A stretch of 64,000 nt of DNA from Glaciimonas immobilis (GTDB taxonomy: Bacteria > Pseudomonadota > Gammaproteobacteria > Burkholderiales > Burkholderiaceae_D). The notes beneath the pieces are model-generated. The model worked only from the letters and a program-made list of their open reading frames with translations. It did no database searches and was not told the DNA's origin. The stretch is from positions 124,001-188,000 of the forward strand of contig NZ_JAAOZT010000007.1 of NCBI RefSeq assembly GCF_011947285.1, in the 5' to 3' direction. Made by a program: the position numbers and the translations under genes. How positions within the stretch are numbered: position 1 is the first letter of the stretch; each line of letters starts with the position of its first letter. Shown here one piece after another: positions 1 to 64,000 of this stretch.

Positions 1-347
1 TAAATTTTAAAAAAATGCCTTGGAACGATATTTCTTGGATATCTTTGAACGAGCTTGATACGCTTTCTATGATATCCCGTAGCAAGGTTGTTATCGACAT
101 TCATCATCCTGGTCAAACTGGACTGACCATGAGAACAATCGAATGTATTGGGGCAAAAAAGAAAATGATCACAACTAATGGTGATGTTGTAAATTATGAT
201 TTTTATAATAGCAAAAATATTATGGTTGTAGATCGGAAAAATCCTGTTGTCGAAGCTAGTTTTTTGCAAGAGGAGTACGTTGAGCTGGATAGTGTTGTTT
301 ATGAAAAATATAGTATAAATACTTGGGTGCGAGAAATTTTAAGTTAA
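1..347 (+). CDS. 3' end of a polysaccharide-cluster protein (glycosyltransferase-like), partial
   Basis: The frame is already open at the left edge (codons from position 3), so this is the C-terminal part of a longer protein, about 114 residues. It contains a stretch around IDIHHPGQTGLTMRTIECIGA followed by an FYNSKNI segment. That pattern is reminiscent of C-terminal nucleotide-sugar-binding halves of LPS or capsule glycosyltransferases, where a conserved glutamate follows a short Gly-rich turn. It ends 4 bp before a sugar transferase gene, which places it in a surface polysaccharide cluster. The base composition is more AT-rich than that of the LPS genes further right, as is common in O-antigen loci. 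The exact activity cannot be read from this fragment. Confidence 0.5.
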   Translation, partial: NFKKMPWNDISWISLNELDTLSMISRSKVVIDIHHPGQTGLTMRTIECIGAKKKMITTNGDVVNYDFYNSKNIMVVDRKNPVVEASFLQEEYVELDSVVYEKYSINTWVREILS

Positions 348-351
348 TAAT

Positions 352-912
352 ATGAAGCGACTATTTGATTTAATATCGGCATTGATTGCGGTTATCGTTT
401 TTTCCGTACCTTTAATTATTTTGGCCATCATCGTCTTTGCGACATCGGATGGTCCAATTATCTATTGGTCAGATCGAGTGGGTAAAAGAAACAAAGTTTT
501 TAGAATGCCGAAATTTAGGACGATGCTTATCAACACTCCCGCTGTGGCCACTCACTTACTTCCCGATCCGGAGAAATGTTTAACGGCGGTAGGGGGTTTT
601 TTGCGGAAGTCTAGTTTAGATGAATTGCCTCAGGTATGGAGTATTTTAAGGGGCGATATGAGCTTTGTAGGTCCTCGTCCAGCATTATTCAATCAAGCAG
701 ATTTAATTGGTTTGCGTACACAATATGGCGTTGATGAACTGCTGCCAGGATTGACCGGATGGGCACAAATCAATGGAAGAGATGAATTGCCAATTTCTGA
801 GAAAGTCAAGCTTGACGTTGAGTATTTGCTGAAAAGATCTTTTTTTCTCGATATTAAAATCATATTTTTGACTTTTAAAAAAGTCTTGCTAAGAGATGGA
901 ATTACACATTGA
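352..912 (+). CDS. Initiating sugar phosphotransferase (bacterial sugar transferase, PglC/WcaJ C-terminal type)
   Basis: Members of this family transfer a sugar phosphate from a UDP-sugar to undecaprenyl phosphate at the inner membrane, the first step of O-antigen, capsule or exopolysaccharide assembly. The 186-residue length fits the short PglC form, which has one membrane-associated helix (residues about 9-31) and the catalytic domain only. Visible motifs are KFRTM (54-58), the DELPQ segment (90-94) with GDMSFVGPRP just after it, and PGLTGWAQINGRD (132-144). The gene starts 4 bp after the previous stop and is followed 13 bp later by a dehydratase gene, so the three are probably co-transcribed. 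The substrate is likely a diacetamido- or N-acetyl-hexosamine, inferred only from the neighbouring dehydratase. Confidence 0.9.
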   Translation: MKRLFDLISALIAVIVFSVPLIILAIIVFATSDGPIIYWSDRVGKRNKVFRMPKFRTMLINTPAVATHLLPDPEKCLTAVGGFLRKSSLDELPQVWSILRGDMSFVGPRPALFNQADLIGLRTQYGVDELLPGLTGWAQINGRDELPISEKVKLDVEYLLKRSFFLDIKIIFLTFKKVLLRDGITH

Positions 913-925
913 TTGAGTTATCTCC

Positions 926-2845
926 ATGAGTCTATTTTTGAACATATCCAGATTCAACAAACAGCTTATTGCAGTGGCATTGGACTTCGTGTTCTTGCCA
1001 CTAACATTCTGCATGGCAATTTGGCTGCGATACGATGGCCTGAATAATTTTTTATTACATCAATACACTATATTAATAGTTGCTGCTCCCTTCATCTCAA
1101 TTCCGCTTTTTATCAGGCTTGGTTTATACCGCGCAGTAATTCGTTTCATTGATCATAAAATCGTCTATGTGGTTGTGCTTGGTGTAACGCTATCAGTGGT
1201 CACCTTAGGAGCGTTAGGTACATTTACGCAAACTAATGGTTACTCCCGAGCTGTTTTCGGTATTTATTGGGTCAGTGCTATTTTGTATGTGGCGGCGAGT
1301 CGATTTATTGCGCGTGGATTTTTGTTGCATGTTAGTGGTGCGACTGGCTCGGTTCGTGTAGCCATTTATGGCGCGGGGCAAGCGGGTTCTCAGTTAGCCA
1401 GCGCTTTACGCGCCAGTCAAGAATATATACCTGTCGTATTTATAGACGATAAAGCAGAGCTCCGCCGCGCTACGATTGCGGGTATCAAGGTTTATGGTCC
1501 CGATGATATTGCTATGGCTATTGCTCGATACGATGTAAAGGAAGTGCTTTTAGCGATGCCTTCACAGACTAAGGCGCAGCAAAGACATATTCTTGATCGC
1601 TTGGAACCGTTAAAAGTCAAAATCAAAGTAACCCCTCCAATCAAAAGTTTGATTAATGGGGAATTGCGGGTTCAGGATATTCGCGAGATTGAGATTGAGG
1701 ACTTGTTGGGGCGTGACCAGGTGGATGCGGACCCGAAGTTAATAGCGGCATGTATTGTCAATAAATCTGTGATGGTGACGGGAGCTGGCGGATCAATCGG
1801 TTCTGAACTCTGCCGGCAGATTGTTCGCCAGCGTCCGAATAGGTTGATATTGCTAGAGATGTCGGAATTTGGTCTTTACGCGATTGAGCAGGAGCTAGCG
1901 GAATTAAAGCAAAGTTTAGGCGTGAAGATAGAATTGATTCCTTTCCTCGGATCAGTTGGGCAAACTGAGAAGTGCACGCGGATAATGCGTACCTACTCGG
2001 TTGAAACCGTTTATCACGCCGCTGCTTATAAGCATGTTCCCCTCGTTGAGCACAATCCAATTGAGGGTATTCGCAACAACGTATTTGGGACATTAAGCTT
2101 GGCTAAGGCAGCAATGGCGGCTGGCGTAAAAACATTTGTGTTAATTTCCACGGACAAGGCGGTCCGCCCGACTAACGTAATGGGGTCTACAAAACGACTA
2201 GCTGAATTGATATTGCAGGCGTTTTCTCGCTTACAGGGTAAGTCATCGACTCGTACCCGTTTTTGTATGGTCCGCTTTGGAAATGTCTTGGGATCGTCGG
2301 GGTCGGTGGTGCCTTTATTTCGTAAGCAGATTATGGCAGGTGGTCCGATTACATTAACGCATCCGGAAATTACGCGATATTTCATGACCATTCCAGAAGC
2401 AGCCCAACTGGTTCTTCAGGCTGGGGCTATGGGCGAGGGTGGCGACGTCTTTGTGTTGGATATGGGCGATCCGGTAAAAATTGTCGATTTGGCTAAACGC
2501 ATGGTGCATCTAAGTGGTCTCGAAGTACTTTCCGACGCGACGCCGGACGGAACTATTGAAATTAATCACGTCGGGTTGCGTCCTGGTGAAAAGTTGTATG
2601 AAGAGTTATTGATTGGTGAGAATGTGGAAGGGACGGAACATCCATTAATTATGCGTGCCCAAGAGGTTGAAATTCCTTGGGTAGTGTTGCAGGATTTATT
2701 GGCTAAATTGGATGTCGCATGTGAGCAATTTGAATATGAGGAGGTACGCGCGCTTTTATTGCGGGCTGTGGCCGAATATGAGCCGCAATGCGGCATCGCT
2801 GATTTTATTTGGTGTGAAGACGAAAAAAATGATCGAGCGGCTTGA
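926..2845 (+). CDS. UDP-N-acetylglucosamine 4,6-dehydratase, membrane-anchored CapD/PglF/WbpM type
   Basis: The 639 residues match the large PglF/WbpM architecture. Four hydrophobic segments lie in residues about 10-125, then a CoA-binding-like Rossmann domain (GAGQAGSQL near residue 150), then a full SDR domain with the NAD motif GAGGSIGSEL near residue 286. The usual Tyr of YxxxK is Met419 (NVMGSTK, Lys423), as is typical of FlaA1/PglF dehydratases, which use a Ser-Met-Lys triad. The enzyme converts UDP-GlcNAc to the 4-keto-6-deoxy sugar used for QuiNAc, FucNAc or bacillosamine-type residues. It directly follows the initiating transferase gene, so the pair likely supplies and loads the first sugar of the repeat unit. 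Confidence 0.9.
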   Translation: MSLFLNISRFNKQLIAVALDFVFLPLTFCMAIWLRYDGLNNFLLHQYTILIVAAPFISIPLFIRLGLYRAVIRFIDHKIVYVVVLGVTLSVVTLGALGTFTQTNGYSRAVFGIYWVSAILYVAASRFIARGFLLHVSGATGSVRVAIYGAGQAGSQLASALRASQEYIPVVFIDDKAELRRATIAGIKVYGPDDIAMAIARYDVKEVLLAMPSQTKAQQRHILDRLEPLKVKIKVTPPIKSLINGELRVQDIREIEIEDLLGRDQVDADPKLIAACIVNKSVMVTGAGGSIGSELCRQIVRQRPNRLILLEMSEFGLYAIEQELAELKQSLGVKIELIPFLGSVGQTEKCTRIMRTYSVETVYHAAAYKHVPLVEHNPIEGIRNNVFGTLSLAKAAMAAGVKTFVLISTDKAVRPTNVMGSTKRLAELILQAFSRLQGKSSTRTRFCMVRFGNVLGSSGSVVPLFRKQIMAGGPITLTHPEITRYFMTIPEAAQLVLQAGAMGEGGDVFVLDMGDPVKIVDLAKRMVHLSGLEVLSDATPDGTIEINHVGLRPGEKLYEELLIGENVEGTEHPLIMRAQEVEIPWVVLQDLLAKLDVACEQFEYEEVRALLLRAVAEYEPQCGIADFIWCEDEKNDRAA

Positions 2846-3210
2846 AGAAGTAGGAAATATAATAAATTAACGATGCTTCTTCAAGGTCCGCTTATTGCTC
2901 TATAAATATGTTTAAAATTACAATGCAATAAATGACCTTTAGGACGAGAGGCTAACTAGTTTGAATTAAGCGGTAACATTGCTGACGTCTCACCTAATTG
3001 ATCTGCTTGCGCAGCCTTAGGACCTGCGGATGATATTGGGATAGATTACGCTAGTAAAGACGTTGGCAAAAGTGTGAAACAATACAGGTACATGATACGG
3101 TAACCGAACTAATTACAATTTTTAGCAACTATATTAGTTGAATTTTATATTTTTCGTAATTTAGTTCGCCGTAATCATAGTTTTCAATTAATTTAATCAA
3201 CGGAGTAATT
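2846..3210. other. Intergenic, AT-rich leader of the H-NS gene
   Basis: No convincing gene was seen in these 365 bp. The last 100 bp are strongly AT-rich (runs such as GAATTTTATATTTTTCG), which fits a promoter for hns and possible H-NS self-binding. A GGAG ribosome site sits 7 bp before the ATG at 3211. No clear terminator was found after the dehydratase gene. Confidence 0.4.
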
Positions 3211-3531
3211 ATGGATTTATCAAACCTGACAGTCGCCCAGTTACGTGTACTACAAGAGCAGGTGAAACAAAGTTTAAAGGATCGCGAACAGGAAGAAATG
3301 ACCAAGGCGCGTGAGCAAATTTTAGCAATTGCTCAAACAGCCGGTATTTCATTGAAGGATTTATTAAGTATTCCAGCCCGTAACAAAAATAATGTAACTA
3401 AGGCAAAAGTCGCGGTACGTTATCGCAGTCCTTCGGATGCCTCGTTGCAATGGACTGGTCGGGGACGGCAACCTAAATGGGTGCAGGAGTGGATTTCATC
3501 CGGTAAATCTCTGGATGCATTGCACGTATAA
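3211..3531 (+). CDS. H-NS family nucleoid protein
   Basis: This 106-residue protein has the short H-NS form common in betaproteobacteria. The N-terminal half is a charged coiled coil (residues about 8-55, LxxLQEQVKQSLKDREQEEM) for oligomerisation. The C-terminal DNA-binding domain reads YRSPSDASLQWTGRGRQPKW, with the GRGRQPKW core of the AT-hook-like loop near residues 87-94. It binds curved AT-rich DNA and silences acquired genes. It stands alone next to a surface polysaccharide cluster, a frequent place for H-NS-like proteins that control such loci, although regulation of the neighbours is inferred. The ATG is preceded by GGAG at good spacing. Confidence 0.93.
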   Translation: MDLSNLTVAQLRVLQEQVKQSLKDREQEEMTKAREQILAIAQTAGISLKDLLSIPARNKNNVTKAKVAVRYRSPSDASLQWTGRGRQPKWVQEWISSGKSLDALHV

Positions 3532-3948
3532 ATTCCAGCGTAGCGATCCCGAAACGGATCTTTTGCGGTATTCTGGTTTTAATGAGCGTGGTGGTGGGTT
3601 GTTGCATCGACATAACTAAGTAAATGTGACCTAGGCTAGCAGTAATCCTTCGCTCCGATGCTGCTTTTGGGCAAAGAGCCGCACGTAGGATAGTCGCGAC
3701 GTTGTTTCGATTTTAATATGTGCTGCAAAGGCAGAGTACAAAGAGGTGCATTTTAGCTTCCTGGAGGCTGTTATATGCAGCAGGATACCGAATAGCATGG
3801 TTCACTGGGTGAATCAGTTATACTTTGTGTGTAATTCGATAACTAACCAGAGTAGGCTACTTTCTGCTACTTGTTAGCCAACTAACTGGTTAACTTTACA
3901 TGGTGCTGTTAAAAACTCTGTATTTTAATCAACCATTTATAGTCCGCC
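3532..3948. other. Intergenic region upstream of the phosphomannomutase gene
   Basis: No gene or RNA was recognised in 417 bp. A short open frame overlaps the end of hns but has no ribosome site or natural-looking sequence. The last 120 bp are AT-rich and may hold the promoter for the phosphomannomutase-waaC group. Confidence 0.35.
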
Positions 3949-5343
3949 ATGCTTCCACTCCAAAATTCAATCTTTAAAGCTTATGACATCCGCGGTATCG
4001 TTGGGACGACGTTAGATGCCCCCATAGCGCGGCAAATTGGCCAGGCTTTCGGTATCGCAGCGCGCGAAAAAGGCGAAAAGACGGTAGTGATCGGTCGTGA
4101 TGGTCGCCTGTCAGGTGCCGAAATGACGGCTGCGTTGGCCGCGGGATTGCAGGATGTTGGCGTGGATGTCATCGATATTGGTGTTGTGGTGACGCCGATG
4201 GTCTACTTCGCCACGCATGTTCTGGGGACGCAATCTGGCGTGATGGTGACCGGTAGTCATAATCCGCCAGACTATAACGGCTTCAAAATGGTGCTGGCTG
4301 GTGAGGCTATTTACGGTGACACCATACAGGCGCTGTACCAAGCGATTAGTGTGGACGCTACCAAACAGGCCGCAGAGCAGGCAGAACGTAAAGGCGCTTA
4401 CACAACGCACGATATCAAGGATGCTTATTTGCAACGCATCCTTAGCGATGTCACCTTAGCCAAGCCGATGAAAATTGTGGTTGACTGCGGCAATGGCGTT
4501 GCCGGCGCATTTGCGGGAGAGCTTTATCGGGCTCTGGGTTGTGAGGTGCAGGAACTATTTTGCGAGGTGGACGGGACTTTCCCCAACCATCATCCTGATC
4601 CGGCGCATCCTGAAAATCTTCAGGATGTTATTCGCGCATTGCAAACGACCGATGCAGAAATTGGGTTGGCATTTGATGGTGACGGTGATCGTCTCGGAGT
4701 AGTGACCAAGGACGGCCAGATTATTTATCCTGATCGTCAGTTAATGCTTTTTGCTGCAGATGTGTTAACACGTCATCCCGGACAAGAAATTTTATATGAC
4801 GTCAAATGCACGCGTCATCTGGCCCCTTGGATTACGCAGCATGGCGGCAAGCCGCTAATGTGGAAGACCGGTCATTCGTTGGTGAAAGCAAAGATGCGCG
4901 AAACCGGTGCGCCCCTTGGTGGCGAGATGAGCGGCCACGTGTTTTTCAAGGACCGTTGGTATGGTTTTGACGATGGTCTATACGCTGGCGTTCGGTTACT
5001 GGAATTGTTGAGCAGAGAGAGCGATCCTTCAGCAGTGCTGAATGCACTACCTCAATCCGCGAGCACGCCAGAGTTGCAGTTGACATTAGCCGAGGGGGAG
5101 AACTTCACATTGATCGCGGCATTGCAGCAGCAGGCGCAATTTCCAGGGTCGGATGACATCATTAAGATCGACGGCTTGCGCGTCGAGTATCCGGATGGAT
5201 TTGGACTGGTGCGTGCATCCAATACGACGCCAGTTGCGGTAATGCGGTTTGAGGCGGAATCGGAAGAAGCACTGGCCCGCATTCAGTCCGAGTTCAAGCG
5301 CGTGATTCTGGCAGTAAAGCCGGACGCAAAGTTACCTTTTTAA
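3949..5343 (+). CDS. manB: Phosphomannomutase/phosphoglucomutase
   Basis: The enzyme interconverts hexose 6-phosphates and 1-phosphates and feeds GDP-mannose or UDP-glucose for surface glycans. The 464 residues have the alpha-D-phosphohexomutase layout. The phosphoserine loop TGSHNP has Ser103, the metal-binding loop DGDGD covers residues 243-247, the sugar-binding loop GEMSGH covers 325-330, and the phosphate-binding C-terminal domain carries RASNTTP. The length and the sequence resemble the AlgC/CpsG bifunctional group, which acts on both mannose and glucose phosphates. The waaC gene follows after 22 bp in the same direction, so the gene sits in an LPS operon. Which hexose is used in the cell cannot be told from sequence alone. 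Confidence 0.92.
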   Translation: MLPLQNSIFKAYDIRGIVGTTLDAPIARQIGQAFGIAAREKGEKTVVIGRDGRLSGAEMTAALAAGLQDVGVDVIDIGVVVTPMVYFATHVLGTQSGVMVTGSHNPPDYNGFKMVLAGEAIYGDTIQALYQAISVDATKQAAEQAERKGAYTTHDIKDAYLQRILSDVTLAKPMKIVVDCGNGVAGAFAGELYRALGCEVQELFCEVDGTFPNHHPDPAHPENLQDVIRALQTTDAEIGLAFDGDGDRLGVVTKDGQIIYPDRQLMLFAADVLTRHPGQEILYDVKCTRHLAPWITQHGGKPLMWKTGHSLVKAKMRETGAPLGGEMSGHVFFKDRWYGFDDGLYAGVRLLELLSRESDPSAVLNALPQSASTPELQLTLAEGENFTLIAALQQQAQFPGSDDIIKIDGLRVEYPDGFGLVRASNTTPVAVMRFEAESEEALARIQSEFKRVILAVKPDAKLPF

Positions 5344-5365
5344 TATCTCTTGAATTGAAATCTGT

Positions 5366-6391
5366 TTGAACATCCTTATTGTCCGTGTTTCATCACTCGG
5401 TGACGTAGTTCATAACATGCCGATGGTGTCCGATATCCGGCGCCATTATCCCGATGCTAATATCGATTGGGTGGTGGAGGAGGGCTACGTCAGTTTGGTG
5501 CGGCTCAATCCAGATGTTCGCAGAATCATTCCGTTTGCATTGCGCCGCTGGCGGAAAAATCTATTTTCCCTTGCGACTCGGAATGAAATGTCCGAATTTC
5601 GTAGCCTACTCAGGCTGGAGGAATACGACCTTGTTTTCGATACGCAGGGTTTATTAAAAACCGGTATTGTGATGCGCATGGCGCGATTGGCGCCGAACGG
5701 TAAAAGGGTGGGCTTGGCGAACGCCACCGAAGGCTCAGGCTACGAGCCTATATCACGGGTTTTTCATACAATGAGTGTCGCGGTCGGATTAAGGACGCAT
5801 GCGGTGTTGCGGGCGCGTCAGGTTGCGGCAAAGGCTTTAGGTTACAGCGCCGAAGGGCCAGCGGATTTTAATTTACAAATGGCCGGGGTCGCTTCGAAGC
5901 AATCGCCGCTCTGGCTGACCAAGCAACCTTACGCGGTGTTTTTTCACGGAACTGCCCGCGCAGAAAAGCAATGGGCGTTTGACAATTGGGTGAGTATCGC
6001 GCGATTGTTGGCGACCTTTGATTTGCAAGTACTATTGCCTTGGGGTAGTGAAGACGAAAAGAAAACCGCAGAAAAAATGGCGGAGAAAATGCCGAATGCG
6101 CGTGTTCTTCCGAGGCTGCCCTTGATGGAAGCGGTTATGCTGGCGCAACGCGCAGCGTTGGTAGTGGGGGTAGATACCGGCCTGACGCATGTCGCTGCCG
6201 CCTTCAATCGCCCCACGATTGAGTTGTACTGCGACTCCCCGCGCTGGAAGACGGAAGGGGACTGGTCCGCCAACATTATTAATTTGGGTGATGAGGGGAC
6301 TTCGCCGACGGTTGACGAAGTAGAGCGTGCGGTGCATATTCTGTTGCATTCGATGGATAAAATCGATGCAAGTCGGTCGGACGTAGTCTGA
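5366..6391 (+). CDS. waaC: Lipopolysaccharide heptosyltransferase I
   Basis: WaaC adds the first L-glycero-D-manno-heptose to Kdo2-lipid A on the cytoplasmic face of the inner membrane. The 341 residues begin with the GT9 signature (ILIVRVSSLGDVVHNMP), and the C-terminal ADP-heptose site includes PWGSEDE and a VGVDTGLTHVAAAF segment near residues 265-280. The start is a TTG at 5366 in a weak leader. No better upstream ATG keeps the GT9 N-terminus in register. The gene lies between manB and the Kdo hydroxylase and waaA genes, a typical inner-core LPS grouping. Assignment to heptosyltransferase I rather than II rests on the N-terminal SSLGDVVHNMP form. Confidence 0.9.
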   Translation: MNILIVRVSSLGDVVHNMPMVSDIRRHYPDANIDWVVEEGYVSLVRLNPDVRRIIPFALRRWRKNLFSLATRNEMSEFRSLLRLEEYDLVFDTQGLLKTGIVMRMARLAPNGKRVGLANATEGSGYEPISRVFHTMSVAVGLRTHAVLRARQVAAKALGYSAEGPADFNLQMAGVASKQSPLWLTKQPYAVFFHGTARAEKQWAFDNWVSIARLLATFDLQVLLPWGSEDEKKTAEKMAEKMPNARVLPRLPLMEAVMLAQRAALVVGVDTGLTHVAAAFNRPTIELYCDSPRWKTEGDWSANIINLGDEGTSPTVDEVERAVHILLHSMDKIDASRSDVV

Positions 6392-6474
6392 ATCAACACT
6401 GGTCATGAGTGAGGCTAAACGGCCGTCCCTCCAACACCTGCTCACGCCCCATTACAACACGGCATAATATCGCG

Positions 6475-7344
6475 ATGGAACAACAAATTCTAAATCTAGA
6501 CTGTGCCAACTGGCACATCGACTCTCCTGACCGAAGCTGGATTGCTGCGCTTGAATCTGGCAAGGTGCTTTACTTTCCCCGTCTGGCTTTTGTATTAACG
6601 CAAGATGAGCGGCAATTATTGACGCCTTCTATTCTCGATCCTAACAGCCGTAATGTCAGCCTCAATGCCGATGGCGAGTTAAAGGGCGCACTTGGGGACC
6701 CGGCGCAGCGGGTAGCGCTGGCGACAATGGTGGGGCGTTTTCGCGCGCAGGCCCGGCAACTGATAGCCTCGCTTTTGCCTGCTTATAGCGATGTGGTCCG
6801 ACTCGCGCCGACCAGTTATAGGCCCATGCAGGTTGCGTCGCGCACGCAGTCCTGGCGTGCTGATGACAAGCGCCTGCACGTTGATGCGTTTCCTTCGCGT
6901 CCGAATTATGGCGAGCGGATTTTGCGCGTGTTTGCTAACGTTAATCCTGATGGCGTGCCGCGGGTATGGCGAGTAGGTGAGTCATTCGAGGATGTCGCTA
7001 AACGATTTTTGCCTCGGGTAAAAGCCTACTCGCGGTGGCAAGCGCACATTCTTAAAGCGTTGCATGTCACGAAGTCGTTACGCAGCGAATACGATCATTT
7101 GATGTTACAACTTCACGACAACATGAAATCGGACCTGGCATATCAGGCTGACGGTCCGCAGGTGACGATGCCTTTTGCAGCGGGCTCGGTGTGGGTATGT
7201 TTTTCTGACCAGACGCCGCATGCGGTCATGTCAGGGCAATACATGATGGAGCAGACCCTGCACTTGCCAGCGGCTAAACAGTACGATGCGAGCGCCAGTC
7301 CTTTAGCTATTTTGACCAAGCTAACCGGACGAAGCCTGATTTGA
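6475..7344 (+). CDS. kdoO: Kdo hydroxylase family protein (2-oxoglutarate/Fe(II) oxygenase)
   Basis: KdoO hydroxylates Kdo of inner-core LPS to D-glycero-D-talo-oct-2-ulosonic acid (Ko) in Burkholderia and Yersinia. The ATG at 6475 gives 289 residues. The frame is open upstream to 6409, but that extension looks non-native. Visible features include the DKRLHVDAFPSRP segment, which contains an HxD metal motif, a downstream histidine in DQTPHAVMSGQ, and an arginine-rich patch between them. The stop overlaps the start of waaA (TGATG), so the two are translationally coupled, which supports a role on the Kdo unit that WaaA adds. Family membership is recognised from the overall sequence, and the oxygenase residues are read from the motif pattern. 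Confidence 0.82.
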   Translation: MEQQILNLDCANWHIDSPDRSWIAALESGKVLYFPRLAFVLTQDERQLLTPSILDPNSRNVSLNADGELKGALGDPAQRVALATMVGRFRAQARQLIASLLPAYSDVVRLAPTSYRPMQVASRTQSWRADDKRLHVDAFPSRPNYGERILRVFANVNPDGVPRVWRVGESFEDVAKRFLPRVKAYSRWQAHILKALHVTKSLRSEYDHLMLQLHDNMKSDLAYQADGPQVTMPFAAGSVWVCFSDQTPHAVMSGQYMMEQTLHLPAAKQYDASASPLAILTKLTGRSLI

Positions 7345-8642
7345 TGCGGGCCCGTTTGTATCGACTCATCTACTCGTTCGTCTGGTGGTTTATCATTCCG
7401 CTGGCCTTGTTGCGTTTATGGTGGCGCGGTCGCAAGGAGCCGGGATATCGGCAACATATTCCCGAGCGTCTCGGATTCTACGGATCTTTGCAAAAGCAAC
7501 GCCGTCTGTCATCGCCAGCTTATATATGGGTGCATGCGGTGTCCGTTGGTGAAACGCGCGCGGCAGAACCATTGGTGAATATGTTGCTAGCCAAGTACCC
7601 GCAACACACGATTCTGCTGACGCACATGACCGCGACCGGACGTGCGACAGGCCAAGCACTGTTTGGTGCTTCGTCACGCGTGGTACAGAGTTTTTTGCCC
7701 TACGATACTGGATGGATGGTAGGTCGTTTTTTACGTCATTTTGCGCCATGTTTGTGCGTATTGATGGAGACCGAAGTCTGGCCAAATCTGATCGCCCAAT
7801 GCGTTCGTTATCGCCTGCCTGTGACATTGGTCAATGCGCGGCTATCAGAGCGCTCATTGCGGCGCGGTAAGAAATTTGCGACCTTGATGACCGAGGCCGC
7901 GAAGGGCATCACCTGCGTTGGTGCGCAAACCGTGGACGATGCACAGCGCATGCGGCAGCTAGGTGCTAGCAACGTTACTATTACCGGCAACCTGAAATTC
8001 GATGTGGCACCAACGGAGGCGTTAGTCCGCACAGGAGCCGCGTTGCGCCAGCAAATCGGTGCTCGACCTGTGCTCTTGTGCGCCAGTACGCGTGAGGGCG
8101 AGGAGGTGCTAATTTTGGCTCAGCTCGGCAAATTGGATCAGCACCCATTACAAAATCCATTGTTAATTATTGTCCCGCGCCATCCCCAGCGATTTGATGA
8201 GGTGGCAAAACTGATCGCATCGAATAGTTTGAAGATGATGCGTCGCTCGGCAATGGACGATAGCGCGTTGAGCGCCGAGGTCAAGGTAATGCTGGGGGAC
8301 TCGATGGGCGAAATGTTCGCCTATTTTGGCCTGGCGAATGTCGCATTTATTGGCGGCAGTCTGTTGCCGCTAGGCGGGCAAAATTTGATTGAAGCATGTG
8401 CTGTCGGGACGCCAGTTCTGATTGGTCCGTACACGTTTAACTTTGCAGCGGTGACCGAGCAGGCGATTGCCGCAGGCGCAGCGTTAAGTGTGTCCGATGC
8501 GGCTAATATGATTGATACGGCCGGTCGATTATTAGCAAATGATTCGGCGTTGCAAATGATGGGCACAAAGGCGAGCGAGTTTGCGCGCTTGCATCGTGGT
8601 GCGACGGAGCGGACGGTGGCATTATTGGCGGCGCTAATTTAG
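7344..8642 (+). CDS. waaA: 3-deoxy-D-manno-octulosonic acid transferase
   Basis: WaaA (KdtA) transfers Kdo from CMP-Kdo to the lipid A precursor. The ATG at 7344 overlaps the previous stop (TGATG) and is preferred to the TTG one codon earlier. The product is 432 residues. It has an N-terminal membrane anchor (about residues 5-25), the GT30 domain with WVHAVSVGETRAAEPL near residue 60 and METEVWPNL near 140, and the CMP-binding half with ITGNLKFD, VPRHPQRFDEV and FIGGSLLPLGGQNLIEA. The Glu in VGET is the expected catalytic base. The gene is co-directional with waaC and kdoO and forms the inner-core LPS segment. Confidence 0.94.
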   Translation: MRARLYRLIYSFVWWFIIPLALLRLWWRGRKEPGYRQHIPERLGFYGSLQKQRRLSSPAYIWVHAVSVGETRAAEPLVNMLLAKYPQHTILLTHMTATGRATGQALFGASSRVVQSFLPYDTGWMVGRFLRHFAPCLCVLMETEVWPNLIAQCVRYRLPVTLVNARLSERSLRRGKKFATLMTEAAKGITCVGAQTVDDAQRMRQLGASNVTITGNLKFDVAPTEALVRTGAALRQQIGARPVLLCASTREGEEVLILAQLGKLDQHPLQNPLLIIVPRHPQRFDEVAKLIASNSLKMMRRSAMDDSALSAEVKVMLGDSMGEMFAYFGLANVAFIGGSLLPLGGQNLIEACAVGTPVLIGPYTFNFAAVTEQAIAAGAALSVSDAANMIDTAGRLLANDSALQMMGTKASEFARLHRGATERTVALLAALI

Positions 8643-8764
8643 TTGGGCAGACTGGAACCATAATCCGCTAATCCACCCCGCGATGGAAGCGCATACATTG
8701 GAACGCCTGAACTAACTCTACCAAGATAAAGACAGCGCATTAACGCAAACAATTCAAATAAAAT

Positions 8765-9532
8765 ATGCACCTTACCTTGATCGCCATCAACCTTTTCAGC
8801 ATGCTGTTACTTCCGCCGACCAGTTTCATTTTATTGTGTCTGTTGGGTATGGCATTCCGGACGCATTGGCCGCGTTTTGGGGTTTGGTTAAGTGCCTCTG
8901 CGCTGGCGCTACTGTTTATTCTTAGTACCAAAGCAGGCGCGTTGCTGTTCGTGGCACCGCTAGAAAACCAGACAGCTATTCTCGACTCGGCATCCATAAA
9001 GGGTGCGCAAGCGATTGTCGTTCTCGGCGCTGGACAATTTCCCAGTGCACCGGAATATGGCGGCGTGAACAGTCCTAGCTATGTGACGCTGGCGCGCCTG
9101 CGTTACGCGGCCAAGTTGTATCGCGCGACCGGTTTGCCAGTATTGGTGTCCGGTGGTAAGCCAGAAGGTGATGTTGAATCGGAGGCGGCCGTAATGGCGC
9201 GCTCGCTGAAGGAGGATTTTGCGACGCCGGTAAAGTGGTTAGAAGAGTCTTCGGATAACACCGCACAAAATGCGGCTAACTCTGAAAAAATATTGCAGCG
9301 GGAAAACGTACGCCGTATTCTGCTGGTGACCGATGCTATCCATATGCCGCGTGCTGTGATGATCTTTAGACGCAGTGGCCTCGAAGTCGTCGCAGCACCA
9401 ACGGTGTTTTTCTCGCGCAGTCATTATGCGTTATTCGATTTTATTCCGATGGGCGAAGGCTTTCGGCGCAGTTATTACGCCATACATGAGTGGGTTGGGA
9501 TCGTCTGGTACAGGTTACGTTACGGCAGTTAA
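8765..9532 (+). CDS. DUF218 (YdcF/SanA/ElyC-like) envelope protein
   Basis: The 255-residue protein has two N-terminal hydrophobic segments (about residues 5-28 and 38-60), then a DUF218 domain. That domain has AIVVLGAG near residue 80, a VSGGKPEG loop near 125, an EESSDNTAQNA segment near 160 and a VTDAIHMPRA segment near 185. E. coli relatives ElyC and SanA act in envelope integrity and lipid-carrier dependent steps. The exact reaction is not established. The gene stands after the LPS genes and ends just before a strong bidirectional terminator that separates it from the convergent efflux operon. Confidence 0.8.
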   Translation: MHLTLIAINLFSMLLLPPTSFILLCLLGMAFRTHWPRFGVWLSASALALLFILSTKAGALLFVAPLENQTAILDSASIKGAQAIVVLGAGQFPSAPEYGGVNSPSYVTLARLRYAAKLYRATGLPVLVSGGKPEGDVESEAAVMARSLKEDFATPVKWLEESSDNTAQNAANSEKILQRENVRRILLVTDAIHMPRAVMIFRRSGLEVVAAPTVFFSRSHYALFDFIPMGEGFRRSYYAIHEWVGIVWYRLRYGS

Positions 9533-9536
9533 AAAA

Positions 9537-9568
9537 GCCCGCAACGATTATTTGTTGCGGGCTTTTTT
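9537..9568. terminator. Rho-independent terminator between the DUF218 gene and the efflux operon
   Basis: A perfect 9-bp stem (GCCCGCAAC at 9537-9545 and GTTGCGGGC at 9554-9562) with an 8-nt loop is flanked by A6 on the left and T6 on the right. It can stop transcription from both sides. Confidence 0.92.
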
Positions 9569-9597
9569 ATTGCGAGAAATTTTTATCGGCAACCTGT

Positions 9598-11058
9598 TTA
9601 GTTCACGGTCTTGTTTTGCACCGGTGTTGCTATCGGCGCTTGTGTCGTTTCATTCAAACCACCGCCTAACGACCGATACAGATCAATCGCATTGTTCAAA
9701 CGCAACTGGCGCGTCTGGACCAGTGCTTGCTGCGCTGAGAACAGATCGCGCTGGGCAACTAACATATCAGTCGAACTGGCGATGCCGTTCTTGAAGCGCA
9801 AGTCCGTCAACTTTACCCGCTCTTGTTGCGCCATCAGAAAGGCTTGCTGCGCATCCAGTTGTTCAGCGAGCGCGCCGCGTGCCACCAATGCATCAGCGAC
9901 TTCGCTGAAAGCGGTTTGAATGGTTTTCTCGTAATTAGCGACGGCAATATTTTTACGCACTTCCGATAAAGTCAGATTGGCGCGATTGCGTCCACCTTCA
10001 AAAATCGGCAACGTCAGTTGCGGAATAAATGACCAGGTGCGACTGCCTGCCGCAAACAAATCTCCTAGTGATGAGCTGGCGTTACCAATACCTGCAGTCA
10101 ACGATATCCGCGGGAAGAACGCGGCGCGGGCGGCACCGATGTTCGCGTTGGCGGCACGTAACTGCTGTTCTGCAGCGCGAATATCCGGGCGTCGAATCAG
10201 CAAGTCGGATGGGAGCCCGGCCGGAATGTCTGTCACGATCTGTTGTGACGCCAGCGTTTGTGGTGCCGGCAGATCAGTGATTGGCGTGCCGACCAGTAAA
10301 GTGAGTGCGTTACTTGCCTGGCCCTTTTGACGGGCTAAGGTCGCAAACGAAACGCGGGCGGATTGCACCAATGTTTCCGACACGCGCAAGTCTAGTGCGG
10401 ACGATGCACCGACATCAAACCGCATTTTTGCAAGCTTGTAATCTTGCAATCGGCTGTCCAGGGTTTGTTGTGCAATCTCTTGCTGCTCAGCAAAAGAACG
10501 CTCGGCTAAGTATGCTTGGGCGACTTGCGACACCAAAGTAATTTGCACCGATAAGCGCGCTTGTTCAGTCGATAAGTAGCTAGCCAGCGCAGCATCCTTG
10601 AGGCTACGTACGCGTCCAAAAAAGTCCAGCTCAAACGCCGTCATATTCAGCCCGACTGCATACGAGGTGCCGACCGGTGCCTGACCGGGTATTAACTGGC
10701 TTGCAGCGGAGCGAGCGCGGGTGCGGCTAAAGCCGCCATTAACATTGGGCAATGCATCGGCAGCGGTGATGTCGTACTGCGCACTGGCGGCTTCGATGTT
10801 CAATGCTGCGGTGCGCAGATCACGGTTGTTGACGAGAGCTGCCGCTATCAGCGTTTGCAGGCGCTGATCGGGAAAGAATTGCCGCCAGCCTAGCGCCACT
10901 GCGTCGGCTTCAGATTGCGTCGTCGCAAATTCACCGGCAGGGAATGTTCCCGCAACCGGAGCTGTCGGACGCACGTAAGTTGGTGCCATACTGCAACCGG
11001 TCAGGACGCCTGCCAGCAACAGAGCGCTGGTCAGGTTTTTTGGTAAAGAATTAAACAT
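9598..11058 (-). CDS. oprM: RND efflux outer-membrane lipoprotein (OprM/NodT family)
   Basis: This is the outer-membrane channel of a tripartite multidrug pump. The ATG at 11058 is chosen because GGAGG lies just upstream and because it places a lipobox (LTGC, Cys22) at the right distance. The open frame extends further upstream into the pump gene. The 486 residues hold two OEP repeats, with motifs such as ARAAFFPRISLTAGIGN and the LIRRPDIRAAEQQLR segment typical of the NodT family. The start codon overlaps the stop of the permease gene (ATGTTTAA on the minus strand), so it is the third gene of an adaptor-permease-channel operon. Its substrates cannot be inferred. AcrAB-TolC/MexAB-OprM type pumps export many drugs and solvents. 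Confidence 0.93.
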   Translation of the reverse strand: MFNSLPKNLTSALLLAGVLTGCSMAPTYVRPTAPVAGTFPAGEFATTQSEADAVALGWRQFFPDQRLQTLIAAALVNNRDLRTAALNIEAASAQYDITAADALPNVNGGFSRTRARSAASQLIPGQAPVGTSYAVGLNMTAFELDFFGRVRSLKDAALASYLSTEQARLSVQITLVSQVAQAYLAERSFAEQQEIAQQTLDSRLQDYKLAKMRFDVGASSALDLRVSETLVQSARVSFATLARQKGQASNALTLLVGTPITDLPAPQTLASQQIVTDIPAGLPSDLLIRRPDIRAAEQQLRAANANIGAARAAFFPRISLTAGIGNASSSLGDLFAAGSRTWSFIPQLTLPIFEGGRNRANLTLSEVRKNIAVANYEKTIQTAFSEVADALVARGALAEQLDAQQAFLMAQQERVKLTDLRFKNGIASSTDMLVAQRDLFSAQQALVQTRQLRLNNAIDLYRSLGGGLNETTQAPIATPVQNKTVN

Positions 11059-14000
11059 TCTGGTCCTCCACATCAATTTTTTTGTGCGCGGCGTATATCT
11101 TGTTCTGACGCTCGCTACCCTTGAAGAATTTACGTACCACAACGAAGAAGACAGGTACCAGGAATACTGCTAAAACGGTCGCAGTAATCATCCCACCCAT
11201 TACGCCGGTACCGATAGCACGCTGGCTGCCTGAACCTGCGCCGGTCTTGATGGCGAGTGGCAGTACGCCAAGGATAAACGCCATGGATGTCATCAGAATT
11301 GGGCGGAACCGCAGGTGTACCGCTTCCAGCGTAGCTTCGATGAGGCCTTTGCCTTGTGCTTGCAAGTCTTTTGCAAATTCAATAATCAGAATCGCGTTTT
11401 TGGCCGACAAACCGATAACCGTAATCATCCCTACTTTAAAGTACACATCGTTTGGCATACCGCGCAATGTCACACCGAGCAATGCACCGAGAATACCCAG
11501 TGGCACCACCAGCATTACTGCAAACGGAATAGACGTGCTTTCATATAGCGCAGCCAATACCAGAAACACCGCTACTAACGACAGCAGATACAACATTGGC
11601 GCTTGCGAGCCTGAGGTTTTTTCTTCTAGCGACTGACCTGTCCACTCAAAGCCAAAACCAGGCGGCAACTTAGCCGTCAGCGCTTCCATTTCGTCCATTG
11701 CTTCCCCGGTACTGTGACCCGGTGATGCGCCGCCAGAAATTTTCATTGCCGGATAGCCGTTATAACGGGTCAACTGGACCGGTCCGCTAATCCAGTGGGA
11801 AGTGGTAAAGGACGACATCGGCACCATCGTTCCGGCTGTATTTTTGACATACAGCTTGGCCAGATCTTCGGGTTGCAGGCGCTGCGGTGCATCCGCTTGT
11901 ACGATCACCCGTTGTTGACGTCCCTGATTTGGGAAATCGTTCACATAGGCCGACCCAAGCGCAATCGATAGGGTGCTATTGATCGCATCAAAAGTGATGC
12001 CCAGTGCATTCGCCTTGTCGCGGTCAATATCGAGTTGCAGCTGCGGCGCATCTTCCAAACCTTCTGGACGCACACCCGCCAGGACTTTACTTTTCGCAAC
12101 CATGCCGAGTAGTTGATTGCGTGCCGCAACCAAGGCGTCGTGGCCTAAACCAGCACGGTCTTGCAAGCGGAAAGTGAAACCGGTGGCGTTACCCAGTTCG
12201 GGGATAGGCGGCGGGTTCAATGGATAGATGATCGCATCCTTGATTTTTGCAAACGCGCCAAACGCAGCGCCAGCAATAGCATCGGCAGATTCGCTCGGGC
12301 CACGCTGGCTCCAGTCTTTGAGCGGAACGAACACCAGACCGGCATTTTGACCATTACCGGAGAAGCTGAAGCCAGTAATTGCGACCACGTGTGCCACCGC
12401 AGGCAACTTGGCGTAGTACTCTTCGATCTGCTTGATTACGGCCAATGTACGATTTTGGCTGGCACCGGCAGGCAACTGGACGTTGGTGACGATATAACCC
12501 TGATCTTCACTCGGCAAAAATGACGCTGGCAAACGCGCATACAACAAGCCAACGCAGACCACGATCGCGCCGTAGACCAGCATGTAGCGGCCGGTTTTGG
12601 TGAGCATCTTAGCGATAAACCCTTGATAGCTGGTAGTCGTGGCGTTAAAGCGACGATTGAACCAACCGAAGAAGCCTTTTTTCTCGTGATGATGTCCGGC
12701 CTCTACCGGCTTCAGGATAGTGGCGCACAGCGCGGGTGTCAGCGTAAATGCCATCAGTACCGAGAAGAACATTGACGCAACCATCGACAACGAGAACTGG
12801 CGATAAATCGCACCGACCGCACCGCTGAAGAACGCCATCGGAATAAATACCGCGATCAGTACCAACGTAATACCGATCAACGCACCGGTAATTTGTCCCA
12901 TTGCCTTGCGCGTTGCGTCACGTGGCGACAAACCTTCTTCGCTCATGATCCGCTCAACGTTTTCGACCACCACAATTGCGTCATCGACCAGAATACCAAT
13001 AGCCAGCACCATACCGAACATCGTCAGCACGTTGATCGAGAAGCCGAACAACAGCAACGTCGCAAAAGTACCCATCAACGCCACCGGCACGACAATGGTT
13101 GGAATCAATGTGTAGCGAATATTCTGCAAGAACAGATACATCACCAAGAACACCAGGATAATCGCTTCGATTAACGTCTTCACCACTTCTTCGATCGATA
13201 TCTTGACGAAGGTTGAGGTGTCGTACGGGACGGTGTATTTGACACCAGCCGGGAAGTATTGGGACAACTGTTCCATTTTGGCGTGCACCGCTTTAGCAGT
13301 GCCGAGCGCGTTGGCGGTAGGTGATAACTGCACACCGACGAACGAGGTCGGTTTGCCGTCCAGGCGACCCGCTGTGGCATACGATTGACCACCGATTTCA
13401 ATCCGGGCCACATCACGCAGACGCACGACCGAGCCATCTTTGTTGGCGCGCAGTTGAATCTTGCCGAATTGCTCAACGGTATTTAATTGGCCAGTGACGA
13501 CGACCGTAGCGGAGATTTGCTGTGTGCCCGGGCTAGGTAAATCACCGATAGTGCCGCCTGCGACCAGTGCATTTTGCGCCTGAATAGCTGACTTAACATC
13601 GCCGGGCGTAAGGTTCAGACCGACCAGTTTGGCTGGGTCAATCCAGATACGCATGGCACGCTCGGTACCGAATAGCTGCGCCTGGCCCACACCCGGCACA
13701 CGCTTGACTTCATTGAGCACGTTGCGCGACAAATAGTCACCTAGCGCTACTGGATCAAGTTTGCCATCGGTAGAGGACAAACCGATAAACATTAAAAAGT
13801 TACTACGTGATTTGGTGACTTGCACACCTTGCTGGGTGACGGCCGCTGGCAATCGCGCTTCAACGCGCTTTAAGCGATTTTGTACATCCACCGCTGCCAG
13901 ATCGGCATTGGTATCAGGAGAAAACGTCACCGTAATTTGCACTGCGCCGTTGGCTTGACTTTGCGATTCCATATATTGCAAGCCGTCGGCACCGTTCATC

Positions 14001-14203
14001 TCTTGTTCAATCAGGCTGGTCACGCTGTCGTCCAGAATTTGTGCTGTCGCACCTGGATAATTAGCGCTGATCACGATGGTTGGCGGTGCGATGGACGGAT
14101 ATTGTGATATTGGTAATTGCGTGATCGCTAAAACACCCGCAAGCAGGATGAAGACAGCCAGCACCCACGCAAAAACCGGGCGATCAATGAAAAACTTTCC
14201 CAT
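11051..14203 (-). CDS. RND multidrug efflux permease, HAE1 family (AcrB/MexB-like)
   Basis: The 1050-residue length matches AcrB. The N-terminus FFIDRPVFAWVLAVFI is the usual first helix. The protein has twelve expected membrane segments and two large periplasmic loops, and the proton-relay Asp pair is present in ILVDDAIVVVENVER near residue 407. The conserved GGMITATVLAVFLVPVFFVV segment lies near the C-terminus. It sits 11 bp after the adaptor gene and overlaps the channel gene. The trimeric pump captures substrates from the periplasm and inner leaflet and is driven by protons. The divergent TetR gene suggests induction by pump substrates. Confidence 0.96.
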   Translation of the reverse strand: MGKFFIDRPVFAWVLAVFILLAGVLAITQLPISQYPSIAPPTIVISANYPGATAQILDDSVTSLIEQEMNGADGLQYMESQSQANGAVQITVTFSPDTNADLAAVDVQNRLKRVEARLPAAVTQQGVQVTKSRSNFLMFIGLSSTDGKLDPVALGDYLSRNVLNEVKRVPGVGQAQLFGTERAMRIWIDPAKLVGLNLTPGDVKSAIQAQNALVAGGTIGDLPSPGTQQISATVVVTGQLNTVEQFGKIQLRANKDGSVVRLRDVARIEIGGQSYATAGRLDGKPTSFVGVQLSPTANALGTAKAVHAKMEQLSQYFPAGVKYTVPYDTSTFVKISIEEVVKTLIEAIILVFLVMYLFLQNIRYTLIPTIVVPVALMGTFATLLLFGFSINVLTMFGMVLAIGILVDDAIVVVENVERIMSEEGLSPRDATRKAMGQITGALIGITLVLIAVFIPMAFFSGAVGAIYRQFSLSMVASMFFSVLMAFTLTPALCATILKPVEAGHHHEKKGFFGWFNRRFNATTTSYQGFIAKMLTKTGRYMLVYGAIVVCVGLLYARLPASFLPSEDQGYIVTNVQLPAGASQNRTLAVIKQIEEYYAKLPAVAHVVAITGFSFSGNGQNAGLVFVPLKDWSQRGPSESADAIAGAAFGAFAKIKDAIIYPLNPPPIPELGNATGFTFRLQDRAGLGHDALVAARNQLLGMVAKSKVLAGVRPEGLEDAPQLQLDIDRDKANALGITFDAINSTLSIALGSAYVNDFPNQGRQQRVIVQADAPQRLQPEDLAKLYVKNTAGTMVPMSSFTTSHWISGPVQLTRYNGYPAMKISGGASPGHSTGEAMDEMEALTAKLPPGFGFEWTGQSLEEKTSGSQAPMLYLLSLVAVFLVLAALYESTSIPFAVMLVVPLGILGALLGVTLRGMPNDVYFKVGMITVIGLSAKNAILIIEFAKDLQAQGKGLIEATLEAVHLRFRPILMTSMAFILGVLPLAIKTGAGSGSQRAIGTGVMGGMITATVLAVFLVPVFFVVVRKFFKGSERQNKIYAAHKKIDVEDQNV

Positions 14204-14214
14204 GTGGGGGCTCC

Positions 14215-15489
14215 TTATTTAGCTTTGGACGTTGTATCTGCGGGAGCGCCAGATGTGGCGGAGGCAGCGCTGGCTGGTGCCGCTGCAGTTACCGGTGGAG
14301 CTGTTGGCGAAGTTGGTGCGGTCGCGCCGGATGTTGCTGCTGCAGGGTTGTTCCATGCGACGGCCTTAACGACGGCACCGGGCTTGATTTTCTGCGACCC
14401 TTCAACAACAACCTTGTCGCCGGTTTTCAGGCCTTCGGTCACAATCCATTTGTCGCCTTGGGCGTTGTCTGCTTTGATAGGCCGCGCAACAACCTTGTTG
14501 TCCTTATCGACGATTAAGACAGAGGCACCGGTCATGTCGCGGGTGACGGCTTGCTGTGGCACGGTGATGGCCTTATCGTTGACTGCTTGTTCCAGTCTGG
14601 CGCGAACGTACATGCCCGGTAATAAACTATGATCAGGATTAGGAAATTCAGCGCGGATACTGACAGACCCGGTAGTCGGATCAACGGTCAGATCAGAAAA
14701 TAACAGTTTGCCGCTTTGCGGGTAGGTGTGACCGTCTTCGGTCACCAGCGTGACTTTAGCCTGACCTTTACCGACGCTCTGCAACTGACCGCTTTTCATC
14801 GCTTGTTGTAGCTTAAGGAGATCGGTACTGGATTGTGTCAGATTGACGTAGATCGGGTCGATTTGTTGCACCGTGGCCAATTGGGTTGCTTCGCCCTGAC
14901 CAACCAGTGCGCCTTCTGTTACCAGTGCGCGACCGATACGGCCTGAAATTGGGGAGCTCACTGTGGCATAACCAAGATTCAGGCTGGCAGTCTGGCGGGA
15001 AGCTTTGGCTCCAGCGACATCAGCGGCGCCTTGTTTTTGCAATGCTACAGCATCATCGTAGTCCTGCTTGCTGACTGCGTTGGCTTCGACCAGCGGCTTG
15101 TAGCGTTCAGCTTTCAACGTTGCTTGGGTGAGATTGGCTTCTGCTTTGGCGAGCGTCGCTTGCGTGCTTTGAAAGGTGGCTTGCAACTGGGCCGGATCAA
15201 TGCGGAACAAGACCTCGCCAGCTTTTACGTCACTACCTTCTACAAAATTACGTTTTAGAACGATGCCAGCGGCGCGCGCACGCACTTCGGCAATCCGGGT
15301 CGCTTCCAGCCGACCGGGCAACTCGGAGGACAAAGAAAGGAGTTCGGGGGCAATAGTGATTATCGCTACTTCGGAGGGCGGTGGGGCAACGGGCGCATCG
15401 GGCTTTTTGCCGCAGGCGGCAACTGTCGAAAGTAGTGCAATGGCTAATGCCATACGTGTAAAGCGGAAAAGTGAGCCTTCTGATTTCAT
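14215..15489 (-). CDS. RND efflux periplasmic adaptor lipoprotein (AcrA/MexA-like)
   Basis: This protein links the permease to the outer-membrane channel. It is made as a lipoprotein, with signal peptide to about residue 25 and lipobox VAAC (Cys26). The barrel-sandwich and hairpin region follows (RARAAGIVLKRNFVEGSDVKAGE near 70, then a coiled-coil pair to about 190), then beta-barrel and membrane-proximal domains. The C-terminal 45 residues are unusual for the family, being almost only Ala, Thr, Pro, Ser and Gly after KAVAWNN, so they form a long disordered tail. It is the first gene of the operon and is transcribed away from the TetR gene. The regulatory palindrome lies about 175-200 bp upstream of its start. 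Confidence 0.93.
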   Translation of the reverse strand: MKSEGSLFRFTRMALAIALLSTVAACGKKPDAPVAPPPSEVAIITIAPELLSLSSELPGRLEATRIAEVRARAAGIVLKRNFVEGSDVKAGEVLFRIDPAQLQATFQSTQATLAKAEANLTQATLKAERYKPLVEANAVSKQDYDDAVALQKQGAADVAGAKASRQTASLNLGYATVSSPISGRIGRALVTEGALVGQGEATQLATVQQIDPIYVNLTQSSTDLLKLQQAMKSGQLQSVGKGQAKVTLVTEDGHTYPQSGKLLFSDLTVDPTTGSVSIRAEFPNPDHSLLPGMYVRARLEQAVNDKAITVPQQAVTRDMTGASVLIVDKDNKVVARPIKADNAQGDKWIVTEGLKTGDKVVVEGSQKIKPGAVVKAVAWNNPAAATSGATAPTSPTAPPVTAAAPASAASATSGAPADTTSKAK

Positions 15490-15629
15490 AAGATTTCTCG
15501 CACGTTAGTGTAGTTGGTACCGTTTAATTGTAGTGCTGATGTATACAACGCCTGCCGGACTTCAGATTGGGGCAACTTGATGGCATGAAAAATGGAGCAA
15601 GTCGATATTTGTAGCCCCGATGCTGTGCG

Positions 15630-15660
15630 TTGACTGGTAAAGTATGGCGGATGTGATATT
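15630..15660 (+). promoter_or_regulatory. Candidate promoter of the TetR-family repressor gene
   Basis: TTGACT at 15630-15635 could serve as a -35 box, with GATATT at 15655-15660 as a -10 box at 19 bp, or a shifted hexamer at 17-18 bp. The operator palindrome begins 2 bp after it. Spacing is not ideal, so the promoter call is tentative. Confidence 0.4.
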
Positions 15661-15661
15661 A

Positions 15662-15685
15662 TACATACATTCGTGAATGTATGTG
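15662..15685. promoter_or_regulatory. AcrR/TtgR-type operator palindrome
   Basis: ACATACATTC at 15663-15672 and GAATGTATGT at 15675-15684 form a perfect 10-bp inverted repeat around a central GT. This is nearly identical to the E. coli acrAB operator recognised by AcrR, as recalled from the literature. It lies between the divergent efflux operon and the TetR gene, so the repressor very likely controls both directions from this site. Confidence 0.85.
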
Positions 15686-15744
15686 CTTCGAAGATAGATA
15701 AATGTCGCACATGCACATATTGTGAGGCGAGGAGATGATTGATA

Positions 15745-16380
15745 ATGGCTAGATGTACGAAAGAAGAGGCGCAGGAAACGCGCTCGCGTATCCTGGATGC
15801 AGCGGTGGAGGTCTTTTATGCGCAGGGCGTTTCACAGACATCGTTAGCGGATGTTGCCACTGGAGCAGGTGTTTCGCGTGGCGCAATTTATTGGCATTTT
15901 ACCAATAAAAGTGACCTCTTTAACGCTATGTGCGAACGCGTCAAATTGCCAATGGAAGCATTGATTCGTAATAGTGCCGATGAAGGCGCAGTCGATCCGC
16001 TGGGACAATTCCGCAGTTGGTGCCTGTTTGCACTGGGCGAGGGCGTCAATAATGCGCAAACTCGCAAGATTTTCGCTACCATTTTACATAAATGTGAATT
16101 TGTCGATCCCACGGATCCAATTTATATACGCCAGCGCGAGTGCTTTTTGGAGGGACGCGTTAATATTCAGCGGATTCTGCGATATGCGGTTGCAAAGGGG
16201 CAACTGCCGCGTAATTTGGACCCAATACTTGGGGCGATTATGGTCCAGTCTTTACTATCGGGCGTATTAGATAATTGGCTTTTTATCCCCGAGAGCTTTG
16301 ATCTCGGTAAGCAGGCCGCTAATATAGTCGACCTGTGCATTCATTCGCTGAAGACTGCGCCGATGTTACAAAAGAGCTGA
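15745..16380 (+). CDS. acrR: TetR/AcrR-family transcriptional repressor of the efflux operon
   Basis: The 211-residue protein begins MARCTKEEAQETRSRILDAA, the usual start of AcrR/TtgR/MexR-like repressors. The ATG at 15745 follows an AGGAG box and is preferred to the TTG two codons earlier. The helix-turn-helix covers residues about 30-50 (TSLADVATGAGVSRGAIYWHF). The rest is the helical ligand-binding and dimer domain (TetR_C type near 80-205). It is divergent from the adaptor gene with the matching palindrome between them. It should repress the pump and its own gene until a drug or metabolite binds. Confidence 0.93.
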   Translation: MARCTKEEAQETRSRILDAAVEVFYAQGVSQTSLADVATGAGVSRGAIYWHFTNKSDLFNAMCERVKLPMEALIRNSADEGAVDPLGQFRSWCLFALGEGVNNAQTRKIFATILHKCEFVDPTDPIYIRQRECFLEGRVNIQRILRYAVAKGQLPRNLDPILGAIMVQSLLSGVLDNWLFIPESFDLGKQAANIVDLCIHSLKTAPMLQKS

Positions 16381-16444
16381 TTTTACAGAGGGGTGCACCA
16401 ACAGAACCGTTAAAAAATCAGGCAAGAGGTGCGTTCAACCCGCT

Positions 16445-16768
16445 TTAATAAACCGGCATGGTGGTATCGACCTGTTGCGCCCACGCATGGATACCGCCCG
16501 TCAGGTTAAATACATTAGTAAAAAGATTACGTTCTAAAAATGCTGCCACGGACATGCTACGTGCCCCATGATGGCAAATACAGACGATTTGCTGGTCTTC
16601 CTCGAGGTCATTTAGACGGCCAGGAATGGTTTGCATTGGGATCAATTGCGTATCAGCTATATGGCAGGTTGCATACTCCCACGGTTCACGCACGTCTAGT
16701 AAAAACGGCGTCGGACGGTCTGGGTCAGCGATCCAGGCAGCTAGTTCGGGGGCGGTAAGATGTTGCAT
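16445..16768 (-). CDS. Single-domain rhodanese-like sulfurtransferase
   Basis: The 107 residues form one rhodanese domain. LLDVREPWEY (residues 23-32) is the first CH2-type motif, and the active loop CHHGARS has catalytic Cys65, with Arg70 closing the loop. The GGIHAW motif lies near residue 91. Such proteins carry persulfide sulfur or handle cyanide. It starts 27 bp after the Pcm gene ends on the same strand, so they probably share a transcript. A functional link to protein repair is not clear. Confidence 0.9.
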   Translation of the reverse strand: MQHLTAPELAAWIADPDRPTPFLLDVREPWEYATCHIADTQLIPMQTIPGRLNDLEEDQQIVCICHHGARSMSVAAFLERNLFTNVFNLTGGIHAWAQQVDTTMPVY

Positions 16769-16795
16769 CGTGTGCTCGTCAGAGGGTGTGCTAAA

Positions 16796-17461
16796 TCAGA
16801 ATTTAAAATGCGAACGCGGCGCAACACCGCGGAGTGGCCGAGCGCTGGTCTCAAAAAGATTACGGGTATCGTAAGCGGCTCCAGAGACGTGCGTAATGAC
16901 TTGTGCCGTCATAACCGGCGCTTCGCCAATGATAGCCACAATGCGACCGCCAACGTTTAATTGTTCCAGAAACGTGACCGGCAATGTAGCGAGCGAACCC
17001 GAAATGATGATGACATCGTAGGTTGTCTCTTTGCCTTCGAGCCAACCTTGTGCGCCATTACCTTCTACTACTTCGACGTTGCGAACCCCATAAGCGCTTA
17101 AATTTTTCTCCGCAAACGCTGCCAGTTGCGCGTCTATTTCAACAGTCACTACATGACGCGCCTTATGTGCAAGCAATGCCGCCATGTAGCCCGAGCCGGA
17201 GCCAATCTCCAGAACGCTCTCATGCTTCTTCACCGCCGCTTCCTGTAACAAGCGCGCTTCTACTTTTGGTGACAGCATGCTCTCGCCACCATCGCCAGGC
17301 AGTGGAATCTCTGTGTCACTGAACGCCAGACTTCTATAAGCCGCGGGTACAAATTCTTCACGCCGCACAACCGTTAGCAGGTTCAAAACGTCCAACTCCA
17401 GTACATTCCAGGGGCGGATTTGCTGTTCGATCATATTGAAGCGTGCTTGTTCGATATTCAT
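16796..17461 (-). CDS. pcm: Protein-L-isoaspartate O-methyltransferase family
   Basis: PCMT-type enzymes methylate isoaspartyl residues in damaged proteins using S-adenosylmethionine. The ATG at 17461 (MNIEQARFNMIEQQIRPW) gives 221 residues. The frame stays open to 17515, but the extra residues look unnatural. The SAM motif LEIGSGSGYMAALLA lies near residues 80-95, the acidic loop VTVEID follows, and the later YDVIIISGSL segment fits motif II. The N-terminal FNMIEQQIRPWNV form is typical of the betaproteobacterial Pcm-like group often found near tolC and rhodanese genes, and some members of that group may act on other substrates. Confidence 0.88.
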   Translation of the reverse strand: MNIEQARFNMIEQQIRPWNVLELDVLNLLTVVRREEFVPAAYRSLAFSDTEIPLPGDGGESMLSPKVEARLLQEAAVKKHESVLEIGSGSGYMAALLAHKARHVVTVEIDAQLAAFAEKNLSAYGVRNVEVVEGNGAQGWLEGKETTYDVIIISGSLATLPVTFLEQLNVGGRIVAIIGEAPVMTAQVITHVSGAAYDTRNLFETSARPLRGVAPRSHFKF

Positions 17462-17712
17462 GGGCGAATGGTCAATAACGGGATAAAAGAGACATTCTAT
17501 CAAGGACGCCTCCAAAAACCTACAACGTCGCCTGATTTCGCTTTGAATGATATATCAGCGCCAGGTTGCGGGCGTATTTACTGCTCATGCGTTATTGCTG
17601 ACATTGTTTACTTTTTGAGCAAAATTTTAGTCGCAAGAGAATAGCCATTTATGGCTATTAATAACTGTGTATGGTTTAAAATGCGCCTTTGAATCTGAGA
17701 GTGATAGCGCAA

Positions 17713-18051
17713 ATGATTATGGGATTAATTGCCAACTTGTCACATTCTCATCAATCACCGTTGGTCGCGGTAGCAGGGGCGGCCTCCCTCGAAATTGCGG
17801 CCTCGTGCCGACCAGGCTGCGGCGCTTGTTGTACTGCGCCCTCCATTTCCTCAAAGATTCCCGGGATGCCGAGCGGTAAACCCGCTGGCGTGCGTTGCGT
17901 GCAACTCGACGACGAAAATAAATGTCTGATTTTTGGTGCGCCCGAACGACCTCTTGTGTGTGGCAGCCTGCAACCATCGGCGGAAATGTGCGGCAGCTCT
18001 CAAAAAGACGCGATGCATTATCTCGATAGACTGGAAGAGTTAACGGGGTAA
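17713..18051 (+). CDS. YkgJ family cysteine-cluster protein
   Basis: A small protein of about 112 residues with a Cys-rich zinc/iron-chelating domain. CRPGCGACC lies near residue 35, CVQL near 63, CLIF near 70, and later single Cys residues follow (VCGSL, EMCGS). This order of eight cysteines is that of YkgJ (CxxCxxCC). Binding of an Fe-S or zinc site is proposed for the family, and the cellular role is not known. The start is uncertain: a TTG at 17689 and ATGs at 17713 and 17719 are all possible. Confidence 0.8.
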
Positions 18052-18202
18052 AGGCTAAAATCGTAATGCAGGCCGGGTTTATGCGCAACCTGAAGTGTAA
18101 TCGCAGGCTTGAGGTGTTACCGTAGGTAAACCAAACTTGGTGGAAAATCGGGATGCTTAACGCCTGAGAGAAAATGAAGCGGACAAACTATCAAGGATGT
18201 AG

Positions 18203-18754
18203 ATGAAAACAAAACTTCTGGCGGTATTTACCCTGATCACCGCATTCTTTTTGAGTTCCTGCGCGATGTTGATCGGCACCCGCGACGTTGACTTTCCGCT
18301 GGAGCGCTTGCAACAATCGCTGAACAAACGGTTGCCATTTACAAAACGTTACCTTGGGCTCATCGAGGTAACGGCCAGTCACGCACAATTGGCGTTTGAC
18401 CAGCCACAGGGGCGTTTACTGGTGGATATGGATGTCACCATGGGCTTGCCCATCACTGGCAAGTCATGGAGTGGAAAACTATCGATGTCAGGCGTGATCG
18501 CCTTGGACGTGGCGCAAAACGCGGTGGTCTTAAACGATGCGCGTCTGGATAAGGTCGCTTTGGATAATCTGGACACTGCCTACAGTGGTCAGGCCATGCA
18601 AATAGGAAATTTGCTGGCACGCGAGTTATTGCAGAGCGTGCCGTTGTATCGCTTCAAACCGGAAGACTTGCGATATGTCGGGGTGACATTCGCGCCGACC
18701 AAAATCGTCACTAAGGCAGATCGACTCGTAGTTACTTTTGAGCCACAAAAATGA
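18203..18754 (+). CDS. DUF1439 (YceB-like) lipoprotein
   Basis: The 183 residues start with a signal peptide ending in the lipobox LSSC (Cys20). The rest matches DUF1439/YceB, with the segment VDFPLERLQQSLNKRLPF near residue 30 and YRFKPEDLRYVGVTFAPTKI near 160. The family has a tubular lipid-binding-like fold and is thought to sit in the periplasm attached to the outer membrane, possibly with a role in lipid handling. An AAGGATG ribosome site precedes the ATG. It is followed after 195 bp by uppP. Confidence 0.85.
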   Translation: MKTKLLAVFTLITAFFLSSCAMLIGTRDVDFPLERLQQSLNKRLPFTKRYLGLIEVTASHAQLAFDQPQGRLLVDMDVTMGLPITGKSWSGKLSMSGVIALDVAQNAVVLNDARLDKVALDNLDTAYSGQAMQIGNLLARELLQSVPLYRFKPEDLRYVGVTFAPTKIVTKADRLVVTFEPQK

Positions 18755-18949
18755 GTGATGTCCAAGGTCATGACCAGCGTTGGATGGGCATCCGGTGGAT
18801 TGTTGTAGCTGTTGTAGCTTTTGGTGGGCTGCCACGTCTCACGACGCAGGGTTTGACCCTGTTGCATCATGCGGATAACTGCTCACTGGCAGCGGTGACG
18901 CTTTCTTTCGTTTTCTTTCACACGCATTTCAGCCAAAGCTAAATCAAAC

Positions 18950-19798
18950 ATGGATCTTATTCTCGCGTTAAAAGTCATCATCATGGGCGTGGTCGAAGGG
19001 CTGACCGAATTTCTCCCTATTTCTTCCACCGGACATTTGATATTAGCGGGCAGCTTGCTTAACTTTGCTGAAGACATTGGCCGTGGTAAAGCCGAAGTAT
19101 TCGATATCGCGATCCAGGCGGGTGCAATTTTTGCCGTCTGCTGGGAATATCGGGCGCGCATCGCCGCGGTCCTGCGCGGCTTGACCACTGAACCCAAAGC
19201 ACAAAAATTAGTGATTAATCTGATCATCGCCTTTATTCCTGCGGCGGTAATGGGTTTACTATTCAGTAAAGTTATTAAAGAAAAATTGTTTTCGCCGGTA
19301 CCAGTCGCCATTGCACTGGTTATTGGTGGTTTTGTTATTTTGTTGGTCGAGCGCCGCAATAAAAGTCGTAATGCGACCAGAAGTCGCGTCGAAACGGTAG
19401 ACGATATGACCGCTCTTGACGCGTTAAAAATCGGGTTCGCGCAAGCCTTTGCGCTGATACCCGGCACCAGTCGCTCGGGTGCCACCATTATTGGTGGCAT
19501 GATGTTTGGGCTCTCACGCAAAGCGGCGACGGAATTTTCATTTTTCCTCGCAATTCCGACATTGTTTGCCGCCACCATCTATTCGCTTTATAAGGACCGT
19601 GCTCTGCTGAGCGCAGCCGACATTCCATTATTTTCTCTCGGTACGGCAGCCGCTTTTATTTCAGCCTTCTTTTGTGTGCGTTGGTTACTGCGCTATATCG
19701 CAACCCATGACTTTACCTTATTTGCCTGGTACCGCATTGTGTTTGGCCTGATCATATTGGTCACAGGGTATACCGGTATCGTGACTTGGGCTCATTAA
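18950..19798 (+). CDS. uppP: Undecaprenyl-diphosphatase
   Basis: UppP (BacA) removes a phosphate from undecaprenyl diphosphate to recycle the lipid carrier for peptidoglycan, O-antigen and other glycans. The 282-residue membrane protein shows the family motifs: the [17 protein letters not shown] region (residues about 17-33) with its two Glu residues, and the PGTSRSGAT loop near residue 173. About eight membrane segments are expected. A second copy follows downstream at 20020. Confidence 0.95.
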
Positions 19799-19819
19799 TT
19801 TGGGTCGCAAACAGGAGCC

Positions 19820-19865
19820 GTATACAGGGAGCCTATACCCTATACAGGGAGCGTATATAGGGAGC
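19820..19865. repeat. Three imperfect copies of a 13-bp repeat
   Basis: GTATACAGGGAGC (19820-19832), CTATACAGGGAGC (19840-19852) and GTATATAGGGAGC (19853-19865) lie between the two uppP genes. A weaker relic (ACAGGAGC) precedes them. They may be a replication-slippage product or a binding site array. Confidence 0.7.
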
Positions 19866-20019
19866 ATATTACGACGCGTTCACAGCGTCATCGGACTGAG
19901 TATCAGGCATTAATCTTAATTCTGGGCTCTGATTAAGCGCTCTTCGCGGTTTAATCATCGGATTTACACAATCTTTCAGTTATATTTTTTGTTTAAACTT
20001 TGTAAATCGCCCTGCACAA

Positions 20020-20904
20020 ATGGAGAATAATTTGGCAAATGTTTGTTCCGCCGGTTTGGATATCGGCTTCGCGTCACTTGATTATGTACAGATTGGGATA
20101 CTAGGCATCATTCAGGGAATTTCTGAGTTATTACCTATTTCTTCGACCGCGCATATGCGGATTGTCCCGGCAGTATTAGGTTGGCACGATCCCGGCTCAG
20201 CATTTTCGGCAGCGATGCAGCTTGCCGCGCTGGTCGCGGTCGTTAGCTATTTCTGGCGCGATGTGCGCCAGGTCACGGTCGGCAGCATCACCGCATTGCG
20301 CAAGCGTGATTATCGTAGTCCATCGTTAAAATTGGGAATAGCCATTTTGGTCGCCACGATACCAATTGGTATTGTCGGACTAGCGTTAGCGCCGGTGTTG
20401 AATGCATGTAATTCCCCATTGCGTAGCCTGACGGTAATCGGTTACGCATGTATCGGCATGGCGATTTTGCTGGCGCTGGCGGAACTCACCGCGCGTCATC
20501 GTCGTACGGTCGGTGAGATGCGCATGCGCGATGCTGTGATTGTCGGCCTGGCACAGGTGGGCGCGTTGATTCCCGGTGTATCACGGTCGGGTTCAACCCT
20601 TACAGCGGCATTATTTCTGAACTTTAAACGCGAGGAAGCCGCACGTTTTTCTTTCCTTTTAGGCCTGCCCGCGATTGCACTGGCTGGCTTCAAAGAACTA
20701 TGGCATCTGCTGCATGCGCACATGCCAATGGATGCCTGGCTGCTATTATTATTTGGTCTGGTAGTCGCCAGTATTTCAGCATTTTGTGCGATTTGGGGCT
20801 TGATGAAATTCCTTGAAAAATTCTCTACCTGGCCGTTCATTATTTATCGTGCCGCATTAGGGATATTTTTGCTGGTTGCCGTTGGTAATGGATTCCTTCA
20901 GTAA
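20020..20904 (+). CDS. Second undecaprenyl-diphosphatase paralogue (UppP/BacA family)
   Basis: The 294-residue membrane protein belongs to the same family as the preceding uppP but is clearly divergent. The first motif reads QGISELLPISSTAHMRI, with Gln in place of the first Glu, and the second reads PGVSRSGSTLT. Both keep the residues thought to be needed for catalysis (Glu, Ser/Arg loop). The N-terminus is longer than usual, and a TTG at 20032 preceded by GGAG is an alternative start. Having two copies in tandem suggests either dosage for glycan export or one copy devoted to a different isoprenyl phosphate. This is inference. Confidence 0.9.
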   Translation: MENNLANVCSAGLDIGFASLDYVQIGILGIIQGISELLPISSTAHMRIVPAVLGWHDPGSAFSAAMQLAALVAVVSYFWRDVRQVTVGSITALRKRDYRSPSLKLGIAILVATIPIGIVGLALAPVLNACNSPLRSLTVIGYACIGMAILLALAELTARHRRTVGEMRMRDAVIVGLAQVGALIPGVSRSGSTLTAALFLNFKREEAARFSFLLGLPAIALAGFKELWHLLHAHMPMDAWLLLLFGLVVASISAFCAIWGLMKFLEKFSTWPFIIYRAALGIFLLVAVGNGFLQ

Positions 20905-21012
20905 CAAGTGCTGAAAGATTGCTGTATGGCGTGGCAGGTTTATGTTTATTTAGGGAAACCTGCCCGTTTTATTTCTTGTAATACTTAACTTCGTTTTTCT
21001 TCGTTTTAATTA

Positions 21013-22833
21013 ATGTCTGACCAAAATAATTCGCAAGCGCTACAAATCCTGCAAACCATTTTCGGCTATCCGTCGTTTCGTGGCCAACAGGCAGAGATTG
21101 TCGGTCACGTTGCCGGCGGCGGGGATGCGCTCGTATTGATGCCAACTGGCGGCGGTAAATCGTTGTGCTACCAGATTCCTGCAATGCTGCGTGAGGGCGT
21201 CGGTGTTGTGGTGTCGCCATTGATCGCATTAATGCAGGACCAGGTTGACGCATTGGCCGAAGTCGGTGTGCGCGCCGCGTTTTTAAATTCTACGCAGACC
21301 TATGAAGAATCATCGCAAATAGAACGCCGCGTCCGTAGCGGCGACCTCGATTTGGTCTATGTAGCGCCAGAGCGCTTGCTGACGCCGCGTTGCCTTGATT
21401 TGCTGGAGGCATCAAAAATCGCGCTGTTTGCGATTGATGAGGCCCATTGTGTCTCGCAATGGGGTCATGACTTTCGGCCCGAATATATCAAGCTGTCGAT
21501 ATTGCATGAGCGGTTTCCTAATGTGCCGCGGATTGCGTTAACGGCGACTGCCGATCACCAAACGCGCGAGGAAATCGCATTGCGTCTGCAGTTGCAGGAC
21601 GGTGCAAAATTTGTATCGTCGTTCGATCGTCCTAACATCCGCTATCAGATTGTAGAAAAAGCCAACGGTCGCAAACAATTACTCGATTTTATTCAGGCAG
21701 AACACCTCGGTGATGCTGGCATTGTCTATTGTTTGTCGCGGAAAAAAGTAGAAGAAACCGCTGAATTTTTGACGCAGCAAGGCATCTCTGCATTGCCTTA
21801 CCATGCGGGTATGGAATACGCCAAACGCAGCAAAAACCAAGGTCGATTTTTGCGCGAAGAAGGCATCGTCATGGTCGCAACGATCGCTTTCGGCATGGGT
21901 ATCGACAAGCCCGACGTACGCTTTGTTGCGCATCTTGATTTACCTAAAAGTATTGAAGGCTATTATCAGGAAACCGGTCGTGCCGGACGTGATGGCGGTC
22001 CTGCCAATGCCTGGATGGCGTATGGTCTGCAAGACGTCGTCCAGCAGCGCCGCATGATTGACGAGTCCGAGGCAGGGGAGACTTTTAAGCGGGTGCAAAG
22101 CGTCAAGCTTGATGCAATGCTAGGATTGTGTGAAACCCTCACTTGCCGACGTGAGCGCTTGCTGGATTATTTTGGCGAGAAATCAACCCGCTGCGGCAAT
22201 TGCGATACCTGCATGTCACCGCCGGTTTCGTTTGATGCGACCGTGGTTGTGCAGAAATTGCTATCCACCATTTATCGGGTCGATCAACGTTTTGGCGCCA
22301 TGCACGTGCTGGATGTATTGCGCGGCATCGACTCGGACAAGGTCAAGCAATGGCATCACGATGCGCTTTCCACGTTTGGTATCGGCAGCGATCGTAGCGA
22401 GCAAGAGTGGCGTGCCATTTTGCGGCAATCGATAGCATTGGGTTTGGTCAGTGTTGATCATGAGGCATATAGCGCGCTGAAGTTAACGGATGCAGCCAAG
22501 CCAGTTTTGCGAGGTGCGCTGCAAGTGCAATTACGCGAGTATCAAAAGCCGATCAAGCAGAAGCGGACGAGTAGCAAACCGAAGGGGTATGTTGAGTCTG
22601 ACTTGTCGAGTATTGAACAGGTAATTTTTGATAAGTTACGTTGGTGGCGGGTAGAAACTGCACGCAAACATAATGTTCCAGCTTATGTGATCTTTCATGA
22701 TGCGACCATGCGCGAGATTGCGAAGGCGCGGCCCGGTTCTCTTGCTGATTTGCGGGGGGTTAGTGGTGTGGGAGAGAAGAAGCTGGAGACTTATGGTGCA
22801 GAAATTGTGGAGTTGATTGGAGGGGTCTTGTAG
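21013..22833 (+). CDS. recQ: ATP-dependent DNA helicase RecQ
   Basis: RecQ unwinds DNA 3' to 5' in recombination and fork repair. The 606 residues include Walker A MPTGGGKSLCYQ (about 48-59), the DEAH box with the aromatic-rich loop IDEAHCVSQWGHDFRP, helicase motifs V-VI (TGRAGRDG) and the RecQ zinc module (CRRERLLDYFGEKSTRCGNCDTC region) near residues 378-400. They also include a winged helix and a C-terminal HRDC domain (DLRGVSGVGEKKLETYG). The length matches E. coli RecQ (609). No neighbour suggests an operon. Confidence 0.96.
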   Translation: MSDQNNSQALQILQTIFGYPSFRGQQAEIVGHVAGGGDALVLMPTGGGKSLCYQIPAMLREGVGVVVSPLIALMQDQVDALAEVGVRAAFLNSTQTYEESSQIERRVRSGDLDLVYVAPERLLTPRCLDLLEASKIALFAIDEAHCVSQWGHDFRPEYIKLSILHERFPNVPRIALTATADHQTREEIALRLQLQDGAKFVSSFDRPNIRYQIVEKANGRKQLLDFIQAEHLGDAGIVYCLSRKKVEETAEFLTQQGISALPYHAGMEYAKRSKNQGRFLREEGIVMVATIAFGMGIDKPDVRFVAHLDLPKSIEGYYQETGRAGRDGGPANAWMAYGLQDVVQQRRMIDESEAGETFKRVQSVKLDAMLGLCETLTCRRERLLDYFGEKSTRCGNCDTCMSPPVSFDATVVVQKLLSTIYRVDQRFGAMHVLDVLRGIDSDKVKQWHHDALSTFGIGSDRSEQEWRAILRQSIALGLVSVDHEAYSALKLTDAAKPVLRGALQVQLREYQKPIKQKRTSSKPKGYVESDLSSIEQVIFDKLRWWRVETARKHNVPAYVIFHDATMREIAKARPGSLADLRGVSGVGEKKLETYGAEIVELIGGVL

Positions 22834-23255
22834 ATTGTGGGCTAATGACTGATTTCATTGTTAATTTTCTGTAAATCATCCGGGCGGAATGTTAATGCCA
22901 ATTTCTAATCCTTCCAGAGAGTACTGTCATAGGGGATCGATTGGTTATCAGCGTGGCTAAATTATTCGTACGCATGAGATATGAGTTTGGACGGTGTTTA
23001 AAAGCCCAAATAAAATCCAACAAGAATGTCAGCGTAGTCTGGCTTGCTGACTGTTATGTCTTAAAAAAATTTTAAACTTTTGATAACGGCAATATTATGC
23101 TTCCGTTGCACCCTTTATGCACCCTTGTACAACCCAAAATTCATTCGTTAAAAGTACTTCTAAGACACTGTCTTCATACCAAATACGCATAAGTGAGCGC
23201 TGCCAGTCTGCTAAAATTACGGTCTTTTCACTAGAATTATTGGGGATAGCAGCGT
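22834..23255. other. Intergenic region between recQ and the malic enzyme gene
   Basis: No gene was recognised in 422 bp. The last 60 bp before 23256 are AT-rich and presumably hold the malic enzyme promoter, and a GGGGA element lies near the ATG. A short plus-strand frame overlapping the start of the next gene lacks any natural features. Confidence 0.35.
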
Positions 23256-25571
23256 ATGGATTCGATGATCGACAAAAAAGAAGAACTTCGCCAGCAATTA
23301 CGTCAGGCTGCGCTCGAATATCACGAGTTTCCAACTCCGGGCAAAATTAGCGTTACACCGACTAAAACACTCACAACGCAACGCGATTTAGCTTTAGCCT
23401 ACTCGCCGGGCGTTGCGGCAGCATGTGAAGAAATCGTCGCTGACCCCGCCAACGCTTTTCGCTACACAGCACGCGGCAATCTGGTCGCCGTCATCACTAA
23501 TGGCACAGCGGTACTCGGACTTGGTAATATCGGTCCTCTCGCGTCCAAGCCAGTGATGGAAGGTAAAGGCGTGTTGTTTAAAAAGTTTGCCGGTATTGAC
23601 GTCTTTGATATTGAAATCAATGAGACCGATCCGGACAAACTGTGCGACATCATCGCCTCGCTCGAACCAACGTTTGGCGGTATTAACCTTGAGGACATCA
23701 AAGCACCGGAATGCTTTGAAATTGAGCGTAAATTACGCGACCGGATGAAAATTCCGGTATTTCATGACGATCAGCACGGTACTGCGATCATCGTTGGGGC
23801 CGCTATCCTGAACGGCCTGAAGGTCGTCGGTAAAGATATTAAACAGTGCAAGATGGTCGTTTCCGGCGCAGGCGCCGCAGCGCTGGCTTGTCTGGATTTG
23901 ATCGTTGACCTCGGGTTTCCTATAGAAAATATATTTGTCACCGATCTGGCTGGCGTGGTGTACGAAGGCCGTGTCGAACTGATGGATCCGGACAAGTTGC
24001 GTTTTGCGCGCAAGACCGAGGCACGTAAATTGGCAGACCTGATGCCAGGCGCGGATATCTTCCTCGGCTTGTCTGCGGGCGGCGTGCTGAAACAGGAAAT
24101 GGTCAAGGTCATGGGACCACGTCCACTGGTGCTGGCATTAGCCAACCCCAACCCTGAGATTTTGCCGGAAGATGTCAAAGAAGTGCGAGACGATGTCATC
24201 ATGGCAACCGGGCGTTCGGATTATCCGAACCAGGTCAATAATGTTTTGTGCTTCCCCTACATTTTCCGCGGCGCACTGGATTGCGGCGCAACGACGATCA
24301 CCCGCGAGATGGAAATTGCTGTAGTGCACGCGATTGCAGAGTTGGCGCAAGCCGAGCAGTCCGATGTTGTTGCAGCGACTTACGGCATCGCCAATATGTC
24401 GTTTGGCCCTGAATATATTATTCCTAAGCCATTTGATCCGCGTCTGATGATCAAAATTGCACCTGCCGTGGCCAAAGCCGCAGAAGCGTCTGGTGTTGCT
24501 GCACGTCCGATTCAGGACATGGAAGCCTATATCGAGCGTTTGCAGCAATTCGTCTATCACAGCGGGACTTTCATGCGTCCGTTGTTTCAGATCGCCAAAA
24601 AGGCACCGGCTGCAAAAAAACGTATCGTTTATGCAGAAGGCGAAGAAGAACGCGTATTGCGGGCAGTACAAATTGTAGTGGATGAAAATCTAGCCAAGCC
24701 GATTCTGATTGGTCGCCCTGCGGTGTTGAAGCAGCGCATTGAGCGTTTCGGATTACGGCTGAAACTCGACGTCGATTTTGAAATCATCAATCCTGACTTT
24801 GATGAGCGTTACCGCGACTATTGGCAGACTTTCTATGCCATGACTAAGCGTCAGGGCATCACTGAGCAATACGCCAAGCTGGAGATGCGCCGTCGACATA
24901 CCCTTATCGGCGCGATGGCAATCCATAAAGGACACGCCGACGGGATGATTTGCGGAACTTACGGTACGCACGATTTGCATCTTTCATATATTGATAAAGT
25001 GATTGGCCGGCGCGAGGGCGTTAACGTCTATGCGGCAATGAATGCGCTTATTTTGTCGGGCCGTCAATTGGTGCTGGTCGATACGCATGTCAATGAAAAC
25101 CCCACCGCAGAAGAACTGGCAGAAATCACGATTCTGGCAGCAGAGGAAATGCAGCGCTTCGGTATCAAGCCGCATGCAGCCCTGTTGTCGCACTCAAATT
25201 TTGGCTCCAGCAACAGCGCATCGGCGCAAAAAATGCGCAAGGCATTAGCCATCGTGCGTGAGCGTGCGCCGGATCTGGAAATTGATGGCGAGATGCACGG
25301 CGATACTGCCCTCGATTCTAGCTTGCTCAAAAAAGCGATGCCCGATTCGCCATTAAAAGCCGATGCAAATTTGGTAGTGATGCCAAATATTGATGCCGCT
25401 AACATTGCATATAACTTGCTTAAAACAACGTCAGGAAATGGCGTTGCTGTGGGGCCAATTTTGCTGGGCTGCGCTAAGCCAGTGCACATCCTCACGCAAT
25501 CGGCAACGGTGCGACGGATCGTTAATATGACGGCGTTGTGTGTGGTGGATGTGCTTTCGGACCGGCAGTAA
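23256..25571 (+). CDS. maeB: NADP-dependent malic enzyme with phosphotransacetylase-like domain
   Basis: The enzyme decarboxylates malate to pyruvate with NADP. The 771 residues have two parts. Residues 1 to about 430 are the malic enzyme domain, with [13 protein letters not shown] near 48-60, the metal and catalytic segment near [10 protein letters not shown] and the dinucleotide motif [10 protein letters not shown] near 205. Residues about 430-771 are a PTA-like domain ([15 protein letters not shown], later [15 protein letters not shown]). This fusion is the MaeB type, where the PTA-like part acts in allosteric control by acetyl-CoA rather than catalysis. It stands alone. Confidence 0.95.
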
Positions 25572-25849
25572 TTAAGCTAAGTACAAGTGAAATGTACTGA
25601 TGTTGATGTGCCGTTTGTACGTATTGATAAAAGGCAATAAAACGCACTTAATAGGTGCGTAACGTGCTAAATCTGCCTGAGTTTAATTGCGGTCAGCGCG
25701 GCCGTAATCAAATTTAGGCAGCATGGGTTTCATGCAGCGCGCCGTCTTGTTAGCTATCCATTAGCAAGCTACGACTTCGTTCTGTTGCTATCGGTCGCTT
25801 GAAAAAGCGCCTTGCACCGTGAGCCCAAGTGTTGTGCGTTACCTAGTCT

Positions 25850-26791
25850 TTAACACCCCTCTATTTTATTTTCTTGCCGCTTAAGTGGAACGCGTCCCGT
25901 TTGCACATGGGTCGCTGCATGATCACAATGTCCCGGCTGATCGTCAAAAAACATATGTGGTTTAAACGCCGCCAGCACATCAGACTTAGCCACACCGCCC
26001 ATGAAAAACGTCTCGTCGATCGTCACATTCCATGCGCGTAAAGTACGAATCACGCGTTCATGCGCGGGGGATGACCGCGCTGTGACCAGCGCAGTGCGAA
26101 TCGGTGCGGCGCGCCCGTCAGGATTTTTAAAATTATTTTGAATAAACGATAGCGCTATGAGCAGTCTTGCAAAAGGGCCTTCCGGCAACGGTTTCATGGC
26201 GTTTTCTCGCTCATGCCGTTCAAAGGCCTCAATCCCCATCGTCTGAAAAATGCGTTCAGATTCATCCGAAAAAATCACCGCGTCGCCATCAAATGCAATG
26301 CGGATTTGATCCAGCTCTTCATTGGCGTGCTGGGCGCTCTGTGCCGTTGGCATTTGATACAGCAATGCCGCTGCGGTGTCTGAATTGATCGCCGCCTGTA
26401 CGTCATCCTCATGCAGCGATAAAAACAGACTGACATTGAACGCATGCAGGTAAGGTGCCAGCGATGCACCACCGGACAATACTGCGCGGGTGATGTCCAG
26501 TTCGTAGTGCTGGATGGCGTTAAAAATGCGCATTGAGGTCTCGCTCGAATTGCGCGACATGATAACGACTTCCACCAGGCGTTGATCAGCGGTGAGCCGG
26601 TTAAGCTTCAGCAGGGCACGTACCAAAGCAAACGCAGCGCCCGGTTTAAGTATCTGGTTTTCGTTTTGTAGCTGATGTTGCTGGTACGCTGCAAGCCCCT
26701 GAGTGCGAAAAATCGCCTCCTCCACTTCCAGATCGAATAGTGCGCGGGAGGAGATACCGACGACGAGGAGCTTATCAAGAGAGACGGGCAT
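25850..26791 (-). CDS. 5'-nucleotidase (cytosolic 5'-nucleotidase I-like family)
   Basis: The 313-residue protein matches the bacterial 5'-nucleotidase family related to eukaryotic cN-I (PF06189). It has a VEVVIMSRNSSETSMRIFNAI segment near residue 73, FLSLHEDDVQAAI near 122, FDGDAVIFSDESE near 168 (likely the HAD Asp pair) and VTIDETFFMGGVAKSDVL near 255. The C-terminal FFDDQPGHCD provides the last acidic motif. It should dephosphorylate nucleoside monophosphates. It stands alone, convergent with the malic enzyme gene. Confidence 0.85.
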   Translation of the reverse strand: MPVSLDKLLVVGISSRALFDLEVEEAIFRTQGLAAYQQHQLQNENQILKPGAAFALVRALLKLNRLTADQRLVEVVIMSRNSSETSMRIFNAIQHYELDITRAVLSGGASLAPYLHAFNVSLFLSLHEDDVQAAINSDTAAALLYQMPTAQSAQHANEELDQIRIAFDGDAVIFSDESERIFQTMGIEAFERHERENAMKPLPEGPFARLLIALSFIQNNFKNPDGRAAPIRTALVTARSSPAHERVIRTLRAWNVTIDETFFMGGVAKSDVLAAFKPHMFFDDQPGHCDHAATHVQTGRVPLKRQENKIEGC

Positions 26792-26938
26792 TGAGGCTGA
26801 CCGGGTTAAAGGAGAAGGTTTATTATAAGATGCGGAGCTGAAAAATTTGGACGCCGGGTCAACCTGACATTCATAATAGACTTTACTATTTACGCGCCCT
26901 AAACTGTCTTACGCAAACTCCAGCCTAAAATATCGCTC

Positions 26939-27094
26939 ATGAAAAACTTTTTTATTGCCGTACTACATGTCTTGAGTCTCCTGACTATATCGATTCTTTT
27001 CGGTTGCGGGGGCTACGCATCGATGCCGGGCGGAGGGTCAGCGGTGCAAATGTATGGCACCATCGACACCGGCGTGACGATGCAATCCCGATAG
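26939..27094 (+). CDS. Small lipoprotein, 51 residues, unknown function
   Basis: The ATG at 26939 opens a 51-codon frame with a hydrophobic signal segment (residues 4-21) and a lipobox-like LFGC with Cys23. The short mature part is Gly- and Ser-rich and ends in VQMYGTIDTGVTMQSR. That tail resembles the first beta strand of betaproteobacterial general porins (LYGVIDTGVT), so it may derive from a porin or be a coincidence. No strong ribosome site is visible. The signal and lipobox argue for a real product. Confidence 0.5.
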   Translation: MKNFFIAVLHVLSLLTISILFGCGGYASMPGGGSAVQMYGTIDTGVTMQSR

Positions 27095-27922
27095 GCAAGT
27101 GGCAATCTAACGACAAGTGTAGGGCGCTTTGATATGGATGGCTTAATGAGGGATGTCTGCATCGTTATTGCGCGCCAGTTTATACAATTATCCGCTTTTC
27201 TTGTCAGGAGTGTATGCGCTCGTCAGGAAGTCGGCCATCGCACCAGATTGGGCGGATATCGTGTCTGTCACACCTGAAGTTGTCGGAGGAAACGCAGCCG
27301 CTTAGCAGGGAGCACAGTGTAAAAATGGCGAACGCTGTTTTCATGGGCTAATCCTGACAAATATGTGGGAGATTAATATGGGTACGCTATGGTCTAACGT
27401 GTTTTGAAGGGCTTGGCCCGGTTTAACCGGTTTCCGATCGCTGCACCTACGCTGGCGATACTGCATGCCCCTCAGTCAGTGACGAAGGCGTGGCAATAAA
27501 CTCTTCTCATTTATCGGTTCCCCATTTCCATTTTACTTTAGCGCTTTTATAATACTCTGTCTGCTCTCCATCTTGCGCGAGTTTGAATGACGCTAAGTTT
27601 GAGGGGCGCTGAGTTTAAGTGGCGCTATAAGGGGTAATAAATACAATTCCTCAGCTTGGCAAGATTCAAACGCACAAATTAGGCATCCCGATGCCGCAAG
27701 GGACTACAGCGCGCTGCGGGCAGATAAATTACATGGACAGTTAGTTATCATCTGGCTATGCTTTAGTTTCGGGAAGGGTGGATATGAGGGAAGGGCATCC
27801 ACGCGCTATGGCAGTTAATCTACCAATAGTAGGAATCAAGAATAGATATTTTTGATTAAAATGGCCGAATTTTTCGTCCACAGGATATTTTTTACGAAGT
27901 CCCTTGGTTGAAGGAACGTGCC
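27095..27922. other. Long intergenic region upstream of the CheB-CheR gene
   Basis: About 830 bp without a convincing gene on either strand. It contains the short repeats GGGGCGCTGAGTTTAAG and GTGGCGCT near 27602-27625 and an AT-rich segment before 27900 that could carry the promoter. A 9-codon frame with a GGGAG site at 27378-27407 was seen but is too short to support. Confidence 0.4.
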
Positions 27923-30889
27923 ATGGTGGTTGAAGCAAATAAAACAGTTATGGTAGCTAAGGAAGGTGACAATGTCGCCATACCAAATGCCAGCGCGGAC
28001 GCAAAGAAATACGCGGATATGGCAGGCTTTCCAATTGTAGGTATTGGCGCTTCTGCGGGAGGTTTGGAGGCGTTCGAGCTATTTTTTCGGCCGGTCCCGG
28101 CAAATTGCGGAATGGCTTTCATTCTCATTTCCCATCTCGATCCTGATCATGCCAGCTTATTGACTGAGATATTGCAACGTACCACCGAAATGGTAGTGTC
28201 GGAGGCACATGACCTGGAGGTGGTGGAACCCAATCGTGTCTACGTCATTCCCCCCAATCGTGATATGACGATAAAAGCCGGTACGCTGCATCTGAGTGTC
28301 CCAAAAGTACCACGTGGGCAGCGCATGGCCATCGATGTATTTCTTTCTTCATTAGCCAAGGATCAGGGGCCTAAAGCCATTGGAATTATACTTTCAGGCA
28401 CAGGCACCGACGGTACTATCGGACTCACCGCGATCCTTGGGGCTGGTGGCACTTCCTTAGCTCAGGAACCATCGACAGCCAAGTATGATGGGATGCCGCG
28501 TAGTGCGATCAACGCGGGATGCGCCCGTTACACTTTTCCCGCTGAGAAGATGGTCGCCTATTTGTTAGGCAACTCGGTTGAGATGCCGATTTCTCCAGCG
28601 CAAGTCCAACCCCCAAAAAGCTCGGCGGACAGTGTCAGCAAGATATTACAATTGCTAAAAAGCGGTGCCGGACACGATTTTTCGCTCTACAAAAGTAATA
28701 CTATTTGCCGTCGTATCGAGCGACGCATGGCTACCCATAACATACCCGATATGGAAATATATACACGGTATCTTGGGGAGAATCCGAAGGAGGTGCAGAT
28801 ACTTTTTAAGGAGCTGTTAATCAACGTCACGCGCTTCTTCCGTGACCCTGAAACCTTTATCATTCTGAAGCGGGACATTTTATCAGCTTTGGTAAATGAT
28901 AAAGCAGCGGAGATGACCGTGTTAAGGGTGTGGGTCGCCGGTTGCGCTACCGGTGAAGAGGCGTATTCCATCGCCATCATTTTGCGTGAGTTGATGGAAG
29001 AGTCGGGGCGGGAGTGTAGGGTGCAGATTTACAGTACCGATCTCGACGATGAGGCGATAGCGGTTGCGCGCGTCGGGTTTTATGTAGCGGGTATTTCCGA
29101 GGATATCTCGCCCAAGCGTCTGCAACGGTTTTTTATCAGCGATGGCACAGGTTACAGAATAAAAAAAGAAATTCGTGAGATGGTGGTGTTTGCGGTGCAT
29201 AACATTTTAAAAGACCCACCCTTTACCAAACTCGATTTGCTTAGCTGCCGCAACGTGATGATTTATCTTGAGCCGGAATTACAAAACCGGCTTATTCCTT
29301 CTTTTCATTATGCGCTCCGGCCAGGTGGTACATTGCTACTATCACCCTCCGAAGGAATAGGCTTACACACAGAATTGTTTGTTCCGATAAACCGTAAGTG
29401 GAAATTATACAAATCGGTACCATCAACCTCGCCGGCCCGTCTGGTCCCGGCCCGTGACCTGTCGTGGACTGCAGAAATTCGAAAAAAAATTCCAGAGGAA
29501 ATTATCAAAAAGACGAGTGAAAACAATTTTGCCGAATTGACCAAGCGGGCATTATTACAAGCCTATGCGCCAGCATCGGTCGTTACCGATCTGAAGGGAG
29601 ACATTCTTTATGTGCATGGCGATACCGGTAAATATTTGCGTCCGGCACCGGGGCAAGCCACGCTTAATGTGATTGATATGGCGCGTGATGGATTGCAGTC
29701 TGAGTTACGCGTCGCGGTCTATGCCGGTGCTAACCTCGGCACTTCAACACTGCTTAAGGAGATAAGGCTACAAACAGTAGATGGGACGCAGTTGATGAGT
29801 GTCAGCGTCCGGCCACTATCAGAGCCTGACAGCAAACAAGGCTTACTGTTAGTGAGCTTTAAGGATATTGCGCAATCCCCTGTGGACATTGCCAATGCTG
29901 ATGCGCATCCTGCCAGTTCAGAAGAGTTGCGCAAGATAGATGAATTGGAGAGGGAGCTAACATATGTTAAGGAAAGTCTCCATTCCACCATTGAAGAGCA
30001 GCAGAACTTTAATGAAGAATTAAAGTGCGTCAATGAGGAAATGCAGTCTACAAACGAAGAATTGCAGTCCACCAATGAAGAATTAGAGACGTCTAAAGAA
30101 GAGCTGCAGTCCGTCAACGAGGAACTGGTGACTGTCAATGCCGAACTGGAGGCCAAAATAGAGCAACTGGCCGACATGCAAAATGACATGAAAAATTTGT
30201 TGGAAAACATTCACGTGGGCACGATTTTTCTTGATCAGAAAATGCACGTGCGCAGGTTTACCAGAGACGCGGTGCGGATCTATCGTTTAGTACAGTCCGA
30301 CATGGGGCGTTCGCTGGGGGACATCAAGTCTGATCTGATTGGCGAGGACCTGTTGCGTGAAGCGCAGACTGTGCTCGACACGTTGATACCCTTTGAGCGC
30401 GAGGTAAGTACCTCCAATGGCGAGTGGTATCTTGCCCGCGTTCAGCCCTATCGCACGCTCGACAATGTGATTGACGGAGTGGTCCTGACCTTCACGGATA
30501 TCACCGAACATATCAAGGCTATTGAAGCGCGCGAGGCCCAACATTTGGCAGAAGGCATTATTAATACAGTGCGCGAGCCGCTAGTGGTGCTGGATGGGGC
30601 ATTCAGAGTGATTTCTGCCAGCCAGTCGTTCTATCGTGAATTCAGGGTACAGCCCCAAGATACGGTGGGTAATCTGATTTATGATTTAGGTAGTCGGCAA
30701 TGGGACATTCCGGCTTTGCGTCAATTGCTGGAAAGCGTTCGGCAGCATAATCAAACCTTTGAAGATTATCCGGTCGAGCAGGATTTTCCGACCATCGGAC
30801 GTCGCAAGATGCTGCTCAATGCACGACGAATTGTAAGTAAAACAGGCGAATCCAATTTGATTCTACTTGCTGTCGCGGCGGTCACATGA
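27923..30889 (+). CDS. CheB-CheR fusion with coiled coil and PAS domains
   Basis: The 988-residue protein joins a CheB-type methylesterase and a CheR-type methyltransferase. The ATG at 27923 follows an AAGGA box by 7 bp and is preferred to the TTG at 27908. In order, CheB (about residues 30-215) has GASAGGLEAF with the catalytic Ser, SHLDPDH and SGTGTDGTIG. CheR (about 230-490) has NVTRFFRDPETF, VAGCATGEEAYSIAI, STDLDDEAI and LLSCRNVMIYL. A long Glu/Asn-rich coiled coil follows (NEELQSTNEELETSKEELQ) near 700-770, then two PAS domains. No CheB receiver domain is present. Such fusions adjust adaptation of chemoreceptor-like pathways, often ones that control c-di-GMP. It overlaps the next gene by ATGA. 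Confidence 0.92.
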   Translation: MVVEANKTVMVAKEGDNVAIPNASADAKKYADMAGFPIVGIGASAGGLEAFELFFRPVPANCGMAFILISHLDPDHASLLTEILQRTTEMVVSEAHDLEVVEPNRVYVIPPNRDMTIKAGTLHLSVPKVPRGQRMAIDVFLSSLAKDQGPKAIGIILSGTGTDGTIGLTAILGAGGTSLAQEPSTAKYDGMPRSAINAGCARYTFPAEKMVAYLLGNSVEMPISPAQVQPPKSSADSVSKILQLLKSGAGHDFSLYKSNTICRRIERRMATHNIPDMEIYTRYLGENPKEVQILFKELLINVTRFFRDPETFIILKRDILSALVNDKAAEMTVLRVWVAGCATGEEAYSIAIILRELMEESGRECRVQIYSTDLDDEAIAVARVGFYVAGISEDISPKRLQRFFISDGTGYRIKKEIREMVVFAVHNILKDPPFTKLDLLSCRNVMIYLEPELQNRLIPSFHYALRPGGTLLLSPSEGIGLHTELFVPINRKWKLYKSVPSTSPARLVPARDLSWTAEIRKKIPEEIIKKTSENNFAELTKRALLQAYAPASVVTDLKGDILYVHGDTGKYLRPAPGQATLNVIDMARDGLQSELRVAVYAGANLGTSTLLKEIRLQTVDGTQLMSVSVRPLSEPDSKQGLLLVSFKDIAQSPVDIANADAHPASSEELRKIDELERELTYVKESLHSTIEEQQNFNEELKCVNEEMQSTNEELQSTNEELETSKEELQSVNEELVTVNAELEAKIEQLADMQNDMKNLLENIHVGTIFLDQKMHVRRFTRDAVRIYRLVQSDMGRSLGDIKSDLIGEDLLREAQTVLDTLIPFEREVSTSNGEWYLARVQPYRTLDNVIDGVVLTFTDITEHIKAIEAREAQHLAEGIINTVREPLVVLDGAFRVISASQSFYREFRVQPQDTVGNLIYDLGSRQWDIPALRQLLESVRQHNQTFEDYPVEQDFPTIGRRKMLLNARRIVSKTGESNLILLAVAAVT

Positions 30890-33138
30890 AAGATAAATCA
30901 GGTATGGCAGAGGTACAGCGTCTGGAAGCGGAAAGCGAGCTTGCGCGTACGCCGTTGACATCCTTACCTGAATTTTCGCATTCTTCCCCAGATGAGATGC
31001 TGCACGAATTACGCGTGCATCAAATTGAACTGGAAATGCAAAATGAAGAATTGCGTCGGGCCCAAATTAGCCTGGAAGAGTCGCGTGATCGTTACCTTGA
31101 TCTATATGACTTTGCACCGGTGGGGTATTTTACGCTCACCTCTGAGGGTCAGATTACCGAGGTCAATCTCACCGGGGCGTCGTTATTTGGTATCGAGCGC
31201 TCCAAATTGCTGCAGCGTCGTTTTGCGCGGTTTGTTACGATTGAGGATAAGGACCGCTGGCATCGTTACTTTATCGGCGTGCTGCGCAATAAGGAACAGC
31301 GCCAGTGTGAGCTTACTGTCCAGCGTCCGGACGGCAGCGCAATTGAAGTTCAACTAGACAGTTTACGCATAGATATTGCCGGTGGCGATGAGCGTACGCG
31401 TGTGGTGCGTGTCACGGTCACCGACATACATATTCGCAAACAAGCGGAAGTCAAATTGCATCTGATCGCTAAAGTATTTGAGCAAAGCGGAGAAGCGATC
31501 ATGGTAACCGACGCTGACCGTACCACCATTATGGTGAACCAGGCGTTCACCACTATCAGTGGCTATAGCGAGGCCGAAACAATAGGCCAGAACCAGACCA
31601 TGCTGCAAACCGATCACCACGGTGCCGATTTTTATCAAAAAGTGTGGGCAACGGTTGATCTGGAAGGACATTGGCAGGGAGAGATGTCATGCCGCAGGCG
31701 GGACGGACATGAGTACATGGGATGGTTTTTGATCAGTCGGGTATTGAATGCCGACAGCAATCCCTCCAATTACATCATGATTTTCAGCGATATTACCGAA
31801 CATAAAGAGGCGCAGGCGCATATTCAGCGTCTGGCGCATTTTGATCCCCTAACAGGATTGCCGAATCGCTCACTGCTTAAAAATCGTATTCTCCACGATC
31901 TCGCCATTGCACAGCGTAATCAGAGCGCGTTGACGTTAATGTTTCTCGATCTGGATCATTTTAAAAATGTAAACGATTCGCTCGGCCATCAGGTGGGGGA
32001 CCAGTTATTAATCGCATGGGCAAAGCGATTGATCAATGCAGTACGTGGGCAAGACACGATCTCGCGCTTAGGCGGTGACGAATTCATTCTTGTGTTCCCA
32101 GAGACCGATGCAATCGGGGCTGCACATTTGGTAGAAAAATTGCTGGAATTATCCCAGCAACCGTATCAGATTGAACAATACGAACTGGTGGTTACGCCAT
32201 CAATAGGTATCGCCGTATTTCCCGGTGACGGCACCGATTTTGAGACCCTTTGCAGATGTGCCGACGTGGCAATGTATCGGGCCAAGCAAGCAGGCCGAAA
32301 TGGTTTTCGTTTCTTTACGTCCGAAATGCAGGCAAGTTCTGCGCGCGTGATGATAGTGGAAAATGCGTTGAGGCATGCGCTGGAACGCGATCAGTTTCAA
32401 CTGTATTTTCAGCCTCAGGTACGCTTAAGCGATAGCCAGCTGGTTGGCGCAGAAGTGTTGCTGCGCTGGGAACACCCAGAGCTAGGCCATGTCGATCCCG
32501 CTGACTTTATTCCTATTGCAGAAGACAGCGGACAAATTCTACAAATTGGAGAATGGGTATTGCGGCAAGCCGTGCGTCAATGCAAAGCGTGGATCGATAA
32601 GGGTTTGGCCCCCATATTGATCGCCGTCAATTTATCGGCGGTCCAGTTTCGCGACCCGCGTTTCCCCGAGTTAGTCATGCAAGTGCTGAGAGAGGAGCAA
32701 TTGCCGCCGCAGTACCTGGAGCTGGAATTGACCGAAGGGGTCGCCATGGATAATCCCCTTGAAGCGATCATTATTATTAACCGACTGCTAGCCCACGGCA
32801 TTAGCATGTCAATCGATGATTTCGGAACGGGTTATTCGTCGCTTAGTTATTTGCGACGGTTCGACATTAATAAGTTAAAAATTGACCAGTCATTTGTCTG
32901 CGAGATCGGTGCAAGCTCAGAAAATCGCGCCATCATTAATGCGATTCTAGGCGTCGCTAAAAGCCTGGGTTTGAAGACCATCGCGGAAGGCGTTGAATCG
33001 GAAGAGCAGATGACGTTCTTGCGGGAAAAAGGTTGCGACGAAGTACAGGGATTTTTCATAGGCAAGCCGCTTCCGGCGGAACAGTTCGAAGAAAATTTTG
33101 AGCGTCAAGTACTCTCATTGAATACGCGCCTGAAATAA
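30886..33138 (+). CDS. PAS-GGDEF-EAL protein (c-di-GMP turnover)
   Basis: The 750-residue protein starts with a short coiled coil, then two PAS domains (about 55-170 and 195-305), a GGDEF diguanylate cyclase domain (RLGGDEFILVF near 400-410) and an EAL phosphodiesterase domain. The EAL signature reads EVLLRW near 521, followed by NLSAVQF, LELTEGVAM, DDFGTGYSSLSYL and KIDQSFV. Both active-site sets look intact, so the protein could make or degrade c-di-GMP. Its start overlaps the CheB-CheR stop (ATGA), so the two are co-translated and likely form one signalling unit. Confidence 0.93.
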   Translation: MKDKSGMAEVQRLEAESELARTPLTSLPEFSHSSPDEMLHELRVHQIELEMQNEELRRAQISLEESRDRYLDLYDFAPVGYFTLTSEGQITEVNLTGASLFGIERSKLLQRRFARFVTIEDKDRWHRYFIGVLRNKEQRQCELTVQRPDGSAIEVQLDSLRIDIAGGDERTRVVRVTVTDIHIRKQAEVKLHLIAKVFEQSGEAIMVTDADRTTIMVNQAFTTISGYSEAETIGQNQTMLQTDHHGADFYQKVWATVDLEGHWQGEMSCRRRDGHEYMGWFLISRVLNADSNPSNYIMIFSDITEHKEAQAHIQRLAHFDPLTGLPNRSLLKNRILHDLAIAQRNQSALTLMFLDLDHFKNVNDSLGHQVGDQLLIAWAKRLINAVRGQDTISRLGGDEFILVFPETDAIGAAHLVEKLLELSQQPYQIEQYELVVTPSIGIAVFPGDGTDFETLCRCADVAMYRAKQAGRNGFRFFTSEMQASSARVMIVENALRHALERDQFQLYFQPQVRLSDSQLVGAEVLLRWEHPELGHVDPADFIPIAEDSGQILQIGEWVLRQAVRQCKAWIDKGLAPILIAVNLSAVQFRDPRFPELVMQVLREEQLPPQYLELELTEGVAMDNPLEAIIIINRLLAHGISMSIDDFGTGYSSLSYLRRFDINKLKIDQSFVCEIGASSENRAIINAILGVAKSLGLKTIAEGVESEEQMTFLREKGCDEVQGFFIGKPLPAEQFEENFERQVLSLNTRLK

Positions 33139-33168
33139 AGCTTACGCTGGAATACGTTAAGCGCGCGT

Positions 33169-34105
33169 ATGCAGCCCCTGTCCGTTTCTCTCCACTTATC
33201 TCTCGCTATCTTCCCTTATCTCGTCTTCAGTGAGCGCCACACGTGGCGCAAGCTAGTAGTCAGCATCATCCAAAAATCGGTAGCGACTGCCCCGCACACG
33301 CTTAAGGGCACTCGGCGGTCCTCACTAAACTGGGTAAGTTACGTACTGACAAAGGGGGGCATCCGTTCATTGTGGAGCCGGGCTTGCATGCCAAACTTCC
33401 TTGGGAAATACTGCACGAATTTTCAGTCATGGAGCGCACCATTTCATTGCGGGAGGAATTACGGGAAATGGAGCTCTTGGCATGGGATGGCACCCGGTTG
33501 CGCCTGAATCCGCAGATTCGGTTTTTTTCCAAAAAGACCATTTTCCTGCCTTTCTGTTTGGCATGCAGCGCCCTGCATCGCACCTCAGAGAAGTGTTCCG
33601 CAGTTTACTAAGCGCAGAGGTTACAAAATTCGGTCCGGTAGATGCTGTGGAGGGTTCTTATGCTGAGATCCGGCGTAGTCCTGGATTGTTGCATACCAGA
33701 TTAAAGCAGAATTTTTTAGTGCGAGGCCTGGAACAGAAATATGGTATTCACTTAAATGCGGTAGAAAATACCGAGATACTGCCGCCGGCAGATTTAGCCC
33801 AAGTGCTGAATTCGGTACAAAAAGCTGAAACCGAAAATGTAACCTTGTTCAGCCGCTTCAGCGCCGAATGCGCGCAGCGACTGGCTGCTGCCGAGCACGC
33901 GGTGAGTATTGCCGCCTTAAAGGCCGAGGCGGTGGAATTGGAAATCTCAATACTCGGCGCTGCGATGAGAGAGCTGCAGGAGCAAGGCGCACTCGATGCG
34001 TATCTGCAACGTCGGCGGCACGAAGTTACCGCGCAATCGAAAACCTTTATTTCAAAACCTAAACGGAATATTTATGGATTCCTTCAGCTATATGCTATTT
34101 TTTAA
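33169..34105 (+). pseudogene. Frameshifted SPFH (band 7/prohibitin-like) protein gene
   Basis: Three frame pieces join into one SPFH-type protein. Piece one is 33169-33308. Piece two has GHSAVLTKLGKLR, PGLHAKLPWE and a MERTISLREEL segment at about 33306-33525. Piece three runs from about 33525 to 34105 and has DAVEGSYAEIRR, NFLVRGLEQKYGI and an alanine-rich coiled coil. One extra T in the T7 run near 33522-33528 would restore the second junction, and one extra G near 33306 the first. SPFH proteins scaffold membrane microdomains or proteases. The gene looks inactivated, unless these are sequencing errors in homopolymers. Confidence 0.6.
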
Positions 34106-34689
34106 TCACACACGCTGGACGCGTACGGTTAGAAAATCTGCTCTCGGAGCGCGAGAGTATCGCCCAATCCATCTTTGAGGAAGTGCGAACTGAAGCGTTT
34201 AGTTGGGGCGTTTCTATTGAGTCTCTGTTTATTCAGGACGTACGCGTATTGCCGGAAATTTCTCGCCAGCTATCTGGTTTGGTGGCGGCGCAGATAGAGA
34301 TGAAAAAATCGCATCTGGAGGAGGTGGGGCGCATCAACATTCAAGTTCTGGACGCCCAGACCGAGGTCCGCGTATCGGAACTTCAGACGCGTGCCAGGTC
34401 GTTGCACCCTATAGGCGTGGCGCGGGCTTACGGCCAGATGGCAAGCCGCCCAGGTCTCTTGGAAGAATTTCAGGAGCTGTATCAACTTTTTCTTTTGCCG
34501 TCAGGCCGGATGGTGTCTTTTGTCGGTTTCGACGGCGGCGAAACTGGCCCGATTGATGCAATGATGATTCCGGTTGAAGGCGACCCGTGGGCCTCCGGAC
34601 ACAAGTCCGCGCTAATTGACCCGTGCCGATATCTGGCACTACCTTATGCCGATTTATGGTGCGTTGTAGGTGACCTTTTTCGGAGCTGA
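34093..34689 (+). pseudogene. C-terminal remnant of a second SPFH protein gene
   Basis: From about 34117 the frame reads GRVRLENLLSERESIAQSI, then WGVSIESLFIQDVRVLPEI, then a coiled coil with EVRVSELQTRARSL. This is the second half of a slipin/HflK-like SPFH domain. No matching N-terminal half exists upstream in any frame, because the preceding DNA belongs to the first SPFH remnant. A deletion has therefore probably fused the tails of two neighbouring SPFH genes. The only internal start codon is a GTG at 34183, inside the domain. The last 50 residues have no recognised match. Confidence 0.6.
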
Positions 34690-34992
34690 CCGGATCCGCT
34701 TAATACCCTTTGGTACGTTTAGGCCCTCCATACATTGCCGCCATTGAACAATATCGATATCTGTCTTGCTATTGATTCACACGTGCAATTAAATATTCTG
34801 CACATTAAGTTTTCTACTCTTTATATTGGGCATTTCTACTCAATGGGTCCAATAACTGGGGCGGACAAGATGTTCCTCCGCTATGATAGATTGCCATAAT
34901 AAAACATTCCATTTGGCGTAAAAAGTTGAGCAGCGAAGTCACCCGCTGTTTTTTGCCGCACATTAGAAGTGCAGACTTTCAGGGGAAATCAT
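34690..34992. other. Intergenic region upstream of cfa
   Basis: No gene was seen in 303 bp. AT-rich stretches near 34790-34830 and 34890-34910 could hold cfa promoters, and E. coli cfa has both sigma70 and stationary-phase promoters. AGGGGAAATC at 34981 acts as the ribosome site. Confidence 0.4.
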
Positions 34993-36189
34993 ATGACAAA
35001 TGGGAAAGCCAGCGAATTGACACCGACGACGCTTAACATGAAGGCGAACGGACCTAAAATCATCACTCAGCTATTCGAGCATGCGGGCGTCCGCCTCAAT
35101 GGAGACGCGCCCTGGGACATGACAATCTACGATGATATTTTTTTCCAGAAGATGTTTGCAAAATGGGAACTGGGTATCGGTGAATCATACATGGACGGCG
35201 ACTGGGACAGTGTTCAGCTCGATGAGTTTTTCTTTAAAATTACTAGTCACGACCTTGAGCAAACCGTTGCCGGTCCGGCAAAGCTGAGATTTCTTCTAGA
35301 GATTTTTCGTCAAAAATTCTTTAATTTACAAACTAAACGGCGGGCGTTTCAGGTCGGTGAGCAGCATTACGACATTGGTAATGATTTGTTTGAGAGTATG
35401 CTTGATTCAAACATGATGTATTCCTGCGGCTATTGGGAACACGCCACTACTCTGGAAGAAGCGCAACTGCATAAGCTCGAATTGATATGTCGCAAATTAG
35501 AACTAAAGCCCGGCGAAAAGTTGTTGGACATCGGTTGCGGGTGGGGTGGTCTGGCGCGCTACGCCGCTGAAAAATATCAAGTAGAAGTTGTGGGTATCAC
35601 CATTTCAGTAGAGCAGCAAAAATTAGCGCAGGAGCGCTGCGCAGGATTACCGGTCACCATATCGTTAACTGATTATCGGGAGTTGAGCGGGCAATTCGAC
35701 AAGATCGTATCGGTCGGCATGTTTGAGCATGTCGGCGCTAAAAATTACACTACATACTTTGACGTGGTGGAAAAATTGCTAAAACCCAAAGGTCTTTTTT
35801 TGCTGCATACCATCGGTAACTATGTGACAGAAAATAAGAGAGATATGTGGCTGGACAAATATATTTTTCCGAATGGTCATTTGCCCTCTGCCAAGCAAAT
35901 CGCGAGTGCACTTGAGGGGCGTTTTCTGATTGATGACTGGCATAATTTTGGGCGCGATTATGACAGAACGCTGATGGCATGGTGGGACAATTTCGAAAAA
36001 GCGTGGCCTGCGCTGGCAGATAAATATGGCGAGCGTTTTTATCGGATGTGGAAATATTTTTTACTTTCATCCGCTGGATTTTTTCGATCAGGCCAAGGGC
36101 AGCTATGGCAAGTCGTTTTAAGCAAGCGTGATCGTCAACTTACCTATCGTTCCGTGCGTGGTATTTCTGACAGTAAGATCGTTAGGTAA
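34993..36189 (+). CDS. cfa: Cyclopropane-fatty-acyl-phospholipid synthase
   Basis: Cfa adds a methylene group from S-adenosylmethionine to double bonds of membrane phospholipids, a stress and stationary-phase change. The ATG at 34993 has AGGGGAAA just upstream and yields 398 residues. Motifs are the lipid-binding N-terminal part, GEQHYDIGNDLFESMLDSNMMYSCGYW near residue 115, the SAM site LDIGCGWGGLARYAAEKY near 173, and the bicarbonate-site segment VSVGMFEHVG near 238. The length fits E. coli Cfa (382) with a slight N-terminal extension. It is followed by a hairpin terminator. Confidence 0.93.
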   Translation: MTNGKASELTPTTLNMKANGPKIITQLFEHAGVRLNGDAPWDMTIYDDIFFQKMFAKWELGIGESYMDGDWDSVQLDEFFFKITSHDLEQTVAGPAKLRFLLEIFRQKFFNLQTKRRAFQVGEQHYDIGNDLFESMLDSNMMYSCGYWEHATTLEEAQLHKLELICRKLELKPGEKLLDIGCGWGGLARYAAEKYQVEVVGITISVEQQKLAQERCAGLPVTISLTDYRELSGQFDKIVSVGMFEHVGAKNYTTYFDVVEKLLKPKGLFLLHTIGNYVTENKRDMWLDKYIFPNGHLPSAKQIASALEGRFLIDDWHNFGRDYDRTLMAWWDNFEKAWPALADKYGERFYRMWKYFLLSSAGFFRSGQGQLWQVVLSKRDRQLTYRSVRGISDSKIVR

Positions 36190-36834
36190 ATAGTCGTATT
36201 CAGAATTCAACTTTGTCGCCCAACCTCCAAGATCGCGCAGGGAGTTAAAAGAGGTTTATCTAGCGCTGGATGTTGGCTAGATAACCTTTGCAAATTTTTT
36301 CGCTCATTGCTGGGCTGTTAACTATTATGTTCGCCTGCGCTCCCGCGACAACGATCGCCTATGCGCGGAATCAGAAAAATTCTGATCGACGTAGCGAATC
36401 AAAATAAGCATAAAGTCGGATCACTTGTCGTTGATTGAAGCCTTATTTATCGCAATCAGGGACATCACCGCCACTTGACGGTGTGAGTCAAAATCACTAT
36501 CTCTTAGTGGACGCGTAGCGGCTAAGAGAAGTTAATACGGCACAGAATATTCATGCACTTTGCCCTCCCTCCTACATCTATGGCTTTAACCTCCTACTTT
36601 AATAACAGCGTTTAGCTGATAGTTATCCCATCACATTCTATTATCATTTACTTCTAAATACGGTGTTGTTTGCCCTTCGTTTAGAGTCTTTGAGAATCAA
36701 AAATATAAGGGCATTCAGGGAGATCGAGCGCACTTTTATCACATGTCTTGTTGTAAGAGAATATTTGGTACTCATTCCTATCCGGCAGCGGTCCTTCCGA
36801 CCGTACTTTTGTTAAATTCACCATGGAGATGAAC
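36190..36834. other. Intergenic region after cfa
   Basis: About 645 bp. It holds the terminator-like hairpin at 36256-36300 and otherwise no recognised gene or RNA. The last 150 bp are AT-rich and may include the promoter of the small DUF883-like gene. Confidence 0.35.
36256..36300 (+). terminator. Likely rho-independent terminator of cfa
   Basis: TTATCTAGC (36256-36264) and GCTAGATAA (36276-36284) form a perfect 9-bp stem with an 11-nt loop, followed by AT-rich DNA ending in T6. The T run begins about 10 bp after the stem, so termination may be only moderate. Confidence 0.55.
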
Positions 36835-37197
36835 ATGGACATTACATCAGAAATGAAAAAAAATGAAGGTCAGCCCGCGACCGCGTTGAAGGATCAGATA
36901 AAGGACAAAAGCACTGGCCTCCATGACACGATTGACCATGTCGCAGATTCTGCACGGCCGACAATTGAGCGCGCCACTTCTGGTGCGCATGCTGGGGTGG
37001 ATCAAGTATCCAGCGCACTTACCGATGCCACACACACTCTGGCTGAGCGCACACGTGATTTGAGCGAAGCCTATGAGCGCTTCGCTGAAACAGGGCGCCG
37101 CTACGTGCGCATGAGTCCCGTTATGTCCATTAGTATTGCCATGGTGGCGGGCTACCTGATTGCCAAGCTAGGCGGGGGCAGGGATAGGGATCGTTGA
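36835..37197 (+). CDS. DUF883/ElaB/YqjD-like membrane-anchored protein
   Basis: A 120-residue protein with a long amphipathic, charged helix and a single C-terminal membrane segment (MSISIAMVAGYLIAKLGG, about residues 94-111) followed by RDRDR. This matches the ElaB/YqjD/DUF883 group, which tethers ribosomes to the membrane in stationary phase in E. coli. The ATG at 36835 is preferred because GGAG lies 6 bp before it. An ATG at 36823 overlaps that ribosome site. Confidence 0.75.
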   Translation: MDITSEMKKNEGQPATALKDQIKDKSTGLHDTIDHVADSARPTIERATSGAHAGVDQVSSALTDATHTLAERTRDLSEAYERFAETGRRYVRMSPVMSISIAMVAGYLIAKLGGGRDRDR

Positions 37198-37341
37198 AGC
37201 AGTGCACGCATATACGATGGTGCGTTAGTAATACGGCCGCACCAACACTAGATAAAACCTATTTTTTCGGTGAGATGGGCTATTAAATATTTCTCCGACG
37301 GTTCGCACCTCGTAGTGTGCGTCTTAAATCTGGAGCAATAA

Positions 37342-37599
37342 ATGAAAAAATATTTGATGAACTTGGCAGTGTTGATGGCAATCGGTACGGGCTTTGCATT
37401 TGCTCAAAACGATATGAGCAAAACGCCTATGCCGAACGACAGCATGGGGAAAGAGGCAGCGTCAGCCGGAATGAACGACGGTACGGCTGACACCGATGCT
37501 CCGAAGAAAAAAACTATGAAGAAAAAGATGCATAAACATACAGCTGCACCGCGGCCTATGACGGATGCCGGAATGGATAAGCCAGATACTAAGCATTAA
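37342..37599 (+). CDS. Small exported methionine/lysine-rich protein (MXKDX-repeat-like)
   Basis: An 85-residue protein with a clear Sec signal peptide (cleavage near AFA-QN, residue 22) and a mature part rich in Met, Lys, Asp and Pro. Repeats such as MSKTP, MPNDS and MGKEA resemble the pentapeptide MXKDX-repeat family. A lysine-rich block (KKKTMKKKMHKH) follows. Similar small proteins are often induced by stress or bind metals, but no function is known. Confidence 0.75.
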   Translation: MKKYLMNLAVLMAIGTGFAFAQNDMSKTPMPNDSMGKEAASAGMNDGTADTDAPKKKTMKKKMHKHTAAPRPMTDAGMDKPDTKH

Positions 37600-37771
37600 T
37601 AGCTAGGCTCCTCACTCCGCGCAGTCGACCTGTTGCGGGGTGGGGACGTCAGCTTAGTTTGTCGGTTATTCGATGTGTTCTGCACGAGGCAGGATCGATT
37701 TATAAATAATTCGCCAGTATAAAGGTGGGAAATAAGGGGGCAAATTTAAACCTCCGAACGCCTCTTCAGGT

Positions 37772-38320
37772 TTATGGAAGCATACGCTTTAAGGTGTCAT
37801 CTTTGACAATCAAATGGTGGTAGAGCGCAGCCACGATATGTAATCCCACGAGGGCCAGCAAAATCCACACAGTTAACTGGTGTGCATCGCCCAACAAGTG
37901 CCCTACCGAGGAGCCTTTCGGCGACAAAGGCGGTAACGGCACGACCCCAAATAATGACACCGGCCAGCCTCGAGACGACGCGTTGGCCCACCCCATCAGC
38001 GGAAATGCTATTAATAGGGCGTAAAGGATTACATGGGTAAAGTGCGCGATTTGTTGTAAAAACAGCGAAGTGGTCTTCAACGCTGCGGGCGCGGGGTGCG
38101 TCCAGCGCCACAAGAGTCGAGCCACTACTACCAGCACTATTAGTGACCCAATTGATAAATGCCAGCTGATGAGTCCGATTGGCTGGGTGTCGCGACCCAC
38201 GTCCGGCATAAGCCACCCAATGGTGTATTGGACGATGAGAAGCAAGACGATTAGCCAATGAAATATTTTGGCGGGAGCGGAGTAGGCGTTCGGCGTAAAG
38301 GTGTGCGTTTCTTTTTGCAT
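37772..38320 (-). CDS. Cytochrome b561 family protein
   Basis: A 182-residue inner-membrane protein with four helices. Conserved histidines for two b hemes are in FHWLIVLLL (near residue 20), SWHLSIGSL (near 53), and the HQLTVWILLALVGLHI segment (near 147-160). It resembles E. coli CybB, which oxidises quinol and handles superoxide. The ATG at 38320 removes an unlikely N-terminal extension (frame open to 38365). It stands alone. Confidence 0.88.
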   Translation of the reverse strand: MQKETHTFTPNAYSAPAKIFHWLIVLLLIVQYTIGWLMPDVGRDTQPIGLISWHLSIGSLIVLVVVARLLWRWTHPAPAALKTTSLFLQQIAHFTHVILYALLIAFPLMGWANASSRGWPVSLFGVVPLPPLSPKGSSVGHLLGDAHQLTVWILLALVGLHIVAALYHHLIVKDDTLKRMLP

Positions 38321-38567
38321 TTTTTTCTTTGTGATGTAATGCTTAACTAGAGCTAAGGCATTCAAACTAAAAATCCAAATAAATAGCCATATGGAAAAAG
38401 AGGAGGACTTACGGCGTCAAAAGTTGTTTAGATCCGTCAGAATACAATATTAATTCCGGTCTGAACTGAGTCGTAAACTCGCTTTTTTTCAAATTTGCTA
38501 TTTTGACCTGTTTTGGGTTAAAGGGATTATATTTCATAGCACCTCGCTAGGTCCTTGTGCCCCCCGC

Positions 38568-39110
38568 TTAAATAACGTTGGAGTACGAGAAAGTGAAGGA
38601 TCCAACCTCTGCGTCCATAATATTAACGAATATCAATTCGCCTTTAATGCTGGATATATCTTTAGAACTTTTGTTTTTTACATCCAATTGAAAAAATTGT
38701 TCGTCATGATAACGTCGCAGATTGGAATTAAAAAACAAAAGCTTTTTATCTGTCAGCGTCACACTTACAGGAGATTCGTTCTGCTTACGAACGGTTTTCA
38801 AATGCGCTAGCAACCTTTCTTCCGCTGCTTCCTGATCCGCGCTGGCTTGCTCAAGTGCTGTTATCCATTGCTTTTGATCGAAAATTGCAGTGCCGATCGT
38901 TGAGCCGAAAGGAATTTTCGCACCCCCAAATGTCGGCCCCAAAGAGCTTCGCATTGTATATGCAACAAATAATGCCCTGTCTTCCTCCGTTAGATTATTT
39001 ATGGCATTTGTTATTCGGCCATCCCATTCGCTCATTTCGCTTCATAAAACAGTGTCCTGCGGCTTGTTACAAGCTAAAAGCATGGCAATCAGCGAGGAAA
39101 TTTTTATCAC
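38568..39110 (-). pseudogene. Lipoprotein gene interrupted by an in-frame TGA
   Basis: From a GTG at 39110 the minus strand encodes a lipoprotein signal (IKISSLIAMLLAC, then NKPQDTVL). It then has a TGA codon (39044-39042), then SEMSEWDGRITNAIN in the same frame, running to 38568. Without the TGA this would be a typical small lipoprotein of about 180 residues, with AFGG-like and TIG segments and a C-terminal beta domain ending in GSFTFSY. The SD-like GGAGG lies 17-20 bp before the GTG, and an AUA or AUU codon sits at normal spacing, so the start codon may be mutated too. The 155-residue ATG frame from 39035 would lack the signal. Confidence 0.65.
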
Positions 39111-39849
39111 GTTTTTAATTATTTTGTCCTCCCCGGCAGTGAAAACTCCGTTAAATGTATGAGAAATAATTGAGTTCACCACAAAATTTTCAGCGCACTG
39201 CTTTTCCGATGTCACTGATAAAACTTATAAATTAAACTAATATTACCCTCCAGGCAACAAACATTAGCATCAGATAAGGCGCAAGCGTAGGGTACAAGAT
39301 TAATTTCTGGTTAGCGGGTGAAGGTGTCAACCAGTTAGCGCCCTTAGCTGAAAGCGCTGCTCCTCACGATGTGCGACAGTGAAACACTGGGGCTCACCAA
39401 GCTAGATCGGTTAGTCCGTGACGCGTAGGTCCGGGTGTCACAATCAAGAAGTTGGCCGCACGTAAGAGGGGCTTTACTGCCGCAGGTTGGCAGCATCAAC
39501 TTCGCCTTAGCGCAGGTGAACTGCAAAGGGCACGAAGTCGAACAGGCAGCCCCTGCTCACAATATTTGTGACGACCGTGATTCTTCCGCATACTTTTTCT
39601 GCGCATGTTCGTCAGCGGTCACGATGCGAACAAAGCGTACTGGCATTCACTAATACGCTCGGGACCGTGAGGGGGAATTAATTTTTTTGGGGCTTTGACT
39701 ACTACTCGGACAAAATAATTCTGGCGCAATTCCTGTCGCGAACTTAAGGAGCGCTCTTGTTTTACGGAATAAGTCCAGTTTGCGGAGCGCAAATAGAAAA
39801 AGGGGCTACAAGCCTAAGCAGGTAACCCCTTAATTTCATTACTATGTTT
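39111..39849. other. Degenerate region left of element 1
   Basis: About 740 bp with no convincing intact gene on either strand. Minus-strand fragments interrupted by stops around 39400-39660 suggest decayed coding DNA, but no family could be named. AAGGGG at 39800 and CCCCTT at 39826 form a weak stem that parallels the terminator found beside the tRNA fragment at 47555. Confidence 0.4.
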
Positions 39850-39880
39850 CTTGGTGAGAGCCGGAACCGCAAAAACGACA
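39850..39880. other. Candidate left attachment site of element 1 (degenerate tRNA-Leu 3' end)
   Basis: CTTGGTG followed by AGAGCCGGAA here matches CTTGGTGCCGAGAGCCGGAA at 47620-47639 except for a 3-bp gap. The latter is the 3' end of tRNA-Leu on the minus strand. The resemblance fits a displaced and decayed tRNA end left at the far side of an integrated element. The match is imperfect, so this is moderate support only. Confidence 0.5.
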
Positions 39881-39924
39881 TAAACCATTATGGGCTATGG
39901 CTCTATTGATTATTAGTTTCAATT

Positions 39925-39947
39925 ATGGATGCAAATATGGATGCAAA
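39925..39947 (+). repeat. Two ATGGATGCAAA boxes, candidate integrase arm sites (left end)
   Basis: ATGGATGCAAA occurs at 39925-39935 and 39937-39947 as a direct repeat. The same 11 bp recurs at the other end of element 1 (47502-47512, and inverted at 47460-47470). Distribution at both ends next to the integrase gene suggests arm-type binding sites. Confidence 0.6.
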
Positions 39948-39956
39948 AATAATTCC

Positions 39957-40295
39957 TTAAGCTTTTACCGTCCTTTCGCCTTCCATCGATCCATCGCCCA
40001 GATATTTGCATCGTTCCCCGCGGCGTCGCTTGCCATCAGTGCGAGCGCCTGAGTGGTGTTGGATAACTTCCCGGCGGCAAGCATCGTTATGAACAGGTCG
40101 GATTGCATGAACGCGCCTGTAACAGCTGCCTGGAGTACTTCCCCTATAGGCTTCGGCGCGCACTCTGTCAGCAGGAACCATGTCGGGGTCGCCCCCATAG
40201 TAGGTATGCCCAAGCAATAGCAGTAAACCGGCATGGCTCATACTGTAACCGTCGCCGTTATCGAAGAACATCGATAAAGCGTTGTTCATGGGCAT
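39957..40295 (-). pseudogene. Frameshifted gene of unknown function in element 1
   Basis: The minus-strand frame from 40295 reads MPMNNALSMFFDNGDGYSM, followed by HAGLLLLLGHTYYGG. It then loses sense near 40145, while an overlapping frame continues naturally with EVLQAAVTGAFMQSDLFITM and AGKLSNTTQALALMASDA, ending at 39965. Removing one base from the C4 run at 40141-40144 joins the two into about 109 sensible residues. The joined product is helical and slightly hydrophobic, and I do not recognise it. Confidence 0.5.
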
Positions 40296-40593
40296 GTGAT
40301 CAACCTCTTATAAGTTTATCGCGCCAAATGGGCTATCCACATGCTATCACTTGTCAATAAATCATGGTTCTCCGGCGATACTTACCCTGTTTAATCCTCG
40401 AGACTACCGATTTAGTGTCTCCGGTAAGCTTTGATGACTGCCCTCCAATTTGAGGATGCCCCTGTTTTCAGGGATACCGCTATCGGTGGAGACGGCGAAA
40501 GCGCCCGATACTAGTTCCAGCTGTCGCATCGCGGATCGTCACGCGTTAAAAAGCCCGCTACGAGGGCGGGCTGATAGATTACTGAGAGGCGAG

Positions 40594-41148
40594 TTATTTC
40601 TTCTGTACTGGAGCGGGCGCTGGCGCAAGGGCGGTTGGCGTTGACACTGATCCCTTGCCTGACTCGAACGCAGAAATCGTTATTTGAGAAATTCCGATAT
40701 TAGATTGCTGAGTGCCAAAGTAAGCAGCAAGGGCGAGTGCAAATACAGCCAAAATCGTTGTAAGCGACGTAACCCACAATGTTGACTTCAGCCCCGTGGT
40801 CCGATCGGCCGCAGCAGCTACGTGGGTCAACATCTGCTGAAGAATCTTTTCTGAATTATCGTGCCTGGCTATGGAAAGTTTTTCCGCAGCCTCAGACCTG
40901 ACTAAAAACAGGTCCATCTTATTGGTGATGGCGCTGATACTGGCGTCCATTTTATTGGTCACGGCATCTATTCGAGCGTCCAACCGAGCCTCTCTGGCCT
41001 CGAATTTTGCATCGAATTCTTGTCTGGTGATGTCGGTCATGGGTTTATGATCTGCCAACGAAGGCTTGACGTCAACCTTAATTTTCACTTGGTTATAGCC
41101 GGTAGCCGCTTCTAATTTGCTCTTTACGGATTCTGCTGTAACAGTCAT
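40594..41148 (-). CDS. Coiled-coil protein with one membrane segment, unknown function
   Basis: The 184-residue protein from the ATG at 41148 has a charged N-terminal part (ITRQEFDAKFEAREARLDARID near 45-65) and heptad-like TNKMD repeats. It then has a single membrane helix near residues 123-145 (LWVTSLTTILAVFALALAAYFG) and a Pro/Ala-rich tail. Its start overlaps the upstream gene by ATGA, so the two are co-translated. The layout resembles small phage or element proteins that sit at the inner membrane. No function can be given. Confidence 0.65.
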   Translation of the reverse strand: MTVTAESVKSKLEAATGYNQVKIKVDVKPSLADHKPMTDITRQEFDAKFEAREARLDARIDAVTNKMDASISAITNKMDLFLVRSEAAEKLSIARHDNSEKILQQMLTHVAAAADRTTGLKSTLWVTSLTTILAVFALALAAYFGTQQSNIGISQITISAFESGKGSVSTPTALAPAPAPVQKK

Positions 41149-41453
41149 GCAGTACCTTTTGTATTGTACCAATCGAGCAATATACCTGCCGCCTGAAGTC
41201 TCACTAAGCCGCAATGCCTACATGACATGGGGATCACGATATACGCCATTTCCGTTTGCCTATAGTCAGTTGTAGCTAGTGGCAGTAGTCCTACTCCCAT
41301 ATTGGGTATACCTCCATCTACGATTGGCGGGCCGCCATAAGTTAGCATCCATTCAGCATGTGCACACGATGAGCATTTTTCATCAATTCCCTTGAATTTA
41401 AAATATTCATCCAAATCAGCGGACGTTATTTTTATAAGATTCTTTTCATCCAT
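41145..41453 (-). CDS. Small CxxC-pair protein, unknown function
   Basis: A 102-residue protein with two CxxC pairs, CSSC near residue 28 and CRHC near 78, that could bind one zinc. The stretch between them is hydrophobic and Gly/Pro-rich. It overlaps the downstream coiled-coil gene by 4 bp (ATGA), so the two likely work together. I do not recognise the family. Confidence 0.6.
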   Translation of the reverse strand: MDEKNLIKITSADLDEYFKFKGIDEKCSSCAHAEWMLTYGGPPIVDGGIPNMGVGLLPLATTDYRQTEMAYIVIPMSCRHCGLVRLQAAGILLDWYNTKGTA

Positions 41454-41495
41454 ACATGTCCTGTTTTCACAACTCCATCGCCTACGGTAAGTCCG

Positions 41496-41870
41496 TTACT
41501 TGCGTTTGGCGCATGGAAACGCATCTTTCAGCGCATCTATGACTAAATCACTGGCAGATTCATTCCACCTAGCGGGGCGATCAGATACATATTTTTTTGT
41601 CACTGCCATAAGCTGCCCAACCGTCGCGCCAGATGGAGGGCAAAACAAGTACCCGGAAAATGCGTCGCTACTGCCGGTCACGTAGCCTATCAACGTTCCC
41701 GAATCTAAAAAATCTCCTCCGGTGGGCCTACTTGCATTTATCCGGTCATCAGAGCCTATCCACCGCATTAGATTATTCCCGCTGTAGTAGATATTGCCGC
41801 CATCTGCCGACGACTCGCCAGACATCAAAATGAAAAAAATTGCTGCCAGAGAGAATTTTAGTAGCTGCAT
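41496..41870 (-). CDS. Rap1a/Tai-like exported protein
   Basis: A 124-residue protein from the ATG at 41870, with a signal peptide (residues 1-22, cleavage near SSA-DG). The mature part has GYVTGSSDAFSGYLFCPP, then TVGQLMAVTKKYVSDRP, and ends with ALKDAFPC. That pattern of a central GYxxGxxD, paired Cys and a final AFPC is typical of the Rap1a/Tai family, whose best-known members are periplasmic immunity proteins against type VI secretion amidases. Its start overlaps the preceding cysteine-rich gene, implying a functional pair. An immunity role here is inference only. Confidence 0.6.
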   Translation of the reverse strand: MQLLKFSLAAIFFILMSGESSADGGNIYYSGNNLMRWIGSDDRINASRPTGGDFLDSGTLIGYVTGSSDAFSGYLFCPPSGATVGQLMAVTKKYVSDRPARWNESASDLVIDALKDAFPCAKRK

Positions 41871-42199
41871 TTGCTCTGGCAATACTGGTACACATACCGC
41901 CCCGATTGAGTGCAATCACTAACACACGTGTGATCAATGCGGCGAGGAGGCGGCGGTGAGTATTGGGGCGCTTGCTGTTGCGGCTGCGGCTCCGGGTATG
42001 CCATGGCACAGCCCTGGTAGCACTGGCCGTCGCCTGAGTTGCATGTACTTAAGCATTGTTGCTTTTGCTGTTGCTGTTGACCATCACGCACCCCTTGTGC
42101 CGCAGCGCCCATATTCCCGACCATATTACCAAAGTTAAAGGCGTGGGAAGTTTGTGACTGAAAACACAGAATGAGCGCCGGCATCAATAACCTTTTCAT
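41858..42199 (-). CDS. Secreted cysteine-rich protein with four CxxxC motifs (copy 1)
   Basis: A 113-residue protein from the ATG at 42199, with a signal peptide (cleavage near SHA-FN). The mature part has a Gly/Gln-rich segment, CLSTC-x6-CYQGC, a Pro/Gln-rich linker, then CVSDC-x10-CQSKC. Two C-x3-C pairs in each half suggest two disulfide-stapled helical hairpins. It is clearly homologous to the product of 60123-60467 in the prophage: both share FNFGN or VNFGN, the GDGQCYQGCAMAYPEP block and the RRID-TCVS block. A strong G-rich ribosome site lies just upstream. Function unknown. Confidence 0.7.
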   Translation of the reverse strand: MKRLLMPALILCFQSQTSHAFNFGNMVGNMGAAAQGVRDGQQQQQKQQCLSTCNSGDGQCYQGCAMAYPEPQPQQQAPQYSPPPPRRIDHTCVSDCTQSGRYVYQYCQSKCSY

Positions 42200-42436
42200 C
42201 ATTTCCCCCCCCATGAAACTTCATCAATTTTTATTCTAATTCCGCGCAGAAATACCGATAACCTGTACGCGCATACAATAGTATTGTTTTGCCTTTGGGT
42301 GCTGAGCCGCTTAATTTTAGACTTGGAAATGTGGGAATAGCTGACGAATTCAGACGCTGGCGCTTCTTCTAACACGAACCTACGGCATATCCCGGACCAG
42401 CATCATGCGTGTGACTGGGGACTTATGAACGGCCCC

Positions 42437-42484
42437 GGTTGTCGGTTGTCACTTTCGACAACCGACAACCCTTGATCGACAACC
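42437..42484. repeat. Hairpin built of GACAACC heptamers
   Basis: GGTTGTCGGTTGTC (42437-42450) and GACAACCGACAACC (42457-42470) form a perfect 14-bp inverted repeat with a 6-nt loop. Each arm is two copies of one heptamer, and a further GACAACC lies at 42478-42484. It could be an origin-like iteron, a protein site or a terminator, although it lacks a long T run. Confidence 0.75.
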
Positions 42485-42493
42485 AGATTGAAA

Positions 42494-42658
42494 TCAGAAC
42501 TCCCACCAGCTCGAAGCAAATTTTAATTTTTCATTTGACGCGGAAACATCGACTTTCCCATCGATCAGCACTATTAGCCCGCGAGTTTTCCATTTCGCCG
42601 CCGCCTGCTTTGATACGCCGTGCATCGCTGCAAATTTTAAAATAAAAACGTGGCTCAT
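42494..42658 (-). CDS. Small helix-turn-helix-like protein
   Basis: The 54-residue product from the ATG at 42658 reads MSHVFILKFAAMHGVSKQAA, followed by AKWKTRGLIVLIDGKVDVSASNEKL. The segment from FAAMHGVSKQAAAKWKTRG looks like the DNA-binding helix-turn-helix of Nu1/terminase-small-subunit or AlpA-type proteins, with a following beta hairpin. Such proteins are common in P4-like elements. The upstream extension to 42751 looks unnatural. No strong ribosome site is seen. Confidence 0.45.
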   Translation of the reverse strand: MSHVFILKFAAMHGVSKQAAAKWKTRGLIVLIDGKVDVSASNEKLKFASSWWEF

Positions 42659-43206
42659 GTTTTGGTGACAACCTAATTTGAAAATTTCATAGCTGGTAAA
42701 ACACCGAGGCGCGCAATGCCCGTGCCTCTCAATTCTTTGGGAGGGACCCATGACTATCCAAGCCGAATTGCACGGGAAACATAATGCGGTCCTAAAAATT
42801 TAGGAACGCGAACGGAAAAAGACGTCCTCAGTTTTGAATCGATCTCAGGCAATCGGGCCGCTGCCTATCGCGTGATCGTAATCACGCATCAACCTGCTGA
42901 GTTTTGAGAAGGTCTGCTACCCGGTCAGAGCCGCCAGTAGAGTCCGACTCCAGATAGATCAGTGTGTAGATGGTGGTATCCCTCCCCGCAATCCTCACTG
43001 CAAGCGTTTGCAGTGACAGTGCCAGCCAGGTCATCCACATCACAAAGTATCGTCTCAGTAAGCCGGACTACTTGAATCTCAGGGGCCCTCAAAGTCCAGA
43101 CGTTTTGCCAGTTCCGTAATTGGACGGGTATCAGCGACAATTTCCCCCGTCCCCTGGGCCCCCAGTTTAAGCATCACATTTCCGGATTTACGCCATACTC
43201 AAACGC
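42659..43206. other. Region with small frames and a palindrome in element 1
   Basis: About 550 bp without a firmly supported gene. Seen here are a 17-codon plus-strand frame after GGGAGGG at 42750 and a perfect GCGTGAT/ATCACGC palindrome with a 4-nt centre at 42870-42887. A 31-codon minus-strand frame at 43079-43174 (MLKLGAQGTGEIVADTRPI) may be the start of a truncated gene. Confidence 0.35.
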
Positions 43207-43386
43207 CTATTTGCCTATATAGAGCGATTGAGTTTTAGCCCACAGCGCATCACGGCTGGCCTTGTGGCGGCGCTCCTGCTCACAGGTACGGGAACAGCAG
43301 GGTATGCGTGCCCTTAGCTGAAAGGCCTCGGCCTTGAATGCTTTGTTGCAGACCGGGCACTTGCAGGGAATTGTTTTGAAGCCCAT
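43207..43386 (-). CDS. Small zinc-ribbon-like protein, 59 residues
   Basis: The ATG at 43386 follows AAGGAG by 9 bp and opens 59 codons: MGFKTIPCKCPVCNKAF, followed by KAEAFQLRARIPCCSRTCEQERR. Six cysteines (8, 10, 13, 30, 31, 35) form a CxCxxC-CC-C pattern typical of small zinc fingers in phages and islands. The basic tail suggests nucleic acid binding. It lies just downstream of the operon ending at 43463. Confidence 0.65.
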   Translation of the reverse strand: MGFKTIPCKCPVCNKAFKAEAFQLRARIPCCSRTCEQERRHKASRDALWAKTQSLYIGK

Positions 43387-43462
43387 AGCGGTTTACTCCT
43401 TGAATGGTATGGTGTGGCCAGGGCTGCCCCGGACTGAGGCACCCTTATAGGAACGGTCAGAA

Positions 43463-43795
43463 TCAACCCTCTGCGGCGTTGCCTCTGAATCGCTGCATAG
43501 CCGCGTCACTGATTGGCGTACTCATCTCAATGAATCGCCCTTCGATCACTAGATCAGCGTCCTCCACCATTTCAAGGTGGCCCCTGTGTTCCTTGCAGCC
43601 TTTAGCCAGTACGCGCAGGGCGGCCTGCTCAACGCGCTTGGCTTGGGTAAGTTGCCGGGATGTTTGAACTTGAAGGTGCAAACCCGTGAAACCATCCAAC
43701 TCATCGGCACGGCGTTTCTGCGCACCCACCAGGAGCCGGTGATTTCGGGCGCTATGCCAGCGAAGGGCGGAAGTAACAATTTCACGGTCATTCAT
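43463..43795 (-). CDS. Unrecognised protein of element 1, 110 residues
   Basis: The product begins MNDREIVTSALRWHSARN and has a basic helix-rich middle (QLTQAKRVEQAALRVLAKG) and an acidic C-terminal part. Its ATG overlaps the stop of the upstream gene (ATGA), and that is the main support for it being real. No family is recognised. Confidence 0.6.
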   Translation of the reverse strand: MNDREIVTSALRWHSARNHRLLVGAQKRRADELDGFTGLHLQVQTSRQLTQAKRVEQAALRVLAKGCKEHRGHLEMVEDADLVIEGRFIEMSTPISDAAMQRFRGNAAEG

Positions 43796-44490
43796 CTGGC
43801 TTCCTTAAGATTGATGCTGTCATTGCTGGCGGTCGGCACAATAGACAGGCGCGGTGGTAAGCGTTTCATCGTGCCATCAGCCGATTGCCGGTAAGTAGGC
43901 AAGTCTGCAAACATGCCGCCTGCTTCAAACAGGCTATCGCCCAATGCCTTACCTTCACGGGTGTTGACCAGAAAATCCATGAACACATAATTCAATGCCT
44001 GAAAAATCTCTCCGTCGTTCCAATCCTGACCCCGGCGCAATACTGAGTCCTCCAGTCCATGAATGAAAACGATCTCATGCAGTCCGTCAGCCTCTGTCAA
44101 CCCGGCACGGTCCGCGATGTTGACGTTAAGGACTTCGCAACGCTGAGCAAGGGTAGTACCGGCATTTATAACCGGCGCAAGGGTGACAAGCAGTTTGCCG
44201 CAATCCTTCAGGGACTCACGCAATGGCTTGCACAAGGCTCCCGCATCATCAGCCAAAGCTTCCAATGCAGCGATACGGGCGGTATCAAACAGGCCTGCAC
44301 GCTCTTTTATGATCCGTGCCTCTCGCCGGTAACAGCGTGCTTTATCGCGCTGGCTGTCCAGCTTGGCGACGGTCTGGCGTATTGCTCTGCGGATCATTGC
44401 GACGGACTGCATTAGATTTTTTGCGGTCGGACGATGGTCGCTCAAGGTCATGATGTTGGCGGTATCGATTGTTGCTTCAGTCGTCGTCAT
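43792..44490 (-). CDS. Unrecognised protein of element 1, 232 residues
   Basis: A mostly helical protein with a basic middle (RRAIRQTVAKLDSQRDKARC and YRREARIIKERAG near residues 34-65). It then has a long Leu/Ala helix and a C-terminal part with VFIHGLEDSVLRRGQDWND near 143. It is linked by ATGA overlaps on both sides (44487-44490 and 43792-43795), so it is the central gene of a three-gene translational unit. Similar operons occur in small P4-like islands, but I cannot name a function. Confidence 0.65.
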   Translation of the reverse strand: MTTTEATIDTANIMTLSDHRPTAKNLMQSVAMIRRAIRQTVAKLDSQRDKARCYRREARIIKERAGLFDTARIAALEALADDAGALCKPLRESLKDCGKLLVTLAPVINAGTTLAQRCEVLNVNIADRAGLTEADGLHEIVFIHGLEDSVLRRGQDWNDGEIFQALNYVFMDFLVNTREGKALGDSLFEAGGMFADLPTYRQSADGTMKRLPPRLSIVPTASNDSINLKEAR

Positions 44491-44741
44491 TGAGTCAACC
44501 TGTTAAATAATGCCATTACATCCACGCAAGTCGCTTCACATGCCGCGACCTGTCCCGATACCACGATTTCCGCTGCCTTACACACCGCCTCATCAAAGCT
44601 CATCCCTTCGACTTGCATAAAATGCCACGTCAGATTGTCAACGCGATGCAATTCTTCGGCCGGATGACCCGCATCAATTTCGGCTTGAACACGGTGCAAT
44701 TGGAATTGCTTCAAAGCACTTATCGCTGATTCCTGATGCAT
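44487..44741 (-). CDS. Unrecognised protein beside the GGAACACCG repeats
   Basis: The well-formed part is the 84-residue product from the ATG at 44741 (MHQESAISALKQFQLHRVQA, EELHRVDNLTWHFMQVEGM, SFDEAVCKAAEIVVSGQ), which ends with an ATGA overlap into the next gene. The frame is open upstream to 45110 and would add repeat-derived GTPGTPGTP and RCSRCSRC stretches that look like by-products of the DNA repeats. One idea is that this was once the C-terminal end of the protein starting at 45447, now split by repeat expansion. Confidence 0.5.
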   Translation of the reverse strand: MHQESAISALKQFQLHRVQAEIDAGHPAEELHRVDNLTWHFMQVEGMSFDEAVCKAAEIVVSGQVAACEATCVDVMALFNRLTQ

Positions 44742-44763
44742 TTCTGGCTGATGCTGTTTTTGT

Positions 44764-45006
44764 GGTGTTCCAGGTGTTCCCGGTGTTCCGTACCCATCGG
44801 AACGGCTACCAGCTTGGTTCTTTGCGGAACACCGGCTTGGAACACTGGTTTTTTCCCGGTGTTCCCGGTGTTCCGTAAACGGCAAAATGGAACACCGGGA
44901 ACACCGGGAACACCGGAAATTTTTGGGTGTTCCGCGCCGGTGTTCCGCGCCGAATGGCTCTGGGCTTGGTTCTCCGAAGGATGGAACACCGGGAACACCG
45001 GGAACA
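44764..45006. repeat. Cluster of 9-bp GGAACACCG repeats in both orientations
   Basis: Units in the GGTGTTCC orientation occur at 44764-44790 (three) and 44855-44875 (two). Units in the GGAACACCG orientation occur at 44889-44916 (three) and 44983-45006 (two to three), with single copies between. The block at 44853-44874 pairs perfectly with 44889-44910, giving a 22-bp hairpin. Several frames remain open through the block because the unit length is a multiple of three. Confidence 0.9.
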
Positions 45007-45447
45007 AGAAATTGGCAAATAAACGCCGCTATCATCCCGTTGATACAACGGCACACCGTGGTAAGCCAATTCCGCCGCAAATATAAGTGCGTAGCCAAAG
45101 GTCTCTTCATTTTTCAAAAAGAAAGTCCTGGCCATTTGACCATGGTCACTATTTGTGTAGTGCCATGAATATGCTCCTACTGGACCCATCTCGTGGGTTA
45201 TCCAGTCTTTAAGGCAGATAAATTCGCCATCAATTGCAGGTAGTTTAGAGAGGTCAATTTTTGACAATATAACCGCAGCTAGATCTGAGTAATGTTGAAC
45301 AAGCGCCTTGTCATTTGGTATTCTATTGTCACCTTCATACCGCATAAAAAAGTTGTGTTCACTATCCGCTCCCAGTACCGCTTCGCAAATAAGTTGTGCG
45401 AAAAGATTCGGATTTTCATCTATAATTTTTTGTATGATTCCAAACAT
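44806..45447 (-). CDS. Unrecognised protein with repeat-derived C-terminus
   Basis: The first 145 of 213 residues look like a natural globular protein (MFGIIQKIIDENPNLFAQLI, HYSDLAAVILSKIDLSKLP, WITHEMGPVGAYSWHY). The rest, from about ISCSRCSRC on, is encoded by the GGAACACCG repeats and by a frame not shared with the downstream gene, so the original end has probably been lost. Only the N-terminal domain can be trusted. I do not recognise it. Confidence 0.5.
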   Translation of the reverse strand: MFGIIQKIIDENPNLFAQLICEAVLGADSEHNFFMRYEGDNRIPNDKALVQHYSDLAAVILSKIDLSKLPAIDGEFICLKDWITHEMGPVGAYSWHYTNSDHGQMARTFFLKNEETFGYALIFAAELAYHGVPLYQRDDSGVYLPISCSRCSRCSILRRTKPRAIRRGTPARNTQKFPVFPVFPVFHFAVYGTPGTPGKNQCSKPVFRKEPSW

Positions 45448-45527
45448 TCTTCTTTAAGTTTTACAAATTCGACACGTTCTCGTCGATATTCTGCTCTGTT
45501 TTCTTCCCAGCTTAATTTGTTCTCCAT
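45420..45527 (-). CDS. Possible small charged protein, 35 residues
   Basis: The ATG at 45527 follows AAAGGGGCGGT and opens MENKLSWEENRAEYRRERVE, then FVKLKEECLESYKKL. It overlaps the next gene by 28 bp. The good ribosome site is the main support, as the protein itself has no recognised features. Confidence 0.35.
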   Translation of the reverse strand: MENKLSWEENRAEYRRERVEFVKLKEECLESYKKL

Positions 45528-45630
45528 ACCGCCCCTTTCCCCTTTTCCTAATTCGGAAGCCATGCCAGCAAATATAAGGGGTAACTATCTATTTTCCCGC
45601 CGTCGCGGTAGGCATGGCTAAACTGGTAAT

Positions 45631-45897
45631 TTAATCGTCGTAATGATGTCGGCAGGCGATGATCACCAAGTCGTCATCGGTAGCCCGGTAAATCAAGCGG
45701 TTGGCGTCATCGATTCTTCGGCTCCAATAACCTGACAGATTGCCTAGCAATGGCTCGGGCTTTCCGATACCTGCAAATGGTTCGCGTCTGGCGGCTTCGA
45801 TCAGCAGATTGATGCGCTTGAGGGTCTTTTTGTCCTGTCCGTGCCAGTACAGATACATTTCCCATCCATCAGGGGTGAAAACGATACGACGTCTCAT
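45631..45897 (-). CDS. yoeB: Type II toxin, YoeB family endoribonuclease
   Basis: The 88-residue protein matches YoeB, a ribosome-dependent mRNA interferase. The fold segments RRIVFTPDGWEMYLYWHG, LLIEAARREPFAGIGKPEPL, LSGYWSRRIDDANRLIYRAT and the catalytic end CRHHYDD are present. Glu, Arg and His residues are at the expected sites (Glu48-like, Arg near 66, His near 84). It starts inside the end of the antitoxin gene (ATGA overlap), the usual order for YefM-YoeB, and sits beside the integrase, where it may stabilise the element. Confidence 0.92.
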   Translation of the reverse strand: MRRRIVFTPDGWEMYLYWHGQDKKTLKRINLLIEAARREPFAGIGKPEPLLGNLSGYWSRRIDDANRLIYRATDDDLVIIACRHHYDD

Positions 45898-46154
45898 TCG
45901 TCCGAGCTTAGCAATTGCCGCTCTTGTGCGAGACCGGCTTTGTCCTGAGCAATGGATTTGAAGATGGCTTTTGCATTGGCTGGGTTGCCCAGCAAATAAA
46001 GCGTTTCTTGCAGGCTGTTGTAATAGTCGCGCCCCATCAGCACCGCATCTTCGCCGTCACGGCGATGGATAACGGTAATTTCCGCATTGTCGATGGTGCT
46101 ATCCAGCACGCTTTTCAGATTGTTACGGGCCTCGGTATAGGTCAGAATGCGCAT
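45894..46154 (-). CDS. yefM: Type II antitoxin, YefM family
   Basis: The ATG at 46154 follows AAGGAG by 6 bp and gives 86 residues. The Phd/YefM DNA-binding N-terminus (MRILTYTEARNNLKSVLDS) is followed by a disordered toxin-binding tail (IAQDKAGLAQERQLLSSDE). Upstream frame extension to 46217 is not used. YefM binds YoeB and represses the shared operon. The overlap with yoeB supports translational coupling. Confidence 0.92.
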   Translation of the reverse strand: MRILTYTEARNNLKSVLDSTIDNAEITVIHRRDGEDAVLMGRDYYNSLQETLYLLGNPANAKAIFKSIAQDKAGLAQERQLLSSDE

Positions 46155-46226
46155 TGCTTGCTCCTTACATGTACAGATTAATGCCCAAGTATAGCTTGCA
46201 TTGCCTATCTGTGCCAAAACTGTAGG

Positions 46227-47459
46227 TCATGCGGCCTTGAACGGGATTACGTTATCGCTGTCTCTCAGGCCGCCCAGGTAGTCGGACCATCGCTGCATCA
46301 TTTTTCTACGGGCGGGCAGATGGGCGGTGCGATTGTAGGCGCGGCCATTCGGGTCTTTCACGGCGTGCGCAAGCTGGTGCTCGATCAGGTCAACCCGTTC
46401 GCCCATGACTTCATCCATGATGGTGCGCGCCATTGCCCGGAAGCCATGGGCGGTCATCACTTCTTTGCTGTAACCCATGCTGCGTAATGCTGCGGTGATG
46501 GTGTTTTCACTCATGCACCTGGCACCTGTGCGAATACTTGGAAAAACGAATTTACTCCCGCCTGTCATCAAATGAACGCCCCGCAATATCTCCACGGCCT
46601 GCACGGATAACGGCACCAGGTGATCTACCTTCATTTTCATTTTGCTGGCAGGGATACGCCACTCTGCCGCGTCCAAGTCGATCTCGATCCATTTGGCTGA
46701 TCTCAGTTCACCAGGACGCACGAACAAAAGCGGGGACAGTTTCAGCGCGGCAACGGCGTAAGGGTGGCCGGTGTAGGTATGGATCGAACGCATCAGTTCA
46801 CCGGCTTGCTGCGGTTCAGTGATCGCCGCATAGTGAACCTGGGGAGCAACCGACAAGGCACCTTTCAAATCTACGGTTACATCTCGCTCCGTCAGGCCAC
46901 TAGCCACGGCGTGGCGCAATATTTGTCCGCATAGCCGTCTGACGCTGTGCGCGGAATCAATTGCGCCTCTCGCTTCCATCTTTTGGATGGTTGCCAATAC
47001 GTCGATAGGCTTAATAGCTGATACCGGCATTTCTCCGATGGAGGGGAATACATCTTTTTTTAACCAGCTAGTTACCTTGTCTTGCGTCGTTTCCGCTCGG
47101 GTGGCGGCAGTCTTCCCCAGCCAAGCCCATGCAACTCGTTCAAAAGTATTTGTTGCCGCCGCTGTCGCTGTTTGTTTGTCGTCACGCCTGATTTGGGCCG
47201 GGTCGGTGCCAGCGGCTCTTTGTTCCCTTGCTGCGTCGCGTTTTTTGCGGGCATTCGTTAGTGAGACCGCTGGATATGGGCCGAAGGTTAGCCGGGTATT
47301 TTTACCATTGGGCTGGCGGTAAGCCATGCGCCAGGTCTTCGAGCCTGTCGGGGCAATTTCCAAATACATGCCACCACCATCAGCAAGCGTGTAGGATTTT
47401 TCTTTAGGCTTTGCGCTTTTTATTTGCAGGTCGGTGAGGAGGATGGCGAGTTTAGGCAT
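46227..47459 (-). CDS. Tyrosine integrase of element 1 (P4/DUF4102 type)
   Basis: A 410-residue integrase with the DUF4102 N-terminal domain (LLTDLQIKSAKPKEKSYTLADGGGMYLEI), a core-binding domain near 110-190 and a catalytic domain. Catalytic residues include Arg in VRPGELRSAKW, His-x-x-Arg in TAHGFRAMART and a C-terminal histidine and tyrosine in HQLAHAVKDPNGRAYNRT. P4-type integrases insert into tRNA 3' ends. This gene sits at the tRNA-proximal end of element 1, 160 bp from the tRNA-Leu fragment, and its start codon is next to candidate arm sites. Confidence 0.93.
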   Translation of the reverse strand: MPKLAILLTDLQIKSAKPKEKSYTLADGGGMYLEIAPTGSKTWRMAYRQPNGKNTRLTFGPYPAVSLTNARKKRDAAREQRAAGTDPAQIRRDDKQTATAAATNTFERVAWAWLGKTAATRAETTQDKVTSWLKKDVFPSIGEMPVSAIKPIDVLATIQKMEARGAIDSAHSVRRLCGQILRHAVASGLTERDVTVDLKGALSVAPQVHYAAITEPQQAGELMRSIHTYTGHPYAVAALKLSPLLFVRPGELRSAKWIEIDLDAAEWRIPASKMKMKVDHLVPLSVQAVEILRGVHLMTGGSKFVFPSIRTGARCMSENTITAALRSMGYSKEVMTAHGFRAMARTIMDEVMGERVDLIEHQLAHAVKDPNGRAYNRTAHLPARRKMMQRWSDYLGGLRDSDNVIPFKAA

Positions 47460-47512
47460 TTTGCATCCATAGGTTTTTAGGGTTTTCCCATGGATGTAAG
47501 GATGGATGCAAA
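47460..47512. repeat. Two ATGGATGCAAA boxes, candidate integrase arm sites (right end)
   Basis: TTTGCATCCAT at 47460-47470 is the inverted copy of ATGGATGCAAA, and the direct copy lies at 47502-47512. Together with the pair at 39925-39947 they flank element 1. The inverted copy directly abuts the integrase start codon and may also serve in its control. Confidence 0.6.
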
Positions 47513-47554
47513 ATGGTGGGTGTCAATGGGCAACCGTAGCCGCAACAGGCGTTA

Positions 47555-47590
47555 AAAAGCCCCTAAGTGTTTGATTTCTTAGGGGCTTTT
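47555..47590. terminator. Strong bidirectional terminator beside the tRNA fragment
   Basis: AAAAGCCCCTAAG (47555-47567) and CTTAGGGGCTTTT (47578-47590) form a perfect 13-bp stem with a 10-nt loop and A/T ends. It lies 32 bp from the tRNA 3' end and is probably the original tRNA-Leu terminator or the end signal of the neighbouring integrase. Confidence 0.9.
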
Positions 47591-47621
47591 AGGCAAACTT
47601 AGACAACGTTTGCAATAGTCT

Positions 47622-47680
47622 TGGTGCCGAGAGCCGGAATCGAACCGGCACGCCTTACAGCGCGGGATTTTGAGTCCCGG
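47622..47680 (-). tRNA. Truncated tRNA-Leu(CAA), 3' part only: attachment site of the prophage
   Basis: Read on the minus strand, the segment holds the anticodon arm (stem CGGGA/TCCCG, loop CTCAAAA, anticodon CAA at 47672-47670), the variable arm, the T arm (GCCGG-TTCGATT-CCGGC) and the acceptor 3' strand TCTCGGCACCA. No D arm or matching GCCGAGA 5' acceptor strand follows at 47681 and beyond. The tRNA is therefore only a 3' fragment, as left by site-specific integration. It implies that the intact gene lies at the right end of the prophage, outside the window. Confidence 0.85.
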
Positions 47681-47713
47681 AACTAAGTCAATGAAATCAA
47701 TTGGTTAGCACTT

Positions 47714-47794
47714 ATTCTGCTCCGCAATCGAGTAAAAACGTGGTTCCGGTAAGCCCCGTCTGGCTTGGCTCGACGTATTTTTGCGGAGCAGAAT
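47714..47794. repeat. 14-bp inverted repeat between attachment site and prophage integrase
   Basis: ATTCTGCTCCGCAA (47714-47727) and TTGCGGAGCAGAAT (47781-47794) are perfect inverted copies 53 bp apart. They lie between the tRNA fragment and the end of the integrase gene, so they may be integrase or excisionase sites. Confidence 0.65.
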
Positions 47795-47799
47795 TGCGC

Positions 47800-48828
47800 C
47801 TATTTTGTCGGCTTTACTAGCTTGCCGCGACGGTGCCGAACGTACTGTGCCGTCATGATTTCGGAGCTATGCCCAAGCTGGTCTTTGGCTGCCGCCATGC
47901 CTCGGATTTCTTCGGTATCGGTGCCAGCCTTGGCGCGCAAGTCACGGAACTGGAATGCTTTGATTTGCGCCGCAAGTTCTGGGTGAGCAAGTATTGCAGC
48001 GATCCGTGCGCGGTCAAATGCGCCGCGTAACATTGCTTTCGTTAGCCTTTGACCGTCCTCTTTTGCCGCTAATGGCATGCCAACAACCTTTTTTGCATTG
48101 ATTCGGTCAATCACACTTGCCAATTCGCCTTCGACCGATACCCTTAATAATTTACCGCCTTTATTCTGTAAGACCGATACTGCGCCGCCCTTAATGTCAG
48201 ACTGTGACATTTTACGGACATCTGCCGGGCGCTGGCCGGTGAGATAAGCCAAGTCCATTGCATCTCGTAAATGCGGCTCTGCGACCTCCCAAACGACCGA
48301 GTATATCGCGTCATCAATATAAACATTCCGTCCAGTTTCTTTATGCCCTTTTACACCGGCGCACGGGTTAGATTTACTTGTGAGTCCAGTTTCTCTGGCA
48401 AAATTCCATATATGGCTGAATAGCGCTTTTTCTCTATTGGCACGGACCTTTGCCGATATTCTGAACACTAAATATTGACGAATATGCAACGGTTCGATGC
48501 TATCCAGTGCGACCTTTGATTCATCAAAAAAAGTATATAGCCTCTTCAGTTCGCGGAGATTATCTTTCTGCGTCTCCGCTCCTTTTGTGTGCAAAACATC
48601 CCGAACGTAGCATTCAGCAACATGTCGGAACGTTATTAACTCCCCTGGTGGCTTACTGACAGTCATTTCCGCCCACTTCTTTACTGCTGCCGGATAGTCC
48701 GGTCCAAGCGGAACCTCTTTCCGTGGTGTTGCTCCGGTATCCAGATAATAATAAATCTTACCGCTGCGCTGCTTTCGGGAGCGCATACCACGCGGCAAGT
48801 TTAGATTCGTCGTCGGCTTCCTGCCCAT
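47800..48828 (-). CDS. int: Prophage tyrosine integrase
   Basis: The ATG at 48828 after AAGGAG gives 342 residues. The N-terminal part (MGRKPTTNLNLPRGMRSRKQ and GKIYYYLDTG) is typical of lambdoid integrase arm-binding domains of the Rac/e14 type. The catalytic domain shows Arg in TGQRPADVRKM and Arg in FRDLRAKAG, where a usual His is replaced by Gln or Phe context. The final LGHSSEIMTAQYVRHR holds the histidine and catalytic Tyr. It is the last gene of the leftward operon and lies 120 bp from the tRNA-Leu fragment it presumably uses. Confidence 0.93.
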   Translation of the reverse strand: MGRKPTTNLNLPRGMRSRKQRSGKIYYYLDTGATPRKEVPLGPDYPAAVKKWAEMTVSKPPGELITFRHVAECYVRDVLHTKGAETQKDNLRELKRLYTFFDESKVALDSIEPLHIRQYLVFRISAKVRANREKALFSHIWNFARETGLTSKSNPCAGVKGHKETGRNVYIDDAIYSVVWEVAEPHLRDAMDLAYLTGQRPADVRKMSQSDIKGGAVSVLQNKGGKLLRVSVEGELASVIDRINAKKVVGMPLAAKEDGQRLTKAMLRGAFDRARIAAILAHPELAAQIKAFQFRDLRAKAGTDTEEIRGMAAAKDQLGHSSEIMTAQYVRHRRGKLVKPTK

Positions 48829-48830
48829 TA

Positions 48831-49043
48831 TTACGCGCTCCTTAACGCTTTTGGAATCCACTCTGATTTAACTACAGGGATTTCTTTGCGACCGTGGATG
48901 GCCTCTTTCGCCACAACCGGATGGCCGGTCGCATTGACGAAAAACGGCAGTCCCATCTTACGCAGCGCATCAATTTGACCTCCCTTCATCTTACGCCCGG
49001 TTAGCGTTGCAATATCGTCATCATCGAGAAATATGTTCATCAC
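48831..49043 (-). CDS. DUF4224 family phage protein (possible excisionase-like)
   Basis: A 70-residue protein beginning FLDDDDIATLTGRKMKGGQI, then DALRKMGLPFFVNATGHPVV. This matches DUF4224, small proteins found just before integrase genes in many prophages and thought to act in excision or integrase control. Its start overlaps the upstream gene by ATGA. A second ATG one codon in is an alternative start. Confidence 0.8.
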   Translation of the reverse strand: MMNIFLDDDDIATLTGRKMKGGQIDALRKMGLPFFVNATGHPVVAKEAIHGRKEIPVVKSEWIPKALRSA

Positions 49044-49684
49044 TCCCCCTTATCTGGTACAGGTGGCAAAGGCTTAGCAAGTATTTGCCAGTGGGTTACC
49101 ATGTCACCATGTACGTCAATCGCCTCATAGAAGCTATCGAAGTCATGGTGCTCAACTGAGTTATGCCAGCCATTGAATAGCAGTGGTTCGCCATCCTCTG
49201 AATAACATCCCTTGCCATTCAAATATGTCGCGATAAAGACATACTGCTTTTGGTCGTGGGCGCGAGTGCATGCAACCCAAAAGTCATCCTCATTTCCTCG
49301 CCCGATGTTCGGCACTCCGTCTGACACGCTGATCCAGCCCGATACCGGAATTACGGCAACGGGTGGTGTGGGCGCTAAAGCCAAAGCATCACCCCACTTT
49401 ATCAGCATATCCTCCCCAGCAAACGTCATAGCTGCCATCATGTCAGAGGTCGGCACCTTCTGCACCATCAGCCAACCATCGGGTACCGACATGGGATTTC
49501 CCGTATCGCCCACAGCATCAGCCACGTAAAACTGCATTAGCGGACTTAGCACTGCTATCGGTAATACCGAGGGCAGATATTGTGCGTACTTCGACGGTCC
49601 TAGCTCGCCACAACCCTCAAATGGCGCGCACATGCTTTGCTGCTGGCATACGCGCATTGTCTTGCGGCAGATTAGATCGCTCAT
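49040..49684 (-). CDS. DUF551-like phage protein
   Basis: The ATG at 49684 follows AGGAGG and gives 214 residues. The C-terminal third has the DUF551 pattern: GWISVSDGVPN, then DDFWVACTRAHDQ and later FNGWHNS near the end, followed by VTHWQILAKPLPPVPD. The N-terminal part contains several cysteines and a W-x-MVQKVPT segment also common in phage accessory proteins. It overlaps both neighbours by 4 bp. Function unknown. Confidence 0.75.
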   Translation of the reverse strand: MSDLICRKTMRVCQQQSMCAPFEGCGELGPSKYAQYLPSVLPIAVLSPLMQFYVADAVGDTGNPMSVPDGWLMVQKVPTSDMMAAMTFAGEDMLIKWGDALALAPTPPVAVIPVSGWISVSDGVPNIGRGNEDDFWVACTRAHDQKQYVFIATYLNGKGCYSEDGEPLLFNGWHNSVEHHDFDSFYEAIDVHGDMVTHWQILAKPLPPVPDKGE

Positions 49685-50334
49685 TTCGCCTCCTGAGTAG
49701 CGAGAATTCCGTGATGCTTTTCGACAGCGGCAGTGAGTGCGCAGTCCCAATCATCGCCATCCCAGCCGTCACATGGACTGATAGACGCTCGAATTGTCAT
49801 TATCTGCGCTTCACTCAATGGCACCGGACGAACTGGCTGTGCTGGCGCTGGCGGGGCATATTCGTACACATCAAATACCGCTTTAGCAAATTCTAAGGCT
49901 ATGTGTGCCGCACGCTTCTGATCGTGGGTGGCTGTCTGGGATACCCATATGCCCTCTAGCTCTTCCAGCCACCACTGACCTCTCGCGTAATCGGACACCG
50001 GGTAGGGCGCTTGCGGCTGCGCTGGCGGGGAGGTGAATAGTTCGCGTACCTCACATCCTTGTTCTAGCGCCATATCGCGCTGATCAGCGTGCATGCTGCG
50101 CCATACCCCTGGCTGGTTCGGATAGCTGTACTGGTACATTACAGGCTCCCCTTGCGGCTGGCTGAGTGCTGCATGGCGTTGCCAGCCCTCCCATTGATGC
50201 TGCATCACTCCGTGTATGTAGTCTTTGTCGCCATACGACCTTTTCATATAGAAAGGATGCTCGTAACCAAGCGGCATCAGGTCTGCTTCCATCGCACTCT
50301 CAAATTCCTTGCGCTCCTGCTCGATATTCATCAT
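49681..50334 (-). CDS. Phage hypothetical protein, 217 residues
   Basis: The product has a helical N-terminus (EQERKEFESAMEADLMPLGY), a WEGWQRHAAL segment common to lambdoid Ea22-like and related proteins, and a Pro-rich stretch. It ends with the segment AQIMTIRASISPCDGWDGDD. It lies in an unbroken chain of ATGA overlaps and is surely translated. Its role is unknown. Confidence 0.7.
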   Translation of the reverse strand: MMNIEQERKEFESAMEADLMPLGYEHPFYMKRSYGDKDYIHGVMQHQWEGWQRHAALSQPQGEPVMYQYSYPNQPGVWRSMHADQRDMALEQGCEVRELFTSPPAQPQAPYPVSDYARGQWWLEELEGIWVSQTATHDQKRAAHIALEFAKAVFDVYEYAPPAPAQPVRPVPLSEAQIMTIRASISPCDGWDGDDWDCALTAAVEKHHGILATQEAK

Positions 50335-50555
50335 GCCGATTCCTCTACTGCCTTTAATACCTCTTTATGCAACATGCTTACCAGCCCAAATGCAGCGACA
50401 CTAGAAGACAACTTTGTCCAGTCGGTGGTGACAGTCCCGTCTTTTCTTAGGCATACAATTAGCGCCGCATCAATATCGTCTGACTCATTTAATGCGTTAG
50501 AGAATAGAGACTTCGGCGTTCCTCTTTGCTGAAATTTCAATAACTTAGCGCTCAT
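50331..50555 (-). CDS. Phage hypothetical protein, 74 residues
   Basis: A small protein (MSAKLLKFQQRGTPKSLF) with a C-terminal helix (AAFGLVSMLHKEVLKAVEESA). ATGA overlaps with both neighbours support it. Not recognised. Confidence 0.6.
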   Translation of the reverse strand: MSAKLLKFQQRGTPKSLFSNALNESDDIDAALIVCLRKDGTVTTDWTKLSSSVAAFGLVSMLHKEVLKAVEESA

Positions 50556-50791
50556 GCCAGCTCCCCTGCGGCAAGTCTGCGCACCAGAATCTCGTAAGTC
50601 GGCACGCCATTCACGGAGACGATCACCGGATTTTTCTGCATGTTGACGTGCTCAATGACCGCGCCTATCGCCTCATTCGTGACGTCGGTCTTGTTTGCGC
50701 TCCACATCCTTCCGCCCTTTAAAAGGGTGCCAGCAAAAATACTTCCACTCAGTGGTGATGTTCCTATGCGAATATTCTTTGGCACGCTCAT
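50552..50791 (-). CDS. Phage protein, DUF7446-like
   Basis: The 79 residues begin with SVPKNIRIGTSPLSGSIFAG, then TLLKGGRMWSANKTDVTNEA. This is a pattern seen in small phage proteins now grouped, as I recall, under DUF7446. Overlaps both neighbours by ATGA. Function unknown. Confidence 0.65.
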   Translation of the reverse strand: MSVPKNIRIGTSPLSGSIFAGTLLKGGRMWSANKTDVTNEAIGAVIEHVNMQKNPVIVSVNGVPTYEILVRRLAAGELA

Positions 50792-51168
50792 TCCCCCTTA
50801 CGCCAAACAGTTTTAGCCGATGATTCGCCGGTGTTGGGGTCGTACGTATGCGCAGAAACGCTAATCGTCCCATCGTCGGAATTTCGTATGGCTAAGTGAA
50901 GACTTTCATACCCATGAGATTGTCTGAGTAGGTTGATATTGTGATACGACACGATCAGCGGTAGCGGCTCGGGGAGGGTGTGGACATCCAAATCTTTGCA
51001 TGGACAAGGGCCCTCCTGCCCACCGCGAGTAAAACTTACTGGAATGTTGCGCCCTACAATCCAAGCAACGAGCGGATACATTACGTCAAGGCCCGAATCA
51101 AACAACTTAACAATTTTTTTATCTCCACTGCGTTGCCGTGAAATGTCGGCCGTAATATCGAATGTCAT
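50788..51168 (-). CDS. Phage hypothetical protein, 126 residues
   Basis: A mixed alpha/beta protein with the segments FDITADISRQRSGDKKIV and RGGQEGPCPCKDLDVHTLP (a CxC pair). Gene overlaps on both sides show it is part of the operon. Not recognised. Confidence 0.6.
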   Translation of the reverse strand: MTFDITADISRQRSGDKKIVKLFDSGLDVMYPLVAWIVGRNIPVSFTRGGQEGPCPCKDLDVHTLPEPLPLIVSYHNINLLRQSHGYESLHLAIRNSDDGTISVSAHTYDPNTGESSAKTVWRKGE

Positions 51169-51665
51169 GATTTTCCTTTGGTTGATTCAATGCCGCGCTG
51201 AACACCGGCTGATCGAACGTCTTTTTCAAACTGGCTTGCGGCACGGCATGAACTGAAAATGATCTTTACGCTCTGATCACCGGCCCGCTTCATTTCGCAT
51301 GCTTCGCGGAACACTGGCAGCTTCCTTGCCTCTGCAAGCTGCGCCTCAAGTTGCTCGATGTGGGCGATCATTGCCAGCACTGCGAGCGGATTGGTGGCGG
51401 CGATGTAGGCAGCGTTCTTTTCCTCGATCAGCACCAGCGGGGTTAAAGGGCCATTCTTTTCTGTCCCAAGTCCCACTGAGTTAGCCACAATCGGGTATTG
51501 CCGCCCCAATTGCGGGTGATACCAACTTGTGTTGATTAGCAACTCTTTGTGGAAGCCACCCAGGTAGTGCGGGTGCGCGTTGGCGCGAACTTCCCACGGT
51601 CCTGTGGTTGCCGCCTCTGCCAGCGCCTTGAGTGCGGCGATGTCCTGCTTCTGTTCGGTGGTCAT
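51165..51665 (-). CDS. Ead/Ea22-like phage protein
   Basis: The ATG at 51665 gives 166 residues. The N-terminal LKALAEAATTGPWEVR, the EEKNAAYIAATNPLAVLAMI segment and the helix IEQLEAQLAEARKL are typical of Ea22-like proteins in leftward lambdoid operons. The start overlaps the upstream stop (ATGA). The role of Ea proteins in the phage is accessory and unclear. Confidence 0.75.
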   Translation of the reverse strand: MTTEQKQDIAALKALAEAATTGPWEVRANAHPHYLGGFHKELLINTSWYHPQLGRQYPIVANSVGLGTEKNGPLTPLVLIEEKNAAYIAATNPLAVLAMIAHIEQLEAQLAEARKLPVFREACEMKRAGDQSVKIIFSSCRAASQFEKDVRSAGVQRGIESTKGKS

Positions 51666-52753
51666 GCTAGAAATTCCGCGCCAAACATAGATTCCAGCCA
51701 CTCAGCAACTGTTTCTACCGGCTCGGCGTAATGCGCAGAAAGCACGCGGATAACTTCTTCGGCTGTCGGGCGGAATGGCGGTGGCGCAATCTTCTTGATG
51801 AAGTTGATGCCAGCAGTTTCCGATACCAGGGGCATGCGCTCCGGCTCCGGCACAATTACAACCTCAACCGGTACCGGTGTAGCCAACGCCGCCTTCTGCG
51901 CATCCAGATCAGCACGCTCCACACGCAGCGCCTCGGTGGCGGCATCGATTTTGGCTTGGGCATCCCGCTGCTCCTGCGCACGCTTTGCATCGACTTTCAA
52001 CTGCGCATCGATCATTTGGTCGCGTTCCACCTCAACCAGATCCCGGCGCTTTTGCTCGGCGTCTGCCGCGGCGATCTGGTCGCGCTTAAATTGGGCTTGC
52101 TGTTCTGCTAGTTCTGCCTGTTGCTTCTTGAGTAGCACGGCGGCGGCATCTTTTTCTTGCTGAATACGCACCTCCTCAGCCTCTTTCGCGCCACGGTACA
52201 TTCCCGTGATTGCGTCCATAGCATCGCCTACTGCGCGGGCGGCGTCAGGCTTAAACTTAGCAAAGCGCTCTTCGGTGAATTGGATCTGATCGAGCAATTC
52301 AATAGCGTCCCACATCGAACTGGACGATTTGCCTACCATGGTCAGCGTTACATTGCGGATCGCCTGAATATCAGCTTGAATCCCATCAATCCGTGCACGC
52401 TCGGCGGCGATCAGCGCATCCTTGCGGGCTTGTTCGGCAGCGTCGAACGTGTCACGCAAACCGAGAACGCGGGCTTCTTCTGGCTCTACAATGGCGACCA
52501 GACGCTTTTCTTCCGCAATTACAGCCTTACCGAACGCCGTAGCGTCGTCACGTGCCAACTTCCCGGCCTTGGTAATACCGGTACGCGCATTGCGCAGGGT
52601 CATGCCAACTCGGTGCGCCTGTTCGCGTCCATCGGCGTTCTCGACGGATACGATGTCCGCTGATTGTGCGACCAAGGCGATAAGGTCTTTTTCGTGTTCG
52701 GCGGTGCCAAGTGCTACGGCGGCGCGTTGTGGGAGGGTGAGTGCGGTTGTCAT
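51662..52753 (-). CDS. Phage coiled-coil protein, 363 residues
   Basis: A long Ala/Glu/Gln/Lys-rich coiled coil spans residues about 75-290 (AEEVRIQQEKDAAAVLLKKQ and QAELAEQQAQFKRDQIAAAD). A short C-terminal domain (FRPTAEEVIRVLSAHYAEPV) follows. Proteins of this form lie next to SSB, exonuclease or RecT-type genes in many phages. They may help recombination, but no activity is known. Confidence 0.7.
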   Translation of the reverse strand: MTTALTLPQRAAVALGTAEHEKDLIALVAQSADIVSVENADGREQAHRVGMTLRNARTGITKAGKLARDDATAFGKAVIAEEKRLVAIVEPEEARVLGLRDTFDAAEQARKDALIAAERARIDGIQADIQAIRNVTLTMVGKSSSSMWDAIELLDQIQFTEERFAKFKPDAARAVGDAMDAITGMYRGAKEAEEVRIQQEKDAAAVLLKKQQAELAEQQAQFKRDQIAAADAEQKRRDLVEVERDQMIDAQLKVDAKRAQEQRDAQAKIDAATEALRVERADLDAQKAALATPVPVEVVIVPEPERMPLVSETAGINFIKKIAPPPFRPTAEEVIRVLSAHYAEPVETVAEWLESMFGAEFLA

Positions 52754-52761
52754 ATCAATCC

Positions 52762-53475
52762 TTAAAATGGAATTCCATCATGCTCAACTTCGAGTATTGG
52801 CTCTGGCGCAAATGTCATGCGTCGGTGAACATCACGAGTCATCGATACGTCATCGCAGCAGTACTGAGCAACTTGGTCAATGCGGCCTGAGTTGACGTAA
52901 TCCCATACCATTGAGCCATCAATATCACCCTTACCAGATAGCCCAAGCGCCTTCGCAAGGCTATCGAGTTTGATGCGATCCTTCGTGCCAGCCCATCGAG
53001 TCATCGTGTCGTAGACTGCGTTATCCCAAGGACGCGCGGCAAATGGAATATGTCGGGATGGAGTCACGCCCAAGATGACTGCGCGCTGAAAGATAAATCT
53101 AAGATCGAAGTCGATAACGTTATGACCGATGAATGTTGGGCGAACATTTGGATGCTTAGCGCATTCGTCATCGATGAGGCCAAACAACTGCGTCAACACG
53201 TAAGCCTCATTTTCAAGCCAGTGAGCGCCAGCACATAAGGCTATCGGGGTAGCATCATCAACAGCCACACCAATGACGCAGATATGTCCGCGAGAGCCAT
53301 CAAACGATGTTCTGCGCCATGCATCCTCAACTGCGGCAGGCTTCTTTTCTGCGTTCCACAGGTCTATAGAATCTGACTTGGTTATGTTGCCTGGTGGCGC
53401 AATGGTGGCGGCGATAGCTTCCTTTACTGCAGGGTCTTGCGCCGGGCATGTTTCGATGTCGATTACGATTTTCAT
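52762..53475 (-). CDS. Predicted 3'-5' exonuclease (PolB/DnaQ-like)
   Basis: The 237-residue protein shows the DEDD exonuclease order: DIETCPA at residues 6-12 (Asp/Glu pair), IGHNVIDFDLRFI near 120 and YCCDDVSMTRDVH near 210 with the last Asp. It matches the group of predicted PolB-like exonucleases found in phages. It likely trims DNA 3' ends during phage recombination. SSB lies 50 bp upstream in the same operon. Confidence 0.85.
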   Translation of the reverse strand: MKIVIDIETCPAQDPAVKEAIAATIAPPGNITKSDSIDLWNAEKKPAAVEDAWRRTSFDGSRGHICVIGVAVDDATPIALCAGAHWLENEAYVLTQLFGLIDDECAKHPNVRPTFIGHNVIDFDLRFIFQRAVILGVTPSRHIPFAARPWDNAVYDTMTRWAGTKDRIKLDSLAKALGLSGKGDIDGSMVWDYVNSGRIDQVAQYCCDDVSMTRDVHRRMTFAPEPILEVEHDGIPF

Positions 53476-53525
53476 GTTATCTGCGCGGCTGGTTAGGCCG
53501 CTCTCCGTGTTAAATAGTTGTCAAA

Positions 53526-53975
53526 TTAGAATGGAATATCGTCGCCCATGTCGGACCGCATCGGCGCTTGTCGCTGCACTGGCGGTGATGCCGGGCGCTG
53601 TGCTGGCACGGTCTGCGGCTCGCGCTGCTGCGATAATTCGCCCTTGCTGCCTAGCATCTGCATACTGTCGGCAATGATCTCGGTGGTGTACCGCTCAACG
53701 CCATCCTTGTCCTGGTACTTGCGCGTCTGCAAGCGGCCTTCTATGTAAATCTGCGAGCCTTTTTTCAGATACTGACCGGAGATTTCAGCCAACTTGCGAT
53801 AGAACGTGACCCGATGCCACTCAACCTGCTCCTTCTTTTCACCGGTGCTCTTATCCTTCCAGCTTTCGGTCGTTGCCACCGCGATATTAGTGACCGCTTC
53901 GCCGTTCGGCATATAGCGCATTTCAGGATCCCGGCCGAGATTGCCGATGATGATCACTTTGTTGACTGAGGACAT
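53526..53975 (-). CDS. ssb: Single-stranded DNA-binding protein
   Basis: The 149 residues have the OB-fold start [20 protein letters not shown] and the [13 protein letters not shown] segment, then a Gln/Pro-rich linker. They end with MGDDIPF, the acidic tip that recruits partner proteins. The length is shorter than chromosomal SSB (about 178). Its ATG overlaps the stop of the AAA gene (TAATG), so phage recombination functions are co-translated. Confidence 0.95.
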
Positions 53976-54832
53976 TAAATTACCCCTTGCGGTGTGAGTT
54001 GTTCTTTGCGCTGATCTTTTGCAGCGGTGAATTGATCGGTCATTTCCGGATTGCCGGAAGCGAAGTTATGCGCCTTGACGAATGCTGATTTCAGGCTTGC
54101 CAGCGAGTCAGCGGCATCGATTGACGCGATGTAGTCAGCGAACTTCATCGGCTCGGTACCGGTTTCCAGCCATGCCGAAAGTTCCTTGCCAGTAGCTTCG
54201 CCGATCTTGAAGAAGCGGCCATCAAACAAGCTGGTCCGGTCTTTACTGGCACTAGCGATGTGATTCATGTCAACATCGAGCATCACCGTGAATTCGTATT
54301 CCATGCCTTCGCGCTGCACTGGCGCCATGCCAACCTTTTTAGGCTGCTGCTTACCTTTGTCGTTGGTTTCCAGCACGTATTCCTGCTTGGCACGCATCGT
54401 TGCGATGATGTGGCACGGGCTTTTCAGCATCGCATCGACCAGGCTGTTATGCTCCGGTGTGATGGTGCGCCACGCAGCAAAACTGTTTGTGCCGCGATCA
54501 GCCATCTTTCCTTGCTTATCTAGCAATCCTCCGTCACCAGCCCATGCATGGGAGAGCGAATCAATGATGACGGTCGAGTAACCGGCTTCTTCGAACGCTT
54601 TGATCGCCTGGGTGTACTTCGATACCGAGTACGGCGCTTCGATTCCGATAATGTCGTACTCGCCAAGATGCGCATACAGGTCGCCACTGCCATGCTCGGT
54701 GTCAATCAGTCCAACCTTACCGCCCAGCCCGAACGCCAACAGCAATGCGCTGTACGTCTTGCCTGCACCGCTCGGTGCTGCGATTCCCAACCGCAATTTT
54801 GCTTTCTTGCGCTCTGCTTTTCTGATTTCCAT
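53975..54832 (-). CDS. Phage AAA family ATPase (Sak4-like recombination protein)
   Basis: The 285-residue protein has a Walker A loop in [17 protein letters not shown] (near residues 18-26), a Walker B-like [12 protein letters not shown] near 88-100 and a [12 protein letters not shown] segment near 140. This fits the AAA_24/Sak3-Sak4-like RecA-fold annealing proteins of phages. Adjacent SSB and exonuclease genes support a role in single-strand annealing or recombination. The exact subgroup is not certain. Confidence 0.8.
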
Positions 54833-54935
54833 TTGGTATCTCTGTAATGTTTCGATTGTCGTTGTCGATTAAAAAACCTTCGCTTCTTGCCTCTGCTTCC
54901 TGCTGCTCAAAAACGTGTCGTCCCATTCGGCTCAT
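54717..54935 (-). CDS. Possible small phage protein overlapping the ATPase gene
   Basis: The ATG at 54935 overlaps the upstream stop (ATGA) and opens 72 codons, but the last 116 bp lie inside the ATPase gene in another frame. The first 35 residues (MSRMGRHVFEQQEAEARSEG) look plausible, while the end is a shadow of the ATPase sequence. It could be a short leader coupled to the ATPase gene. Confidence 0.35.
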   Translation of the reverse strand: MSRMGRHVFEQQEAEARSEGFLIDNDNRNITEIPNGNQKSRAQESKIAVGNRSTERCRQDVQRIAVGVRAGR

Positions 54936-55171
54936 TTCGCCCTCTCCTTAAATTCTTTCTTGCAAGCCATTTCATACGCGGCCCGAGCATTGTCCGGCCA
55001 GCCTGTTGCATCGCAAATCCGCGCCACCTGCGTATCAGTTGACTCAGATACCGGTGCGGCATAGTCGCCAGCGTCGTCTGCCAGTGCATACCCTGCTGCC
55101 ACTGCCGCGATGAGTAGAACTGGTGCAAATGCCCTGCGAGCGTGGAAAATGATGCTGTGAAGGGCGGTCAT
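54932..55171 (-). CDS. Small phage protein with N-terminal hydrophobic segment
   Basis: The 79-residue product has a membrane or signal segment (AFAPVLLIAAVAAGYALA, about residues 14-31) and a mature-like part with two cysteines (RICDATGW, EMACKKEF). It overlaps the genes on both sides by 4 bp. Function unknown. Confidence 0.6.
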   Translation of the reverse strand: MTALHSIIFHARRAFAPVLLIAAVAAGYALADDAGDYAAPVSESTDTQVARICDATGWPDNARAAYEMACKKEFKERAK

Positions 55172-55356
55172 TTAGCGCGCTCCTTTAGCATTGCGTCGGC
55201 AATAACGCAGGACCTTGCAGCGATATACGACGGGCTGCTGTCTGGGTTAAATGTTGCCAACGCCTTGGCTGCAAAATAGTCCCGAATAGTCATGTCGGTG
55301 CTATGCAAAAGCATTTTCTCTACCAGAAATGCGCTACCACCAGTTGCGGCGCTCAT
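55168..55356 (-). CDS. Small phage protein, 62 residues
   Basis: The ATG at 55356 has GAGGTGGGCT upstream and is linked by ATGA overlap to the gene before it. The product (MSAATGGSAFLVEKMLLHST) includes TIRDYFAAKALATFNPDSSP, a pattern seen in small proteins of lambdoid left operons. Function unknown. Confidence 0.6.
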   Translation of the reverse strand: MSAATGGSAFLVEKMLLHSTDMTIRDYFAAKALATFNPDSSPSYIAARSCVIADAMLKERAK

Positions 55357-55529
55357 AGCCCACCTCGCGCATATCCATGACGAACGCCGCCACACTCACA
55401 TTTGAAAACGCCGCGAAGACTGATTTTCATAGTCGTACCGCGTGCATTCATAGTCCGATTGGTTATGGTCACATCGTTGACCCATACCCATTTATGCTTT
55501 TTCCCTAAGGTGCAGACTGGAGATTTCAC
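55353..55529 (-). CDS. Small zinc-binding-like phage protein, 58 residues
   Basis: A GTG at 55529 (overlapping the upstream stop as GTGA) opens MKSPVCTLGKKHKWVWVNDV, then TITNRTMNARGTTMKISLRG, then VFKCECGGVRHGYARGGL. It ends with an ATGA overlap into the next gene. Cys6, His12, Cys44 and Cys46 could bind zinc. Similar KHKWVWVN starts occur in small phage proteins, as I recall. The double overlap makes it very likely real. Confidence 0.65.
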   Translation of the reverse strand: MKSPVCTLGKKHKWVWVNDVTITNRTMNARGTTMKISLRGVFKCECGGVRHGYARGGL

Positions 55530-55822
55530 GCTGGCACCTCAGACATCTCAATGCATTGCAACTCAGCGATCCGATCTTTGATTTTGGCAACGCCGATGTG
55601 ATACTCATCAGCCATCGTGTCGAGATTCTTTTCTAGCGCAGCAATTTCCGATGCAACAGGGTTAAAGTCGGCAGGAATTTCGTACTCAAATTCATGCGGA
55701 CCGATCAGTACGTAGCCACAGTTAGTCATGTCATCGTTACCAAATACGGCATGCGTTACCGTATCGGTATATTTGCAGCGCTTGTGGTGAATAAAACATT
55801 GGATTTTGATTTGGTAGGTCAT
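55526..55822 (-). CDS. Phage hypothetical protein, 98 residues
   Basis: The ATG at 55822 is preceded by AAAGGAGATGGAA, a strong site. The product has an N-terminal beta part (MTYQIKIQCFIHHKRCKYTD) and a C-terminal coiled coil (VASEIAALEKNLDTMADEYH). The same leader sequence precedes the next gene upstream, suggesting a duplicated expression signal. Not recognised. Confidence 0.65.
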   Translation of the reverse strand: MTYQIKIQCFIHHKRCKYTDTVTHAVFGNDDMTNCGYVLIGPHEFEYEIPADFNPVASEIAALEKNLDTMADEYHIGVAKIKDRIAELQCIEMSEVPA

Positions 55823-55856
55823 TTCCATCTCCTTTAAAATTATTGTCGCGAACGAG

Positions 55857-56267
55857 TTAGTCCGAAGAATCGACGGTGTCAACAAGGCCGCATTTTTTGC
55901 AGGTATATTTCGTCAGGCAGTTACCGACATTTTCTTCCGTAGAATCGTGTTGGCATCCAAACTTGAAGACGCTTACTTTCCCGCCCAAGTAGTCACCAAT
56001 CATTGCGAATCCACCATCTTTGGGCATGAAGAACATGCGCGCATCGCCGATAGTCGTTCTCGACCATGCCAAGGCGAGAGGGGTATAGTGGAAAAAGTTG
56101 GACTTTGCAAATTCCTCATGCGAAATCTCGGCCCAGCCAAGCGGCAGGGTATCGCAGCCGTAGCGATGCTTTGGATGTGGGATCGATTCTATTTCCCCGC
56201 CCCAGTACTTTTTAATAGCCTGATCGCTAGTGAGTTGCTTAGCTGTTCCGATGACTTCGAATAACAT
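55857..56267 (-). CDS. Phage protein with C-terminal zinc ribbon
   Basis: The ATG at 56267 follows AAAGGAGATGGAA, identical to the leader at 55822, and gives 136 residues. The C-terminus has CQHDSTEENVGNCLTKYTCKKCGLVD, a CxxC-type ribbon with extra Cys and His. The frame stays open upstream to 56561, but that part is unnatural and lacks a ribosome site. Function unknown. Confidence 0.65.
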   Translation of the reverse strand: MLFEVIGTAKQLTSDQAIKKYWGGEIESIPHPKHRYGCDTLPLGWAEISHEEFAKSNFFHYTPLALAWSRTTIGDARMFFMPKDGGFAMIGDYLGGKVSVFKFGCQHDSTEENVGNCLTKYTCKKCGLVDTVDSSD

Positions 56268-56687
56268 TTCCATCTCCTTTAAATTAGTTGTTGGCGATAG
56301 CTCCAACCGCTTTCTGATGCCAGCCGTTTGCGGCTTCCGATTGCCAAATCGGTTATATTTACTCGACCAACAGAGCACACTTCGCGGAACATCACCAACA
56401 AGAGAGCCGACTAACAGGGCGCGGTGCCGTATGTACGGCTTTGGCTCTGACCTATAATCTCGACCAAATGCAGCTAGTCGGCTCACTTCTTGGCTCTCGG
56501 ACTCCCACCGAGACTGCGCAATTCCAATTCCGTGCGCTGGTAAACCGTGGCAGCCAGCCATTCGATTACACTGATTTACTACTCTTGCACTGCCAATGCC
56601 CCGACTAGCAGGGCTTGGGTGGGACTGTGGGGCGACGGAGAACCGATAACCGTCTAATCTATTTCAGCCGTGGCTGCGGTTTTTTGG
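56268..56687. other. Untranslated gap in the leftward operon
   Basis: About 420 bp between two leftward genes with no credible frame. GC-rich inverted motifs (GAGAGCCGAC, AAGAAGTGAGCCGAC on opposite strands near 56400-56500) suggest structured RNA. An internal promoter, an antitermination site or a small RNA could lie here, but none can be named. Confidence 0.35.
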
Positions 56688-56915
56688 TTAATTGGTATGT
56701 CGCAATCGCTGCATGATCGAGAAGCCGTTGACGATAACGTTGCGATAGCCTTGTCGCTGATGGCGCGCATGTTGTCGTGTGCTGCTGTGTGGGCGCTTAA
56801 CACCTTTGCTGACTGACTTCACGATTCGGCGACCTATGATGTTCTGCATATCGCGGGTCATTGATCCGGCCACACCTGCCATAGCCGCCATGGATAATTT
56901 CAATTCCTTAATCAT
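56688..56915 (-). CDS. Small basic phage protein, 75 residues
   Basis: The ATG at 56915 has AAGGAATAACG upstream. The product (MIKELKLSMAAMAGVAGSMT) is basic in its second half (SVSKGVKRPHSSTRQHARHQ). Not recognised. Confidence 0.5.
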   Translation of the reverse strand: MIKELKLSMAAMAGVAGSMTRDMQNIIGRRIVKSVSKGVKRPHSSTRQHARHQRQGYRNVIVNGFSIMQRLRHTN

Positions 56916-56939
56916 TTCGTTATTCCTTGTGGTGGTAAA

Positions 56940-57152
56940 TCAATCCGGGTTATTGAGCTTGAAATCGTCGTATGCCGCATCGGCTTTGATGATGCGTTCA
57001 GCGTTAATGATTAGCGTTTGCGACTCAAGAATCTCTTGCTTGCTTGGGTCGCTTAGCATTGCCTTCATTAACTTGACTAGCTCCGGAAACATCTGCACCT
57101 TCAACATCTCATTGATGTTCCGCGTGCGCTCTAATGTGTCCTTTTCAGTCAT
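56940..57152 (-). CDS. Phage hypothetical protein, 70 residues
   Basis: A helical acidic protein (MTEKDTLERTRNINEMLKVQ) whose ATG overlaps the stop of the Ala-rich gene (ATGA). Its first residues (MTEK) and general form echo the start of that neighbour (MTEKQMHDRMQNI), hinting at a distant duplication. Function unknown. Confidence 0.6.
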   Translation of the reverse strand: MTEKDTLERTRNINEMLKVQMFPELVKLMKAMLSDPSKQEILESQTLIINAERIIKADAAYDDFKLNNPD

Positions 57153-58063
57153 GCTGCCGCCATAAGCTCAAGGAGCTTTTCGGCCTGAATTTTGTAGGCT
57201 TTCTGTCTTGCATCAGCAGCAGCATCAGCAGCAGCAGCATAAGCAGCAGCAGCATCAGCAGCATCAGCAGCAGCAGCATCAGCAGCAGCATCAGCAGCAG
57301 CATCAGCAGCATCAGCAGCAGCAGCATCAGCAGCAGCATCAGCAGCAGCAGCAGCAGCAACAGCATAAGCAGCATAAGCAGCAGCATAAGCAGCACAAGC
57401 AGCACCAGCATAAGCAGCAGCATAAGCATAAGTAGCAGTATCAGCAGCAGCATCAGCAGCAGCATAAGCAGCATAAGCAGCATCAGCATAAGCACGCGCC
57501 AAGCTATGCGCTTCACGGAATTGCTCGACCGTGCCGCCGATCTGGTAGAGCTCAGCTATGCGCTCAATCACTACCTTAGACTGATCAGTTTTCGCATGAC
57601 GGATGACGCCACTATCAGGATCAACCAACAGCCATATTGCAAACTTAGACCAAACGGTCGATAGGTCGGAGCCCGGCTTGATCGCATTGAAGAATTTACC
57701 TGGCCATGCAGCGCGATCTCCCTTCGGCATTCCTTCGAACATACAATCTTCGAGTCGTGCCAGAACTTGCGGAATACCGAACAAGGGTTCGTAAGAGGCG
57801 TGATTATCTGTTTTATGGTTTGTTCTGTGCAAGTTGTTGTACGATCGAATTGAGCATCCAACACCACATCCAACCCAAACACCACTACCCTCCCTGCCAT
57901 ACGTGCCAGAGACGATCTGATCAGCCACTCGGTGCTTCTCAACCTCGATCAGCAGATTGTTTTTCAACTCTTGGCTGCCGTTGAATGCTTGCATCGCTAT
58001 CTCCTGTGTGTTTGCTTGTTCGATGATGTTCTGCATCCGGTCGTGCATCTGCTTTTCGGTCAT
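57149..58063 (-). CDS. Phage protein with long Ala/Asp/Tyr repeat tract
   Basis: Residues 1 to about 190 form a normal domain (SGVWVGCGVGCSIRSYNNLH near 65, CMFEGMPKGDRAAWPGKFFN near 107) that I have seen only in phage proteins of unknown role. Residues about 190-285 are a low-complexity tract of AYAAADAAADAAA-like steps, then a short helix (ARQKAYKIQAEKLLELMAAA). The tract is encoded by near-perfect GCAGCAGCATCAGCA-type repeats, so its length is likely to vary. ATGA overlaps on both sides show that it is a translated operon gene. Confidence 0.7.
   Translation of the reverse strand: MTEKQMHDRMQNIIEQANTQEIAMQAFNGSQELKNNLLIEVEKHRVADQIVSGTYGREGSGVWVGCGVGCSIRSYNNLHRTNHKTDNHASYEPLFGIPQVLARLEDCMFEGMPKGDRAAWPGKFFNAIKPGSDLSTVWSKFAIWLLVDPDSGVIRHAKTDQSKVVIERIAELYQIGGTVEQFREAHSLARAYADAAYAAYAAADAAADTATYAYAAAYAGAACAAYAAAYAAYAVAAAAAADAAADAAAADAADAAADAAADAAAADAADAAAAYAAAADAAADARQKAYKIQAEKLLELMAAA
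57208..57495. repeat. Low-complexity trinucleotide repeat tract inside the Ala-rich gene
   Basis: About 290 bp made of GCA, TCA and TAA-containing triplets (plus strand: AGCAGCATCAGCAGCAGCAT-like units). Only G, C, A steps with T at intervals occur. Frames on both strands stay open through it (Gln/His, Ser/Ile, Ala/Asp/Tyr or Leu/Met readings), so most long frames here are by-products. Confidence 0.9.
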
Positions 58064-58584
58064 GTCAGCGGCTTAATAGGCAATAATTCAGGGCAAAAGG
58101 CAGCGTGCATCGCCGTAAGCCACTGCTCGGACCATTCCAGCGCGAGTTTTGAGAATTGATTTGTCTCCGGCGTATCACCCTCGTTAATTCCCATGAAAAA
58201 ACGCTCGGCTGGCCTGTTGTAATTTCTGCTAATCGGCGCTCTCAGTGGAAGCGTCGGGTCTCTCGCGTCGTCAAGTGTTCCAACTAAGCAAGAGCAAATT
58301 CCAGTGTATGCAGAGCCATCAACACTGCCAGATTTAAGGGCTAAAATAAGCGAGGGAACCTCACTAGGCGCGCCGGACAAAACAGCCCATATGTCATCGC
58401 GGATTGGCGTCAGGTTGCTGCCACTCAGGTTGCTGCCACGCAGGTCGCTGTCACGCAGGTTGCTGCCACTCAGGTTAGCCTGCGCATTGATCGCCATTGC
58501 CAGCGTGATCTTCATCGTGTTTTCTTCGCACTCATGCGAGAACAAAACAGTGCCATTCCAGCGATGCTTAATTTCGATTTTCAT
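58060..58584 (-). CDS. Pentapeptide-repeat phage protein
   Basis: The ATG at 58584 follows AAAGGAGAG and gives 174 residues. A short run of pentapeptide repeats lies near residues 36-58 (ANLSGSNLRDSDLRGSNLSG). The C-terminal part (PAERFFMGINEGDTPETNQF and LALEWSEQWLTAMHAAFCPE) matches a family of lambdoid left-operon proteins. It is the first gene after the leftward promoter at 58757-58785 and so among the first expressed. Its role is unknown. Confidence 0.75.
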   Translation of the reverse strand: MKIEIKHRWNGTVLFSHECEENTMKITLAMAINAQANLSGSNLRDSDLRGSNLSGSNLTPIRDDIWAVLSGAPSEVPSLILALKSGSVDGSAYTGICSCLVGTLDDARDPTLPLRAPISRNYNRPAERFFMGINEGDTPETNQFSKLALEWSEQWLTAMHAAFCPELLPIKPLT

Positions 58585-59257
58585 TTTCTCTCCTTTGGCT
58601 ATCACTTCATTCCCCTTGATTTTGGTATCGGTATTCCTCGCGCCGCTCCTGCTTGTCCTCGGCGTCTTCTTCATCGGAGGGTAAGTAGCGGTCGTGCGAG
58701 TCTTGTTGTGAGTTATCGGGAATTCCCCGCTCCGTGTTTGCTTGTTCGATGTAGCTATATTACTAAACGGTAATTTAAAAGTCAATACCGTTTGGTAATA
58801 TATTCGAGTATAATTCTTCCATCGCACAAATAACTTGATGCGATACCGGAGACGCGGACCAAATCTCGCTGCGTCGTAAAGTCCAGATCAGATGGAGCCA
58901 GGTGGGAAAAACTTTTGCAGGAAGCGAGCTGACGTTATCAGCCGATCTACTCGTCGGGGACTCACCGGCAGGGGTAGATGGATAGGCGTACTGTGGGATA
59001 GGTCTGAGATACGCACAAGGGTGGCGAAGTTAGCGCCCTAGACCGAACGGCTGACGAATCACAAAACTGCGGAAGGAATGCGTTGTGAAAAGGTTCAGTC
59101 TTAGGATGGCTGAATTTTTCAGCTCCAGGAATACTCTTTAAAACCACTTCATAGGTCTTGACCTTGACCTTAAAGAACAGAACTACGGAGTTAATAATAA
59201 GGTAATTGAAGAAAGTTAATATTTCACATAATAAATATAATATCTACGAGGAAATAA
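58585..59257. other. Control region with leftward promoter and long untranslated part
   Basis: About 670 bp. It holds the operator-promoter unit at 58757-58801 and no convincing gene. The part from 58840 to 59250 is GC-mixed then AT-rich. The direct repeat CTTGACCTTGACC near 59158-59170 may be part of a promoter for the rightward gene at 59258. Confidence 0.45.
58757..58801 (-). promoter_or_regulatory. Leftward early promoter with two repressor operators (pL/oL-like)
   Basis: On the minus strand TTGACT (58785-58780), a 17-bp spacer and TAATAT (58762-58757) form a near-consensus sigma70 promoter. Two 16-bp operators of the form ATTACY-AAAC-GGTAWT lie at 58759-58774 and 58784-58799, centres 25 bp apart. 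They cover the -10/spacer and the -35. The same arrangement occurs at 61559-61601. Confidence 0.88.
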
Positions 59258-59626
59258 ATGGATATCCATACTTATCTAAATAGAAAGTACGGAATTACTG
59301 GCGCAAAAGGCCTGTTGGCATGTGAGGCAAAGATATTCGGAATTCCGTACCCGCTGAAACCTCATTGGATCGGACTCCACGGCGATACTGAGATAACGCC
59401 GGATATGGAAAGCCGCCTTCGTTTGGCGCTTCGCAGGCATGGCAAGGGATCGGCAATAAAGGGGTTAGAAGCCCTTGGCGCGGAATCGGATTCCAGTACA
59501 CCCGGCGGCAAATTGGAAGACGAGGTGGCAGCATTGCGGGCCCAATTGCATATTGCGCGCAGTGTGGTGGAAAAGTTGTTTGTGGCGCTGGGTCGGGTTG
59601 AGGCGGTGATGCAGGCCAATACCTGA
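59258..59626 (+). CDS. Unrecognised protein of the prophage immunity region, 122 residues
   Basis: An N-terminal part resembling a small DNA-binding fold (MDIHTYLNRKYGITGAKGLL, ITPDMESRLRLALRRHGKGS) is followed by a C-terminal helix (EDEVAALRAQLHIARSVVEK). It reads rightward against its leftward neighbours, with its own AT-rich leader, so it is probably expressed in the lysogen. I do not recognise it. Confidence 0.6.
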   Translation: MDIHTYLNRKYGITGAKGLLACEAKIFGIPYPLKPHWIGLHGDTEITPDMESRLRLALRRHGKGSAIKGLEALGAESDSSTPGGKLEDEVAALRAQLHIARSVVEKLFVALGRVEAVMQANT

Positions 59627-59645
59627 CGCCATGTCGGCTGGCGGC

Positions 59646-60116
59646 TTAGTGCATGTAGTAATAAAAAACACACCAGTAATGCTTCAAGCCTCCAATGATC
59701 GTATCGGTTCGCATAAGCTCAGTGCGATCAATGCTACTTGAACTGCGTCGGTCTAATACCGAGATAGAAAATTCCCCGTCGCTCATGTTGGTTATTGACT
59801 GAAAATCTAGGAGGGATTTAGGAAGTGAGCATTTCCAATTGTCCTTATCGACAAAATCCAGTGCGCCGAATTTCTCTGGCCGCGGAATCCCACGCCACTT
59901 TGTGGAGATAAGGCAAGATCCAGAGAAGGGGTTCGTTTTCACTGTTAATTCTTGGGCTATTCCTTGCCTTATGCAGTCCATGGGAGGCTCTATCGAATTC
60001 TCTACGCACCCCAGCTCATCGCCGCTAAAATTTATTGATGGGGATCGCGGGTAAAGTACAACAGCAAGCACTATCACCGCTACCAGGACAACTCCGCCGA
60101 AATCTGAATCACTCAT
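59646..60116 (-). CDS. Membrane-anchored protein of the immunity region, unknown function
   Basis: The 156-residue protein has one N-terminal membrane segment (FGGVVLVAVIVLAVVLY, residues 6-22) and an outside domain with about five cysteines (ELGCVENS, MDCIRQGI, GSCLISTKW, WKCSLPK, HYWCVFY). It starts 7 bp after the secreted cysteine-rich gene ends, so the two form a unit like the cysteine-rich/Rap1a-like pair of element 1. A role in superinfection exclusion or toxin-immunity is a guess from position. Confidence 0.6.
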   Translation of the reverse strand: MSDSDFGGVVLVAVIVLAVVLYPRSPSINFSGDELGCVENSIEPPMDCIRQGIAQELTVKTNPFSGSCLISTKWRGIPRPEKFGALDFVDKDNWKCSLPKSLLDFQSITNMSDGEFSISVLDRRSSSSIDRTELMRTDTIIGGLKHYWCVFYYYMH

Positions 60117-60122
60117 AGCGGC

Positions 60123-60467
60123 TCAATAAGAACATTTGCTCTCGCAATACTGGTGCACGTAATGCTGCCCCGGCTGGGCGCAGTTGCTAACGCAGGTGTA
60201 ATCAATGCGGCGTGGAGGCGGCGAGTATTGTGGAGCACGGTTCTGCTGTTGCTCTGGCTCTGGATATGCCATGGCACACCCTTGATAACACTGACCATCG
60301 CCCGGCGTGCAGGATTGTAGGCACTGCTGCTTTTGCTGGCGCTGCTGGCCCTCTCTCATTCCTGACGCAAAAGCCCCAGCACCGCCAGCGGCATTCCCGA
60401 AATTAACCGCCTGAGAAGATTGTGTATAAATAAGCAAGATACAGGCAAGTGCAATTATCTTTTTCAT
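60123..60467 (-). CDS. Secreted cysteine-rich protein with four CxxxC motifs (copy 2)
   Basis: A 114-residue protein with signal peptide (cleavage near SQA-VN), a Gly/Gln-rich part, CLQSC-x6-CYQGC, a Pro/Gln linker and CVSNC-x11-CESKC. It is homologous over its full length to the protein at 41858-42199 in element 1 (shared GDGQCYQGCAMAYPEP and SPPPRRID-TCVS). It lies in the prophage immunity region between the membrane protein gene and an Arc-like gene. Function unknown. Confidence 0.7.
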   Translation of the reverse strand: MKKIIALACILLIYTQSSQAVNFGNAAGGAGAFASGMREGQQRQQKQQCLQSCTPGDGQCYQGCAMAYPEPEQQQNRAPQYSPPPRRIDYTCVSNCAQPGQHYVHQYCESKCSY

Positions 60468-60560
60468 TATTTCCCTTGTGAAATAAGTAACATTTTTATT
60501 TTAATTTTGCAACGAAACTCGATTACACTGTACGTATATACAGTACTCGGGATAGGGTAA

Positions 60561-60815
60561 TTATGTCTTTGGCTTAACTTTTCTTATATTTCCGAAGCGG
60601 AATGCAAATTCCCCTGGCTCGCATCGAGACATAATATTCTCAAGTAGGTCCGCTATTGGGTACTCGGACAGCGGATCAAAACTAGATTGAAGCCGATAGG
60701 ACACCTCAGAATTTAAAGACCGCATGTTCTTATCTGCGGCGGAATCAAGTCTTTCTTTGATCCCATCGGGAATGCGAATATATAAAGGATTGCTTCGCTT
60801 GATATTTTTTGTCAT
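60561..60815 (-). CDS. Arc-like ribbon-helix-helix DNA-binding protein
   Basis: The ATG at 60815 gives 84 residues. The RHH core is clear: KRSNPLYIRIPDGIKERLDS, then AADKNMRSLNSEVSYRLQSS, where the beta strand and two helices match P22 Arc/Mnt. Palindromes of CTACAAATTGTAG type lie 3 bp and 69 bp upstream and are likely its operators. In P22, Arc-like proteins control the immunity and exclusion genes, and this one lies in the same type of region. Confidence 0.85.
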   Translation of the reverse strand: MTKNIKRSNPLYIRIPDGIKERLDSAADKNMRSLNSEVSYRLQSSFDPLSEYPIADLLENIMSRCEPGEFAFRFGNIRKVKPKT

Positions 60816-60817
60816 AA

Positions 60818-60896
60818 CTACAAATTGTAGACATGACGACCGATGCCTTACAGTAACCAAGTGCAGAGATTGTTAGAAAATAACTACAAATTGTTA
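60818..60896. promoter_or_regulatory. Two ACTACAAATTGT boxes, candidate Arc-like operators
   Basis: CTACAAATTGTAG (60818-60830) is a perfect palindrome, and CTACAAATTGTTA (60884-60896) is a near copy. Both are preceded by AA. They lie between the Arc-like gene and the divergent frame at 60931, whose -10-like TATAGT lies at 60919-60924. Confidence 0.6.
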
Positions 60897-60930
60897 AACT
60901 TTTTCCCCGCAAACAATTTATAGTATTGAC

Positions 60931-61218
60931 ATGCAAGACTTTTCCAATGTCTTTTTCTCGAATGAAACAATAGCAAAGCAATGGAACAAGATGGCGACGC
61001 GTAAACAACACATAGAAATGCTTTTATTGGCAGTTGACGCTATGGATGACGAGGAGGTGGAATCATTTGTAATGGGCGCACAGCAAGTTGTAAGGCACCG
61101 TAAGGTTGCGACGAAAGAGGACAGAAAAAAGCCATCACTTAGACTTATTGTCGGCGGTGATCCCTTGATTATTGGAAATCTGGACGCTACCCGGAACCAT
61201 GCCTCGGGCCATATTTAA
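60931..61218 (+). CDS. Unrecognised small protein convergent with the CI-like gene
   Basis: A 95-codon frame from the ATG at 60931, with an alternative start at 60991 after GGAACAAG (MATRKQHIEMLLLAVDAMDD). The middle part is an acidic helix, then basic residues. Its 3' end overlaps the CI-like gene on the other strand by 84 bp. A -10-like box 7 bp before the ATG would give a leaderless message. Real status is uncertain. Confidence 0.5.
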   Translation: MQDFSNVFFSNETIAKQWNKMATRKQHIEMLLLAVDAMDDEEVESFVMGAQQVVRHRKVATKEDRKKPSLRLIVGGDPLIIGNLDATRNHASGHI

Positions 61219-61524
61219 AACTATTAATTTATTTTTTGGGCTTAGTTTAGAAAAACAATTAAGCAAATCAACGGCATCATCAAGATCACTGCCAATCCTT
61301 GACTCGGACGGCAATTCCATTTCCGCGCTATCAAGCCACCCATCCGGCAAGCCGCATTTCTTCTCTATTTTCCTGGCCTTCTTTTCACCGAAGGATTTCT
61401 CCTTCAAAAGTCCCGATACCTCGCTCTGGCTTTCCTCAGTCGCGGCAATAAACGCCGCCTGAGTCGCGTACTTTTCTGCTATCAGTTGGGCAAGTCGTAC
61501 TCGCCGAATATTTGGATTAGTCAT
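61135..61524 (-). CDS. CI-like phage repressor without peptidase domain
   Basis: The 129-residue protein has an N-terminal helix-turn-helix of the XRE/YdaS-lambda type (RLAQLIAEKYATQAAFIAAT, ESQSEVSGLLKEKSFGEKKA, residues about 10-50). It then has a short linker and a C-terminal helix (LLNCFSKLSPKNKLIVLNMA). No S24 self-cleaving peptidase is present, so induction would not be by RecA-driven cleavage. It faces away from the cro-like gene across the operators at 61544-61599 and is the likely repressor that binds them and the left pair. An AAGGA box lies before the ATG. Confidence 0.82.
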   Translation of the reverse strand: MTNPNIRRVRLAQLIAEKYATQAAFIAATEESQSEVSGLLKEKSFGEKKARKIEKKCGLPDGWLDSAEMELPSESRIGSDLDDAVDLLNCFSKLSPKNKLIVLNMARGMVPGSVQISNNQGITADNKSK

Positions 61525-61543
61525 TTTATGATTGTCCTTGCCA

Positions 61544-61601
61544 ATTACCGATTAGTAAATTACCAAACAGTGTTGACTATGCCATTACCATTTGGTAATA
61601 T
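61544..61601 (+). promoter_or_regulatory. Rightward early promoter with three repressor operators (pR/oR-like)
   Basis: TTGACT (61573-61578), a 17-bp spacer and TAATAT (61596-61601) form the rightward promoter. Operators: ATTACC-GATT-AGTAAA (61544-61559), ATTACC-AAAC-AGTGTT (61559-61574) and the perfect ATTACC-ATTT-GGTAAT (61584-61599). Centres are 15 and 25 bp apart. The sites cover the promoter as in lambda oR. Confidence 0.88.
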
Positions 61602-61606
61602 TAGTC

Positions 61607-61855
61607 ATGGAAAAATTACTCAAGCACCTAAACAGCCTCTCTAAAGTTGGTCGAATCCAGTTTGCAACCGCATGTGGAACGACCGAAGGCTACCTCCGGA
61701 AGGCCGTCAGCATCGGCCAAAGACTCAACCCCGAGCTATGTATAAACATAGAGCGCGAAAGCCGTGGTGAGGTTCGTTGCGAATCACTTCTTCCCGATGT
61801 TGACTGGGGCTATTTACGCCGCACTTCAAAAAATCCCGCCACTCCACCAACTTGA
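61607..61855 (+). CDS. YdaS/Cro-like DNA-binding protein
   Basis: The ATG at 61607 gives 82 residues. The YdaS-type helix-turn-helix is seen in LLKHLNSLSKVGRIQFATAC, then GTTEGYLRKAVSIGQRLNPE, followed by ERESRGEVRCESLLPDVDW. YdaS proteins act as Cro equivalents opposite CI in many prophages. The predicted transcription start lies at or within a base or two of the ATG, so the mRNA is probably leaderless. It should repress the CI-like gene and set the lytic path. Confidence 0.85.
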   Translation: MEKLLKHLNSLSKVGRIQFATACGTTEGYLRKAVSIGQRLNPELCINIERESRGEVRCESLLPDVDWGYLRRTSKNPATPPT

Positions 61856-61917
61856 CGCACCGAAATAAATTTACGCATCACTGCCATCGCTTTGATGGTT
61901 TTATTTTAGTCAACTCA

Positions 61918-62352
61918 ATGAATCAATGCGAATCAAATATGAATAACGACATTGCGTTAATTAAGCCGATTGAAATGCAGGAATTAGATGTTCGGGTAGT
62001 GGCCCTCCAAAAGGATTTCACCGCCGTCCTTTCATTTTGCCAGCAACTTTCGGGTCTTGAGGATAAGGAAATGTGTGGGGAGGGCCGTGTTTTTACTTGC
62101 ACATCAACGTTGTCTCGGGTCAGAAACAAATCGAAGGCATGCAATTTTCCTCAAGATAATTTGCTCATGCTGATGGACATATGCGGCAACGAAGCGCCGC
62201 TTATTTGGCTCGCAGATCGCCGTGGATACAAGCTCGTTCCCAAAGAGACCAAATGGGAGCGTATCGCCAATGAGGAACGTACTCAGAGATTGGCGATAGA
62301 GAACGAATTGTGGGCGCTGCGTAAATCGATCAATGGCCGGAGAGCGTTTTGA
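61918..62352 (+). CDS. Phage regulatory protein, CII-like position
   Basis: The ATG at 61918 gives 144 residues. The middle part, LSRVRNKSKACNFPQDNLLM, then LMDICGNEAPLIWLADRRGY, resembles phage proteins annotated as CII-type regulators, which read the phrase about a gene-end or host state before the replication genes. A C-terminal coiled coil follows (EERTQRLAIENELWALRKSI). The frame is open to a TTG at 61852, but that part is unnatural. The assignment rests mainly on order (cI, cro, this gene). Confidence 0.5.
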   Translation: MNQCESNMNNDIALIKPIEMQELDVRVVALQKDFTAVLSFCQQLSGLEDKEMCGEGRVFTCTSTLSRVRNKSKACNFPQDNLLMLMDICGNEAPLIWLADRRGYKLVPKETKWERIANEERTQRLAIENELWALRKSINGRRAF

Positions 62353-62420
62353 CCCGGACAGAAAAAAGCCCGACATCGCTAGAACGATTCGGGCCACGTA
62401 AATCACCTGAGGAATCAAGT

Positions 62421-62525
62421 ATGGAACTGATTATAGCAAATCCCCGCAACCCGGTAACGAAAGATGCTTCCGGCCAGTTGGTCACCACTTCATTGGCGAT
62501 TGCTGATGGCACATTGGATGACTAA
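62421..62525 (+). CDS. Very small phage protein, 34 residues
   Basis: The ATG at 62421 follows GAGGAATCAAGT and opens MELIIANPRNPVTKDASGQL, then VTTSLAIADGTLDD. It ends directly before the ATG at 62526 (TAAATG). Good ribosome site and tight spacing support it. Confidence 0.5.
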   Translation: MELIIANPRNPVTKDASGQLVTTSLAIADGTLDD

Positions 62526-62693
62526 ATGAGCATCAACATCAACCCGTCATCACTGGCTAAATACCGTGAGAGTACGGCAAACGGTAAGCCGAATGTCTCG
62601 TTAGTTCCAAAGGTAGCGCCTTGTGGCCATCGGGCATTTGCGAAACATTTGATTCAGTACAGCATGTGCTTGAAATGTTGGGATAAGAGATGA
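62526..62693 (+). CDS. Small phage protein, 55 residues
   Basis: The ATG at 62526 directly follows the previous stop, and the frame ends with an ATGA overlap into ninB. The product (MSININPSSLAKYRESTANG) has a C-terminal APCGHRAFAKHLIQYSMCLK with Cys and His residues that could bind zinc. Not recognised. Confidence 0.55.
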   Translation: MSININPSSLAKYRESTANGKPNVSLVPKVAPCGHRAFAKHLIQYSMCLKCWDKR

Positions 62694-63085
62694 AGAAGCA
62701 TTTCGTAATTCGCCATGGCCAAAAAGGTAACCGCCTCTATATTTGCCAGCACATCATGGATGGCGCGGAAGGCGATGTCGTCAAGATCACACCGCCAACC
62801 CGCACGCTTGAGCAGAACAGCAAGCTCTGGCCCATGCTCGCCGACGTGTCGAAGCAAGTCAACTGGCACGGCAATAAGCTGACCGGCGATGAATGGAAAG
62901 ACGTTTTCACTGCAGCTATTGAAAAGCAGAAAGTAGTTCCCGGTATCGATGGCGGTTTCGTTGTATGTGGCGCGAAGACAAGTCAATACAGTAAGCCCAA
63001 GTTTGCTGAAATGATTGAATTAATTTATGCATTTGGCGCTCAGCAAAGCGTTGTCTGGTCAGATCCAGCGGAACGGGCGGCATGA
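62690..63085 (+). CDS. ninB: NinB recombination protein
   Basis: NinB (YbcN/Orf) is a single-strand DNA binder that helps phage recombination as an SSB-RecA mediator. The 131 residues show RTLEQNSKLWPMLADVSKQV near residue 37, NGLTGDEWKDVFT-like KLTGDEWKDVFTAAI near 63 and the TSQYSKPKFAEMIELIYAFG segment near 98, all family marks. Its stop overlaps the methyltransferase start (ATGA), and the alternative-frame start follows at once. Confidence 0.92.
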   Translation: MKKHFVIRHGQKGNRLYICQHIMDGAEGDVVKITPPTRTLEQNSKLWPMLADVSKQVNWHGNKLTGDEWKDVFTAAIEKQKVVPGIDGGFVVCGAKTSQYSKPKFAEMIELIYAFGAQQSVVWSDPAERAA

Positions 63086-63831
63086 ATGGCCTGGTCAATC
63101 AGCAACGCAATGGTGAAGGATTACGAGAGCTCGCGCTATTCGCTGGCGCCGGTGGCGGAATCCTCGGAGGCCATCTGCTTGGATGGCGAACCGTCTGCGC
63201 CGTCGAATACAACGCCTACGCCAGATCAGTATTACTGGCCCGACAAAACGACGGAACACTCTCGCCTTTCCCGGTTTGGGATGACGTGCGAACTTTTGAC
63301 GGAAAGCCATGGCGCGGCCGTGTTGACGTGGTTTCTGGGGGCTTTCCCTGCCAGGACATCAGCGCTGCTGGAAAAGGCGCTGGACTCGAAGGAGAGCGTA
63401 GCGGCCTCTGGTCAGAATTTGCAAGGATCATTCGCGAGGTACAGCCACGAAGAGTCTTTGTGGAAAACAGCCCAATGCTCACTTCTCGGGGACTTGGAAA
63501 AGTTCTCGGAGACTTGGCCGAGATGGGGTTCGATGCGAAATGGGGAGTGCTGGGCCCTGGAGGCTTCGGGGCAGTTCATCGGCGCGAAAGGATATGGATA
63601 CTTGCCGACGCCGAGTGGGACCAGCAATCACGGGAAGAATCATGTTTCAGGAAGATTGGACGAATGGGGTGGAAGCACGAATCCATGGCGACGTACGGAA
63701 ATTGGGAAAGTTCATTGCGCGAGCTTCGAGGAATGGATGATGTCGTGGCCCGTTCTGTGGACCGCACTGACGCCATTAGAAACGGGCAAGTTCCATTTGT
63801 GGCAGCAACAGCATGGAGAGTTTTAGCATGA
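63082..63831 (+). CDS. Phage C5 DNA cytosine methyltransferase
   Basis: The 249-residue enzyme shows the C5 motifs in order: LFAGAGGGILGGHLLG (motif I, near 18-33), VEYNAYARSVLL (II), GGFPCQDIS with catalytic Cys90 (IV), VFVENSPMLTSRG (VI, with ENS for ENV) and GAVHRRERIWILA (VIII). The C-terminal GQVPFVAATAWRVL is motif IX/X-like. The target-recognition part between motifs VIII and X is short (about 70 residues). It would methylate cytosine in phage DNA against host restriction. The gene overlaps ninB and ninG by ATGA, and a second frame overlaps nearly its whole length. Confidence 0.92.
   Translation: MNGLVNQQRNGEGLRELALFAGAGGGILGGHLLGWRTVCAVEYNAYARSVLLARQNDGTLSPFPVWDDVRTFDGKPWRGRVDVVSGGFPCQDISAAGKGAGLEGERSGLWSEFARIIREVQPRRVFVENSPMLTSRGLGKVLGDLAEMGFDAKWGVLGPGGFGAVHRRERIWILADAEWDQQSREESCFRKIGRMGWKHESMATYGNWESSLRELRGMDDVVARSVDRTDAIRNGQVPFVAATAWRVLA
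63086..63826 (+). CDS. Alternative-frame protein fully inside the methyltransferase gene
   Basis: The +1 frame is open for 246 codons from the ATG at 63086, which directly follows the ninB stop (TGAATG). The product looks natural and carries blocks I recall from separately annotated phage proteins: SLWKTAQCSLLGDLEKFSET, then WPRWGSMRNGECW near residues 125-150, GYGYLPTPSG near 167, and ASFEEWMMSWPVLWTALTPL near 215, ending LETGKFHLWQ. The methyltransferase frame over the same DNA has the expected catalytic motifs, so both frames seem used. No function is known for the family. Confidence 0.6.
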   Translation: MAWSISNAMVKDYESSRYSLAPVAESSEAICLDGEPSAPSNTTPTPDQYYWPDKTTEHSRLSRFGMTCELLTESHGAAVLTWFLGAFPARTSALLEKALDSKESVAASGQNLQGSFARYSHEESLWKTAQCSLLGDLEKFSETWPRWGSMRNGECWALEASGQFIGAKGYGYLPTPSGTSNHGKNHVSGRLDEWGGSTNPWRRTEIGKVHCASFEEWMMSWPVLWTALTPLETGKFHLWQQQHGEF

Positions 63832-64000
63832 TCAACTCCACTTTCAAGCGCAACGATTCGGGCGTATTGCGGACGGCGAAGCCAAAGCCAAGTAAGCCGA
63901 CACTGGCACTCAAGCCGAAGACGCGCAAGTGCAAAGTCTGCCGGACGCCGTTCATCATTTTTAACTCGATGACCAATGTCAAATGGTGTTCGCCAGAGTG
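63828..64000 (+). CDS. ninG: NinG-like (Rap) protein, partial at the window edge
   Basis: The frame starts with an ATG overlapping the methyltransferase stop (ATGA) and runs out of the window after 57 residues. The segment KPKTRKCKVCRTPFIIFNSM, then TNVKWCSPE, has the CxxC zinc knuckle and following Cys of NinG. NinG/Rap is a Holliday-junction endonuclease that limits branch resolution in lambda-like phages. Gene order ninB-methyltransferase-ninG supports the call. Confidence 0.85.
   Translation, partial: MINSTFKRNDSGVLRTAKPKPSKPTLALKPKTRKCKVCRTPFIIFNSMTNVKWCSPE

Follow-up and report, generated by a model that had tools for sequence, protein, structure and literature searches.

A probable two-chain phage C5 cytosine methyltransferase encoded in overlapping reading frames

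We analysed a 64,000-nucleotide stretch of Glaciimonas immobilis DNA (hereafter the window), near the end of which the same 750 bp appear to encode both chains of one enzyme. Comparison with related loci makes it highly likely that a phage C5 cytosine methyltransferase (MTase) is produced here as two chains from overlapping frames, one catalytic (alpha) and one for specificity (beta). Both frames are conserved and the constraint on them is segregated along the overlap. Features of the locus, all on the forward strand (+), are listed below; TRD denotes target recognition.

62690..63085 (+), ninB, directly upstream of alpha and beta (PF05772, E 9.7e-41)
63082..63831 (+), alpha, C5 MTase ORF of 249 aa, with Cys90 in GGFPCQDIS
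63082..63088 (+), ATGAATG start overlap: alpha ATG at 63082, ninB TGA at 63083-63085, beta ATG at 63086
63086..63826 (+), beta, +1-frame protein of 246 aa with a TRD-like cassette and a putative motif-IX counterpart (open frame, phrog_1008)
63086..63580 (+), beta residues 1-165, over the catalytic motifs, with weaker constraint of their own (SN/SS 0.21-0.32 at MTase residues 14-173, against 1.08 in flanking genes)
63599..63760 (+), TRD-like cassette of beta, LPTPSGTSNHGKNH...EWMMSWPVLW, beta residues 172-225 (from beta-frame identity across loci)
63601..63780 (+), alpha residues 174-233, a nearly unconstrained linker beneath the beta TRD/IX part (from codon-position rates, MTase ratio 0.67-1.94 and low pLDDT)
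63716..63763 (+), putative motif-IX counterpart in beta around SFEEWMMSWPVLWT, aligned with AAFPEWMMGWPAGWVT of Silvy gp53, a segment close upstream of motif X there
63828..64000 (+), first part of a NinG-like gene that runs past the end of the window (PF05766, E 0.0088, not reaching its cut-off)

Organization of the locus and openness of the second frame

The first-pass annotation had described an MTase frame at 63082-63831 with its catalytic Cys90, and a +1 frame of 246 codons at 63086-63826 that begins right after the ninB TGA and is near-coterminal with the MTase; sequence and translation confirm both descriptions. The alpha stop codon (TGA, 63829-63831) is overlapped by the ATG of the NinG-like gene; the last base of the beta stop codon (TAG, 63824-63826) is 5 nt upstream of the last base of the alpha stop. 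An identical (100%) copy of the locus is present in a predicted viral contig (L001).

The beta ATG lies 4 nt downstream of the alpha ATG, and the corresponding NTGAATG order, with the beta ATG 4 nt after an alpha start of ATG (47 loci), TTG (16) or GTG (15), was found in 78 of 132 loci. A Shine-Dalgarno-like 4-mer, sought with a permissive pattern set, is present upstream in 68 of these 78, at a median distance of 4 nt from the alpha start and 8 nt from the beta start. Layout and 4-mers together suggest that alpha and beta are each initiated independently.

Two other features of the window lie upstream of this locus. A tandem array of GCAGCAGCATCA at 57210-57494 (12-bp unit, 24 copies) leaves several frames uninterrupted, among them an Ala/Tyr/Asp-rich ORF of 304 aa on the minus strand at 57149-58063 that has no Pfam match. 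A pentapeptide-repeat ORF lies on the minus strand at 58060-58827 (PF00805, E 1.2e-6).

Conservation of the beta frame was assessed in 160 loci chosen by MTase similarity alone, comprising the best 80 of at least 600 viral loci and the best 80 of 459 bacterial loci confirmed among at least 592 matches to the MTase alignment. Judged by record titles, they include phage contigs and bacterial records from several phyla, many of them MAG contigs. They represent fewer than 160 independent events, because the codon-test set contains at least 9 pairs of 99-100% identity, and L008 and L059 are one contig. Expected stop numbers were obtained from synonymous-codon shuffles that keep each MTase protein and its codon usage. 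In the viral loci, 82 stops were observed in frame +1 against 482 expected, and 1278 in frame +2 against 1084; the bacterial loci gave 83 against 378 and 1114 against 916, respectively. The viral copy of the window locus has no +1 stop, with a shuffle mean of 4.5. Relative to the scored MTase stretch, the longest +1 ORF never falls below 86% in the 80 viral loci or below 88% in the 80 bacterial ones, and the control frame +2 reaches at most 66% (median 17-19%). Scored stretches shorter than 220 codons occur in seven of the 160 loci, six with internal alpha stops and one (L135) that begins inside the gene. In 67 of the 80 viral loci the beta stop is located within 20 nt of the alpha stop. The earlier proposal that so long a frame is overprinted and not accidental is thus borne out by the depletion of stops relative to shuffles and by a frame that stays open in 160 of 160 relatives.

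As a control, other C5 MTases from same-family genomes were scored in the same manner (15 of 30 loci, the remaining 15 having no motif-IV match). Fourteen of them show about 218 stops in frame +1 with 206 expected, and none is open; the fifteenth, a second split locus (L267), was left out of these sums. That locus is a second C5 MTase of the same genome (L267:1423-2316; G000:C12:330413-330895), detected by the beta profile (E 1.1e-8). Its +1 frame is open (0 stops, 3.5 expected) and carries a motif-IX-like IRWLIGSERLTIMGFAPDWM, while motif X is in the core frame.

Segregation of constraint between the two frames

In this overlap, codon position 2 of beta coincides with position 3 of the MTase, and position 3 of beta with position 1 of the MTase. 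Codon tests were performed on 734 pairs from 113 of 135 loci, after dropping L018, L032, L052, L055 and regions shorter than 200 codons; changes were classed by their effect in both frames, and 27 disjoint pairs served as a check. MTase residues 14-113 show the ordinary pattern, in which MTase codon position 3 changes fastest. Over residues 194-233 the rates are inverted, with MTase position 1, equivalent to beta position 3, changing most: differences at the three positions are 0.18/0.03/0.01 at residues 194-213 (six pairs of > 90% identity) and 0.39/0.20/0.21 at residues 214-233 (pairs of 65-70% identity).

When the MTase frame is accounted for, beta remains strongly conserved between motifs VIII and X. 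Its NN/NS ratio is 0.13 both at residues 174-213 (bootstrap 0.09-0.18) and at 214-233 (0.09-0.17), and 0.08 over residues 174-233 in the disjoint pairs. The SN/SS ratio at 174-213 is 0.79, from 9 SS changes only, too few to be informative. The MTase itself is near neutral there, with ratios of 1.94 at 174-213 and 0.67 at 214-233 and wide bounds. Over residues 14-113 both frames are constrained, the MTase at a ratio of 0.02 and beta at 0.21 and 0.36; at residues 234-249, which contain motif X, the MTase is tight (0.03) and beta unconstrained (0.90 and 1.61). In this last region the disjoint pairs give an NN/NS of 0.32 from just 5 and 5 changes, too small a number to weigh, compared with 1.61 in the full set. 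Flanking control genes, a small sample of 11 out of 39 candidate pairs, have beta-type ratios of 1.08 and 0.74 and tolerate synonymous changes that create stops. Across MTase residues 14-233, synonymous changes creating a beta stop number zero in the 27 disjoint pairs, where 18.5 are expected from the pooled rate and 16.0 by region; the constraint pattern of these residues repeats in the same pairs.

Part of the apparent conservation of the beta N-terminal half must be a shadow of the MTase motifs beneath it. The question whether the whole family arose as a shadow frame of MTases has a divided answer: such an origin is possible only for the part over motifs I-VIII, and in the TRD/IX part the shadow appears to be the MTase frame (0.67-1.94) and not beta (0.13). 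These tests establish dual coding to the extent that sequence comparison allows.

Distribution of enzyme modules over alpha and beta

Alpha matches PF00145 (E 1.2e-28) and phrog_363 (E 4.1e-62). Motifs I-VIII occupy approximately residues 15-177, with core motifs I, IV (PCQ), VI (ENV/ENS) and VIII present and C90, E128, N129, R168 and R170 invariant in the MTase alignment. Motif X (AIRNGQVP, residues 231-238) is in the same 63082 frame, and N234 and Q236 of its IRNGQVP are likewise invariant. The initial description of this frame as having all C5 motifs is thus too broad: I-VIII and X are there, the stretch between VIII and X is unconserved, and the counterpart of motif IX is in the other frame. 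In the usual single-chain form the TRD and motif IX belong to the same chain as the core, and alpha departs from it in this respect; accordingly, profiles of 51 window-type MTases align with single-ORF MTases over motifs I-VIII only (E 4.9e-37). The predicted structure of alpha resembles the large domain of M.HhaI, with low confidence where the small domain would sit (block mean pLDDT 38-59 across residues 181-230). Unlike M.HhaI and single-chain C5 MTases in general, alpha has no conserved small domain.

The best family match of beta is phrog_1008 (E 4.2e-17, residues 73-188), which also matches the C-terminal part of Mycobacterium phage Silvy gp53 (E 3.9e-71) and gp90 of mycobacteriophage Hammer (E 3.9e-73). 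Silvy gp53 is a single-ORF MTase of 550 residues; past motif VIII its frame continues through repeated LPTPxxxD cassettes to AAFPEWMMGWPAGWVT and on to motif X. Profile alignment with hhalign (64 beta proteins against 10 single-ORF MTases) pairs beta residues 172-229 with Silvy residues 424-512 (96.8%, E 2.6e-10). Assignment of the EWMMGWPxGW stretch to motif IX is our own, suggested by its place near motif X and by its likeness to LTxREAARxQxFPDxF of ordinary MTases. Homology between Silvy and beta, combined with the alignment of alpha over motifs I-VIII only, places target recognition and motif IX in beta and motifs I-VIII and X in alpha.

Beta is not an orphan protein, its C-terminal part being homologous to a TRD/IX region that single-ORF MTases carry in frame. 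The earlier suggestion of a phage protein in its own right stands insofar as beta is a conserved, real second gene; it fails in that beta is not unrelated to its host frame, the C-terminal part being the TRD/IX of the same kind of enzyme. Beta has no match in Pfam, its profile has none among PDB sequences at E <= 1, and its N-terminal half contains no recognised domain. The AF2 model of beta alone is poor (pLDDT 60, pTM 0.28), and a Foldseek search with this low-confidence model retrieved no PDB fold.

The same core and LPTP-cassette/EWMMGW region as in the window occur in both mycobacteriophages in other arrangements. In Hammer, the two parts are overlapping ORFs, gp91 and gp90, with the TRD, IX and X on the downstream, partly overlapping +1 ORF; in Silvy, a single ORF holds the TRD, IX and X in the core frame. 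Where mycobacteriophage MTases have motif IX in the core frame, as L137:1760-2275 and most of L141-L164 do, frame +1 still holds SETWPTSGM over the core, in many cases along with an LPTP cassette; a simple two-chain model does not account for its retention in the Silvy group. Among loci whose frames were inspected, none has beta without any MTase core. The nearest cases are the downstream ORF Hammer gp90, the in-frame Silvy region, and loci with an interrupted core.

Such interruptions, in which alpha has an internal stop and beta is open over nearly its whole length, were found in six of the 160 loci (L128, L188, L190, L204, L216, L240). By position, the stop falls in the linker part in L128, L204 and L240. 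A similar case is L018, where alpha is interrupted before motif I and beta is open. Such loci could reflect decay, sequencing errors or a role of beta that does not depend on alpha; they agree equally well with beta being kept in the absence of alpha and with a strict two-chain enzyme. Because of the six loci, our confidence in the split enzyme is lower, and that in an independent beta function higher, than it would otherwise be.

The TRD-like cassette at beta residues 172-225 recurs in 23 loci. In 20 of these the aligned core is 33-52% identical to that of the window (rough figures, the aligned stretch being at most 80 residues in 15). For the cassette nucleotides of the same 20 loci, identity is 64-81% when they are read in the beta frame and 32-51% in the MTase frame. 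The cassette is thus conserved in the beta frame across distant cores. The high cassette identity is partly selected, because these 20 loci came from a beta query; the gap between frames is not. The loci compared come mostly from the 54 found with that query, a biased sample that is not part of the 160 as such, and include three identical-looking pairs (L035/L036, L039/L040, L043/L054). In some relatives (e.g. L017, L119), beta has up to four LPTP-type cassettes. Recurring and stacked cassettes would fit modular target-recognition units. In Paracoccus aminophilus, two cloned prophage m5C MTases partially protect several different sites (PMC3925955); as possible relatives of the split type they are a lead only.

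A loose motif-IX pattern is found in frame +1 in 51 of the 80 bacterial loci (including three look-alikes, L213, L214 and L231) and in frame 0 in eight, all of which are motif-X or tail matches by position. A distant lineage with SCPCQPFS likewise has a +1 ORF with cassettes and WLMGLPxEW. Of its 22 loci, 17 were scored; in 14 of them the +1 ORF reaches 75% coverage or more, and in 12 motif IX is in +1, while L304 and L312 have it in the core frame. In this lineage L291 and L295 are the same locus, and L306 and L307 look alike.

In 12 annotated nested-type records (L138-L140, L316-L324) one frame is annotated in each, the core in eight and beta in four, and both in none (beta frames inspected in all but L324). 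One annotated beta frame is labelled as a DNA-cytosine methyltransferase. Half of the putative enzyme is thus overlooked in these records because only one of the two frames is annotated. Escherichia coli PCP07014 has a related MTase (L316:1495-2256) that its record labels a pseudogene and that contains an internal stop; the beta frame is interrupted there too.

Comparison with known two-chain enzymes, alternative explanations and implications

Two-polypeptide C5 MTases include M.EaeI. For EcoHK31I, Lee, Kam and Shaw reportedly described in 1995 a small chain whose gene lies within that of the large chain, in a different frame. M.AquI and M.EcoHK31I are naturally two-chain C5 MTases (PMC3404938), and the latter is termed naturally split (PMC3439449). 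The larger chain of M.EcoHK31I has motifs I-VIII and X together with the predicted TRD, and the smaller chain has motif IX (PMC3404938). The frames in the window share with it the two-chain form, with I-VIII and X in the larger frame and IX in the smaller, and differ in the TRD, which is conserved in the smaller-chain (beta) frame and near neutral in alpha. In the window, the beta start is also just 4 nt behind that of alpha and beta covers almost the whole alpha frame, and some relatives have multi-cassette beta proteins. The locus may resemble M.EcoHK31I in the way it works. We do not class it as a member, because TRD placement differs and the comparison is by description, not by sequence. 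With M.AquI it shares the placement of catalytic motifs and motif IX on different polypeptides (PMC3404938); the smaller M.AquI subunit comprises part of the variable region and IX-X, whereas the window keeps X in alpha and the two genes overlap almost completely. What differs from M.EcoHK31I is thus the TRD in the beta frame, the near-complete overlap from the start codons, and the recurrence in many phage and bacterial loci. In the openly accessible PMC literature, no description of such an arrangement in phages was found.

In the mechanism we propose, translation would begin at ATG 63082 for alpha and at ATG 63086 for beta. Alpha would form the large domain, with motifs I-VIII, a loose linker and motif X, and beta the small domain, with one or more target-recognition cassettes and motif IX, its N-terminal half being encoded across the alpha catalytic region. 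The two would associate, beta conferring DNA specificity on the large domain. Phages may swap or stack TRD cassettes in beta and so change the methylation target, and the altered methylation would probably shield phage DNA from restriction. We infer translation of beta, the heterodimer, its methylation activity and the counter-restriction role from the arrangement described above.

Three other explanations were weighed. Beta could be an overprinted phage protein whose function has nothing to do with methylation and lies, for example, in anti-restriction or regulation. An N-terminal half under its own constraint yet with no known domain would agree with this, as would the loci in which beta is open despite an interrupted alpha. 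We nevertheless regard it as unlikely, since the C-terminal part is homologous to the TRD/IX of single-ORF MTases, phrog_1008 is common to beta, Silvy gp53 and Hammer gp90, and exactly this part is missing from alpha. Still less probable is a single polypeptide made by programmed frameshifting, in which ribosomes leave the MTase frame near motif VIII, read TRD/IX in +1 and return for motif X. The position of TRD/IX in +1 precisely between VIII and X would suit it, and Hammer gp91/gp90 looks like a single-shift arrangement. The window, however, would require two opposite shifts, and beta is stop-free throughout, even in the 165 codons that precede the TRD, and in the NTGAATG loci its own ATG immediately follows a stop.

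An accidental long ORF, produced by base composition or by MTase amino-acid constraint, gains something from beta motifs such as SETWPRWGSMRNG that lie over conserved MTase residues, where likeness is partly shadow. It can be given practically no weight, as stops fall far short of the shuffled number, the 14 other C5 MTases behave as shuffled, and the substitution pattern inverts where beta alone is constrained. A chance ORF was rejected on stop depletion in both the viral and bacterial sets, on the control MTases and on the 27 disjoint pairs.

Beyond the window, we lean towards regarding a frame-overlapped split of domains as a major architecture of phage C5 MTases, with exchangeable cassettes and motif IX in beta, and each frame ancestral in one part and an overprint in the other. 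If this is true, shuffling of beta cassettes would adjust specificity with little dependence on the catalytic core. The proteins encoded by overlapping genes are usually unrelated; in this locus the two frames seem to contribute to a single active site. Predictions of specificity or activity that draw on just the annotated half would fail, and a locus recoded in one frame for cloning would lose the partner encoded in the other. The many loci would also offer ample natural material for quantifying constraint on overlapping frames.
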